From: Leucosporidium creatinivorum
Lineage: Eukaryota > Basidiomycota > Microbotryomycetes > Leucosporidiales > Leucosporidiaceae
Reading direction: 5' to 3'
Assembly: GCA_001600635.1 (NCBI GenBank)
Contig: BCKL01000012.1
Coordinates: forward strand, 124,001-188,000
DNA length: 64,000 bases
In this document: positions 1 to 64,000 of the stretch, in pieces
Numbering within the stretch: the first letter of the stretch is position 1
How the letters are laid out: the number at the start of each line of letters is the position of its first letter
Made by a program: the position numbers and the translations under genes
The notes under the pieces: generated by a model
The model's input: only the letters and a program-made list of their open reading frames with translations
Database searches by the model: none
What the model was told of the DNA's origin: nothing

Positions 1-605
1 GCCTCTCCGTCATCGAAGTCCTCCCCTTCGGCAGCAACAAGGTCGACACCTCGGCGCTCACCTCCTCCCCCTCCCGCCGCGACGAGCGCAAGATCGTCCT
101 CGCTCGTTGTCGTCTTGCTCCCCTCGACCCCGAGCTCATCTCCCCTTCCCGCACACCGCTCCCAGAGCTCGAGACACCCGGCCTCGTCCTCTTCTCCCTC
201 AACGAGCACCCTCCCGCCTCTTCCCAGCTCGGCGGCATCCCTCCTCGCAAGAAGCGCGACCCAGAGGACAACACGCGCACCGTCTTCGTCCCCTCGAATC
301 CTCACGACCTTCGCTTCATCGCTGAAGGCGCCGAGGTCTGGGTTTGGGATCCCATGCACAAGATCTCCCTTTCGACGGCCTTGGCGGAGCAGAAGCTCGG
401 GGTCGGCGGGGAGCCCCAGGGAGCAACGGGGTCGACGCAGCAACCGCCTGCCAGTATTATGAACGATTTTGGGGATGTGTTTTGGGACTCGAGGTCGAAG
501 CAGGAGCGCGAGAAGGAGCGCGAGACGAGGGAGCGGAGAGAGCGGCCGAAGGGGGATCCACAAGACTGGGCCCTCGTCTGTGGGAGGTTTGCAGTGGTCG
601 TGTAG
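1..605 (+). CDS. C-terminal end of an unidentified protein (5' end outside window)
   Basis: The frame that begins at base 3 is open from the window edge to the TAG at 603-605, giving about 200 residues with no need for an intron. Codon use is strongly C/G-ending, as in the recognised genes. The fragment contains a Pro/Ser-rich stretch, a basic PPRKKRDPEDN segment, a short hydrophobic block ending EVWVWDP (around base 340), and a highly charged tail of Arg/Glu repeats shortly before the stop. I recognise no domain. The upstream exons are missing, so neither start nor function can be given. It lies about 150 bp upstream of the Zn2Cys6 gene on the same strand. Confidence 0.6.
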   Translation, partial: LSVIEVLPFGSNKVDTSALTSSPSRRDERKIVLARCRLAPLDPELISPSRTPLPELETPGLVLFSLNEHPPASSQLGGIPPRKKRDPEDNTRTVFVPSNPHDLRFIAEGAEVWVWDPMHKISLSTALAEQKLGVGGEPQGATGSTQQPPASIMNDFGDVFWDSRSKQEREKERETRERRERPKGDPQDWALVCGRFAVVV

Positions 606-752
606 TAGCTTCCTCTAGTCGTGTTAGTAGCTGTAAAGCAGTACTCGCTTGTTGTGCTTCACCTCTCGGCCATTCAGCGAGAGGGGAAACCGAAAGGCGG
701 GTGAGTTTCTCTTTCCCTCGTGCTCTATCTTCGTCTTATCGCTCTGCTTGGC

Positions 753-3700
753 ATGGAAGAACAGCCGGGATTCGCTGTGCTACCTGTGAGGTCGAGCCGG
801 TCGTGTACAGAGGTAAGCTGCCCTTCCCCCTTCTTCCTTGTCCCCCCTCGCAAGGCCCTCCACTTCGGCGTCTTGGAGCTGTTGACCCACGCGACTCCTT
901 CCTCCGCTGCACCCTGTTTCTGTGTGCTCGAATTATAATGTACTCGGTAAGCTCCCTTTCAAGTTTCCCCGCGATCATCCAGACCCGAAGGAGGAGCTGT
1001 TGCCGGCGAGAGAAAGCTGGAAGAGCAAGCGGAGCTTTTTGAGGCGCTGTAGCTCGATCGGAGCTGACCTTTACTCCCACAGCCGCAAGATTAAGTGTGA
1101 TCGAGGCCAGCCTTGTGCCCCGTGTAGCAAAGGAGGTCGCGCGCATGCTTGTGCAGCTCCCCCTCGCAAGCGGCAGGCGTGAGTCTCTTCCTTCGGCGGA
1201 GAAGCTTCGAGTAAGCTTCCACTGTGTACTGAACCTTGCTATACGCTCTCACAGAGCCGACCCTGCTGTCATGCTCGACGAACGCCGAACCGCCGCCCTC
1301 TCGGAGCTTCGCCTGTTCCGAGATTCGCTCGCCAGCCTTCAAGCTCGGATTCCCAATCTCGAGCACTTTATTGCCAACTCAGGACCAGGAGAAGGGGATG
1401 ATAAAGGCGACATGTCCTACCTCAGCTCGTTTGGCAACCCTATGACCAAGCTGGCGCCGAGAAAAGAGGAGGACGGCCCTGCGCCGAGCACGTCTAGGCG
1501 GCGGGTCGAGGACACGGAGGGGAGCGAGCCGGATAGGAAGAGGATCAAAGAGGGTAGTCCGAGCACGGAGCCCGAGGAGAATGATTCAGCTGCAGTGGAG
1601 ACGACGGTGGATCTCGAGTTCATGGTGAGCCTTCCCTTTCATGCCCCTCCCGAAGCTCTCGGCTCATCTTTCACATTCAATAGACGCTTGGACGACCACG
1701 CAACATTTCCGAGCAGAACCACCATGCATCTGGACCCGCCAACTCTGCTACTGTAGGCTGTTGGGGTCAAGGGTAGGAGTTCCAAGCTGACCATTTCATA
1801 CGAACAGAGCGAGTCTTCAGCATTATTCGGCACCTACGCTACATCGATATTGGCGCCTCCGACCGTACTTCCTTCGCCCGTCTCGATTTACCCCGATGCT
1901 GCATCGTTGTTCTCGATCGCGCCAACGCTAGCCGAGGAAGAGGTCGTGTTCGGGCAGGGTTTCGATTTTGGGTGGCATGTAAGTAACGTCGGACTTGAAG
2001 ACGTCGGTTTGCTGACTGTTTGATTCTACAGCACTCGGTCGTACACGCTGGGACCTTCGCTGCCCAGCTAGCCGCCTTCCGCGAGCTCGGCGAGGAGCGG
2101 TTCGAGAAATGCTCGCCGGCATGGCTCAGCCTCTACTTCGCGCTGCTCGCTGTTAGCACCAAGCTGGTCGACGGTCCACAGCAGGACCATCTCGGCTGGA
2201 CCGAGGAGCAGGCGGCCGTCAACGCCTCGACTTGGTTCCAGGCGTCCATCAGCTGCCTCTACCGCCACAACTACCTTCAAAACTACGACTTCTTCACGCT
2301 GCAGGCCATCGCTTTACTCGTCCTTTCCGGTCGAGACGCAGGATCCGCCGCCCTCATCGCCAGCCTACTCTCCTCCGCCCTCTCAGTCGCTCAAGACCTC
2401 TCGCTTCATCGCCAATGCTCGGACGCAGAGTGGGATACCTCGATGAAGGGCAAGTCGGTCGAGGTTCGGGCGAGGTCTCTCACCGAGCGGGAGGTCCGGA
2501 AACGAGTCCTCTGGGCTCTCGCCCACTCCGACTGGTTCGCCATTCCCTTCCGAAGCGCTTGGATCCTCGGCCGAGCGCGCATCTCGACACCTCTACCGCT
2601 CAACTGCACAGACGAGGATCTTCTCACCGGCGAGATCGTTAACCGACCGGTCAAGGAGTACACCGTCGTTTCGTGGCTTCGGCAGTGTGAGCTTCTTTTA
2701 AGCGCTTCAGGCGAGTGAGCGAGCTGACCTTCTGCCTCTCGCAGACATCGAGCTTGGAGGTTGCATGCAGGTCGCATTCGAGCACAGCACGAACAAGAAA
2801 GCCGAGGCAGACTACAGCGCGTTCCTCAAGATTGATACTCAGCTCGAGGCCCTCCTCTCGGACCTTCCTCCCTGGCTCCGACCGAACGGCGACACGACGG
2901 GCATGCCGCCAGCTTGCGTCGAGGTGAGCAGAGGTGCTTCGAAAGTGTCTAGACAGCTTGCTGACGCTGGTACTACCTTACAGATCATGCGGTCGACGTT
3001 CCTCGTCTCGGCGCAACACAAGATCCTCTCCATTCACCGTCCCTTCCTCGCTCGTCGCAACAAGGGTCAGTGGTGCTGTCTGCCTTATCGAGAGCCCAGC
3101 TGACACGTCTCGCTCATTTCCAGCTGCCTACGCCTTCTCTCGCCGACGGGTCGTCATGGCCGCCCGAGCCATCCTTCGCGAAGGCGCTCGCGTTCGAGGC
3201 AACCGAGTTTGGACCGTTCTCGTGAGTTGCGGTGCGCCCTTTACTTTGACCGCTCGCTCATATCTGTTCCTGCTCTACAGTACCACCTCAGCGTCGCGCT
3301 CTTCAGCATCACTCTCGAGCTCTTCGAGCAACTCAAGCATCCCTCCGCCGAATCCGACGCTATGCGAGCAGAAGTCTGGGACGCCCTCCCGACGCTAGAG
3401 GGGTTGAGGAAGTCGAGCTCAATCGCAGATCGTGGGCTGGTGCTCGTACTGCCGCTGTTGGAGGAGGAGAAGCGGTTGAAGGAGGAAGCAGATCGCAAGA
3501 AGAGCGAGCGCAAGGTAAGCTTCGGTCCAGCTCGAGCTGTTCAGCAGTATGTTGACGCGCACTCCATACGCAGAGCAAGACTACCACCACCACTTCGACC
3601 GCTCCCGCCGCCGCCGCCGAGGGCTACAACCCCGCCGAGCCCCTTCACTTCCCTGCTCCTCACATGTTCTACCCTCCTCACCTCTCCAACAACACCACCA

Positions 3701-4026
3701 ACACCAACGGGAGCACCGCATCTTCCGATACTGGCGCCTCTCCCTCCGCCCAATCCCAACCGCAGCCTTCGCCCGAGACGTTCCCCTCCTGGATGTTCGG
3801 CGAAGGATGGCTGGATGGGCAGCTGTCCTTCCCTTCGCCGGCGCCATTCGTCCACGAGGAAGGAGCACAAGGGCAGATGAGGCCTCAGCTACCGCCCATG
3901 ATGGGGTATCCGCCTGGTGCGGGAGGGATGGGAATGATGATGCCCCATTGGCCGATGTTGCCGCCTCATCACTTTGGTGGACCGGGAGGGGGAGGTGGAC
4001 CGTGGGAGGGAGGATGGCAGGGATGA
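753..4026 (+). CDS. Zn2Cys6 fungal transcription factor with Fungal_trans-type middle region
   Basis: Model: 753-812, 939-946, 1083-1178, 1255-1624, 1684-1752, 1808-1978, 2032-2686, 2745-2923, 2984-3065, 3124-3221, 3281-3514, 3574-4026. The first ATG after an in-frame stop at 702 is 753. Spliced residues give C-TE-C-TRRKIK-C-DRGQP-C-AP-C-SKGGRAHA-C, a complete C-x2-C-x6-C-x5-C-x2-C-x8-C binuclear zinc cluster about 20 residues from the N terminus. A Ser/Glu-rich linker follows. The exon at 2032-2686 looks like the fungal transcription factor middle homology region (LYFALLAVSTKLVD, NYDFFTLQAIALLV, AQDLSLHRQ). The tail is low complexity, rich in Thr, Pro, Gly and Met. It is predicted to be a nuclear DNA-binding regulator; targets are unknown. 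Exon 2 is only 8 nt and needs a non-AG acceptor, so the 5' structure is less certain than the rest. Confidence 0.85.
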
Positions 4027-4230
4027 ATTGGTTGAAGAGTGAGAGCTAGGTTTTGATGATACATCTGTCATGCAGTGCTCTCATTCGGTTCTCATCGCAA
4101 AGTGAGAAGGAGGAAGAAGCGAGCTCTTCCTCTCCCGTGGTGCTCGCTCTCGGCCGAGGATAGCATGTACGAAAGACTGAATAACGTCAATGAATCTACA
4201 ACAAGAGACCTGCTCCCGGAACGCCGAAAG

Positions 4231-7200
4231 CTAAGCAGCGACCAACATCCTCGACCTCATCGGCGTCTCCTCCCTCTCCTCAGCCGACTGCCTCTTGCTC
4301 GAGCTCGGCCGCTGGTTCTCCTTGATCGACGACGCCCTCTCCACGCTCGCGCTACTGGCACTCCTCCTCCTAGCTGGCGTAGGCGCAGGCGACGGCTCGG
4401 AGACAGCGACCTCCCTCCTCGCCGAGCTTCCAAATCCGACACTCGGCTTCCTCGAAAGCCTCGACGTCGATGCCGAGCGGGAGGGAGTAGCCGCGGGGTG
4501 CTCATCGGGTACTGAAGAGGTCGAGAGAGGCCTCTCCCGCGAGCGATGAGCCGAGGGTTTGGTGGTGGTCGTGGCGGAGGAGAAGTCGGCGACGACGGTC
4601 TTGGCCGATGAGACGGAGGACGGGAAGGGCACGTTGGTGCTAGCGGTAGGGGTGGGGTTGACGAGGGTGTTGGCGGAGCCGAGGATGGGGCGCGAGACGG
4701 TGGTGAGGGGTTGAGACCGAGTCCGAAGCGAAGGAGCGGGTGTGCCGGCGATGAGGCGTGCAGAGGCGAGTTGACGCTTCCAGGTAGCGGCCTCCTGCTG
4801 CTTGGCCTGTTGAGAGTGAGAACGAGAGTCAGCTCTGCCGTCGAGCGGGCGAAGAGACGTGAACGCCGAGCTAGCTTACTTCGAGAGCGATGTTGAGCCC
4901 AAAGATGTCGTCGTCTTGCTGCGCCTTGATCTTCTTGAGTTGAGCGTACTTGACTGTAGTGGCAGGAATGGTCAGCTATCGCACTCGACTCGGCGCTCAA
5001 GCTCGACTCACCTTCCCGATCCGCCGAACCCCTCCTCAGCGTCGCGACCGTCTCCTTAAGCCTATTGCACTCATCCACCAAGCTCTCATTCTTCTTGATC
5101 CTCGCGCTCAACTGCGTCTCACTCTCCGTCAACCGGCGATCCCGATCCTCTATCAGCGTCTCTGCCTCCCTTCTCGCCTCATCCATCTGCTCCCTCAACT
5201 CACGCAACTCGAGCGCCTTGGCTTGCGCCTCTTCCTCCATCGTGCCGACGGATTTCATGAGCCGAGCCATACCGGCTTGATGCTCCTCCCATGCTGAGGT
5301 CTGGAGAGCGAGCTTGTCTTCCTTGAGCGTCATCTCGTCGGAGAGGCGATCCAGCTCTTTCTCGACGAGCTCGAGACGTTGAGTGGTGGACTCAAGCTCC
5401 TCGTCGACGGCGGCCTTGGAGTGCTGAAGAGCGGCGAGTTCGAAGGTGGTGCGAGAGAGGGATGATTGGGCGTCGAGGAGGGAGTGTTCGAGTTGCTGGC
5501 GGTGTTGGGTGGCGGAGAGTTCGAGCGCGGCGAAGGAGGATTGGAGAGCCTGGTTCTCGGAGCGGAGGTGGATGACCGTCGCCTCGACCTCGGCGAGCTG
5601 CTCCCTAACGATGCCGACCTCGAGCCTCGCCTCCTCCTTGACGACCTGCATCCTCCTCTCGACCTCCTCATCCTTGCCTCCCTCGCCATTCATCTGATGC
5701 TGCAAAACAGCGACCTCCTCCCTGAGCATGGCCACGACCCTCTCCCTCTCCAACGCCTCCTCCCTCGCCTTCCTCCTCGCCTCCTCCTTCTCCTTCACCA
5801 CCCTCTCCTTCTCCTCCACTGCGACCCTCTCTCCCTCCCTCGCCTTAGCAGCCGCCTCCTCCGCCTCACTCAACCCAATTCTCGCATGCCTCAGGCGAAT
5901 CTCACCATCCCTAACCTCAACCTTCGCCCTGCCGACCTCCCTCCTCAGCCCCTCCACCTCCTCCTCCCTACCCCTCCTCAACTCCCTCTCGCTCGCCACC
6001 CGCTTCTCCAACTCCTCCGTCAACCGCTCGACGACCTCCTCCAACGCCTCAATCTTGATCCTCTCCTCCTCGCCCTCGTCCTCATTGGCGACGACATTAG
6101 AAGCCGACCTCCCAAACTCCATCGCCTCCAACTCCCTCATAGCGTCCCTCCACCCCCTCCTACCCTCCTCTACCTGCTCCTTCAGATTCCGAATGACCGC
6201 CTCCTTCCCCTCGACCTCATTCCTCAAGTTCGTCACCAAGCTGGCGAGGAGGAACTTCTGTGTCGAGGAATTGGCGCTGAGGGCCGATTGGGCCGAGAGG
6301 AGGGATTGGATGAGATGAAGGTCGGTCCCTGCTGCCGTTGTCGACGAAGAAGGCAGAGCGAAGGGGTTGAGCGAGAGGGAGGGGGAAGGAGCGGGTCGTC
6401 GTTGTGAGAGACGGGGGATGCGTGAGTCGGGGGTGGAGTGGTAGAGAGTCATTGTGGTCCTTTGGCTGGAGGGGGTTGGAGGAGCGGGAGCGGGAGCGGG
6501 AGAAGGAGGAACGGGAGGGCGGAAGGCGGAGAAGGAAGGCTGGAGGGGAGGTGGATGGCGAGGGTCGGTGGAGGGGGAGTTGGTCCAGGGTGAGAGAGTG
6601 TTGATGGTGGTGTTGGGCTCGGACTACGAACGGGGAGGATGGGGGTCAGCTCTGTTCGGCGGGCTCAGCGAAGGTGGAAGAGACGACGACTCACAGCCTC
6701 AGCAATCGGACTCAACCACTTTCCCCTCTCCTCCTCAAGTTCGAGCTCATCATCATCATACCTCTCCCTCTCCTGCAGCTCCTGCTCCCTCCTCATCTCC
6801 TCCAACAAACTAGGCCTCAACTCCTCCACATCAAAGCTCTGCTCCATCTCCATCTCCATCTCCTCCTCCTCCTCATCCCCATACTCAGCCAGCGTCCTCG
6901 AACCACCTGCTCGACGATCAGCAGGCGTCGGCGAAAAGTAGATGCTCGGCTCCTCCTCCTGCTCGCGGATCGAAGCTCCCTCCCCCGGCGTTCCATAGAC
7001 GCTCGTCTCTCCTTCCATCATCATCACACTCTCCTCCCCTTCTCCCGACCCCGACCCCGAAGACCTCATCAACCTCCCCAACTCATCCGCCGCGACACTA
7101 CTCTCCCTCGCCCTCTTCTGCAGAAACTGACGGTAGAAGGCAGAAGAGGCGCCGCGTTTGGTTGCTGAGGCTGTGGTGGAAGGGGAGGAGCAGGAGGGGG

Positions 7201-9235
7201 TGGTCGGCGCGAGAGGCGAGCGGGGAGGAGTTGTCGGCTCGTGGGCGAGGGGGCGCGATGTCCGGCTGGTGCGCAACGAGTCGAACGGCTCGGTGTCGTC
7301 CTCATGGTTCTCCTGCTCGGCAGGTGCGGTCGGCGAGGGAGTAGGCGAGGGGGAGGGAAGGGTCGTCCGTGTGGACGAATCGAGCTGCCTGGCGAGAGGC
7401 GTAGGAGCGGGCGAGTTGTACGCCGAGTTCGAGGAGGGACGAGGAGTCGGCGCCGAGGTCGAGGTGGAAGGGGAGGGGAAATGGTCGTCGATCGAGCCGT
7501 GGCCAGTATGGTCCGCGTGCTGCTGCTCCTCCTGCTGCTGCTGGAGCAGCCTCGCGCCCTCGCCATCAATGACCACATCCATCTCCTCAACTCCCACGCC
7601 AATCTCCTCACTCTCCTCCTCCCTCACCTCGCTCAACCCTTCCCCCGCCCCTCGACCCCAAGCCTCCTCGCTCGTGACCTCCAAGCTCCTCATCTCCGAC
7701 ATCTCCCCCAAGCCTCCTGCATTGCCCATCATCGCAAAGGGGTTGGACTCATCCCACAACTCCCTCCCTCCCCCAGCAGCAGCAGCGAGCTCGGCCATAG
7801 CCAGTCCCAGACCTTTGAGCCCACCGCTCGGGCTGGTGAGGGACAAAGACGGCGTCTCGGTGATGGAGGAGGAGGACGATGGGTCGAGCGCGGTAATGGC
7901 CTGAGGTGGAGGGGAGAGGAGCGAAACGTCGGGAGAAGGGATCGCGGCTTGCAACTTGGAGAGGAAGGAAGCGACCAGATGGCTCGAGCTATTGGCCCCT
8001 ACGCCTACACCGAGAGAGGTGTCGTTAAACGAGGTTGAATGGGTGAGAGACGAGTTCTCCTCATTGAAGGAGGAGGGGGAGTCGACCTCGGCGCTGGCGC
8101 TGGGTCGGGCGCCTGCGAGGGGGGCGGAAGGCGACTCCTCCTCCTCGGCTGCTCGACGGGGGCTAACAGTGCTAGCGGTGAACCGAACGCTCTGTCCCGT
8201 CCCCGGCGTTCTCGGCATCTTGAGGATCGTCTTCCCCCCTCCTGCTCCTCCCAGCGCCGATCGACTACTCGGACTCTGCTGATCCAACGCCATCAACAGG
8301 CTCGGCACCGGCGGCGGGAGGGGTGGGAATCCGATAAGAGGGGATGGCGCGAGGGAGAGGGGCGAGAATTGGACGTGTGTGGGTGGTCGGCCGCCTTGCG
8401 AGCGGGAGAGGGAGGCTCGGTTTGGGTTGTCGCGCGAGGAGGAGGAGCGACGAAGGGGCTGGGGAGGGGAGTCGAGCGAGGTGTTGACTAGGCGGACTGC
8501 TGAGTTCTCGTCGGTGTCGATTTGGGAGCGAGATGGAGGAGAGCGAGAGGAAGGAGGCGAGAGGTGGATCGACCCGCTCGAGCCGTCGCCCCATTGGAGG
8601 GATTGCATGTCGTCTGAGGCGAGGGAGAGGTGCCATTCTGAGGAAGTGTTGGAGGTGTTGTGCTCCTCGTCTGCTGGAACTGTAGGCGATTCGTTTGGCG
8701 CGCGCGAGTCACGTGCAGGGGAAGCGAGGTGCTCCATCTCGTCCTCGCGGTCGACCTCGTGCTGTAGCTGAGCAGTAGCAGAGTAGTCGTTCCCTGCTCC
8801 TAGAGGTGATCCATCGCCCGCTGCCAGACCGTCCAAACTGCCGTTCGAGTTGGACTTGCGAAAGACGGAGAACTGAGGGTGAACGTCAAGGACGCCGGTG
8901 ATGACCTGAGAGCCTGAAGCGGTGAGTCGACGAGGAGTATGATGCGAGTGATTGCGAGGTGTATTCGGTGCTGCGTCGGGTGGGGAAGCTGTAGGACGGT
9001 AGAGTGAGCAAAGTTGAATGAGACGAGACGAGGCCATGGCGGTCGAGTGAAGCGGAGGCAAACAAACGCTTGTTGTAGGCGACTCACAAGTGGTAGACTC
9101 GTTGGGAGTGGTAGAGTCTAGTGGTACAGGAGTATTGAAGGGTTGTACTGATTCTGTAGTCGAGTAGGAGGTGGACTGGGTGAGGTGCAAGTAGGTGGAA
9201 GAGAGCGAGTTGGACAAGGCGGTCCACGGTGCCAT
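4231..9235 (-). CDS. Large disordered plus coiled-coil protein, about 1,600 residues
   Basis: Model, complement: 9235-6695, 6623-5012, 4953-4880, 4806-4231. Two long minus-strand ORFs (9235-6665 and 6452-4257) look like separate genes, but a canonical intron at 6624-6694 joins them in frame, so the ATG at 6452 is internal. The N-terminal 850 residues are low complexity (Ser, Pro, Thr, acidic runs). The segment from about residue 900 to 1400 is a long coiled coil, rich in Glu, Arg, Leu and Ala heptads, followed by a basic Ser/Pro tail. A 99-nt intron at 8989-9087 is possible and would not change frame. The architecture resembles spindle-pole, septum or microtubule-organising scaffolds, but I recognise no named domain and assign no function. 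It diverges from the hydrolase gene at 9595 across a 359-bp shared intergenic region. Confidence 0.8.
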
Positions 9236-9594
9236 GCTGTAGCGTGTTGAGGTGGGCTACAGCTGTAGCGCTACCTTGCTGTAGTTGAGCTGGTGAGGTA
9301 CAGACGAGACGACGACGAGAAGCGAGCGAGACGGACAAGAGAGAGAGCCGAGTTGGCTGCCTCGACCACTGCGCTCGAATCCCACCTCGGCGCATGCATT
9401 CACCTCGGGATCAGCTACAGCTTTCGACCACTTGCTACTACCTCGTTGAGCACTGAATTACAGCTAATAGCTCCTATTCTTTGCTCGGCTAAAAGCTCCC
9501 TCGGTGTTAGACTCTGGCACCTCGCTGCTTCCAAGGCCGAGCTCGACGACCGATGCGTCTCTTTCCCTTCGCCCTTCATCTCACTGCTGTACAA
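9236..9594. promoter_or_regulatory. Shared divergent promoter region
   Basis: This 359-bp space separates the start codons of the coiled-coil gene (minus) and the hydrolase gene (plus), so it must hold both promoters and both 5' leaders. It contains the 12-bp palindrome CTACAGCTGTAG at 9257-9268 and further CTGTAG/CTACAG copies nearby. No TATA box is obvious. The regulatory role is inferred from position only. Confidence 0.5.
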
Positions 9595-12482
9595 ATGACT
9601 TCAACCGACCGACGCCCTTCCTTACCAGAATCAACTCCATCAAACAGTCTACTACAAAAAGTCAAACGAACAGTCTCTGTACACCGTCCTCGCGCCCCTT
9701 CCTTCTCCCTCAAAGGCATCTTGGGAGGAGGAGGGGGGAACAGCAGCTCGGCCTCTTCCTCTGCTCAGACTTCGGGCACTAGCACTCCCTTTCCAGCTGA
9801 AAGGATACAGAAACCTTACTCCATTGCTCCTACTTCTCATCGCGAGGTCAGTCAGTCGTATTCCCGTCTCTCTTTCGCATTACATCTCGCAGCGCATCGA
9901 GCACTGACGCCCCTGCTCTCCCCTAATGTACAACAGAACACAGCCCTCCACGCTCTACTCGATTCATTACCTACTCTACCAACCTTCCACGCCCCCTCCC
10001 TCCCCAACGTCTCCTTACCTTCCCTCCCCTCCTTCACCTCCCCGTTCGGCTCTTCCTCCCCTCGTAACCTCACCGACGACGAGGACGACTCTGCTCCACC
10101 ACCACCTCCACCACCACAACTAGACCCTCTCTCCGACCCTCTTAAACGGTGCGGCCCTCCCTCGCCCTGCTCTTTTGCCGGAGACCGAGCTGACCCCCGA
10201 GCGAACCGAGCAGACTCTCTGGCCCGGTACTTACGCTAGGAGGCTACAGAGGCTCCATTCTGAGGGATGCGGTCACGAATAAGAGGATTTGGATCCCTAT
10301 GAAGGTGGGGTTTAGGATGAGGAAGGTGGATTTGACGCTGGGGTTGGAAGATGAGGTGAGTTCGAGGTTTGGAGGCCGAGCTGAGTGAGTGATGAGCGAG
10401 GAGATTGGAGAGCTGATGGAATGGGTTTGCACGAAGCGTAGGACGAACTGAGGAGTACGGAGACTGTGATCCCCGGACGACAGTTGATGCAGGTCGGCCC
10501 GATTGATCTGGGCAAACGCCTCAAGTGAGCTTCGGCTTTGCGTTCTTCCCACCATCCTCGCTCTACTCGCTGACGGCTCCTACTCCTCCACCCTTCCCTT
10601 TTCTCCTCTTCGCACCTCAAACAAACAGGGACAAGCTCAAATCCCTCTCCCTCTCCTCCTCGCCCCTCTCGCACCCTTCCTTCGCCCCCTCCGTGCTAGG
10701 GTACAAACCCTCCCCCCTGCACTACATAAACCACGGCTACGACTGGCGGCGTCGACTCGAACTATCCTCCCTCGAGCTCCTCCAACGACTCGAAACGCTC
10801 AAGAGGGAGAGCGCCGAGAGGGGTGAAGGAAGGGAGGGGAGGGGAGAGGGAGCGACGGTTGTAGCTCATAGTATGGGAGGATTGGTCACGCTCCATGCGT
10901 TGGCTAGAGCGAGGGATCCGACCGTGTTTAAGGGGATTGTGTTTGCCGGGACGCCGTTTGGTGGGTGTGGTGAGTGAATGTTTCCCGAGGTTGCTAGTTC
11001 GGGGCCGACCGAGCAGAGGAAGGCGAGGCGGGAGAATGGGATCGAGCTGACGACGCGTTTTCTTCGTACTACAGTCAACGTCCTCAGTCCATTGAGAAAT
11101 GGCGATGGAGTGTTGTTCAATCGTACGTCTCTTACTCCTTCCTCCCCAGCTCGGCGCTCGTTCGCCTTGCCTCTCCCTCGCCGTTCTATCTCGCCTGCAC
11201 CTCTCCCTTCCCCCTGCTCTGCTCTCTCCTCCCTCTCGCTCTGCACTGACTTAAACCTCTCCCACTCTCCCAGGCGAGATCTGCGCCCCCTCCGTCGTCT
11301 TCTCCATGCGCTCCTCCTACTACTTCCTTCCCTCCCCGGGACTCTGCTTCGAAACACCCCTAGGCGAGCCCTTGGAGATCGATTTCTTCGATCCGAGGAG
11401 TTGGGATCGGTATGGATTGAGTCCGGTGGCGCTGGGGTTGTTTGAAAAGGGGGAGAAAGGACGAGAGGAGAGAAGCGAGGGGAGGAGGGAGGCGAGGAGT
11501 GCGAGTGTGGCGTTGGGCGGGGGGTTGGGGGAGGGAGATATGGGTGGAGGAGGGGCAGGGAAGACGAGGGGCATTGAGGAGGCGTTGAGGAGTGTGGATA
11601 TTGGCGCCGAGCGGCAGGAGGGGAATGAGAAGGCGAGGTCGAGGTCGAAGAGGAGTTCCATCCCCCTCGGCGAAGCGGAGGGAGAAGTAGAGATCGACGG
11701 ACTCGTCTCCGCCGCGAGGGATGAGGCGGCACTCGACTCGGCGGCGGCGGAGGCGCCGGGGATGGATCGACTTGCTTCTACTTCCTCCGATTCGAACGGC
11801 GGCGCTGGACGACCGACGACTAGCTCGGACGAGGAGGACGACCTCGACGCCAAGCCGCCCTTCCCTGAGCTCGACAAAGTCCTCTCGGCGAGTGATCAGA
11901 CGCTCGCGACCTACCTCACCAAGACTCTCGCCCGAGTCCGACAGGTGCGATTTTGTTCCCCCCTCCCCTCCTCCCTACTACTCCTCTCTCGCGGTCTCTG
12001 ACGTCCTCTTTTGTGTCTTCTCGACAGTTCCACGCCGACCTCGTCGACCTGTACGACCCCGTCAAAGCCGAGCAGGGATTGTACCCGCCTCTCGTACTGC
12101 TCACCTCCAAGAAGACGCCGACGGTGAGGGGTGTGATCGCCAAGAGTAGGGAGAGCATCAAGGAAGATGGGTACGATGAGCTGCTGTGGGATGAGGGTGA
12201 GTCTTTCTGCTGTCTCTTCGCCGACGCCGACGCCGAAAATCGAGCTGACCCTCCCGCTCGCCTATCCTCTCCCTCACCCCTATCCAACTTCTCGACCACA
12301 TCTACATCAAACAAACAGGCGACGGCATCGTCCTCCACTCCTCCTCCTCCATGCTCCCCGGCGGCCCCGACCGCTGGACCCGTCATCTAAAGGGCGAAGT
12401 CGAGTCGAATTATGGCCATGTCTCGTTGGTCGGGGATCTCGACAGTATCAGGAAGTGTTTGGTGAAGCTTTATGATGAGTGA
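9595..12482 (+). CDS. Alpha/beta hydrolase of the LCAT/phospholipase type
   Basis: Model: 9595-9846, 9937-10148, 10214-10355, 10442-10524, 10629-10969, 11075-11122, 11274-11944, 12028-12196, 12319-12482; 693 residues. The start is the ATG at 9595; an in-frame ATG at 9553 is possible. The domain opens with GPVLTLGGYRGSILRDA, then TVIPGRQLMQVGPIDLGKRL and INHGYDWRRRLELSS. The nucleophile elbow is AHSMGG (GxSxG, encoded near 10867), followed by GIVFAGTPFGGC. The C-terminal part has a disordered acidic/Ser insert (about 11440-11860) and then YDPVKAEQGLYPPLVLLTSKK and HVSLVGDLDSIRKCLVKLYDE. The fold, the Ser-containing elbow and the overall layout fit fungal LCAT-like serine hydrolases that probably act on lipids. 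The substrate and the acid and His partners were not pinned down. Confidence 0.85.
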
Positions 12483-12876
12483 GGTGGTCGATAGGAGGGA
12501 AGAGGGGCTGGAGGGAGAAAGCATAGCATCCGTTACGCTACCGTAGCAGCATTAGTACATAGTTCAATCGCTCGGGATTGTTGTCACGATTCGATGGCGA
12601 TACATCTACCAGATCATAGCCCCCGACGAGAGAGCTGGACTCAGCGCGAAGCAGCAGCGAGCAATTCGAAACGCCGAGCTCTCTCTTCCCGCTCGCTCGT
12701 CACTCGCAGAACTGAAGGCGGTGAGTATGAGGCGTAAAAGGGTATAGTACTACAAGCTGCTCTAAAGCTATGCGGAAAAACAAACAAAACCTGGGCAAAA
12801 CGTCCCTCGCGCTCGACCGACTTAAGCGCTAACCGAAAAACCGAAGTCCACTTCCACCACTACTATCAGAACTGGT
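12483..12876. other. Convergent intergenic region
   Basis: The plus-strand hydrolase and the minus-strand glycosyltransferase end facing each other here, so the segment should contain both 3' untranslated regions. No further gene was found. Confidence 0.5.
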
Positions 12877-14517
12877 CTAGTACCGCTCGCGCGCGACGAC
12901 TGTAGTCTCCATCGTCGCAGCGTCTTTGTCGTGCTTCTTAGGCTTCTGAGTCCACCAACTCGCAGCGTGCTCTGCTCGGCGCAAAGGAACGGGCGGATCA
13001 GCTCTCGCTCCTCGCTCTTCTCTTCCTCGTCGCCTGGAGATCTGCAACTCACCATGCATCACCAAATCCTGCGCCTTGGTCAACGGGCTGAAGTTCCTCC
13101 CCAGGGCCCAATCAAGGGCTTTGCGGAGGTAGGAATCTTGCGCTTGGAGAGCGGCGATGGGGAGGAGGATGACATCGCCTATGCGGATGGGGTGGTCGAA
13201 TCGCGCGAGAGAGGAGAGGGAGACGCCCCAGCGGGTGCGGAGGTAGCTGTTGGAAGCCGGAGCCAGGGTTGAGTGAGAGGGTCAGCGCCGCGCCGAGGGG
13301 GAAACAGAAGGGAGAGAAGAGCGTACCGAGCTACACTGTCCGACAAGATCGCAGGCCCCGACCACTCCAACACGGCCCTCGCCGCCTCGGGATCAAAGTG
13401 CAGTCGTCCCTCATCGCCCTCCTCACCGGGGTAATCTCCCTCCGCCACCTTCCTCGAGTTCTCGATAACCCTTCTCGTCGCATCAAGGATGACGGGGTGT
13501 CCTTGACTTGCTCCGAAGGTCCATTGAACGATGCCGACCGAGCGAGTGAAGAGAGGGTTGAGAGTGTTGCGCTCGGTGCGGCCCGACCATTCGACGCCGA
13601 CGATGAGAGCTGGAGGGGACGGGGAGGAGAGGGCGAGGATCGGGTCGGTAAGGTCGATAGCATCGTGCCCCCACTCGGCGATGGCCCGAAGAGCGGTAGT
13701 ATCGGCGTCGGTGTAAGTTCCGCCTCGGGTGAGGAGAACGAGAAGGCGGAAGAGGTCATATTTGAGGATGGGCATGGGGAGATTCTCGAACGTCGAAGGG
13801 ATGGTCGAGTTGGGGAAACGGGAGGAGATCCACGAGGCTACGGCTTGGTTATCGAAGAGTCGGAGGTCGTGCGAAGGGTTCTTAGCTTGCCAAGTCGAGA
13901 GCTCGGCCGGGAGGGGGTCGACAATCTTGGCGGTTGCGAAGAGTTCCTTGGGGATGGGATGGGCGTCGGCGCAGGAGACGTCCAGGTGGCAGAGCAATGT
14001 GGTCATGAGCCCGTCGACCTCCTTGGTGGGCTCCAACTCGTCCACGGCCGAAGCCTGCGAAATGCCGACCAGAGTTTCCAGCGCCGAGACCATCTCCTTC
14101 CTATAGAGCTGGAGGTTGGCGTGCCCGACTCCATACCCTTCCTTCTCCCTATCATAATCCTCGACCATCTCCCTCAGTCGATTTTCTCTTGGGTCGCCCT
14201 CCCAAAACGTCTTGACCTCGCTTGCTGCGGGAGCGGGGCCAGCATTGTTCGTCGTGGACGCGAAAGGGCGGAAGAGGAGGGAGAAGAGGAGGGATCCAGT
14301 GAGGATGGCGAGGATGTAGGTTAATGGTCGACGGTAGCGGCCTGTCCTTGCGCGGGAGGAAGAGGAAGTCGAAGCGGGAAGAGGTAGGGCAGCAGCAGCG
14401 GAGGTCCCAGCGAAGTCGTCGTCGTCCTTCTCCTGCAGCGCGGTAGCAGGGTCAGTAAGCTGTTGTAGGACGATAGATGTATGATCCTACCCAATCGCGC
14501 AACAACGGCCGCTCCAT
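12877..14517 (-). CDS. Och1-like type II membrane glycosyltransferase (DXD)
   Basis: Model, complement: 14517-14491, 14432-13327, 13246-13053, 12971-12877; 473 residues. It has a short cytosolic tail (MERPLLRDW), one membrane segment around residues 47-63 (LTYILAILTGSLLFSLLF) and a lumenal domain. The domain carries PLPAELSTWQAKNP, the acceptor loop LKYDLFRLLVLLTRGGTYTD and a DAD at residues 251-253 for metal/nucleotide-sugar binding. VGVEWSGRTERNTLNP and VQWTFGASQGHPVI follow, and a late HEHAASWW. This order matches the Gly_transf_sug family, which includes Och1 alpha-1,6-mannosyltransferases and related Golgi enzymes. The precise linkage is not assigned. The first exon is only 27 nt; its donor (GTAGGA) is weaker than the others. 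A 351-codon ORF on the opposite strand is only a shadow. Confidence 0.87.
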
Positions 14518-15765
14518 CGTCCCAAATCCGAGTCCGAAGGAGAGGTGGGTGAGTTGTTTGAAGGGCGGTGCTTGAGGTTGAGGCGGAACTGGGTTGAGGG
14601 GTTGGTTGGAGTGGTGAGGTGCAGCAGCAGGGGCAGTAGCTCGAGGTAAAAGAGCGAAAGGTCGAGTGGTAGAAGCGAGGCGAGCGAGAGATGCAGGAAA
14701 GAGGGAGAGAGAGCTGAGAGGGAGCAGCGGAGCGCGTGCGAGTCGAGACTAGAGGCGTGGGCAATAGGTCTGGTAGGCTACAGAACAGTAGCAGGGAGCT
14801 GAACAGCCGGGAAGAGCTGTGTTGTCCTGCTATAGGCCTCTGCCCGTTCTCTGAGAGCGAGCGAAAGGGCGAGAACCCCCTCTCGGCCGCCGCTTCGAGG
14901 GCGAGGGACCCTGCAGTCAACCCCTTGGGTTGTAGCTGTAACATGGCGAGGCAGCAGGCTATAAGAATGCTGCCAGAAGCAATCTGAGGACTTGGAAGCT
15001 GTGGAAGAAGTGAGAGCCGCAAAGGCCGAGCTCGGTGGGGTGAGATCAACGTCCAAGCTTCGGCGTTGCGTCAGAGAGCAAATCCGACGCCGCCGAAGTC
15101 GAGCATTTGCAGCAATAGCGATCACATTCGCGCAACTGCTGGTAACATGCGATTAGGGGTCACTCGCCTCCAAGTTCGTGGGAGCTCGGCGAGGGTTGGG
15201 CAATTCGTATGCCGCTTGTCACGCCTTTCATCGCATGCTCAAGTGGATTCAAAGATACGAAATGATTGACTTGACGACGAGGCTTGAGTGAGGCTCCGTA
15301 GCTTGCTTCGAAGCCTGCCAGATTCGACCGAACGCGACGAGCGCCGAGCTGCACTTTACGCCGCTCAAGAGAGAGTGAAGGAGCAGGACTGAGCTTTGAA
15401 GACCAAATTATAGTACTTGCTGTATTTCTTTATCGCACAAGCCCGACTGCTGTAGCTACCGCCGACGCTGCTCGGTTAGGCAGTTCGGCTTCGGCGTTGG
15501 CGGTTGTGCTTTACACAACCTGGTTCTGCATCGCAGAGTTCTTGACGGTCGGAGGACTCTCAATGACGATGAGTGAACCTACAACAGACTGAGCCCCCTC
15601 TTTCCTCCTCCAACTCGATGCTCTCAACTCTCTTCCGCTTCCCTCCCCTCCCCCGCATCTTTCGCTCTTCTTGCTCTCTGCACACTCATACATCGACTCG
15701 CTGTGAGCTACCTACGCTGAGTCTACACTACATCAGCTGACTGCCCCTACACCCTGCAGCTCATC
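14518..15765. other. Divergent intergenic region, about 1.25 kb
   Basis: This region lies between the start of the Och1-like gene (minus) and the start of the 3-dehydroquinase gene (plus). Several short ORFs occur but none has a recognisable motif or splice partner. CTGTAG/CTACAG hexamers are frequent (for example 14776-14781 and 15441-15446). I see no tRNA or other RNA gene. It probably holds two promoters and leaders. Confidence 0.45.
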
Positions 15766-16907
15766 ATGCCCATCACGACCGTTCGTCCACTCCATTCCCT
15801 CCCACCCCTCCCCTCGCCGCCTCCCGCGCCGCGCCCGCTCAAAACACAGACTGACAGCTGAGTATAACACAGGACGATAAAGGAGTTAGCCGCATTTCGA
15901 AAGTGGACCCCAACGAGGGAGCCACAAAGCCGCGGGATCCTAAGACTTACCTCCTCCTCAGCGGGGTGAACCACAATCTATTCGGTACACGAGACCCCAA
16001 GTCGTTCGTCCCGCTCCTCCGCCTCTCTCCCCCCGCCCCTGCTGAGCTGATGAGAGGGAGAGGGATGCAACAGGTATGGCACGACCACCCTCGCGCAGAT
16101 TGAGGAGCGCGTAACTAAGCTGGGAGAAGAGTTGGGCGTCAAGATTGTGTGCGCCCAGACGAATTATGAGGGCGAGATGTGCGAGTTGGTGCGTTTTTGT
16201 CTCTTTGCTTTCCGGAGCGGCCTCCCCGAGCAGCGATCTGCTTGCCGCTTCCCTCTCTCTCTGCAATCCTGTAGCTGACCCTGTTTGAATCGGTCGCAAT
16301 CAGATCCACTACGCCCGCTGCCTCGGTGGCGTGATCATGAACCGTTGCGTCGCCCTTCCTTCCTCCTTTCGTCCTCTGCTCGGCGCTGACCCCTCCACCT
16401 CCCCGTCGACGCAACAGCCGGCGCGTTCGCCCACTACTCCTACGCCCTGCACGACGCTATCGACGCTTGTACTTCGCCTGTCGTCGAGGTGCATATCTCG
16501 AATGTGTACGTCCTCGCCGCCCTTCTTCTCTTCTTTCGAGCGCCCGAGCAGAGGGGAAAGAGAGCTGATGTTGCGATACGGTGGGACACAGGTACGCCCG
16601 TGAGGAGTTTAGGCATAAGAGTGTTACGGCGAGGGTGTCGAGTGGATATATCGCTGGTGCGGGGATCATTGGGTGAGCTTTCTTCGACTCTTCGTCTTCT
16701 CCTTCGGCGAAGTTGAGCTGACACGCTGTGTGCCCGGCAGATACGACGTGAGTGTTTCCTCCGCGCGGCACGACGACGAGGATGAGGTAGAGCCCTAAGT
16801 TGAGGAGAGAAAAGCTGCTGACCAACGTCCTACTCCGCGTCGAACAGCTCGGACTTCGTGTAGCGATGGAGCGCAACGCTGAGCAAGAGGCGGCGAAGAA
16901 GGCTTGA
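15766..16907 (+). CDS. Type II 3-dehydroquinate dehydratase (catabolic, quinate pathway)
   Basis: Model: 15766-15780, 15873-16000, 16074-16188, 16304-16343, 16418-16505, 16592-16672, 16741-16747, 16848-16907; 177 residues, normal for the family. It converts 3-dehydroquinate to 3-dehydroshikimate. Family motifs run in order: LLLSGVNHNLFGTRDPKYG (the catalytic Tyr follows the flexible loop), TTLAQIEERVTKLGEELGVK, CAQTNYEGEMCELIHYAR, IMNPGAFAHYSYALHDAI, PVVEVHISNVYAREEFRHKS (catalytic His in EVHISN) and AGAGIIGYDLGLRVAM. In fungi this soluble enzyme belongs to quinate catabolism, while aromatic biosynthesis uses the type I domain of the AROM protein. No other quinate genes lie nearby. Exon 7 is only 7 nt. 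The first intron donor (GTTCGT) is weak, so the five-residue first exon is less certain. Confidence 0.93.
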
Positions 16908-17940
16908 AATTGGTGATTATGTGACTATGTGCCATCGATTCGGGGCGTGAGCTGTCGGCGAAGACCTCGCTGAGGCTGTAGGAGGGCTAGCGAGAGGCGG
17001 CGCGGGAGCGAGGGAGCTCAGAGCGAGCGCCGAGCTTGGGCTTGGGCTGCCTGCGGTTGTCGGGGAGCTTCCGGAGGCTGAGCGTTGAGAACTGCTATAG
17101 TAGTGGAGCCCTCTCGGTCTTTGCGAGGGCTGTTTCGCCCTTCTTGCCGCCAATTCGGCTTCCTCCTGCCTCGGCGGACTGCTCGGCGCAAGCAAGCCAG
17201 GGGTCCGCATCTCAGCACCCGGCCGTCCTCTCGAGTCCTACAAGTTCTCTACTCGTCTCTTTTCGTGTACAGAAACCGCTCTGCTCTGCAGCAGGACAGG
17301 ATCGCTGCTGATCGACATGCTCGTCAGCGGGCTATTCCCTCGAAAGCCCAGGCCTTTCGTCGCCGAGGGTGGTAGTTGAAGGAGCCACGAGGGTGAAGAG
17401 GGTGGTGAGGTGCAGAGGGAGGGAATAAGCTATAGGTTGATGTAGATGTGCTGCAGTGAGAGAAGGCTAGAGAAAGAAGCCACCTGAGTAGGGGCCCGGG
17501 AGGGCTTCACGAACTCGCGAGCGACGAGCCCAGGTCTTGCCTTCCTGCCAACGCTCTCTCGTCCTTTGCCTTGCTCCGACACTTGTGCACGTCCCCCGTA
17601 CTCGACAGCAAACAGCCATACTCGACAGCAAACAGCCAGCAGCTGTAGCCTAGCCTCTCCTAGGCTTCTACTCGCTCTCTCCTACCGTCGTCCGCTTCCA
17701 GACTTACTCGCGCCAGTTCGCTCTCTCCCGGCTCGCCTTCTCTCGTCTCTCTCGTCTCTCTCCGCCTCTCCGTGAGCTACTACTCTAGGCTACAAGGGTA
17801 CAGCTTTACTTCCGACTACCACTGACCACCTCCTCCCGCTCTCCTACATCTCACACTCTCCCACCCGCTACTCGCCTCCCCTCGAAACACGCACCCTCTC
17901 CCTCACCTCAGACCCTCCCTCACTTCCAGCGCTCAACAAG
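16908..17940. other. Intergenic region and probable long HOG1 leader
   Basis: About 1 kb without a convincing gene. The part nearest HOG1 is pyrimidine-rich (CT tracts from about 17690 to 17900), as is common just upstream of start codons in this window. It includes a 20-bp tandem repeat at 17599-17638. Confidence 0.5.
17599..17638 (+). repeat. Two perfect 20-bp tandem copies
   Basis: The unit TACTCGACAGCAAACAGCCA occurs at 17599-17618 and again at 17619-17638 with no mismatch. It lies about 300 bp upstream of the HOG1 start codon and could be a regulatory repeat or a chance duplication. Confidence 0.85.
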
Positions 17941-19979
<2,039 letters not shown>

Positions 19980-20473
19980 TAGTTAGAGCCCATCAAATCA
20001 CACAAGCAAGCATGGACTCTTTCCCTTCTTCTCCCCTTTCCTTTCTCCCTTCTCTTTCTCGACTCTTTTCTCTCGGCTCGACTCTCCTCCCCCCTCTCCC
20101 TACCCCCTTGATCCCCCGTCGAAGGCGATGGAGGACGGAGGGAATTGGTGTAGCGGGCTCTATCGGAGGTTGGAGTGTCTGTAAACAGGTTGCCCTCGCG
20201 ATTACATTAGAAAAGCTCGGCGATGGCGATGGAGAGGTTCGGCGCGAGAGTTGGGAGAGCTGAGCTGCGCAGGTCACGAACGATCATGTAGCTTTCCAAT
20301 ATTGCTCAGTTTCCCTCCAGAGCAATCTTTCCCTCCCTACAGACCTCGACCCACTCGAAACTGGTTTAGGGCGGCCTGCCGACGCACCACCGCTCAGCTC
20401 GCGTGTCGCTCACCTGACTATCTCTCTCGCTCCTCCCACGTCTCTCGCTTCACCACCCAGCAGCAGCAGCGCA
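19980..20473. other. Intergenic region
   Basis: This contains the 3' end of the HOG1 transcript and the promoter of the lysine-catabolism gene, both on the plus strand. It has a CT-rich stretch near 20010-20110. No additional gene was seen. Confidence 0.5.
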
Positions 20474-23400
20474 ATGCTCCGACTCAGAGCACCACACTGT
20501 CTACTTGCACGCCAACTACACACCACATCCGCGCGCTCTTTGGCAGAGCTAGGCGTCCGCGCGGAGAGCAGGCTGAGGACGTGGGAGCAGCGCTCGCCGC
20601 TCTCTCCTGAGGCGGTCAAGGAATTGAGGGAGGAGGGTGCCAAGGTGTTTGTAGAGGCTAGTGAGAAGAGGGTGTGGCGGGATCCAGCCTACTCGGCGGT
20701 GAGTGATGGATCCAGGGAATGGACGAAGACGGCGAACGTCCGGTCGAGGGGTCGACTTGGGTGCGCTATCAAGGAGTAGACGAGCTGATGAGGCTGTACG
20801 TCGATAGGCAGGAGCTACCATCGTTACCAAGCTGCACGAAGTCTCCCCTCAAGTCATCCTCGGTATCAAGGAAATTCCGATCGCCGAACTGGCGCCCCAA
20901 ACGACTTACGCCGCGTTCAACCATGTCCATAAAGGACAACGGAATAACCTACCCCTCTTATCGGCCATGCTCGAATCCAAATCCCGCTTCGTCGATTGGG
21001 AACTGCTGGGCGACACCGAGGGAGGCAGCTTTCAGAGGACGACGGCGTTCGGCTGGTACGCCGGGTTCGCCGCCGCCGCCGACGGTCTGCAGGGCTTGGG
21101 GACGAAGCTGTTAGCAAGCTGCGGCGTCTCTACCCCTCTTCTCAGCCTGCAGCGCCCGCATCAAGCGACGGGAGGGGTGGACGAGATTGTCAAGAAGCTC
21201 AAGGAGGTCGGCGGGCAGTGGAGAGCCGAGGGAGGGAGGCAGGGATTGGGAGGACCGTTGACATTGGTGATTAGTGGGAAAGGCAGGGTGGGGAAAGGAG
21301 CCCAGGAGGCCTTTGGGTATCTGGGAGTCGAGTGGGTGGGGATGGACGAGCTGAGGAGGGTGACTGCTGATCAGAGTGAGTTCGGCCATTGAGGTTGAGC
21401 TCGCTGTGCGTTAGCTGAGTGGTTGTTCCTACAGATGCCGATGTCAGCAAGATCTACGCCGTCCAGCTCGAGCTCAAGGATTGGCTCAGGAATAAGGAGG
21501 GAAGGGCTTTCGACCGCGAGGAGTACCGTCAGCATCCCGAGCTGTTCGAGTCGACTTTTGCCAAGGATGTGAGTGCGGTCTACGCAGTCTCGCTGAGGTC
21601 CGAGCTGACTCTAGGAATACAGATCGCACCTCACACGACCCTCTTCCTCAACGGCGGCTTCTGGGAGCCCGGATGCCCGAGGATCTTGACCACCGCCGAG
21701 CTCGCTTCGGTTCAGGAGCAGGCGCCGCAGGGCAGATTCCTCTCGGTCGTCGATGTTGGGTGTGACTGGGGAGTGAGTGGAGTCTATACTACAGCTCTCA
21801 GAGCGTAGCTGACCTGTTTCCTTGCAGGGTGCGCTCGAGTTTGTGGTCAAGCCGACGACGGTGGACGATCCGGTCGTGCAGTTTGACGCCTCGACCGGCG
21901 CCATCACTCGGGAGTGAGCTCTCTTCTCTCTCCTCTAGCCTCTCACCACGCTAATCCTCCCCTCCGCTCGCAGCCCCGCCACCCCCCACACCACTCAAAT
22001 TTCCTCCGTCGAAATCTACCCCTCAACCCTCCCCCTCGACGCCTCGAACCACTTCTCCTCCTCTATCCTTCCCTACGTCCGCTCCCTCCTCGCCGACCCC
22101 ACCTGCTCAGGAAAGGACAAGATTGCCGTCTCGTTGAGGAATGCCATCGTCTGCGAGGGTGGAGAGCTCGCAGAGAGGCATGGCAAGTTGTATGAGTTGT
22201 TGAAGGAGAGGGAATTGGGGAGGGGAGCTAAGAGGGTGGTTTTGCTGGGGTCTGGGTGAGCTTGATTGGGATGAGATGACCGAGCAGCGCTGATCTTCGC
22301 CCCTTCGCCGAGCAGACTCGTTGCGGGACCGGCTGTCAAGACTTTGGCCGCCAGGGAGAACGTCGATATCATCATCGGCGAGTTGCCATCTTCATTGAGG
22401 CTTCAGTAAGCGAGACTGACCTGCCTCCTTTGCGCTTCCCACAGCGAGCAACGACCTCAAGTCAGCCGAGAAGCTTGCTCAGCCCTACAAGAACGTCACC
22501 GCCACTCCACTCGACGCTTCCAACGCTCATGCCGTCGAGTCTCTAGTCGCCGACGCTGATGTTGTGCTCAGGTGCGTGGCTCTCCCGCTTGTGTGCGCCG
22601 AGGGAAAAGGGAGCTGACCTCCTCGCTTCACCAGTCTGCTCCCCGCACCTCTACATGTAGGAGTCGCAAAGCTGTGCATCAAGAACGGTACTTCGCTCGT
22701 TACAGCTTCCTACGTCTCGCCCGAGATGAACGGATTGCACGCCGAGGCTAAAGAGGCGGGCATCGTCCTGCTCAACGAGCTTGGTCTTGTGAGTAGCTCG
22801 GCGAGAGGTCAACGATCCAATGCTGACTGGAAGCCCTGTCTCGCACTGCAGGACCCTGGAATCGACCACGCCTCGGCGATGAAGCTGATCGAGGAAGCTC
22901 GCGAGTCGGGTAATGAGGTCAGTCGCTGGAATGGCTACAGCGCTCGTCGTGTGCATAAGCTGACTCCCCTCCCCTCGCAGATCACCTCTTTCGTCTCCTT
23001 CTGCGGCGGTCTTCCCAGCCCCGAGCTGAGCGGCGGTCCTCTCGGCTACAAGTTCTCGTACGCTCTCTCTCTCGCCCTTCTCAGGCCACATCGCTCACTC
23101 GTCTCGGTCCTTTAACAGATGGTCTCCCCGAGGCGTCCTCACCGCCGCTCTCAACGATGCCCGCTTCCGCCTCAACTCGCGCGAGGTCTCCATCCCCGGC
23201 GCGAAGCTGCTTAGCCAGAACTTTGCCGAGGTGCCCATCGTCGCTGGTTTCGCTTTTGAAGGAGTCGCCAACCGCAACTCGGTTGGCTACCTCAAGGAGT
23301 ATGGATTGCCCGAGGACCTGCCGACCATCTTGCGAGGAAGTGAGTCTTGCCCTTGCTCTCCTTGATTCACTCTGAGGAAGGCGAACCGAGCTGACCTCTC

Positions 23401-24277
23401 GCTGATTGAACAGCTCTCCGCTACCCCGGTTTCGCTCGCACCGTCAACGTCTTCAAACAGCTCGGCCTACTCAGTCTCGAGCCCCTCGACTCGGCCCCAG
23501 CTCGGTGGGAGGAGACTACGGATCTCTGCCTTCGTCGGGCAGGCCACAGCGTCACAAATCGGGAGAGTCGGCTCAAGGCTATCTCTGAGCTCGCCGGTAG
23601 CTCCGACGCGAAGCTTGCGGAGGACGTTCTGTCAACGCTCGAGGAGTGAGTTGGCTTCGGCGTAGGTGTCGAGCCTTGCTGACCTTCAACGCCTGCCTCA
23701 GACTCCACCTCGCTCCTTCATCGTCGACGGCCAATGCCTCGCTACCCGCCGTTCCCACCAGTCCTCAAGCTCCCATCGACCTCCTCTCCACACTGCTCGG
23801 CGCTCAGCTCGCTTACACCGGCACCGAAAGGGACGCCGTCATCCTCCACCACGAGCTCACTACTACATCTCCTACCAAGGAGACTGAGCTCTTCACTTCG
23901 ACGCTCGTGCAGGTGTGTAGAGCCCTCCCGTCGCTCGGCTGGAGCGAGAGCTCATCTTTCCCTCCTCTTGCAGTACGGCACGCCGGACGAGTCTGCTATG
24001 GCGACCACAGTCGGAGTGGTGAGTCTTGCTTCTCGCTATTCCACTCCTGCCAGCAGAGCTAACCTCGCCGCGCCCTCCTTAGCCAATCGCTCTCGGAGCT
24101 CTCCTAATCCTCGACGGAGCAATCACCAACCGCGGTATCGTCTCTCCCTCCTCGCCCGAGGTCTGGAAGCCTCTGCTCGAATCACTGGATGGGGCTGGCG
24201 TCAAGTTGGTGGAGAAGAGGGTCGTTGGCAGGGGCAGGGGAGTGCTAGAGGTGTTGGAGAAGCAGCTCAGCCAGTAG
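20474..24277 (+). CDS. Bifunctional lysine-ketoglutarate reductase/saccharopine dehydrogenase (mitochondrial)
   Basis: Model: 20474-20698, 20808-21375, 21435-21568, 21623-21772, 21828-21913, 21974-22255, 22316-22377, 22445-22571, 22635-22788, 22852-22917, 22981-23057, 23119-23339, 23414-23645, 23702-23912, 23974-24018, 24083-24277; 944 residues, close to the roughly 926 of human AASS. The N terminus [20 protein letters not shown] is a plausible mitochondrial presequence. The LKR half shows [35 protein letters not shown] and [13 protein letters not shown]. The SDH half begins [19 protein letters not shown] (Rossmann fold) and has [38 protein letters not shown] and [10 protein letters not shown]. 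This is the fused arrangement known from animals and plants. Budding yeast has separate Lys1 and Lys9 proteins. The intron after 22377 has a GC donor (GCGAGT). The fusion points to lysine breakdown, though a biosynthetic role cannot be excluded. Confidence 0.94.
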
Positions 24278-24894
24278 AGGAGGGTGAACGTGATTCGTAG
24301 ACGCTCAACGTAGAAATCGCAACTAGCAAGATTCTGTATCCTGTTACATACCCGAGGCTAATGCTCAGCTATTGAGCTGGCTAAGAGCTCTAGCTCGACC
24401 AGCCGAGACGAGCGTCGAACGTGCCCCATCGGGAGGATCGTCGGTGGGCGGCTTCGGCTTCGCTATATAGCTACAGCGAATGTACCTTCTACAGATACAC
24501 TCATCAGCAAGCGAAGCAAGTGCCATGGAGAATGCTCTGCCCCTGTGATTGACCGCTCGGCGAAGATCAGCTCAACGCCGACGTGGACTTCGTCAGCCGC
24601 ACAAACAACGTGCGGCAGCTTGGCTTCGCTCGCTCGCCTCGATCACTCATGCACTCCTATCCCGGGACACGTTAGCCCAGCGCGTCCTGCGCCTATCCCA
24701 TCTTACCACCTCTCCTCCTCACCCACTGCCCACCCCCTTCCCACCTCCAGCACGTCGATTCCCTCTACACCCGAGCAGCAGCAGCACACCAGTACATTAA
24801 ACCAAACCTACAGCCATCTCAGCCTCATCTATAGCACTTCATCCTGGCCCCCAAGCAGCTCAACTCTGCCCCACACCCTTCGCGCTCGCCAGCA
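24278..24894. other. Intergenic region upstream of BTA1
   Basis: About 0.6 kb without a supported gene. CTACAG/CTGTAG hexamers and a TATATAGC string near 24463 lie in it. The last 250 bp are C/T-rich and probably form the BTA1 promoter and leader. Confidence 0.45.
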
Positions 24895-27800
24895 ATGTCC
24901 CGCGTCGTCCTCGCCGGCTTAGCAGCCACGGCTCTAGTGATTGGGTTCAACCCTCTCAAACAACATCTCAACACTCTCACCAACTATCCTGCAGCCTCAG
25001 GATGGATTCTCGTGGGCGCTTTCGTCCTCGCCGTCGGAGCGGCATTCGCTACTCCCCTGCAGGTCATACTGAGCTTCGCCTGGAACTGCTTCTTCAAGCC
25101 TCTCGGCAAGAGTAGCAACCAGCAAGGTCGCCTCGACCAGTTCTACCAAGGACAAGCGGAGAGTAGGTCCTTGCGAAGCGCACGTTGTGGAGCGCCGAAG
25201 CGCGATATCTCCACATGTAGCTGAGTTGACACCTTGCGCGTTCCTACAGTCTATGACAAGACTCGCAACTCCCTCCTGCGCGGCAGGACGACCATGCTCA
25301 AGCTCTCGGCGGCTCACCTTAGGGAGCAGCGCAAGCAGGACCCGTCGAAACGTCTCGTTTGGCTTGATATCGGAGGCGGTACTGGTGTGTAATGACTTGC
25401 TAAGCTCCTTCAATGTTATAGAGCTGAGTTATGGACCTACAGGCTGGAACGTCGAGGCCATGGACAAGGTTCGGCGAAGCTGTCAAGCCCAGGGAGCGAC
25501 CTGTAGCTGACTTTACTTATTCTGCAGTACTTCCCCATCGCCGACTTCGATGGTGAGAGCGTTCTCTGAGCTGCTCTGTGGCGGAACAGCACGCTAATCG
25601 CTCGTTTGGCTCTCGCTCGGCATAGCTGTCTACGTCCTCGACCTCTGTGCTCCTCTCCTCGAGGTCTCTCGCAAGCGCTTCGAGGCTCGCGGGTGGAAGA
25701 ACGTCCACTGCCTCCTCCAGGACGCCACCACCTTCGTCCTCCCCGAGTGGAGCGAGGAGGGTGTTGACCCCGAGGGAGCTCTCGACTTTGTGACCATGTC
25801 CTACTCCTTGAGGTGAGTCGGAGATGAGAAAGAGCGACATGATACAGGCTGATTCTCGTCCATTCCGCGCAGTATGATGCCCAACATGCTGGCCCTCGTC
25901 GACCGTATCGACCGCTTCCTTTCGCCGAGCGGTCTCCTCTCCGTCTGCGACTTCTACGTCTCCGCCCGCGAGAAGACCTCCCTCTCCGAGATCATTGGAG
26001 ACGTCGCCTCGCGCCACTGCTCCTGGCTCACCCGTCTCTTTTGGCTCCACTGGTGCGCCGTGCTCTGCTCCTTCGATTCGAGAGGGCGTCGAGCTGACCT
26101 TTCCCACGCTTCTAGGTTCGAGTTCGACCATGTCGATCTTCATCCTTCGAGGCGTCAGTACCTCGAGCACACTTTCGCCACCATCAAGTCTTTCAACGGC
26201 CGGTGAGTCAAATTGCAGAGCCCCCGAGCGCCCAGCCCGAATCGAGCTCGACGAGCCAACGCCGGCTTCGCACTACTTGAGCACGAGCTGACCCCCTGGT
26301 TTCTCCACCTTACAGCAACAACTTCGTTCTCCCCTGGGTCATCCGTATGTGCGTCGAACGGCTCCTCATCTATTGCGCTGAGCTCAGTTGAGCAACGCCG
26401 AGCGCGACCCGAAGAAGCCGGCGCGACTCAAAGCTGACCTCGAGCTCTCCACGTCACTCGCAGCCCCTACTACGTCACTTTGATGACCTCCCGTCGTGCT
26501 GATACTTCCCGCGCCACTCGAGCCTACGAGATCGACGCCGGCAACACCATCTCGGTTACGGCCTCTCCCCTGCTCGTCCCCGCCCGTCAATCTCAACTCG
26601 ACCTGCCCGCCCTCAACCTCGGCCTCTCCTCCCTATCCCGTGCTCCTTCCTACCGCAAGCTCCACCGCTCCAACTCGCGCGAGAGCGACTCGACTCGCAT
26701 CGACATTGCCCCCGACGAGCAGCTCTCGTCCTTCCACTACGGCAAGCGGCAGTTCAGGGTTCCTTACCTCGATGATCCTGTTCACAACGAGTTCCGCAAC
26801 ACCTGGGTATACGGTTTTGCATGGGAGGACCCTGCTGTTGACATGCAACACATTGGACTGACAAGCGAGGACTCGCTCCTGTGCATTACCTCGGCGGGCG
26901 ACAACGCTCTTCACTGTGAGCTTGCCTGACGGCTAAAGAGGCGATAGAGGGGGCTGACACAATCTGGGTAACAGATGCGATCGCCTCGGACGTCCGCCGA
27001 ATCCACAGCGTAGACATGAACCCGTCGTGAGTGACATTCTCGGCCGCCGGCGCTCGGCGGCGAGGTGTCAAGGAGACTAGCTGATGGCTTCGATCTCCTC
27101 TTCCAGCCAAGGTCATCTACTCGAGCTCAAGCTCGCTTCCATCTGTGCTCTCGACTTTGAGGATCACTGGTTGGTGAGTTTCGGCGCGCTTTTAAAACCA
27201 AGCCCGAGCTGACTTAGGCTACCCCACAGCTCTTCGGCGAGGGCAAACATCCCAACTTCCGCGAGCTCCTCGATACTAAGCTCTCACCCTTCCTCACTAG
27301 CCACGCCTACCAGTTCTGGCGGTGAGTCGACAGTCCTTGTCCTTCCCCCTTCGCGCTCGCTGATCTTCTCTCTCTCCCATCTTTCACAGCGCCAACGACC
27401 AATCCTTCGCCTCCTCCTTCTACCTTCGCGGATACTCCGGATGGGCCCTCCGCCTCGCCAAGTACGCCATCGCCGTCGGCGGCATCTCCAACGAAGTCAA
27501 AGCCTTCTGCAACGCCCATACCCTCGCCGAGCAAACCGCCATCTGGGAATCCAAGCTGCGACCCGTCCTCCTCTCGAAATGGATCACCAAGCTCTTCCTT
27601 GCCAACCCTGCCTTCTTGTGGAACGCCCTCGGTGTGCCTACGAATCAAGCGCAGGTGTTCTTGAGCGAGACGACGACGGAGCAGTTTGCGATTGATACGC
27701 TGGACCCGGTGGCTTATGGGACGCATGTCAAGAGCGGGGCGTATCATTATCAGGTGTGCTTGGAGCAGAAATATACGAGGGAGAGCTGGTGAGTTCTTGC

Positions 27801-28767
27801 TTCTCGCTTCTCGATGGAGAAGGAGAGCTGACCCCCGGCAATCTCTCCTACAGCCCCGAGTACCTCACTCGCGAGGGCTTCGAGTTCCTCAAGGCCAACA
27901 ATGGCGCCAAGCTCGACTGCTTCCGCCTTCATACCGACAGCATCATCAACGTGAATTGCTCGCCTTCTTCGCGCTTCGCCATCGCCGAGCTTCGAAACTA
28001 ACTCGCTCCCACGTTCTCCGCTCGGCTACTCTTCCACAGGTCATGAAGCGTCTCGGCAAGCACTCTCTCACCGTCGCCGTCATCATGGACTTGCAGGACT
28101 GTCCGTCTCTCCTTTCTCTTCCCCTCTCATCTCCCACTGACTCCCAGTCGCCTCTACGACCTCACAGGGTTCCGCAACTCCCTCTCCGACTCCGCCGAGA
28201 CCGTCAAAACTACTCCCTGCGACCTGACGCTCACGATCCGAGCTCTGCACCATGCCCTCGCCCCTGGTGGGCGGGTGTTCTGGAGGAGCGCCGGGTTGAA
28301 GCCATGGTACAGGGCGTTGTACGAGAGGGAGGGGTTCAGGGTTGAGTGAGTGGTCTCTTGAGCTCATATTGCATGTTGAGGGAAAGTGGGGAGATGGTGC
28401 GGGGGAGCATGGGCCGAGAGCTGACGGAGTCGCCTTCGCCGAGCAGATGCATCCACGAGAGGGAGATTGGCAGCAAGGTGCCTATTGACAGGGTCAACAT
28501 GTGAGTAGAGCCTACATCTCTCTCCACCCATCTGCCCCTCCCACTCGACCTCTCCCTCGCCTTACTCGAGCGCCGACCGCGCCGAGCTTCCCTCCGCTTC
28601 CCCTTTCGAACTTGAGCTGACCTACATCTCCAACTCCCTCGTTTCAAGGTACGCGTCCTTCTACAAGTTAGCTTTTCCCCTTCTTTCCCTGCCCCGCGGT
28701 TCCGCCGCCGTCGAAGACCCGAGCTGACCTTCGCCGAATCCACTCTCGCAGGGCCGTCAAGTTGTAG
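24895..28767 (+). CDS. BTA1: Betaine-lipid (DGTS) synthase, fungal domain order
   Basis: Model: 24895-25162, 25250-25384, 25443-25468, 25528-25552, 25626-25812, 25873-26052, 26116-26202, 26316-26348, 26464-26915, 26975-27026, 27107-27173, 27230-27321, 27390-27788, 27854-27950, 28040-28100, 28168-28345, 28447-28500, 28649-28666, 28752-28767; 808 residues. Two hydrophobic segments near the N terminus suggest membrane attachment, probably ER. The BtaB-like methyltransferase comes first, with SAM motif LDIGGGTG at 128-135. The BtaA-like DUF3419 domain comes second, with RNTWVYGFAWEDPAVDMQHI, CITSAGDNALHYAI, HSVDMNPSQGHLLELKLA and ALHHALAPGGRVFWRSAGL. The enzyme moves 3-amino-3-carboxypropyl from SAM to diacylglycerol and trimethylates it, making DGTS, a phosphorus-free substitute for phosphatidylcholine. 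Such genes are usually induced by phosphate limitation; no such site was identified here. Confidence 0.94.
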
Positions 28768-30125
28768 ACGCTGCATCTCGAGTCGGGAGCAAAAGGTGTG
28801 ATGATGAGTAAGAGTAGGAAACAACAGAAGTGAACCCTCGTAGTGCCAATCCCAAGTATTCAGCTGTGACTCCTTCTCGGCGATGACTGCCTCGCTCTTC
28901 TCCTCTCGCTCACCAGCAAATCGTCGTCATCTCACGATACGGTACATACCTTCAAGCATCGCCAGCAAGTCGGCGCTTCCCCCCTTCAAGCATAGCACAG
29001 CGTCGCGTCGCGAGCAGAAGCGCCCTAGCGAGAAGAATGGCTCTCGGCGATGGCGATGGGATCGGCGGGAGGGGAAGGGAGATGGGCGATCCTGATAGCG
29101 CGTCCGATGGGAGGTGAGGTTGTTTGTTGATTCGTGATGAGGGGCGATGGGCATTCGCTGTATCTCTTCAGCATGTAGGATTCGGTAAGATGGAGGCAAA
29201 TAAGCGAGCGCCGAGCAAAAGTGTGCGAGAGGTGGTTGACGAGGACGATGTGCTGTACACGGGAGATGACTGGGGTGATGAACGACACAAAGAGATCTTG
29301 TTTCGAGCTGTACAGCGTACTGGCCTCCGAAGATCATCACCAACGTCGCCGAAGCTCGTCGCCGAGAGCTCTCCGCCAGCCTGTGAGGGAGCTGGCGGCA
29401 AACATCTCCAAGAAGGGGAAAGATAACCTCTGTGGATGGTGGAAGGGGAGATAAAATGATGCAGAAGGTGGGTAAGGGTCATCAAGCTAAGGCGATCCGG
29501 AGAGGGAAGTTGAAGCAAAAGCTGAGAAAAGGGGGACAAGACAAAGGGAGAAGCTGCAGGAAAGAGCGAGGGAGCTGTAGGAGAGTAGGCATGTGGTCTA
29601 GAATAGAATATGGACTGATTAGAATGAGGGTGAGAAGGTGAAGAAGCTGGGGCTGCGGACTTGGGCAGCTCGAACTCATCGAGAGGGAGGAGGGCAGCGT
29701 CGCTCTCCCTCCGTCTCTCTCTTGTCCGCTTTCTCGTCGCCTCGTCCAGCTCGTCTTTTTGTAGTGCTTCAACTCCCCCTTCGAGCGCCCCTCACTCGCC
29801 TACACGGCTACATCACCCCCATTCTCCTCGACCCGCTCGCTCCTCCTGGCCGCCACGCTCAAAGGCGTCCTTCAACCGCCCGACTTTTGTGGCCTCTCGC
29901 TCGGCCCTCAGCTGGACAGCCTACAGCAGCGTTTCAACCGTTATCGCCGCTGCACCTCGACTATCCAATAATCGCCCTTCCAACACCTCTACTCAGCAGC
30001 AAGAAGCGCGCACCCCGCCCCCCTCCCTCCTCCAGCCCAAGGGCCTCGCCCGTCGCTCTCCTCCTTCGGCCTTCCCCTCCCTTACGCTCGCACTCGACAA
30101 CTAGTCGACTAAGCTACAGTCCATC
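28768..30125. other. Intergenic region, about 1.36 kb
   Basis: This stretch separates BTA1 and CDC24. Several ORFs of 60-200 codons occur on both strands, but they overlap each other, lack motifs and do not splice into anything longer. The last 450 bp are C-rich with CT tracts and look like the CDC24 promoter and leader. No RNA gene was recognised. Confidence 0.45.
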
Positions 30126-33100
30126 ATGGCCAGCGCCTACTCCAGCTCATCTCAAGGACCTTCGCGCGCCAACTCTCGCAACGGTCAGCACTCTCGACCC
30201 CCGCTGGACCGCATGCCTTCGACCTTCTCCGACACGCCCGTGGCTACCAACTCGGCCTTGAACAAGGTCGCCTCGGCCTCGTCGTCGTTGTATCAAAACT
30301 GCCGCACCGTGCTCGAGAGGCTGTATCGCGTTCCAGGGTTTGCGGAGCGGTTCATTGACCCTGCCGCCGAGGCGGGTGGGGAGGGCGCAGGCGCGGGAGC
30401 AGGGATGGCGGATGGAGGACAGGATGGTGGATTAGGAGGAGCCGTCTCGAGCGATCCCGTCAGCCGGAGCTTGCATACCCTCCGCCTGGGGTCGTCGCTC
30501 TGCTTCCTCTTCAACGCGCTCAACCTCCCGCATCAGCTCGATGTCAACCCCGCGGCCACCATGTCCAACCTCAAGGCGTGCCAGAGGGGTACCGCTCACT
30601 TTGTCATGGCCTGCAAGCAGGACTTGAGGTGGGCCGACCAGGACTTGTTCGCTATTCACGAGCTCTACGGTCAGGATACGAATGGAGTCGTCAAGGTGCG
30701 TAATCATGAGCTTTAGATATACGACCACACGCTAACCCTCGCTCTACAGGTCATCAATACGGTCACCAAGCTGCTCGACCTGCTCGAGGAGCAAGGGGTG
30801 CTGCTCGCAGCCCCCGAAGCGCCGGAAGCGGGCGCTACGCCAGCAGGACCTTCAGACGATCGCTCCATGGTCGTCAAGGAGATCCTCGACAGCGAACGCA
30901 AGTATGTGCAAGACCTCGAGGTCCTCCAGGTGAGTCCTCCCTTACGCTCCGCTCGGGGGTGCGTCTTGTCGCAGGGCCGTGCTGATCTCACTGCCTCTTC
31001 CACAGGACTACCAACGACAAGTCCAAGCCAACGACATCATTACGCAAGATCAGATCCACCACCTCTTCCTCAACCTCAACACCCTTGCCGACTTTCAGCG
31101 CCGGTTCCTCATCGGAGTCGAGGCCAACGCGAGCCGTCCGCCCGATGAGCAGCGCTTTGGTCACCTCTTTCTCCAGATGGTGCGTGTGTGATGAGCTAGG
31201 GGCTGCTTTGGTGCTAGCCGCTGATCTCTGGTTCGCTCAACAGGAGGATCACTTCTCCGTATACGAGCCGTATTGCGCCAACTTGACGGCGGCGCAGGAC
31301 CTCGCTATCGCCGAGAACGCAGCACTAGGAGTACGCTGCATCTCGTTCGCTCGGCAGGATTGGGGAACGGCTCGCTGACCTGCCTCCCGCCCCCACAGAA
31401 ACTCTCCAACGTCCTCGATCCCGTTTCAGAATTGGCGCCTCTGCTCATCAAACCGGTCCAGCGCCTCTGCAAGTACCCGCTACTACTCGCTGTAAGTTGT
31501 TCGAGTCGACTCGACATTGCGAGAGATCGACCGAGCTGACTTAACCCCGTCGCAGACCCTCGTCAAGAACACCCCCGACACCACCCCTCACTACGCCGAG
31601 CTCCAGTCAGGACTCGAGTCCATCATGCGCGTTACCGACAAGGTCAACGAGACGAAGCGCCGCGAGGACAATCGCCAAGCCGTCATCGACCTCGGTCGGC
31701 GCGTCGAGGATTGGAAGGGGCACGACATCACCTCGTTCGGCGAGCTGCTGCTGCAGGAGACCTTCTTCGTCATCAAGAACGACTCGGAGCGCGAGTACAA
31801 CGTCTACCTCTTCGAGCGCATCATCCTGTGTTGCAAGGAGTCAGGCAACTCGGGCAAGAAGAGCAACAAGTCCAACTCGATTGCCAAGAAGCCGGTGCAG
31901 AAGAAGCCGACGATGCTGCAGCTCAAGGGAAGGATCTTTGTCAATAATGTGACGGGCGCGCAGGCACATCACCGCAACGGCGAGTTCCCGTTCGGCGGTC
32001 CTTCTCGGCGCTACTCAAGCTGACCCTCGCCCTTTCTCGCAGGCCAATGCCTCCTCGAGGTCCGCTGGCGAGGCGATGTAGCCGAAGAGGCCTTCACCAT
32101 CAAGTGCCGAACCGAGGAGCTCCTCAAGCAGTGGCAGAAGACCATCACTAAAGCCGTCGAGGAGTCCTCCCACCGCCGTCGTCAACAGCACCTCTCCTCC
32201 GGCCGTCGCTCCGACCGTGGTATCGCCTCTCCCATGTCCCAATTCCCTGCCACCCCCATCACCGAGATGGGCCCTCAAGGCTCGAGCATCTATTCGTACG
32301 GCTCCGAGGCGTCAAGCCCTTACCCCTACGCCAATCCCGCTCAGCCCTCCTTCCCTCCCGGCCATCACGCCAACGCGTTCGACGACGAGTACGAGGATGG
32401 CTTCTCCTACGAGCCGACCGAGTCGGGCAGGTCGACGCCCTCCACGATGGCGAGGAGAGCGGGCAGCAATACTCGCAGCTTGCCCGCCGAGCAGCGCGAG
32501 CAGCAGCAGTACGGCGCTGCGCGACCGAGGGCGCATACTGAGGACTCGAGCTCGGCCGTCATCAACCAGTGGAGAAATCAGACGCCTGGGTCGTCGAATG
32601 GCCCACCGAGCTTACCGCGAGGAGCTTCGCACGCCTCGAATGGCAGCGAGAGTCACTCATTGAGGAGCTCGGCGAGCAGTCGGCAGCTGAGGTCGAAGCA
32701 GAGCTCGGAGTGGGGTGGGCAGAGTCCGGCGATGGGATATGGGAGGCTACCGGGCGACGAGGAGACGACGCCGAGGCAAGGATCGGCGACCATCTCGCGC
32801 CAGGCCAGTCATGGCCAGGTCCCTTCCTCCTATCCTCAGCCACCACCACTCGTTCGCAACCGCTCGGCCAGCAGTCCTAACGTCTACCAGCCCGGCTTCC
32901 CTCCTCCCGTCTCGTCGCCGCAACTGTCCGAGCAGGAATGGGCAGCCTATCAGCAGACTGGCGCAAATCGACACCCGTATGCTCAATACTCGTCGAACGG
33001 AGGAGCCATCGCCGGTGGACAAGGTCCATCATCGTCCTCGGCATCGAGACAGCAGCTACACAAGAGCAGCGGCACCAACTCGGGCGGCACGCTCGCTTCC

Positions 33101-33685
33101 GCTTCCTCAGCGTCGACCAACAAGAAGCGCTTCTCGTCCTCGAGCAACGGCACGGATCGCTCCTCGGCCACCTCGAACCAGTCGCTCGGTGCTTCCCCTT
33201 CCTCGGGCCTCCCTCCCAGTGGAAGCCTCCCCTCCCTCCCTACCGCTTCCTACAACCACCCTCAGCAGTCCAACAACGGCGGCTTCTCTCGTTCCTCCTC
33301 CTCCACCCTCGTCAATCCGAGTACCAACCACTCGCTCCCGCCGCTTCCCTCCGCCCCCCCAGCCCAAGCCAGCTCCAACTCGGCCGTCCGCGTCAAAGTC
33401 ACCTTCGGCGAAGACACGTTCGTCGTCGTCGTCCTCTCTACCGTCACCCACCGCGAGTTGGTCGACAAGGTGCTCAAGAAGATTCGACTGTGTGGGAGGT
33501 CGGGCGTTGACGCGAGTAGTTTGAGGCTGAGGTATCAGGATGAGGATGGGGATAGGATCCTCATTACGAGTGAGGAGGACGTGATGATGGCGTTTGAGGC
33601 GGTGAGGAGTATGAGTCCGCCAGGGAGTGGAGCGCCGCAGACGCTGGTCCTCTTCGCGACGGTGGACCCGGGAGCCAACGCCTAG
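30126..33685 (+). CDS. CDC24: Cdc24/Scd1 Rho-family GEF for Cdc42
   Basis: Model: 30126-30695, 30750-30929, 31006-31179, 31244-31330, 31399-31491, 31556-31979, 32043-33685; 1,056 residues. Order of parts: a Ser-rich N terminus; a calponin-homology-like CDC24 region (NCRTVLERLYRVPGF, LGSSLCFLFNALNLPHQLDV); a DH (RhoGEF) domain starting about residue 231 (MVVKEILDSERKYVQDLEVL, LIKPVQRLCKYPLLL); a PH domain (DITSFGELLLQETFFVI, YNVYLFERIILCCKE, EEAFTIKCRTEELLKQW); a long Ser/Pro/Gln-rich linker of about 350 residues; and a C-terminal PB1 domain (VRVKVTFGEDTFVVVVL, LRYQDEDGDRILITSEEDV). Cdc24 activates Cdc42 at sites of polarised growth, and PB1 binds the Bem1/Scd2 scaffold. Intron 6 has a GC donor (GCGAGT at 31980). 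The long linker is larger than in budding yeast. Confidence 0.95.
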
Positions 33686-34195
33686 GATCGCTCGGTCGTC
33701 GCCCTCCCTCTCTCTCCCCCTCGTCGTCGTTCACCCACCATTCGCATTCGTCGTCGTCCTCCTCTTCGTCGTCCACTCCAGCAAAAGGCTCACCACTGCC
33801 GCCAACCACTACCACCCTTTCCTCGACTCTCGGTCCACCCCCCTTCCTCAGCAGCAAAACCCATACCTCGATTCTCGCAATACCCCTACAGCGCTCTTCC
33901 CCATTCCCCCCCTCTTTTTGGTTTTCTCTCTCGCTCTATCCGTTCTCAGTCTGTATGTATAGCTATAGTTTCGGCGGAGGAGCTGTGTTCGGCGATGGCG
34001 GAAGGAGGTGGAGGAGGCGGCCGGGCTCTTTCGTTTGGGTTTCTCTCGCTCGCCCTATTTGATTGTAAACAGAGGCATCATTTACAGTGCACCTGTTGCT
34101 CATAAGCGAGCTTGAGAGGCGAAACTGCTTCGAGCGAAGGACTGAGCCGTCAGCGAAGGAGCAACGAGCTCTCTCCCTCTGTCTTCTCGCTCGCT
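33686..34195. other. Intergenic region between CDC24 and TFB4
   Basis: About 0.5 kb: CDC24 3' region with CT-rich and CGTCGT-rich repeats (33700-33780), then the TFB4 promoter. No gene was seen. Confidence 0.5.
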
Positions 34196-35765
34196 ATGGC
34201 TGCTGTCGACGCCGTCGGGTCTACGGATGTCGGTGATCTACTCTGTTTGATCGTAAGTCTGTATCACTGCTCCCCCGCACTCCAAAGCTAACGCACTCGC
34301 CTACAGCTCGACCTCAACCCTCTCGCCTGGTCCCTCTCCGGCCAGCCAGCAGCTGAGGATCCAGCAGCCGACTCGCTCAGCTTGCAGCAAGCTCTCGACC
34401 AAATCCTCATCTTCTGTAACGCACACCTCTCGCTCCGGCACGAGAACCAGGTCGCCGTCTTTGCGGCGGGCTTGGGCAAGAGGTGGGTTCCCCTGGTCTC
34501 TCAGGCTTAACTGCTACTCTTGGGCAGTCATGTAGCTTCACAGGAGCTGCGCTGACACCTCTGCTACCTCAACAACAGCCGCCAGCTCTTCTCCTCGACT
34601 CTGACGCCCTCGAGCGCGTCGACCGCCGGCGTGCGGGACAGCAATACCTACCAGCAGTTCCGAGTCGTCGATGAGAGGATAGCAGAAGGTGTGAGGGAGG
34701 TGACCGCTGAGCTGCAGGACGAGGATGCTAGTGGTGAGTTCGTGCGCTGGGCTGGAAGGCGAGAGAGAGAGCTGATGCCTTGTCACGATGAGCAGGGACT
34801 GTGGGACTCGTGGGAGCGTTGAGTATGGCTCTGTGCCGTGAGTGACTACCTCTCGGTGCTTGCCGCAGCCCGCAAAGAAGCCGACTCGCCCCCGCCGAGC
34901 AGATATCAACCGCCTCAACTCGTCCAGCTCGCTCGTACCCAGCCTCAGCAAGCCGAAACCTCGGATCGCCATCATGAGCGTCACGGAGGATGCCTCGGCG
35001 CAATACGTGCCCATTATGAATTGCATCTTCACCGCGCAGAAGAACGTGAGTCGTTCAGCTAGCTCTTCGCCCGCCGAGCGTCGATCTGACCCTGCTGCGT
35101 CCTACACCCGCTGCCTCGACTACAGAACATCCCGATAGATGTGTGCAAGATCTTTGGACCGGACGCCGTCTTCCTGCAGCAGGCCTGCCACCTCACGAGC
35201 GGGTCGTACTTCAAGATCCAGCGCCGAGCTGGCCTTCTTCAGTACCTCATCGTACGTTTCTCGCCCCGCGAGGTTCGAGAAAGTGCTCACCATATTCTGA
35301 ACCCACAGATGGCCTTCCTGCCTGGACCCTCGGCGCGCAAGCATCTCACCCAGCCGACTCAAGATCAAGTCGACCTTCGAGCGGCGTGCTTCTGCCATCG
35401 CAAGATCGTCGATATCGGCTATGTCTGCTCGGTGTGCTTGTCCAGTGAGTCCCAGACGTCTCTCTCGATCCTAGTACAACACAAAGCTACCCCTGCTTGC
35501 CTACAGTCTTCTGCTCGCCGCTTCCCGTCTGCTCGACCTGCCGGTTCGTTCAATCTCCTCCTCTGTGCTGAGCGCAAAATTGACCTTGCCTTTCTCTCCC
35601 CGAAGAACCAAGTTCCCCATGGCGACGCTCAAGCGACTTGGCTTCGGCGCAAAGCCTCCCGGCGCCAGCAACGGCGCCCCAAGGCCGAAGAAGCGGAAGG
35701 TCATCGGCGGTACCCCAGCGAGCGGAGCTGGGACGCCCACGCCGGGACCAGCAACGCCTGCATGA
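34196..35765 (+). CDS. TFB4: TFIIH core subunit Tfb4/p34
   Basis: Model: 34196-34252, 34307-34482, 34579-34733, 34796-34837, 34903-35045, 35126-35251, 35309-35444, 35507-35543, 35606-35765; 343 residues. A von Willebrand A-like fold begins LLCLILDLNPLAWSL and continues LIFCNAHLSLRHENQVAVFA, GTVGLVGALSMALCHINR, PRIAIMSVTEDASAQYVPIM and NIPIDVCKIFGPDAVFLQQA. The C-terminal C4 zinc region reads ACFCHRKIVDIGYVCSVCLS, IFCSPLPVCSTCRTKF, and closes with a basic KKRKV tail. This is the p34 subunit, which pairs with p44/Ssl1 in the TFIIH core for transcription initiation and nucleotide excision repair. An acceptor at 34868 would break the frame; the one at 34902 restores the conserved ALCHINR, and I chose it for that reason. 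Confidence 0.95.
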
Positions 35766-35917
35766 TGGTAGTTGAGGAGATTGTGTATAGCGGGAGGAGA
35801 TGCGGTGGTAACCCTGTTGTAAAGTTCGAACCTCGGCTGCGCCTGCTGCACTGCCTTGCGAGCTTGGGCGCGCGCCAAAGGTTGTCCTCTTGCAACCTCG
35901 TCGCTCTCCTCAGTCGA

Positions 35918-37730
35918 ATGGTGCGGATACTACGGCGACGTCCGCCGAGGATGAGCTTACTGCCACTGCTACTCGACAGCGGACTGCTCGCCCTACTCGC
36001 CAGCACAGTGCACGGCCAGTCCTCTTCCGCAGAGCTCGCAGATCCCTCGACGACCAATGTCAACCTCACGGACACCTCGACAGGCCTCATCTACCACCTA
36101 GCAGCTACCGATGAGCCTCTGTACATTACGCTCTCCCTCTGCAACCCTCCCCCAGCGCTCAGCTCCACCTTGCCCGCCTCGCTCCCTTACGCTCTCTACG
36201 TCTCCAACTCTTCGAGGAATCAGCAGCCAGGACCTTCCACTTCCACCTCGGACGATATCGATGCTGGCTACACTGTCGAGCTCGAGCAGGGATTCGCCAA
36301 CGTTTCGCTCAACTCTGCGAACGACGGCGGCGCCTGGATAGGCGTTTGGACCCCGGACGACAACTCGCTCAACGGCACCTCGGGCGCAGGAATCTGGAGC
36401 TACGAGCTGGCGGTATCGAGCGAGGCGCCTATCGAGATGCTGGATGGAGGAGCCAGCTTCCACTTCAACGACGCGGACGCGAGCAGCGCGCTCCTCACGA
36501 CGAGCAATTGGACTTGGCGAGGCGACGACGTTGGGACAGCAGTACCGAGATACAGCGCCGTCATCCGACCTACTTCCCAGCTGACGCGCAGCTTGGGGAG
36601 GTCGAGGTGCTTCGTCCAAGGAGCGTCGGCGGGAGCGGTAGCTGCAGGCGATATCGCTAGCAGTCAGACGACGAGGGGCTATGGAGGTGGGAGAAGGATG
36701 CAGTATGAAATGTCGGCGCTGGAGAAGGGCCAGAATTATACCGCCTGGCTGCTGCAGGCCGGCTCGGCGAGCACGAGGCTCTGGGATCCTGTCTTCTTTA
36801 AGACCAAAGAGAGTGAGTTGGCATTTTCGCGTCTACGCATCCTTCGTAAAGACTGATTTTTTCTCTCCTCGCAGGCCCAAACTGCCGCCTCGTCCACTCC
36901 CTCCCCTTCTGCCCCGCCGTCGCCTACTCGGTCCCTGCGCCGAGCGCCCTCTCCACCGACGATCTCGTCAGCTACTACAACAACTCGCTCTCATCATCCA
37001 TCGCCAACTTTACTCGCTCTCTCTACACCTTCCCTTGCAACTCTACGGCCATGGGAGGCTACTCGTTTATCTCGACCTGCGATGACTGCCTGGAAGCCTA
37101 CCGCACCTGGACCTGCGCCGTCACCATACCTCGCTGCACCGACCCTCCTCCCGACGCCATATTCAACACCTCCACCTCCCTCGAATGGGCCATCCCCGGT
37201 ACCTACCAGCAAACCCTCCTCCGCGTCGAACCTCTCGTCTCTCGGACACCCGCCTTCGCTCCCTCCCTTCTCGCCGATACCTTCCCTTCCCTCTCCTTCA
37301 ACTCGACCGTAACAACGGCCGATCAGACGCCCTTCCCCTACGCCGAGGTACCGCCTTGCCTCGATACGTGCCAGCTCGTCGGCGCTCGCTGTCCTCCCAT
37401 GTTCGGCTGGCCGTGCCCTCAGCCGGGAGGAACGGGGACGGCAGGCTATGGGATGACAAAAGAGGTCGATCCGGATTCGAGGATGGCGGGGGACTTGGGA
37501 GGGAATGGTGGGTTGAGAGCAGGGGATCGCTTCGGGAACGTGTTGTGAGTCTTTGTCGACTCGCGGTCCGAGATCTCGAACTGACCTTCCGTCTACCTTT
37601 CAACAGCTGCAACTCGCTCGGTACCGATCTCCAGATGGCGGTGCAGATTTCCTCGGCCAACAGGCCTACTCGCGGCGCCGGCACTCTCATCCTTGTCGTC
37701 GCCTCCCTCTCGGCTCTCTTCATCGTCTAA
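35918..37730 (+). CDS. MID1: Mid1-type regulatory subunit of the Cch1 calcium channel
   Basis: Model: 35918-36812, 36875-37544, 37607-37730; 562 residues. The start may instead be the in-frame ATG at 35951, which gives a cleaner signal peptide (MSLLPLLLDSGLLALLASTVHG). Many N-glycosylation sequons occur (NLT, NVS, NGT, NYT, NNS, NFT, NST). A Cys-rich second half has CRLVHSLPFCPAVAYSVPAP, DDLVSYYNNSL, YTFPCNST, STCDDCLEAYRTWTCAVTIP and PPCLDTCQLVGARCPPMFGW. The protein ends in a hydrophobic tail (LILVVASLSALFIV) without a charged extension, as in GPI-anchored or tail-anchored forms. Mid1 works with Cch1 in stress- and mating-induced calcium entry at the plasma membrane. It starts only 152 bp after TFB4. 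Confidence 0.9.
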
Positions 37731-37956
37731 TCGCGACGGCCAATCGTACAGCATCAATATTTCTGTAGCATAATATACCCGGTGCATTTTGATTCCCTTC
37801 AGTGATCCTAAGCGTCTCTCTTGGTCTTAGCGAGCGGCTGTCGAGTTGCAAGGGCTGCCCGAGCTCGCCGCCTTTCAGAAGTTCTCCTGATCTTGCACAC
37901 GGGTTGGGTCGCGAATAAGTGACTACAGAGGGCTAGCCATAATCTACACAAGCGAC

Positions 37957-40900
37957 CTATGACTCGAGGTACGAGCTGAGCGACTCTCCGAGGTGCTCTT
38001 CGATCCTCTTGACCAGCACCCTGGTCGCCGACTCGACTCCTCCCTCTCCCTCCTCCATCGTCTCGGCCAAGAAGGGCGTAGTCTCCGGTACGAGACTGAG
38101 CATACCATCTCCGAGCGACTCCCAGACCTGGTCGAGCGCCTCGAGAGCTCCCCGCTTGACGCGAAGGTCGTCCGAGCGAGTGAGCATGAGGAGCGAGGTG
38201 TTGAAGGCCTTGAGGTGGTTCTCGTGAGGCAGGAGAGCCTGAGCGTAGGCCGCGAGGAGGGAGTGGTAGTGCGAGGCGATGAGCGTGGAGGTGAGCTGCT
38301 GGGGAGCCTCGAGCTGGTTGGCGATGGGCGCCGACAGCTTGGCGAGACGGAGAGGGGTCCAGAAGCCTGTGGGGTATGAGCAAGTCAGATACGATACAGA
38401 GAGAATAACAAGCGATAGACGCACCTGTCTCATCGTAGTCGAGAGCCTTGGTGAGCGCCGAAGCGACCGAGGTCCAGAGCGTGACGTCCTTGAGCTCTCC
38501 CTTGGAGAACGACTCGAGCAGCTCGACAGTTTGGTCGAGCATGAAGGAGAAGTAGGGCACGACGATGGCCTGTTGAAGAGATACAGGTCAGATACAACTC
38601 GATGTCGAAGTCTGAACGCTCGCAACTCACTCTGAGCTGGGTGAGGAGCCTGTCAACGAGCTTGTAGAGAACGACGCGGCGAGCAGTGAGAGCCGTAACG
38701 GCATCCTCATCGTCGGCGAGGTCGATAACGGCCCAGTCGTAGGTTCGAAGGAAGAGAGGGCGGAAGGTCTGCTCGTTCAGCTTAAGGATGAACTGGACGA
38801 AGGCGCCGAGGCCGTTCTCCTCGATCTCTCCGATGTCCTACGATGCAGAAACGGTCAGCAACGATTCTATAGTCAGACGAGGAGAAGCGCATACCTCGAG
38901 ACTGAGCGACTCCGCATGCACGCGGCGGAGGTCGAAGACGGTGAGGAAGAGCTTGAAGATGGGGCGGTAGTTCTCGGCAATGTCGGCCGTCTTGCCTTGA
39001 CGCAGAGCACGGTTCAGGACATCGAGAAGGCCAAGGATGGGCTGCAGTAGATGAGAAAGTCAGCTTGAGACCTCGGCAGCTCGGTCCAGCTTCGGCACTA
39101 ACCTCCTTCGAAGTTCCATCGAGCGAGGCGTGCAGGCGAATGATGGCAGGGTACAGCGACTTGGCAGGTAGCTTCTTGGCGGCCGTCGAAAGCAAGACGG
39201 CGCGCGCCTTGGCAGCAGCGCCGTGCTTCTCCTGGCTGAGCGAGAGGATCTCGGGCGAGAGAGCGGCGCTGAAGACCTTGTCGACTTGGGCTCCGATGAA
39301 GGTGGGAATCGACATGAAGAGGCCTTCGACGACCTGGAAGGCGGCTGTGACGACGCTGGCGGTGGCCGAGAGGGGGTCTGCAGAGGGAAAGCGTGTCAGC
39401 GGTGGGCTCGGGGCGAGAGAGCCGAGAGGTTGAACTCACCCTGAGCCTCGGCCTTGAGGATCTCGACGGCGAAGGGGATTAGCTTTCCGGCGAGAGGAAT
39501 AAGACGAGGCCCGAGGCGGTTGCTGTTGCACGAAGCAAGGTCAGCAGGGAGCAACGAGCAAGAATCGGCGAGAGGACGAACGTGAACTTGGTGAGGATGC
39601 CAATGGCGACGGCGCGAGTCGCCTTGGGGTTCTCGGCAGCCCTGGCAACAGCCATAAGCTCCGGCACAGTCTTGGCGAGGACAGCATCCTCCTCGGGGAA
39701 GACGGAAGAGGCGATAACCTCGAGCGTCTCGAGCGCGCCATCGCTGTCGGCCTTATTCTTGGCGAGGATGGTGCGAATGCGCTCCACGACGGTGACGACG
39801 GCGGGCGAGATCTCGGCACGACGAGTAGGCTTGATGCTGGGCAGGCGAGTGCGGAGGAGCTCGAGCGCGCGAGCCTGGATCGAAGGGTCGGCGAGGTCGA
39901 GCAGCCAGAGGATGGCCTCAGAGAAGGACTGGGTCGACATGAGGTGCACGGCGGCCTGAACGCCATAGCTCGTAGCGGCGGACAGCTCGGCCTTGTCGCT
40001 GGTGGAGTAGGTAGACATGGGAGGGGCGTGGATGTCGAGAAGACCACGGACGAGGGAGGAGAGGGTCGTGTCGACGGTTTGGTTGCCAACGGCGCGGGCG
40101 GCGTCGACCTTGGAGAGGAGCTGCTTGGTCTCGAGACCGAGGGCGAGGAAGTTGAGGAGGCTGAGAACTTGCTCTTGGGCGGCGGTGGAAGGTCCAGCTC
40201 CGTTCGAGTCGCTATGGGTCAGGAAAGGTCAGCTCTCGTCCAGCTCAGCCGACGAGAAAGTAGGAACGTACGTAGCAAGGTCGAGGAACGACTTCTCGCC
40301 CTCAAGCAGACGGCCGACCTCGGCGATGACTTGACCGAAAGCCTGCGGTAGGTCGTCAAGATCAGCTTCCGTCTCTTTCTCCCCACTCGGGCAAACTCAC
40401 CGTCAACTGCACATCAACCGAGAAGCTCTCAAACAGCGCCAACGGCAGTGCCGTTCCATCCACAGCCTTAACCTCTTTATCGACAAGGAGCATAGCGACA
40501 GCGGAGAGGAACTCTTGAGCGCCGAGCGTCTCGACGAAACGGACGAAGAGGGAGATGCGACGGTGACGGGGGACGTGGGCCGCTGCGTCGGTGAAGATGG
40601 AGAGGAGCTCCTTGAGGTCTGGGAAGGAGAGGCGCGTTAGATAGGAGAGAAAGGGAGAGGGAGGGGAGCAGACGAACCCGAGACGAGGGCATCGCGTGAG
40701 GTCGAGGAACGCTTGGTCGACTTGACGAGAGCGGGGACGATGCTCTCGAGGGTCTGTGGTACACCGCCGGAGTCAGCAACCGATCAGTATGCGCAGGAAG
40801 AAGGCAACTCACCTTCTCGACGACTCGAAGGCTGTAAGCATCGTCGCGCTGCAAGACGTTGGCGCCCATGAAGGTGAAGATGGGCATAACGTTGTGTACG

Positions 40901-43900
40901 AGCTGGTCGGGCACGAGCGGTCCGAGCTGGGCGAGAAGGAGGAGAGCCTGGTGGTAGGTTTGAGGGTTTTGGGAAGCTGTTGGGCGAAGGAGGGAGGGTC
41001 AGCTCTTTGCGCGCCTCAAGGTGGGAGAGGAGGGAGAAGACTTACACCTCATCAAATCCAACACCGGTGTCATGCGGATCGAATCGCCCGTAACGCCCGA
41101 ATTGGGTCCGACATTCTCCACGACCTTGCTGAGCGCCGAGAGCATAAGCTGGCCGGGGTACTGCACGTCCACCTGAGCGGCCGCGGGGATCTCGATGATG
41201 GAGGAGAGGAGATCGAACAGGGCGAGAAGGATCGCGTGGGAGGCGGTGAGCGACCTGAACTCGAGAGACTCGAGGACGACGATGAGCTCGGGGAGACGCT
41301 CGGGGCGGGTGGGGACACCGCTGTGTGAGAGATTGGGGCTCAGCGAGGAGGGAGAGGAAGGATGAAGGTAGAGCGCACCCGAGAGAAGTACGACCACGCT
41401 TGGCTCCCTTGCTAACAGGCGAGGAGAGTGAGAGACGAATTTCGTTAAGGAAGGTCGTAACGGTGGTAGTATCGACCTTGATCGCACGGAGGCAGATGAG
41501 GACGTCGGTGGTGAGGCGCTGTAGAATATCACACTCATCAGCCATACTCCCCCTGATCTCGAATGCCGAGAGCAACTCACCGCATCAGCGACAGTCGCGA
41601 GCCTGACGAGCCTCTTGAACACCTCGACCCTCGCATCACCCTTGATCACAGCGAACAGACTCGAACCAAGCACACCAAGCGCCTCCTTCCTCAACACCGC
41701 ACCCACACCACTCGCATCCTCAATCTCCAACGCCTTTCCAAACACCTCGAGCGCTCCTTCCGTCTGTTCCACCCATTTCTTGGTCGCGCCCTCGAAGGGC
41801 TGGAGGAGGAGGCGGCCGTACTCTTGTACGATCTCGGGCTCGACGTCCTGCATGCTGGAAAGACGTTGCGAGGAGGTGGAGTTGACGACCTCGGCCAAGA
41901 TGGGGAGGATGAGAGCGCCCTTGTTAGAGTCCTTGACACCAGCGAGGGCGCGGAGGAGGGTCGTCCGAGTGTTGATGGAAGGGGAGGAGAGCACGTGGGA
42001 GAGGAGGTAGGTCGTTGCCTTGGACTTGAGGAGGGTCTTGTACTTTTTCGAGGAGGTCGAGTCGGAGGAGGGGTCGTCGAGAAGCGATTGATGGAGGGTG
42101 AGGAGGTAGGAGCCGTCCATGAGCAGCTCGGTGCGGGAGGAGAGAACCTTGGAGAGGTACTTGGAGGTATCCGAGACGTCAAGGTACTTGAGAGCGGCTG
42201 TTGGAGTTCCGCTCGTCAGCGGGCGCCGAGCAGGGGAAAATAAAGGACGGCAAAACTCACTCGAAGTAGCAGCTCCATAGAACTGGTCCCTGCCGTACAC
42301 GACAGCCACATTCTCGGGCATAACACTCTTCACCGTCTCCAACACCTCGAGGGCAGCAACGCGGACCTTCTTCTCCCCATCGGCGACGGCCACCAGCACG
42401 CAGGGAACGATCGTCTGGAAGTCGACCTTCTTTCCCTTGCCTTGCACCTGGAGGAAGGTGACTGTATCTCTCAGAGCGACGACCTTCAACTGCGAAGGAG
42501 TGGAGACGGAGCTAAAGACGGCAGCGAGGAAAGCGACCGTATCGTCGGTGATGAGGTGAGTAAAGAGGGAGCGAAGGAGGGAGGTGCCGAAGGTCGTGGC
42601 GCCGGGTGTCGTGCCCGTGTGCGCAAGACGGTAGACAGAAGTGATGAGGGTCTTGTACTGCTCTTCCTCCTCCGACTGGGAGACGGCGAGCCAACTCCAT
42701 GCCGAGCCCTTGAGGGGTTGGATCGCCGCGACCGAGGCGGTGAGCAGCGCGGCGCGGGCACGGCGGAGCGTCTTGAAGCTCTGGGGCTTGCCGAAGATGG
42801 CTTGGGCGGTGAGGGGGGAGAGAGCGGACTTGTCGTCCAAGAGCACCTCGGGCTGGGGGAAAGTGAAGCCGTCCAACCCTTGCTTCGTGGCGCGGAGGGA
42901 GGAGAGGAGGGAGGTGATGAAGGGTAGCCTGGTCGGTTTGTCGAGCTTGGAGGAAAGGGCGAGGGAGACGAGGATGCTGAGCAACTTGGCGGAGGCGACG
43001 AGGGTCGAGGGCTCGTCGGTCTGGCGCTCCGAGGTCGAGTCGACAGCGAGGTGCGAGAGGAGGAAAGTGGTCGCAGTGTCGAGCTCGACGGAAGGGAGGG
43101 AAGCGAGGTTCTTGGCGATGACCTGGACGAGGGCATTGTTGGCCTCTACGCCCTTCTCGACCTCGCCTCCGAAAGCGAACGTCGCTCCAACGCCCTTGAT
43201 CCAGGCGTTCTGCTTCTCGAGCGTAGATCCCTTGAGCGCCTTCCACCCGGCAACGCGCTCCTTCTGCTCATTCTTCCCACTAAGGAGTCGAGACCAGAAG
43301 ACCTTCTCGAGCACCTCCTGGGTAAGTTCAGGGAACGCCTCGACGAACGCTCCAGAGAGGTAGGGAAGGAGGGTGTTGAGGATCTCGATGTCGTTGGTGG
43401 CGGTGGAGTCGAGGACGGATAGTAAGGCAGCGAGGATCTCGGAGCCGGTGAGAGAGGAATGGAGGACCGAGAGGGTTGCGGGAGCGAGGACGACGGCGGC
43501 GACTTGAGCTACGGGCTCGCGGAGACGAGCGAGGAGGGTGTCGTGCACGAAGGCGGGGTTCGACTCGAGGAGGTCGGTCGTGGACTTGAAGAGGTCCTGG
43601 AGGGCGAGGACTCGGACGGCAGCGTCGGGCGAGGAGGACGAGAGGAAAAGTCCCGCCGGCTCCTGCGCGACCGATCCACCGCCCAACACCGAGTTCATAA
43701 TACTCCACAACAGGGGGAGTTCATCCTCGGGGGTTTTGCTCGTACGATCCTTAGTCTCTGCCTCCCAGACTTGAGGCCAGCGTTGGTAGACTTGGGAAAG
43801 GACCTTGAGTAGAGGCGCCGGGTCGGTCTCGGGGGCGGAGGTGAGGATTGCGGTGAGTGCGGCGGTGGCGAGATGGGCGATGATGGGTGTGGGAAGGAGG

Positions 43901-45308
43901 AGGGGAGTGGAGTCGTCCGAGTCGATGCGGGGGGTGAGGAGCGAGGAGAGGAGGAGAGAGGCTTCGGTGGAGCCGATGCTGGGTGATGACGAGGCGTTAG
44001 CGAGGGAGGAGAAGAAGGGGCGAGTAGATGGACGTACACCTCGCTAGCCAAAGTAGTCAAGAACGGCTTCATGAAGCGCTCAGCATTGTACTCGTTCGAG
44101 AGCTGAACGAGGAGGTCGCCGAGTTTCCTGTTCAGCGCGGCCGAGCGGGTCAGTCTTCATCCCCTCTTCTCGAGTCGAAGCGTCAAACTCACTGCACCCT
44201 CATCAACGCCTTCCACCCGGTTCCTCCCAAGAACTTCTTCCCCTCGACCACCTCCAACTCTCCCTCTCCCAATTGACTGAGCACGACCAACGTCGTAACG
44301 AAAGCCGCATCCGTTTCCTCGTCTCCTGCCTCCTTCCTCGCCCGATTGCCCACTACAGTCTTCATCACGACCCTCAACGTCTCCCCCTCAAAAGGGTTAT
44401 GCATCGAGAACCGGGCGAGGAGGATGTACGAAGCGATGAGCATGTCGGGTTGCGAGCGACTGAGCTTGATGACCTCCAAGATGGTGGAAAGGACAGCGGC
44501 CCGCTCTCCCTCCGGCAATTTGGAGCCCGCACGATCGAGATAGCCCGCGACAGCTTGGAGCCAGAAGCCCACGAGCGCGCGATGGACCTTCTCGTCGTTC
44601 TCGAGGTAAGCGAGGGGCAGGTGGAGGAGGAAGTCGAGTAGAGGGCGAGCGGCGACTTGGGAGGAGAAGGGGGGGAGGAGGGCGATTAGATCGACGAGGG
44701 GGAGAGGGGCGAGAGATTTGCGGACGGGGATGAGAGGCGCGAAGGCCGAGGTTTCGGCGAGAGTGGACTCGGGGATGAGTGAGAGGGCGGAGGGGAAGTG
44801 AGGGGTGGTGTGGTAGGGGAGGAAGAGGGCGAGGAGGGAGGGGATGTTGAGGTCGTTGACCCTGTTTGAAGCGTAGGGAGGAGGTCAGCTGGGCGCCGAG
44901 CAAAGCTGAGCGAAAGCGAGAGAGCCGAGCTCACCTGAAGCGCCTGATGAGCCACTCGAGGACGATGCCCGCTGGCTTGAGAAGGATATGCTTGCCGAGA
45001 GCCCTGAGGACCTTGTTGAGCACCAAGTCGAGCTTGTCGTTCTCCTCGTTGGTCAACCCCGTCCGATCTGTGCCCTTTGCCTGTTCTCCCAAGATTTTGT
45101 TGTGGTAACGTTCAAAGAAGGGGTCGATAGCAGATAGTTGATCCCAAGCGTTTGCAGCGATAGCGTGTAGGTCTGTAGTGGAGACTGAGGCTGCGTGGCG
45201 AGGGGAGTAGATGAAGGAAGGGGGATGTTTAAGGGATTTGGCCGTGGCTAAGCGAGCAGTGTCGAGCGTTTGCCGCGATTGCAGTTGGGCTGCTAAACTC
45301 GTGGCCAT
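37957..45308 (-). CDS. UTP10: U3 snoRNP component Utp10 (HEATR1 homologue)
   Basis: Model, complement: 45308-44935, 44861-44193, 44127-44038, 43978-42261, 42197-41581, 41518-41379, 41320-41046, 40976-40813, 40753-40678, 40618-40401, 40342-40272, 40211-39582, 39522-39440, 39377-39103, 39041-38895, 38837-38631, 38569-38425, 38366-37957; 2,102 residues, within the usual 1,700-2,150. The N terminus MATSLAAQLQSRQTLDTARL, LSAIDPFFERY and LRALGKHILLKPAGIVLEWL are typical, as is LALFLPYHTTPHFPSALSLI. The body is HEAT-like alpha repeats. The C-terminal BP28CT part has PIFKLFLTVFDLRRVHAE, FVQFILKLNEQTFRPLF and VVPYFSFMLDQTVELLE. Utp10 belongs to the t-UTP subcomplex of the small-subunit processome and links rDNA transcription to 18S rRNA processing in the nucleolus. 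The exon 3/4 junction (44037-43979) was chosen for phase. Confidence 0.95.
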
Positions 45309-45655
45309 CCTTGTCCTTGACTGCCTGAGCTGATGAGCTACAGACGAGAGGAACGAGTCGAGAGAGAAGAAAGTCAAGGGAAGGGAAGGGAAGGGAGGGG
45401 GACGCTTCTTTCTTTTTTGCGCCCCAAGTCCAAAGTCGCATCTTCTCTCAATAGACACAGAGACAGAGAGGAGGCATTAGCGAGCACCTGCAAAGGTACA
45501 GAACTGCATGCCAGATTGCGTTCACTCTGCTATAGTCTCTGCAGCTCATCACCCTTGGAAAGGAGGTGTAGCATCGCCTCCCTCTCCCTCTCCACCTTGC
45601 CCTTCGCGCCTGTCAGCTCTCTCTCTCTCCTTCTCTCTCCTGCACTCTGAGTTCA
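45309..45655. promoter_or_regulatory. Shared divergent promoter, UTP10 and first tandem paralogue
   Basis: A 347-bp space between two divergent start codons. It carries a CTACAG near 45339, purine-rich runs on the UTP10 side and pyrimidine-rich runs on the other. The promoter role is inferred from position. Confidence 0.45.
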
Positions 45656-47071
45656 ATGGGCTTGTTCAAATCCTGTACCTTCTTCGCTCCTCTCTCATCT
45701 CATACCTACTCACCCTACTGCTCCCCTACAGCCAGACACTCCGCTCCTCCACCAGCCGACCAACCCCCTCCTTATGGCGCTCAGCTAGGGCCGGCAGACG
45801 CTGCCCCACCTTCCTCTCAATACCCACCAGAGAAGCGCCGCCCAGCACCACCACCACAGCAACAACCTACAGCTTCGACTTCTGCTGGCCCGTCCAACCT
45901 CTGTACGTTGCTAGCGGAAGCGCTTCCCAACACACTGGCGCACTGGCACTCATGTTCGTTGCTTGTTCGTGCGCGGGCGTGAACAGCGGTACATGGTGGT
46001 GGACCGCCCATCTCGTTTCATATTTATAAGGCGGGCGGCATGTTTAGTAGGGATGATTTGGTCACTGGTGAGTTGCCCCATCGAGCTTCGGCGCCGAGGT
46101 GGGTTCGAGCGAGGGCCGAGCTAATCTTCTCCTTCTGCGGTGATGAGTGAACAGGCGACGACAAGTCCACTATTCTGTATCTTTTCCTTCCCTTTCTGCC
46201 TCCCCCTCCCCCTCTCTCCACTCCCAAGCTGACCCCTCCCCTCTCTCGGCGCTCGCACAGGTTCTACCTCTCCCACCCGCTCTCCTTCTTCGGCTCCTGG
46301 TCGATGACTCTCCACCGTGGCGGTCAGCAAGGTCCTCCAGTCTCCTTCATCGATAAGGAAGCAATGAGCAGTGATATGCTATTGAGGATGCCGTTCGTCT
46401 CTCTTCCCTTCTCTCTCCCCCTTGCTCGGCGGGGCTGACTCTGCTGCTCTTCCTACGACGATCCGGATCTCGCTTAATGCGATGCGATGCGATACGATGC
46501 GATGCCATACACAACAGGAACGGCTGGCACACCCCCCTCACGCAAGGGAGCTTCCTCTCTAGCTCGCACGAGTTCATTGGCTTCGACGGCGTGACGAGCT
46601 ACAAATGGAAACGAGCGAGTTTGAGCTCGGATTGGACTGTGCGGTTGCTCTATTCTTTTTTTTCCTTCCTTCCCTCTCTCCCTAGGCCCGGGGAACTCGA
46701 AGCTGACCCTCGCCCTCGCTCCGCTCGGACAGCTCGTCAAGAAACTCCCCTCCTCCGACCAACGCCAGGTCGTAGCCGAGTATCGTAGTTCCATGTTCTC
46801 CATCTCCAAAGATGGGCAACTCCTCATCCATGCTGTGCGTTGCTCTGCGCCCTCCTTCTCCCCATCCCTCGACGCTCGGCTAACCTTCAATGTGAATAGG
46901 ACTTTGCCAACGAAGTGGAACTGATCTTGACCTCTGCGCTGGCGGTGGAAGGTGCGTCTCCTGCCTCTCCCTCTTCCTCTCCCGCTGTTCTCGTCGCCCA
47001 AGCCGAGCCGAGAGCTGACCGTCTCCTCCCGCCGAGTAGAGTGGAGGGAACAGCAGAGGAGGAGGCGCTGA
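45656..47071 (+). CDS. Tandem paralogue A, tubby-like/DUF6593-like small protein
   Basis: Model: 45656-45674, 45732-45902, 45987-46067, 46155-46176, 46261-46392, 46518-46638, 46733-46834, 46900-46951, 47040-47071; 243 residues. A Pro/Gln-rich N-terminal tail (PPPADQPPPYGAQ) is followed by a beta-rich domain: PPISFHIYKAGGMFSRDDLV, DDKSTILFYLSHPLSFFGSW and SMTLHRGGQQGPPVSFIDKE. Then come EFIGFDGVTSYKWKRAS and SISKDGQLLIHADFANEVEL. The pattern of short beta strands around a W-x-x-TLHRG core resembles fungal DUF6593/tubby C-terminal-like proteins; this is from memory and has no database support here. No signal peptide or membrane segment. It is the first of three adjacent paralogues. A GATGC microsatellite lies in its intron 5. 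Confidence 0.83.
46477..46505 (+). repeat. Imperfect GATGC pentanucleotide microsatellite
   Basis: About five to six copies of a GATGC/GATAC-type unit lie inside intron 5 of paralogue A, just upstream of its 3' splice site. It is probably length-polymorphic. Confidence 0.75.
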
Positions 47072-47398
47072 GCTCGGTCGCGTGAGAGGAGAGATGTTTA
47101 TATATGTAGATAGGTTCTTGTGAGCATCGCAGTCCTTCTTTCCGTCGCGAGGAAGAGCCCACGAGATGCCCCGTGAAAAGGGGCACTGCTCTCTCCTCTT
47201 CATCCTCTGCTGGCTGTCGTATGTACACCGCTGGATCACTCAGCTTTTGTGATCTCTCTGAGTCGACGCTTCTCGAGAGGGGCGTACGACAACAGTACGG
47301 CACCGCCCTCTCCCCGCTCGCGCTAGCTCGGCCGGTCGACTTCGAGCGGCGCCGACGATTCGCTTCTCTCTCTGCTTCCTACTCCACACTCGTTCGAC
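47072..47398. other. Intergenic region between paralogues A and B
   Basis: About 0.33 kb containing the 3' end of A and the promoter of B. Nothing else was recognised. Confidence 0.5.
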
Positions 47399-48894
47399 AT
47401 GCAGTGTGCGCTTCCTCACCCTTCTCTTGCCCCTCTCTGCTGACCATTCTACTCAACTACAGCTCCACCAGAAGCTCCACCAGCCTACGACGAGCTTCTC
47501 CCCCCTCCTCCTTCCCCTCCGAGCTCAGCCTCGACCGCCCGACCCCCGAGCGCTGAGGAGGAGAAGACGGCGCTTCGTGCTCGTGCTCGAGATAGGGAAC
47601 AACAGGCGGCGCCAGAGTACGATTTCACTGACGAGAAGAAGGGGAAGGGCAAGGAATGGGCGAAGGAGGTGGAGCAGGCACCGGTAGCTTCGACGAGCCA
47701 GCTCCGAGATCTTAGTACGTCCTTTCCCCCTCTCCCTTTCTCCCGCCCGCCCACGAGCTGATGGTTGACTGTTGTTCGGGTGAGCAGCGATCTTCTCCGG
47801 CGGTCAACCCCTCGAGTGGGAGAGCAGGACAGCAGCGGGCACGGCGAGGGATGTGATTGTAATTGGTGAGTTTCGGCTCGGCACGGCTTTGGGGGTCGAG
47901 CAGGAGCAGAGAGGGAGCTTGTGGGCTGATGAGCTCGTGTTTGGCCGTGGTGAGCAGATCCCAAAAGTGGGAAGATTGAGTGAGCGTCACCTTTCCCCTC
48001 TCCTGGAAGCTTCTCCCGTCTCCTTCGCAGAGCTCTCCCTCCCTCCCTCTCCTCCCGCTGACCCTCCTCTCCACTCCTCGTACCAACAACACAAAGCTAT
48101 ACTCTCCTATACCCCGACGTCTCCTTCTACGGCAATTGGACGCACGCAACGCTGCACGAATCCCACTATCCCCCGGGCGCCGAGATTGGTCGAATCGACA
48201 AGGTGTACGGGAGCAGTGCAAAGAAGTGGGTGAGGGTTCGGTGGGTCCTTGCCCTTTTTCTTGCCTCCTCTTTCATTATGTATATGGGTGAGAGCTGATG
48301 GGAGGGAATGGGTAGTGGACAGGGAGAGACGCTGTTGGAGCAGCAAGGCGTCTTCGGGCTCAAGACCTCGTCGAACCATGCTTTCAAGGGACCGGGCGGT
48401 GAGGAGTACATGTGGAGGAAACAGTCGTCTGCTACTCCGCTGGATTGGGAAGTGAGCCTGCTTCTCCTCGTCTCGCAGAGGAGCGCCGAGCTGACCCCCC
48501 CTCGTTCGGCAATGCGCATAGCTGGTCAAGAAGCTCTCAGGGAAGGAGGAGCATGCAGTAGCGTATTGGAAGATCTACAAGAGGTGTCAAGGAGGGGACG
48601 GGAGGTACTGTAGGATCTTGATCAACCAGGTGAGTTCGGCATCGAGAGCTGACTTTGATCGCCGAGCTGACCTCCTGCCCTCCTCTGCCATCTTGCCGCC
48701 TTCGCTTTGTCACAGGAATTCGAGAGCAGTAAAGAGCTTATTCTCGCCACCGGTCTCGCTGTCATTCGTACGTCCCGCTCTCCAAGTCGTTGGCGCCGAG
48801 CTCGGGCTGACGAGCCCTGCGCTGTACTGCTGCAGAATGGGCGATCGACAAGGACAGCGGGACCAAGACTGCTTTGGAGGACTATTTGAGCTGA
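47399..48894 (+). CDS. Tandem paralogue B, diverged tubby-like/DUF6593-like protein
   Basis: Model: 47399-47405, 47463-47714, 47788-47865, 47958-47979, 48097-48240, 48316-48451, 48522-48629, 48716-48767, 48836-48894; 285 residues. It has nine exons in the same phases as A and C, including a 22-nt exon 4 and a 52-nt exon 8 identical in size to those of A. The N-terminal tail starts MQSPPEAPPAYDELLPPPSP and is longer and more charged. The domain keeps only part of the shared pattern: GDPKSGKIDYTLLYPDVSFY, GNWTHATLHES, then GGEEYMWRKQSSATPLDWE, LVKKLSGKEEHAVAYWKIY and EFESSKELILATGLAVIQW. It replaces the TLHRG of A and C with ATLHES and lacks the KDGKW-type strand, so it is the most diverged copy. 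Exon 1 is only 7 nt, so the start is the least certain part. Confidence 0.78.
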
Positions 48895-49152
48895 GTAGAT
48901 GATGCACTGTACCCTTGAATACTGGTGAAAGCGAAGCTCGGCGCGAAAGGAGCTCGGCGCTGTTGAATTCTGTTCGGAACAGCTCGTGTAGCTCTGTCGG
49001 CCATCAGTCTTCCGTCTTTCTATCTGCAGCGAGCTCCAAGCATATCTACCCCGCTCCCGAACACCACCGTCCTAGTGCACCTGGCTGTTCGAACGACGAG
49101 CGATGCGGCTTGGTCTCTCGCTTCTCACTGCTCGTCTCACACTCGACTGAAC

Positions 49153-50532
49153 ATGGACTCCAAGCAGCCGCGTACGTTTGAGCCGCTTTTGAGGCTACTG
49201 CAGCGCTCACCAGCATCCTCCTACAGCTCCCGCCTACGACGCCGTTCCTCCAACTTACGCCCAGAATGACGTTCCGTCTGCTGGTGGGGCCAGCTACCCC
49301 GAAGACAGGAAGGAGCTTGCCTATGGTGAACAGCAGCCTGTAGGAGCTTCTGTGGGTCCTGTGGCCTCTGGATCCGGAGGTTCGGGCAATCTGCGTGAGT
49401 TCGGCGGGGCTGCTCCGGGTCTGAGTGCTGTGTAGCGGAGCTGACGCTTCGGAGGCGTTCAATGGTCAGCTATCCCTGGTGGAATCCGCTTCCATGTCTA
49501 CAAGGATGGCAAGTGGAAGATGAACGATATCGTTAGTGAGTTCCGCTCGGTCTGCTTTCTTCTCGTCGCCGAGTTGGCAGCGGCAAGAGATACTGAGTCT
49601 ACGGGAAGCTTACCAGAGTTACTCGACAGCCGCCGAGGACAAGCAGACTCAGCTGTAGGTCGAAAATCGAGACGGATGGGTCCTGCCCGCCTTCGCCGAT
49701 GAGCTGACTCTACTTCGACCTTCCCCCCCTCATCTCGCTGCCCTGAAACTTTCTCGTGTTTCCCTTGATCCGACAAACAGCTACTACCTCGACTTCCCCG
49801 TCAAGTGGTCTGGCAAGTGGGATCTTACGCTTCACCGAGGGAGCAAAGAAGGCCCCGTCATCGCTAAAATCACGAAGAGCGGATGGGGCAACACCAAGAC
49901 GCTCAGCTTTAAGTGAGTCCTGCGTCTACTCCCGTGCAGCTTCGAGCAGCTTCCTTCGTAATCGCCCAGCCCAGCTGACTTCTTCGGAGCCGACAGCGAG
50001 ACGGGTCAGCAAGTCATCATGGAGAAGACGAAGACGATGAGCAACAAGCATCACATGATTATCGATTCTGTGCGCTACGAGTGGAAGTTGGACAGCACCT
50101 TCAGCATGAACTGGACGGTAAGACGCCGCTGTCGCACCTCGAAGCTCGGCTCGAGCTCACTCTCCCTGTGCTTCGACAGCTTCGTCGACCTGTGGCCGGA
50201 TCGTCCGAGCAGGAGGTGGTAGCTAAGTGGGAGGACTCGACTTGGGCCGTCAAGAAGGATGGCAAGCTCGTCGTCAATGGCGTAAGTTTGGTGGTCGCTG
50301 AATTTCAAGTTCTCGGCGCTCGCCGCTGACATCTCTTGGCTCAAACCTCGCTCATTCCGCTCTGCAGGCGTTCGCTTCCGACCAGCGTATGATGGACATC
50401 ATTATCGCATCGTCGTTGGCTATCCAAGGTGAGTTCGGCGAAGAATTTGTCCGTTCGGCGAAGCTGATCATCTTGCTCGCTCTCGCAGAGTGGTACACCG
50501 AGGTCGTCAATGGTGCTGCTGCTGCTGCGTAG
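49153..50532 (+). CDS. Tandem paralogue C, tubby-like/DUF6593-like protein
   Basis: Model: 49153-49171, 49227-49394, 49470-49535, 49630-49654, 49781-49912, 49997-50117, 50180-50281, 50368-50428, 50489-50532; 245 residues. Exons 1, 5, 6 and 7 are 19, 132, 121 and 102 nt, exactly as in A. The N-terminal tail is MDSKQPPAYDAVPPTYAQ, followed by a Gly/Ser linker. The domain reads GGIRFHVYKDGKWKMNDIV, LYYLDFPVKWSGKWDLTLHR, GSKEGPVIAKITKSGWGN, HMIIDSVRYEWKLDSTFSMN, WEDSTWAVKKDGKLVVNG and RMMDIIIASSLAIQEWYTEV, ending in an Ala run. Of the three it is closest to the expected family pattern, with clear W-x(2)-TLHRG and RYEWKLD motifs. The PPAY-type motifs in the tail could bind WW domains (inference). 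Its function is unknown. Confidence 0.87.
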
Positions 50533-51158
50533 ATTTTCTTTTGCGCTTGTATATAGGCTTGTATTCGTGCCAAAGTCAGCGGGCGAGCGAACGAGCGAGT
50601 GGTTTCGGAGAGAGCGCGTACCCGGTCGCCTTGCGGTCCCGCAGATGCCTTTGCCTCTCACAGACATCAAGTTACTTGCGTAAAAGCTGCGTTTACAGAA
50701 TTAGGCCCCAAGCTTTCGCTGGCCCTCGTTTGTGAAAGCTTGGGAGCAGCGAGACAGCGCCGAGAGGGGGGCCCGCGGGATGGGCCGCGATGCTCGGCGG
50801 AAGTGTTGCGAGTGATCAGATATATACGGTGATGTTCGCGCTTGTGGCTCAACTCTGTACACACATACAGCTGTGGACGCAGGGTGCCCCTCAGTTCTCC
50901 AGGCCAACTTCTGCCTGCGCCGAGCCGTGACCGAGAGCAGAGGTTCCAGCAGCGGGCGGGAGATTGCAGCAAAACGGATGGGTTTCTTCCAGGAGCAAGT
51001 GTTGAGGATGTAGGACGCCAGCGTGGCCAGTGCGAAGGCGCCGAGACGAGCTGGCATTCAGAACTTGCCCTCAGCGCCAAAGTTCAAAGTCTCCCTCCTC
51101 CTCCTTCCTCTCTTTCTCCCTCTCACCCCACCCCCCTTCTACCCTTCTATCTTCAATC
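50533..51158. other. Intergenic region upstream of eIF5A
   Basis: About 0.63 kb. It contains a stem-loop candidate (50707-50744) and, closer to eIF5A, a C/T-rich leader (51080-51158). No gene was supported on either strand. Confidence 0.5.
50707..50744. repeat. Inverted repeat with stem-loop potential
   Basis: CCCAAGCTTTC at 50707-50717 and its exact reverse complement GAAAGCTTGGG at 50734-50744 could form an 11-bp stem with a 16-nt loop. It lies 175 bp after the stop of paralogue C, so it may sit in or near that transcript's 3' end. Confidence 0.6.
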
Positions 51159-52444
51159 ATGTCCGCCGAGGAGCAGGTATGTACACTTTGCCTCTGCTGC
51201 TACCACCCTACAGCAGCTCGCTAACGACCTTCCACGTGCCGTTGGCAAAAAACTTCGACCCTTTACCAGGTAAGCAAAAGACGCCTCTCGCGTGCCGCTG
51301 GCTCGCTGCCGGGGTCGCCGAGCTGTAGCTTAACAGGGTTGAAGAGCTAACATTGTATCTCTGTCGCTCCCACAGGCCCAGAACGATGAGCAGCACGAGC
51401 AGACCTTCGAGTCTGTCTCCGCCGGAGCTTCCCTCACCTACCCCATGCAGTGCTCTGCTCTCCGCAAGGGTGGACACATTGTCATCAAGGGCAAGCCCTG
51501 CAAGGTGAGCTCTCCTTCTTTTCCGAGCAGTTTGGACGACAGCAGCGTCGTGCGAGCAGAGATTTGGGAAGCGGAGCGAGCTGGGCCGAGGGTGCTAGCC
51601 TGGGAGCTGAAGGAGGAGCTCGGCGGTTGCATCCTTCTCGAAGTCATCACTATCAGACATTGGAAGCACCTATCGCCGAAGATGGAGGTTGAAAGGCGGA
51701 CGCTCGGCGGAAGAAAGACGCTTCTCGCGCGCCCAATCACACGACCCGAATCGAGTTGCGGAAAGCTGACCTGGCGCTGCTCCACTACAGATCATCGACA
51801 TGTCGACCTCGAAGACCGGAAAGCACGGACACGCCAAGGTCCACCTTGTCGCTACCGACGTGAGTTAGCCCGTCTCGCGAGAGCAGAGTCAAACGGAGCG
51901 CTAATCTCGCTTTCGACGCCCTACAGATCTTCACCGACAAGAAGTACGAGGAGCTCTCTCCCTCGACCCACAACGTCGATGTCCCCAACGTCACTCGCAA
52001 GGAGTACCAGCTCGTCAACAGTGCGTCGACTTTGGGCCGCGAGAGACCTTGCAAGGACCGACCGCTGACTGTCTTCGCTGCCGCACACTTTCCACCCCAC
52101 AGTCGACGACGGCTTCCTCAACATGATGCTCGTCGATGGAACCCCCAAGGACGACGTCAAGGTCCCCGAGGGCGAGATTGGAGACCAGATCCAATCGGCT
52201 TTCGATGACGGACAGGACGTGAGTTTGCTCTAGTGGAGTTCAAGGACGCGCCTTGCTGTTGGCGGGTGGACAGGGAACAAGAAAGCTGACCTCCATCGCC
52301 TCCCGCCCACCTACATACAATCACCGCCGCCGCCTTCGCCGAATCGCCTCTCGCCCTGCTCTCTCAACGCCATAGTTGATGATCACCATCATCTCGGCCA
52401 TGGGTATGGAGCAGGCCATCTCCTTCAAGGATGCTCCCAAGTAA
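51159..52444 (+). CDS. eIF5A: Translation factor eIF5A
   Basis: Model: 51159-51176, 51376-51504, 51791-51859, 51927-52020, 52103-52218, 52376-52444; 164 residues, as expected (yeast 157). The protein has [19 protein letters not shown] and the hypusination loop [12 protein letters not shown], with the modified Lys at residue 60. [20 protein letters not shown] and the OB-fold C-terminal domain, ending [17 protein letters not shown], follow. eIF5A relieves ribosome stalling, for example at proline runs, and needs hypusine made by deoxyhypusine synthase and hydroxylase. Exons 5 and 6 fall inside the inverted duplication that starts at 52083. An N lies 6 bases after the stop codon, next to a short repeat of the last codons, so the 3' end of this locus may be misassembled. 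The coding model itself is clean. Confidence 0.96.
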
Positions 52445-53121
52445 AAAGGNAATCTTCAAGGATGCCCCGCCCCCCTCGCCATCTCCCTTCTCCCTCAATC
52501 CCTTCCTCTTTCCCTCCTTCCTAACCCCCCCTGCATGTTACTTTCGCCTCTCCCCTCCTTCTCCCTCCTTTCCCCTCTTTTTTCCGTCAACTCCGAAGAC
52601 ACACACACCGCGCCCTCCTACAACTTTGACCCTCTCATCTCCTCACCCCATCTCGGCCTTCCCTTCTTCCCCTCTCTCCTCGACCTTACGGCTTCTTCCT
52701 TTCTCCCCTCGCGGCTCGCTTCATTGCGTAGAATGTGATTGGGAGATGGGAGTTGCTGTTTTTACGATACACATGAGCGAGGAGTGGAGTCTGGAGCGGC
52801 TGTTTGGGAAGAGGTGGGTTGGAGCAGGATGGGCGCCGGGAGTTGGTGTTCGGCGTTTGGTCGGAGCTCGTTGGGTTTTTTCTGTTTAGTCGTGTGTAGG
52901 GTTAAGGAGGATGATCTAGGGTGGCGAATGTGATGAGCGACATGATAGATTATGAGTGGTCGTCGACCGGCGGAGAGAGAGAGAGAGCCTCCCAGCGAGC
53001 AGCAAACCGCTCTGCTCATGTTCGGCGTTGTCTGGTCACTCGCAACTCGGCGGGGCTATCGGTGGGCTTCCACTGCACACGAATCTGACCTCCTGCGTTC
53101 GTGCACGAAAGCGCCCCCTTC
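52083..53121 (+). repeat. Left arm of a 1,039-bp inverted duplication
   Basis: Bases 52083-53121 pair with the reverse complement of 58166-59204, with position x matching 111287-x throughout. Every segment I compared inside this span is identical, including the single N (52450 and 58837). Homology continues with mismatches to about 52036 on the outside and about 53150 on the inside. The arm holds eIF5A exons 5 and 6, their intron and about 0.68 kb downstream. A short GA run occurs near 52975. A 152-codon ORF across the N is present in both arms but has no protein-like features. Confidence 0.93.
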
Positions 53122-53378
53122 GCCGCCGGTTGTCGACTTCTGCCAGCGCTCGCCGAGCCCTTCGTCCCTCTCCGACCGCTCATTCGAGCTCCCCATCACT
53201 CGCTGTTCGCACTGAACTACCCATGATCAGCTCGGCCCACCTCAACCGTAGACGGCTCGTGCCGAATTACCACCTCATTCCGCTCAGGCCTCGCTCGCTC
53301 GCTCCTCAAGCGCTCTCTGGCCGTTGATGGCTTGCAACGCTCTTCACTTTGCTCTATATCCCTTAAACCATACGCAAG
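53122..53378. other. Spacer between left arm and the next gene
   Basis: The first 30 bp still resemble the right arm with mismatches; the rest is unique and should hold the promoter of the gene at 53379. No other gene was seen. Confidence 0.45.
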
Positions 53379-54633
53379 ATGTCCGCCCCTGCTATCACTA
53401 CCACCCGCGACCTCATCGTGAGTAGCTAGGCTCAGCACGCTTATCTGCCGGACGCGCTGACCTCTCGCCCCTGCTGCAGCGCTACCGCAAGCTCCCGTCG
53501 TCTCAAACGGCGCTGAGCACCCTCGCCTCCCGGTTCTTCGCCCTCCTCGCCACGCCCGACAACCCCCCAGCCGCCCTCCTCCGCTCCGCCTTCCTCCCAG
53601 CGCTTCTCGGCAGCGACGCTCGTCCCAGGGACGCTTCCCAAGCCGCTCAGCTCGACGAGGAGATTCGCTTCCTCTTCTGTGCACCACCAAGCGTCGTCGT
53701 CGTGCAAGGTATCATCACGCCGGACCAAATTTCGCAAGCATGGGCGACGGCGCCGAAAGGAGGACCTGTAGGGGAGAGCGTGTTCCTCGCCTTTGCACTC
53801 AACCAAGAGCTCGAGTCGGCTAGGAGCGGGGGCGAGAGAGAGGAGGAATCCAACCTCAACAGTGAGTGACGCCCGCTGCTGTGCCCGAAGACCAAGCTGA
53901 CCCTCGGTCCTCCTTCCGCCCTCCCCCTCCTTTGCTTGCTCCGTCCCCCTTTACCAGTGATGATCCTCGCTACTCTCACCAACGAGCTGGCCCACTGGAT
54001 CTACGCCAGGGTCAGTTCGCCCAGCCTCGTCGACATGAAGGTGCGCCGAGCTGACTGTCCTTCCTCTCTCGCACAGACCCACGGCTATGTCGAGTCGCAG
54101 GCGACCGGAAACGATGGATGCTCTCTCAACTCATTCGGAGCAGCAAACAGCAGCGTGACCTCGCTGCAGTCTTTGCTCGTTATGCCAGGTAGCTCGAGCG
54201 ACTGTGCGGTTCGGGCTGTCACCCATCTATTCGGGTACACTTACGAACTGCTCTCTTATGCCATCGGTAAGTTCTCCCTCCCATCTCGGTCGTCTGATCC
54301 ATGCTGACCCTCCACCCATCTATAGGCGAACGCCAGCTCGTCAAGCGTCGCGCCGGCACTCGGCGGAACCCCTCCCTCACCCCTCCGCTCGTCTACCAGC
54401 TCATCGGCGATACTCCCGCTATCCTTGACGTAACCCAATACCCTCCCACCCATGCTCGCTGGATCGTCCCATGGAAGGAGGGCGATCCAATGTACGCCGT
54501 TGTCTCGGCGCTCACGCCCTTCTCCTCGCCCGATTACCATGGCGTCTGCAAGATTAGGGGAGGGACTGGACCGGCTAGCGAGTACAGTGTGACGCTAGCT
54601 GGTGCGGGAGAGCGGGAGGAGGGCAAGTTTTGA
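53379..54633 (+). CDS. Unidentified 323-residue protein
   Basis: Model: 53379-53417, 53480-53861, 53958-54010, 54077-54266, 54326-54633. All four introns have GT-AG ends and keep phase, and codon use matches the neighbours, so it is a real gene. It starts MSAPAITTTRDLIRYRKLPS and continues with helical, Leu/Ala-rich sequence (FFALLATPDNPPAALLRSAF, DEEIRFLFCAPPSVVVVQGI). Exon 3 encodes MILATLTNELAHWIYAR. The second half has VRAVTHLFGYTYELLSYAIG, PPLVYQLIGDTPAILDVTQY and ARWIVPWKEGDPMYAVVSAL. No signal peptide or long membrane segment is evident. I recognise no family and assign no function. It is one of two genes enclosed by the inverted duplication. Confidence 0.78.
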
Positions 54634-55510
54634 GGTGTGTAATTGGCGGTAGGGAGGGAGTCGGACTCGGACTCGAGGGACGAAGGAAAGATTCATGAGC
54701 AGGGAGGCCGACGTGGTCAGGATTGTACCGCTCGAGGTGTAGACTATCTGTATCTTGTAAGCATTCATGCCTTATGCGTTTGATTACGACCCTCGTTTGC
54801 GGTCGTCAGCTTCTCGGCGATGAGCTCAGGGCTTCGCCATCGCGAGATACCTTGCGTGCTCGTGGGAGCTTTCACACATTAGCCAAGGGAAAGGCCGCTA
54901 ACGCAGAGACTTAAAGGGTGAGTCTGACCTGCTCCTCTCGGATCTATTCTGCGGTGCAGTGCATTCGGCGGAAGCTCACCTCGACTCGCCAAGCAGGAGG
55001 TTTGTGGGTTCGGCTGAGCGATCTCTGGGCGCTGCTTCTTCTCAAAAGTCACTCGGTCTCCTTCTCCTGCAAATCTGACTGTCATCTTCCTCGAATCCAT
55101 AGGCCAAACCTGCTCTTCGCCGAGCAAACGACTTGCACAGGACTGACGGTTCAAGCCGAGATGGGCCTCGCACAATAAAGCTAATCACTTCTTCTAGACT
55201 TCCAGCAATCGCCTTCGGTATCATGTGAGTGGGTGCAGCTCGCCGGATAGAGCAGTTGAGCCTTCGCCGATCTACACTTCGGTGCCTCCCCCTGCCCCTT
55301 CCCCAGAGGGAGAAGTGTTGTTGGCTCTCGCGACAGTACGTATCCCCTGATCCTCTCTCTCTCTCTCTCCCACTCCTCGCAGTCACTTCCAGCTCGCTCG
55401 TCGCCTTACACACTCGACCGAAGGCGCTTCTCCCCCACTCCTCGCCGCCCCGCCGCCGGCCGCCGCCCTCTCGCCAGCCATCTCGGCTGGGTCCTGCGCA
55501 TCGCCCAGGG
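54634..55510. other. Intergenic region, about 0.88 kb
   Basis: This lies between the unidentified gene and the UNC93-like gene. It contains a CT microsatellite near 55350-55370 and several splice-like signals that may belong to 5' untranslated exons of the transporter. No coding exon could be supported. Confidence 0.45.
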
Positions 55511-57704
55511 ATGCAGCGAGCGGAGTGGGATGAGTCTGAGCTACCAGAACCAACAACCAAAGGTTGGACATCATCGACTTGGATCCAGATTGTACTCTGC
55601 TCCTTCCTATGCTTTCTCGGTCCTGGGTGAGTAGCTTCCGGTGGGCTTTCTCGGCTCTCGAGCTGACATTTGTTCACTTGCGCAGGCTCTTTAACGCTCT
55701 GACGTGAGTGATATTGTACTTAGTTCAGTGTGGCGCAGTCAAGCTGACTCGCAGTGACGACAGCGGCATGGGAGGAGGTGGGAGAAGCGACACCAAAGCT
55801 GCGAACGACGGTCTCGTCGCGTTGGTGAGTCGCAAGCTGCGCTGAGTATTCTTCCGCCTCTGACTTCGCCTGCCCTCCCTCAGTATTCGACGTTCGCATT
55901 GACCTCCTTCTTCGGCGGGACGATTTGCAATCGGCTCGGCGCTCGGCTCACTCTCGCCGTGGGAGCCGTTGGCTATCCTTTGGTACGCTCTGGCTGTTCA
56001 GCGTCTATTCAGAACGTGCGCTGACCCTTTCTTGACCGTCAACATAGTACATCGGCTCCTTCCTCTCGCTGAACCTCAATGGCAACTTCGCCTTCGTGAT
56101 CGGCAGCGGTGTCGTAGGTGAGTCGTTTTGACTCGTTAGCGGCTGTAGGGCTTAACTCAACATCTTCGTGTCTCCTATCTGCAGTCGGGCTGTGTGCTGG
56201 CCTGCTGTGGACTGCTCAAGGATCGCTTCTGCTCGCCTATCCCACCGAGTCGCAGAAGGGTCGCTTCTTCGCCATCTTCTGGTGAGTCGAGCCGTCCCCT
56301 CACCTCGTGTAGCTGTCTAGATGCTCATACTCACTCACCGATGCGCAGGGCCATCTTCAACATGGGCGCGGTCCTCGGCTCGGCGATCCAGCTCGGCCTC
56401 TCCTGGAACGAGTCCACAAGCAACGACGTCTCCAGCACCGTCTACGCTGTCTTTGTTGGCCTCAGCTCTTTTGCACTCGTGGTGCCGCTCTTCCTCATTC
56501 CCCCTGCACGCATGGTCCGCACCGACGGCAGCCGAGTGGTCGTTCCTTCGCATCCGAGTGAGCTCCTTTTGCACGTCGTCTCTCGTGCGACAACCTGACT
56601 AACATTTTTTTGCGCTTGTGTTACTTGTCCAGGCTGGAGAACGGAGCTGCTAGGGCTCTACCGCTGTCTTCGCGGCAACCTATGGATCCTCCTCCTTTTC
56701 CCCTTCTTCCTCGCCAGCAACTGGTTCTAGTGAGTCCAACTATGACGATTGCACATGACAACTCAAAGCTGATGCTGACCACCTGCTTCCTTCAGCACTT
56801 ATCAGTTTAAGTGAGCTTGAGAACCCACCTCGGCGTGAATCCCAGAAGCAAGCTGACCTCCGCCCTCCTGCAGCTCCTTCAACGGCGCCCTCTTCACCCT
56901 CCGCACTCGATCTCTGAACAACATGCTCTACTGGCTCACTCAGATCTTCAGCGCAATTGGCTTTGGCATGGCCCTCGACTGCTCGAGCCTGCGCCGAACC
57001 GCCCGAGCATGGAGAGGTCTCGCATTCGTTTTTACCGTGGCAATGTCTGTCTGGGGCGCCACACTTCACTTCCAGAGGTGAGTATCTGTATGTGACTCGG
57101 CTTCCCGACTTCTGTCTAACTTCCGTCGTGCTGCAGGCGATATACTCGAGCCGATTTGGTCGACCCTCGCCATCCACAATTCGCTCGTATCGACCTCAGG
57201 GACTCCGACTACCCGGGACACGTCATCCTCTACATGTTTATGGGCCTTCTTGATGCCGTGTGGCAGAGCTATGCCTGTGAGTCGCAGTGTCGACCGTCCC
57301 TACTCTCGGCGCTGACTCGTCCTCTCTCAGACTGGCTCATGGGCGCCATGTCGAACGACTCGTCCCAGCTCAGTCATCTCGTCGGAATGTATAAGTGCAT
57401 TCAGTCTGCTGGTGCAGCAGGCGTCTTCCGCATGGACTCAAACGGAGCGCCCTATCTCACCGAGCTTGTCGTCTCGTGGGCGCTTTGCGGAGTCGGCGTG
57501 CTCTTCGTGATCCCCGTTCTATGGATGAGGGCGACCGACAGGACTCCCGAGTGTGTGGTTCAGTGTGTAGTGGACGTCGAAGTGTCTATAGAGATCCGGA
57601 GGCCGTCCGAGGTCCTCTCGGAGAAGGAGATTGGCAGTCTGGACTTGGATCGAGACAGGGACAGGCGGGAATCGGAGGGCAGGGTGTATACATTGCAGTG
57701 GTAG
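55511..57704 (+). CDS. UNC93-like (DUF895) multipass membrane transporter
   Basis: Model: 55511-55626, 55686-55703, 55755-55824, 55884-55982, 56048-56117, 56185-56281, 56349-56557, 56633-56729, 56796-56810, 56874-57077, 57137-57276, 57331-57704; 502 residues. After a short acidic N terminus the first segment is TWIQIVLCSFLCFLGPGLFN, then ALTGMGGGGRSD, the family's typical Gly-rich loop. About eleven hydrophobic segments follow, including LYSTFALTSFFGGTICNRLG, LTLAVGAVGYPLYIGSFLSL, GVVVGLCAGLLWTAQGSLLL and AYPTESQKGRFFAIFWAIFN. Further on are NLWILLLFPFFLASNWFYTY and a cytosolic charged tail. Family members are major-facilitator-like proteins of mostly unknown substrate. Exons are very short (18 and 15 nt), but all phases agree. 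It lies inside the inverted duplication. Confidence 0.9.
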
Positions 57705-58165
57705 TGTTCTTAGGGCTTTTGTCAAGGTCTGTTGTATTGCTGTGACTGCATTGTCGTTGTCTCCAGCGCTTCGGGAGCGACGTTCGGCGTTCGCACTTTG
57801 CACCCAATGCGTTCTGCCCTTCTTTCCTCCTCAGCATCCATCCCAGGCTGTTTACTGAGCATACTAAACGCCTTGCTCAGTCTCGCTGTTTAACCAGGAG
57901 CCAGCGCCTCGCTGCGAAACTTGAGCGTTTAGGGGCCCAAATCGCTACGAATTCGTAGCGATTTGCCCTCCGAGATCCGCCTCCTTCGCAGCGAATTGAG
58001 AGGGGTCGGGCGACGGAGCACGAGGCGAGCTGGGGCCAGCCTGTGGAGTCGCAGAGAATGGGCAGTGACTTCAGGGCTGCCGAGCCAGTGCACGGGAAGT
58101 GAGAGAAGTTGAGGTCGACCGCGTGAGAGCTCGGCGCGCGCTGGCGCAAATCGATGACCGGCGGG
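57705..58165. other. Spacer between UNC93-like gene and right arm
   Basis: This holds the transporter's 3' region, a 28-bp perfect palindrome at 57938-57965 and, in its last 30 bp, diverged continuation of the duplication. No gene was seen. Confidence 0.5.
57938..57965. repeat. Perfect 28-bp palindrome
   Basis: The half-site CAAATCGCTACGAA is followed directly by its exact reverse complement, with no spacer, centred on an EcoRI-like GAATTC between 57951 and 57952. It is unlikely by chance and can form a cruciform. It lies about 200 bp inside the right arm of the inverted duplication. Confidence 0.95.
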
Positions 58166-59204
58166 GAAGGGGGCGCTTTCGTGCACGAACGCAGGAGGTC
58201 AGATTCGTGTGCAGTGGAAGCCCACCGATAGCCCCGCCGAGTTGCGAGTGACCAGACAACGCCGAACATGAGCAGAGCGGTTTGCTGCTCGCTGGGAGGC
58301 TCTCTCTCTCTCTCCGCCGGTCGACGACCACTCATAATCTATCATGTCGCTCATCACATTCGCCACCCTAGATCATCCTCCTTAACCCTACACACGACTA
58401 AACAGAAAAAACCCAACGAGCTCCGACCAAACGCCGAACACCAACTCCCGGCGCCCATCCTGCTCCAACCCACCTCTTCCCAAACAGCCGCTCCAGACTC
58501 CACTCCTCGCTCATGTGTATCGTAAAAACAGCAACTCCCATCTCCCAATCACATTCTACGCAATGAAGCGAGCCGCGAGGGGAGAAAGGAAGAAGCCGTA
58601 AGGTCGAGGAGAGAGGGGAAGAAGGGAAGGCCGAGATGGGGTGAGGAGATGAGAGGGTCAAAGTTGTAGGAGGGCGCGGTGTGTGTGTCTTCGGAGTTGA
58701 CGGAAAAAAGAGGGGAAAGGAGGGAGAAGGAGGGGAGAGGCGAAAGTAACATGCAGGGGGGGTTAGGAAGGAGGGAAAGAGGAAGGGATTGAGGGAGAAG
58801 GGAGATGGCGAGGGGGGCGGGGCATCCTTGAAGATTNCCTTTTTACTTGGGAGCATCCTTGAAGGAGATGGCCTGCTCCATACCCATGGCCGAGATGATG
58901 GTGATCATCAACTATGGCGTTGAGAGAGCAGGGCGAGAGGCGATTCGGCGAAGGCGGCGGCGGTGATTGTATGTAGGTGGGCGGGAGGCGATGGAGGTCA
59001 GCTTTCTTGTTCCCTGTCCACCCGCCAACAGCAAGGCGCGTCCTTGAACTCCACTAGAGCAAACTCACGTCCTGTCCGTCATCGAAAGCCGACTGGATCT
59101 GGTCTCCAATCTCGCCCTCGGGGACCTTGACGTCGTCCTTGGGGGTTCCATCGACGAGCATCATGTTGAGGAAGCCGTCGTCGACTGTGGGGTGGAAAGT
59201 GTGC
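58166..59204 (-). repeat. Right arm of the 1,039-bp inverted duplication
   Basis: This is the reverse complement of 52083-53121, including the N at 58837. Beyond 59204 the match to the eIF5A intron continues with four mismatches in about 50 bp, all transitions, and fades near 59251. On the inner side the match breaks at 58165 and fades near 58137. The diverged flanks show that two real genomic copies exist, while the shared N shows that the core was filled from one consensus. Confidence 0.93.
58843..59184 (-). pseudogene. 5'-truncated copy of eIF5A (last two exons)
   Basis: Copies of eIF5A exon 5 (59184-59069) and exon 6 with its stop (58911-58843) lie on the minus strand, separated by the same intron. 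Upstream of exon 5 only part of the preceding intron is present (to about 59251), and exons 1-4, including the hypusination loop, are absent. With no start codon or N-terminal domain it cannot make eIF5A. It is a by-product of the inverted duplication rather than a retrocopy, because the intron is retained. Confidence 0.9.
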
Positions 59205-59468
59205 AGCAGCGAAGGCAGTCAGCAGTCGGTCCTCGCAAGGTCTCTCGGCGCTGGTCGCTCGCGCCGAAGCAGGCTCGGTGGAGAGCAGTCGGTGAGCTAC
59301 AGAGTATCTTCGGCGCTAGGGTTAGTCATTTAAGAGCTCACATATATCTGCAATAGCTTATGCACCCTACCGCACGCCAGGAAGTCTGTCCCTCCTTCGG
59401 CTCAGCGCTGGCAAAGCGAGGGCGCGACCAAGTCAGGCTCTCTGTCCTGCCAACACCTTCGCCTCGCG

Positions 59469-62109
59469 ATGGCCAGCTCGAACGGCGACCCGGGGGAGCT
59501 ACCACGACATCTTCTGCACCTCTCTACACTGCAGCTCGTCACCCGCGCCTCGCCCTTCACTCACTCGAGGACTCTGCCGCTGCACACCCTCTCTCACCTC
59601 ATTCAAGACTACCTCGGATTGCTCGCGCAGGCCGCCAAGGATGCAGCAGAGCACTCGGGCAGGGAGAAGATCAGTATCTGGGATGTAGGCACTGCTCTCG
59701 AGGAATTTGGTGCCGGAACGCTGGCCGACTTGAAGGACGAGGTGGAGCGAGGCGACGAGGGCATTGGCGAGGAAGCAGAGCGGATACGAGAGCTGGCTCG
59801 GGGTCTCAAAGGTGAGCTCTCCGTGCATGCTCTGCTCTGCTTTGAACCGCTGCAGGGGCGCTGGCTGACCTTCATTCCACGCGTGTTTGCTAGACGTCCT
59901 GCACATTCGACCGCCGCCCACACCCGTCGCCCAGCTGTGCTACGATGCGCTCCTCCCAACCGAGATTCTCGCCATCAACGACCTTCCCGATCTCGTCCCC
60001 GAAGCAGCTTCGCCCGGCTCAGACGACAGCGACGATGCTGAGCCTTGCTCGCCTCAACCGCCAGCGCCAGTGGAGGAGCCGGTGCACATCAAGCATGAGG
60101 AATCGTTCAGCAACCTCTTCCTCGACTCGTGGGATCGCGAGATGGACGTGGATATGAACAGGAAGGAGCCGGTCGAGGAGGAGGAGGAGGAGGAGGACGC
60201 ACCGGGGTCGGCTTGGAGGGATCCCAGCCTGATCCCTTCCTACGTACCCGACTTCCTGCCACCTTTCCCCGGGATGGAGCGTGAGGTGGACGTCTCGTCT
60301 CCCGTTCGGCGGCGACGAGAGCGCGAGAGGGAGCGCGAGGCAGCGCAGGCGGAGGCATGGGCAGCTGGCGCTCAGCGGGTCTCATCGGCGGCGATGGGCG
60401 GGGATCCATGGCTCGTGCCCATACCTTACGCCCACTCCATGCTCGCCGAGATACACCCCATCACCGCCCTCCCCGCCCTCTCCCCTCCTCCCGCTCCCTC
60501 TCCCCCGGGCTCACCTTCCGCCGAGGACGACGACCATGGAGTCGCTCGCTCGAAGCGACGACGAGCCAGATCCATCTCGCCTCCACCCTCCTCGACCAAC
60601 TCCCTCTCCGCTTACCGCGAGACTGCACCCGAGGTACCTCACTTGCCCAAGTGGCTTCGGCCGAATCCCAGGCGTCGCGAGGCGGCCGGTGCCATCTCCC
60701 TCTCCTCCGACCTCTCCCTCTCCTCCTCCGACTCGCTCTTTGGAGTCCTGCCGGTCCCCGAAACTCGGCAGGCGTCGAGGCCGCCAGGCTTCCTCCCAGA
60801 TCAGGCTCCTCCGCGCGTCCACCCCTTCAATACCTCTCTTCCCTACACCATCTCGTCACCCGTCCCTTACCACGCTGCAGCAGGCCACCTCATCGCCGCT
60901 CCACCGCATCCTCGCATCCCTGACGCTCTCCCTCGCGTCAAGAATTGGCTCTCTCGTCCCAATTCGCCTTCGCTCGCCCTCTTCTCCCGACTCACAAGGA
61001 TGGGACCGCCAGGTCCTCTCGGACCAAAGGGAGAGGCACTGGACTACGAGTACGTCGGCACCTCAGCCGTCGTCGCCCTCAACGTCGAGTGGCCCGTTCG
61101 CGCGCACAACGCTCGTCTGCCTCCGGCGTACATCAAAGAGGATGTAGAAGGTCCCTCCGCTGCGCCGACGCCGCAGACGGGCATCAAGCTGAAGCTCGGC
61201 CGAGGAGGGAGTCAGAGTCAAGCAGGAAGCCCGGCGCCGACGCCCGGTCCGAGCGGGAGTTGGGGCGGCAGTGGGGCCTTCGGAGGAGCTGGAAGAGGCG
61301 AGGATCACCCGATGGGCAGGGAGGGATCGGTATCGCTGGGCGGGGCCTACTATGGCAGCCCGAGTCGAGAGATGGACGTCGTGCAGGAGGAGGAGTTCGC
61401 GGCGCCGAACGGTCATGGCCAGGCGATGCTGGGAGTGAGCAGCGCTGGCGAGGCTTCGTCCGCGCACATCTTCAATCAGCCGCCGCCAGTGGTCGAGCGA
61501 GCTCCACCAGCAGCCCCGAGGCCGTTCGACTTTGGAGGGACGTCCTTTACCTTCAAAGCTCAGCCTTCTCCGCCTCCTCCTCCGCCACCTCCAGCGCCTG
61601 CGCCAATCACCTTTGCCGCTTCCTCCTTCGCCTACAACCCTTTTGAAGCCCCACCGCCTCCACCGCCTTCCGCTCCCGCTCCTCCCGCGCCGGCTCTTCC
61701 AGCAGAGTCGGCGCCTCCTTCCTCCGACGTCAACTCGTCCATCGCTCCCGAGTCGGACTTTGCCATCGCACCCGACACCGACTTTGCCTCGGCTTCACCA
61801 GCACCTCAGCCGGCTCCACCGCTCGACTTCCACGCACATCCAGCTCCTCCTACCTCCAACTCGCTCGCCCCTCCGCCTACCTCGAGCTACGCCTCCGCCC
61901 CCCCCATACCTTCGCCTCTCCCCGCGCATGTCTTGGACGACCCCATCGCCTCGCAGCTGTCGCAAATGTTCTCGCCCGAGCAGATCTTGACGCCTCAAGG
62001 CTCGCCCGAGCCGGCGGGGATCGCTGGGTTCGATTTTGCAGCGTTTACCGCGGCGGCGGTCAATGGGACACAGGGAGGTCAGTTGGAGACGCAGGAGGAA
62101 CAGCAGTAG
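59469..62109 (+). CDS. Histone-fold (Bromo_TP) TAF3/TAF8-like protein
   Basis: Model: 59469-59811, 59894-62109; 852 residues. The N terminus has a histone-fold of the bromodomain-associated type, about residues 12-95: LPRHLLHLSTLQLVTRASPF, THSRTLPLHTLSHLIQDYLG, LLAQAAKDAAEHSGREKISI and WDVGTALEEFG. After DVLHIRPPPTPVAQLCYD come an acidic stretch, PSYVPDFLPPFPGMEREVDV and a long Pro/Ala/Ser-rich disordered tail (SPPPPPPPPAPAP, APPPPPPSAPAP). Histone folds of this class occur in TFIID subunits TAF3 and TAF8 and in SAGA Spt7. The segment PxFLPPFP after the fold favours TAF3/TAF8, with the partner TAF10. No PHD finger or bromodomain was found. The assignment to TAF3 rather than TAF8 is open. It starts about 220 bp beyond the duplication. 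Confidence 0.82.
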
Positions 62110-62662
62110 ATTGGTAGTGATGCAGCTTGGCCTGTTGATAGTGATTTGGGTGAGTTCGAGAGAGCGCCGAGAGCTGCGAGGGCTCGCATTTTAGGTGGAG
62201 TACAGCAGTGCAAACCAAAGCACAGCCTTCGGACTCGTTGTATCTGTCTGAAGGCTCAAGCGCGTCCTCAAGCTGTCTTGACCTTTCCCTCGAGCGCCCC
62301 TCCGCCCCTTACTCTCCTTCCACATCTTTGCTCTTTCTCGCTTCGACTCGTCCGCCGCTCTGAGCGACCCTCGTACAGCTGCTAGGTGAGCTACAGCGTC
62401 TCTTCTACCCTCCTCTATCTCCCTACACCCCTACAACCCGCTCCACGCCCGCCCCCCTTCACCAGCTCATCAAGCTCAGCGCACTGACCCACTTCTGTTG
62501 TTGTGCTTGTGCAGAACTTCGATTGCTCTGGAAGCTCAATCCGTCGCTACTAGGACTGCAAAGCACCGACTCGAAGCGCTGCTCGTCTACACCCTCCCCC
62601 TCACATGCCCGCTCGCTCTCCTCCCTCACGACTTCTCGTCGCTCGCTCGCTCTAAGCTCAGA
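62110..62662. other. Intergenic region upstream of the F-box-like gene
   Basis: About 0.55 kb. It contains a GTACAGCTGCTAGGTGAGCTACAG string near 62375 in split form (CTACAG copies) and C-rich leader sequence. It may include a 5' untranslated intron. No gene was supported. Confidence 0.45.
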
Positions 62663-63846
62663 ATGGCTGGATGGAACGATCTGCCACCCGAGATCAAGCA
62701 AGTCGTGGTGAACCTCGTCGACGAGCAGGAGTACGTGCTAGTGAAGACCAAGAGAGACGCGTTGACGCGCCAGCGGCTGAGGTCCCTATCGGCGTTGAGT
62801 GGGATGGACCGCGAGCTGCACGCTCTGTGTGCGCCGCTGATGTGGCAGGTGAGTATGCAGGTGGTAGTGAAGCTTTCGATGCTGACCAAGCGGCCGCCTG
62901 CAGACGGTCGACCTCGATAGGCGCCGATTCTCTCGGTGTGAATCGTTCATCGCCGACGTCCGTCCCTCGACGGCCACCCTCGTGCAGCATCTCCAGCTTG
63001 AGCCACTTGAGAGGGAAGTTACTGAGCTCACAGTGGTCGTCGACGCCTATGCCGACCTCCTACGCATGCTCTCGGCTCTGGAAACCCTCACCTTCCGATG
63101 CACCTCGGCGGTGACCATCGCACTTCTTCCACTCCTTCCTCCCACTCTGTCGACCAGCCTTCGCTCCATCGAGATGGTTGGCGACTATTCTCTGGGACAG
63201 TCCTTCAGCTACGTCGCCGTTGCAGCTCTTCTCTCCGCCCTCCCCGAGCTGGAAACGGTCGAACTCGCCTACTTCAATTCGGATGGGGAAGGTGCAGTCT
63301 TCCTTCTGGACACCATTCGGCGCCTGTCCAAGCTCCAAGATCTTTCCCTCCTCGAGATGGGAGCTGGCCTCCTGCATTCAGCCCTTGCGCATCCGTGGAA
63401 CTCGTCGCTCGTCTCCCTCAGCTTGGGGCACAACGACCTGTGGACCATAGGTGACGACTCCACCATCCACCGCCTTCTCCAAAGTCATGCTCAAACTCTC
63501 GAGAGCCTCGACCTACCCGAATGCTACTCGCCCCAGCTCGACATGCCTCCCCTCCCACGTCGGAGTCCTCCGCCTGAGCTTCTGGCTCACCGAAGATGCC
63601 ATCGCGCTCCCTACCGCCTTCTCCGCCTCACCTCTACAACAATTGCACGTATCGGTCAACGAGTATACATCAGCTAGATGGATGAAGGGCGTCAAGGAGA
63701 CAATCGTGCAGCATGGCGACACGTTGGAGGAGGTCTTGGGCTCGGATCACAGCGACTTTGACAGTCATGGCGGAGGGGCGAGGAAGGCGCTGCGAGAGCT
63801 GGAAGACTTTTGCGATGAAGAGGGGTATGCCTATGAGGAGTTGTGA
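62663..63846 (+). CDS. F-box-like leucine-rich repeat protein (frame shift near 3' end)
   Basis: Exon 1 is 62663-62848, exon 2 starts at 62904. The N terminus MAGWNDLPPEIKQVVVNLVD is F-box-like (LPPEI core), and CAPLMWQTVDLDRRRF follows as in fungal F-box/LRR proteins. The body has irregular leucine-rich repeats: LLRMLSALETLTFRC, LSALPELETVELAYFNSDG, IRRLSKLQDLSLLEMGAG, NSSLVSLSLGHNDLWTIG and SHAQTLESLDLPECYSPQLD. After about 63550 this frame runs into sequence without repeats and stops at 63677. The next repeat-like sequence (HVGVLRLSFWLTED, PLQQLHVSVNEYTS, LEEVLGSDHSDF) continues in another frame to the TGA at 63844-63846. No intron with GT-AG ends joins them without losing repeats. The gene is either a recent pseudogene or carries a one-base sequence error. 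It is probably an SCF substrate adaptor. Confidence 0.7.
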
Positions 63847-64000
63847 GGCTAGATGTGCAATATGCCGCTTTGCTCTGCTTCGAAGACGAGGAGTGCGAGA
63901 GCGGCTCGGCAAACGGGAGATGAGAACCGGAGTGAGCTGGCTTTGCTCTCTCTGCTCGTAACGAGGAACGAGATGTGGGTCTACAGCGCCGTCAGTTCCT
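63847..64000. other. Terminal intergenic sequence
   Basis: The last 154 bp follow the F-box-like gene. Nothing was recognised. Confidence 0.4.

Follow-up and report, generated by a model that had tools for sequence, protein, structure and literature searches.

An inverted, truncated copy of the eIF5A 3′ part in Leucosporidium creatinivorum, apparently homogenised by gene conversion

Why are the two arms of a short inverted repeat nearly identical throughout their core, when the few bases that border this core differ so much? The question is raised by a locus in Leucosporidium creatinivorum at which near-identical inverted arms enclose a segment that, taken whole, was located at a single genomic site. 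It lies in a 64,000-nucleotide stretch, here called the window, which is positions 124001–188000 of contig C12 (BCKL01000012.1) in the 27.7-Mb, 63-contig genome. The GC content of the window is about 57–66% in 2-kb steps, and the genes modelled in it have introns. A preliminary description of this DNA offered three readings: an old inverted duplication whose copies gene conversion has kept alike, a recent duplication, and a scaffolding error.

Structure and gene content of the locus

The features of the locus are collected in Table 1. Direct comparison of the arms confirmed the coordinates and the 1,039-bp length of the core, as well as the positions of both Ns, all as first described. The core sequences had also been thought to be identical; they match, N opposite N, at 1038 of the 1039 positions, but one letter differs. 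In the frame of the exon model, this difference affects the third base of a Gln codon in eIF5A and is synonymous. The diverged homologous flanks of the earlier account are present but short, reaching 43 bp outward and 40 bp inward before homology ends. The whole homologous stretch is thus 1,122 bp long with 13 letter differences, and 12 of these are found in the fringes, 4 in the 43 outer and 8 in the 40 inner positions, although the fringes total just 83 bp and their ends are defined by the alignment. The fringe differences are substitutions only, without gaps, and 9 of the 12 are transitions. Beyond the fringes, the inner flanks align no better than shuffled sequences, and the outer flank gives an alignment score of 25, where 300 shuffles have their 95th percentile at 24 and reach at most 28. 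A DNA search of the genome located the arm at two places only, which are these two arms. The right outer flank was found at one place; in addition, 42 bp of its fringe match the eIF5A intron.

Table 1. Positions of the features of the inverted repeat and its surroundings (window coordinates).
Feature	Position	Strand	Details
eIF5A gene	51159..52444	+	six exons in model, last two within left arm
eIF5A exons	51159–51176 (by eye), 51376–51504, 51791–51859, 51927–52020, 52103–52218, 52376–52444	+	
Left arm	52040..53161	+	outer fringe 52040–52082, core 52083–53121, inner fringe 53122–53161
Sole letter difference in core	52194 (A)	+	G on complement at 59093 in right arm
N, left arm	52450	.	matching N in right arm: 58837
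Tentative gene	53379..54633	+	exon joins uncertain
UNC-93-like MFS transporter gene	55511..57704	+	12 exons, 499 aa in splice model
Nested palindrome	57909..57994	.	perfect 28-bp centre 57938–57965
Right arm	58126..59247	−	inner fringe 58126–58165, core 58166–59204, outer fringe 59205–59247
Gene start outside right arm	59469..59999	+	Pfam Bromo_TP 9.1e-06, histone-fold domain

The left arm begins within an eIF5A intron and takes in the last two exons of the gene, the intron between them, and about 700 bp past the stop codon. The joined eIF5A query matches Pfam IF5A-like_N (2.1e-37) and eIF-5a (1.8e-26), and the N of the left arm is 6 nt after the end of the stop codon. The 12-mer CTTCAAGGATGC is present on both sides of this N, 31 bp apart (52423–52465); it may be a small tandem repeat or a trace of the assembly. 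The right arm is a 5′-truncated copy of the gene, with the last two exons, the intron between them, and the 3′ flank. Since the earlier exons, among which is the exon with the hypusine-site motif, are absent from it, the whole eIF5A protein cannot be made from the right arm. The retained intron shows that the duplication occurred at the DNA level and rules out a retrocopy origin. In a protein search of the whole genome, the best candidates scored gave seven matches, five at the gene and two in the right arm, with none elsewhere, so the complete copy was found once only. The query had two wrong residues at one join, on which this conclusion does not depend.

The enclosed segment had been described as carrying two genes, and this is plausible. 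One of them is supported by Pfam as an UNC-93/MFS transporter (UNC-93, 5e-16, on the first 453 residues of the product), but the other is tentative, with no Pfam match when it was scanned in pieces and joined. The UNC-93 gene has 68–76% DNA matches elsewhere on the contig. Two UNC-93 paralogues on C12 are found in a 6.5-kb inverted pair, with arms about 59 kb apart (C12:42452–48943 and C12:108221–114729) and a 642-bp identical block with two shared Ns. The gene that starts outside the right arm is one that we take to be TAF8-like. There was no Rfam match at the gathering threshold in 51000–60000, and ARAGORN found no tRNA in the window.

What the Ns in the assembly record

The window holds two Ns in all, one in each arm. 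What does an N stand for in this assembly? There are 77 Ns in 258 kb of the contig, and 49 of them are within repeats found by self-comparison, which cover 40,027 bases. Partner searches covered 24 of the other 28: 17 are in a stretch with a 96% partner on contig C7, 6 are in a stretch with a 98% partner on contig C25, and one adjoins the C25-partnered stretch, outside the matched part. In the next 20 kb, all 23 Ns are in a 2.5-kb repeat. In total, 95 of the 100 Ns in 278 kb of contig have a repeat partner.

The pair formed by C12:74900–76400 and C7:389162–390650 is a useful guide to the Ns of this assembly. All 17 of its Ns are common to both copies and lie in two mismatch-free blocks, and its 55 mismatch or gap columns are all outside the N-bearing blocks. 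Ns and real mismatches are thus mutually exclusive by block. Four of the eight self-pairs of C12 with Ns, the arms included, share at least one N, and in the two long N-sharing self-pairs besides the arms, the shared Ns are in identical blocks, 642 bp long in one and 638 bp in the other. There is also counter-evidence: the remaining four self-pairs share none, one of the N-sharing pairs has only one of its two Ns in common, and the C12/C25 pair has six Ns on one side only. We take these unshared Ns to reflect repeat families of more than two copies.

The shared Ns in other repeat pairs of the genome thus support the earlier proposal that pooled reads underlie the assembled core. An N is most likely a base where pooled repeat copies disagree, and the N at 52450 and 58837 is probably a base that differs between the arms. 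The simplest rule that would give this pattern is that indistinguishable reads of two copies yield one consensus in both places, with N at disagreements. Since differences between pooled copies apparently survive in the assembly as Ns and are not lost, a single N points to near identity; under this rule, the arms differ at 2 of the 1039 core sites and are about 99.8% identical. The difference at 52194 would have kept its letters because a short read can span the 112 bp to the nearest fringe difference. The N is farther off, 368 bp from that fringe difference and 256 bp from 52194.

Origin of the uniform core

The divergence is 12/83 (about 14%) in the fringes compared with 2/1039 in the core, with the N counted, a difference of about 75-fold. 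Chance can be rejected as the source of this contrast (Fisher p ~1e-12). Furthermore, the longest identical run in the arms, 927 bp, did not arise in any of 10,000 trials that placed the 13 differences at random. Protein selection does not explain the identity of the core, since just 185 of its 1039 bases are coding in the exon model. Of the three readings offered at the outset, the contrast between core and fringe best supports the first, in which gene conversion has kept the copies of an old inverted duplication uniform, and we consider it the probable explanation. Arms that are about 99.8% identical between fringes that differ by about 14% favour an old converted duplication over a scaffolding error or a simple recent duplication, and 12 substitutions without gaps, 9 of them transitions, are what is expected of age. 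Thus, as judged within this one genome, the arms are likely older than their identity suggests.

In the mechanism that we propose, a DNA-level duplication would have placed about 1.1 kb, comprising the 3′ part of eIF5A and its 3′ flank, in inverted orientation 5 kb downstream. Subsequently, nonallelic gene conversion between the linked arms would overwrite one with the other, probably more than once. The conversion would be most effective in the direction from the gene to the truncated copy, because damage transferred into eIF5A would be selected against. The outermost 40 bp or so at each end, which adjoin nonhomologous DNA, would escape conversion and drift to a difference of about 14%. Literature searches on eIF5A pseudogenes, inverted repeats and fungal gene conversion, and on inverted-repeat conversion in basidiomycetes, gave nothing on this locus in the titles and abstract openings of the top matches, and eIF5A was in none of those listed for the first search.

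Could the arms instead stem from one recent inverted duplication, with no ongoing conversion? A core that is 99.8% identical, with the differences crowded at both ends, fits such an event, and error-prone replication at the junctions, as in template switching, or other causes could also have yielded the fringe differences. However, 12 gapless substitutions, including 9 transitions, in 83 bp resemble ordinary drift. The other repeats of the contig also bear on this point. There are 13 self-pairs with a length of 300 bp or more. Five of them, the arms included, have an identical run that was reached by no permutation, and 8 do not. In the four other pairs, this run is within longer diverged homology, which a single duplication does not yield. 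They count against a recent duplication, which we regard as unlikely. An assembly or scaffolding error, by which a core that exists once was placed twice or strongly different cores were flattened, seems quite improbable to us. The N at the matching place in both arms would fit it, as Ns in repeats are common in this assembly, but each arm has its own diverged fringe and its own unlike flanks. Furthermore, the same assembly separates repeat pairs of 93–97% identity letter by letter over most of their length, and its Ns are written in other blocks than those so resolved. Since it keeps such pairs apart, we reject a scaffolding error as the main reading.

The layout itself, with inverted repeats around a two-gene cargo, would also suit a mobile element, either a transposon or one that has captured genes, with the 1.1-kb arms as its terminal inverted repeats. 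Such an element is hardly credible here, since the arm is at two genomic places only, the DNA search gave no second copy of the whole segment, and the arms contain host gene sequence. There is no shared direct repeat of 6–12 bases in the 40 bases around each outer edge, and the pieces scanned with Pfam gave no transposase match. Lacking multiple copies and a 6–12-bp target-site duplication, the terminal-inverted-repeat transposon was rejected. Only the inverted layout and a unique 28-bp palindrome near one inner edge might suggest a regulated invertible switch with its own recombinase. This is very improbable: the length and genic content of the arms are those expected in homologous recombination, and the pieces scanned with Pfam gave no match to a recombinase family.

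Other repeats of this genome may likewise be homogenised in patches, and where the pairs carry Ns, part of this uniformity may come from the assembly. One of the five pairs with long identical runs, at 219–220 kb and 230–231 kb, looks retroelement-like from reading its bases. Window 62283–64000 and C12:196262–198062 form an inverted pair of a gene-like stretch, 8 kb apart and 93% identical overall. This pair, another of the five, is free of Ns, contains identical runs of 116, 141, and 289 bp, and is a possible second conversion pair.

Possible inversion of the segment and related systems

If the arms recombine as proposed, some of the exchanges between them should resolve as crossovers and invert the 5-kb segment, so flipping is expected in principle. 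Such a flip would not disrupt eIF5A, as the arm does not include its earlier exons and is like its counterpart. The palindrome within the segment is a nested one, and its perfect centre ends 160 bp short of the inner edge of the right arm. This 28-bp centre is found at one genomic place only, allowing up to 3 mismatches. It exceeds the maximum of 20 bp seen in 20 single-base shuffles of the 278-kb stretch, in which the next longest perfect palindrome is 16 bp. Replication forks may stall or DNA may break at this palindrome, or it may be left over from a template switch long ago. In RNA folding, its region has z = −2.21, with 3 of 200 shuffles equally stable; as this is just mildly more stable than shuffles, we claim no RNA function. 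Nor do we claim a dedicated function for the repeat.

The locus is best described as an apparently homogenised inverted duplication of the eIF5A 3′ part, of known behaviour and unusual placement. A comparable arrangement is reportedly the FLNA/EMD inversion of the eutherian X chromosome, said to have been described by Caceres et al. in 2007, in which homogenised inverted repeats also surround a two-gene segment. That case, however, is mammalian, with longer arms, and recurrent inversion is said to have been shown across species.

The closest known system is the flip/flop region of Saccharomyces chromosome XIV, where near-identical, homogenised inverted repeats likewise flank unique genes. The paper on that region proposes gene conversion between the inverted repeats with occasional crossover, and inversion as a by-product of conversion; its authors also discuss misassembly and, on the strength of independent assemblies, argue against it (Salzberg et al. 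2022, PMC9731477). The flip/flop arms are 4.2 kb long with two genes each, 24 kb and 15 genes lie between them, and both orientations have been seen (PMC9731477). Here, by contrast, the arms are 1.1 kb long, one is in a complete gene and the other is a truncated copy, 5 kb lie between them, and the orientation is known from one assembly. In a study of human inversions, those mediated by inverted repeats have arms of 1.6–24 kb and segments from 5.1 kb, and are highly recurrent (Aguado et al. 2014, PMC3961182). The human inversions were tested in many individuals, and our arms are shorter than their range (PMC3961182). Recombination in budding yeast is stimulated by a fork barrier close to inverted repeats, and of the recombinants associated with replication, half have an inversion (PMC8748988).

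A fuller model, which we put forward as tentative and unlikely as a whole, is that this is a flip/flop locus anchored in an essential gene. One arm would be the 3′ part of eIF5A, and the truncated copy would be refreshed by one-way conversion under selection. Flips would leave eIF5A whole, both orientations of the two genes would occur in nature, and the 28-bp palindrome could be the break or fork-stalling site that starts the exchange.

eIF5A is essential. If conversion and flipping are confirmed, the locus would offer a small, tractable inverted repeat with one arm inside an essential gene, in which the direction of conversion could be tested. The locus also illustrates how single Ns in this assembly can be read as differences between repeat copies.
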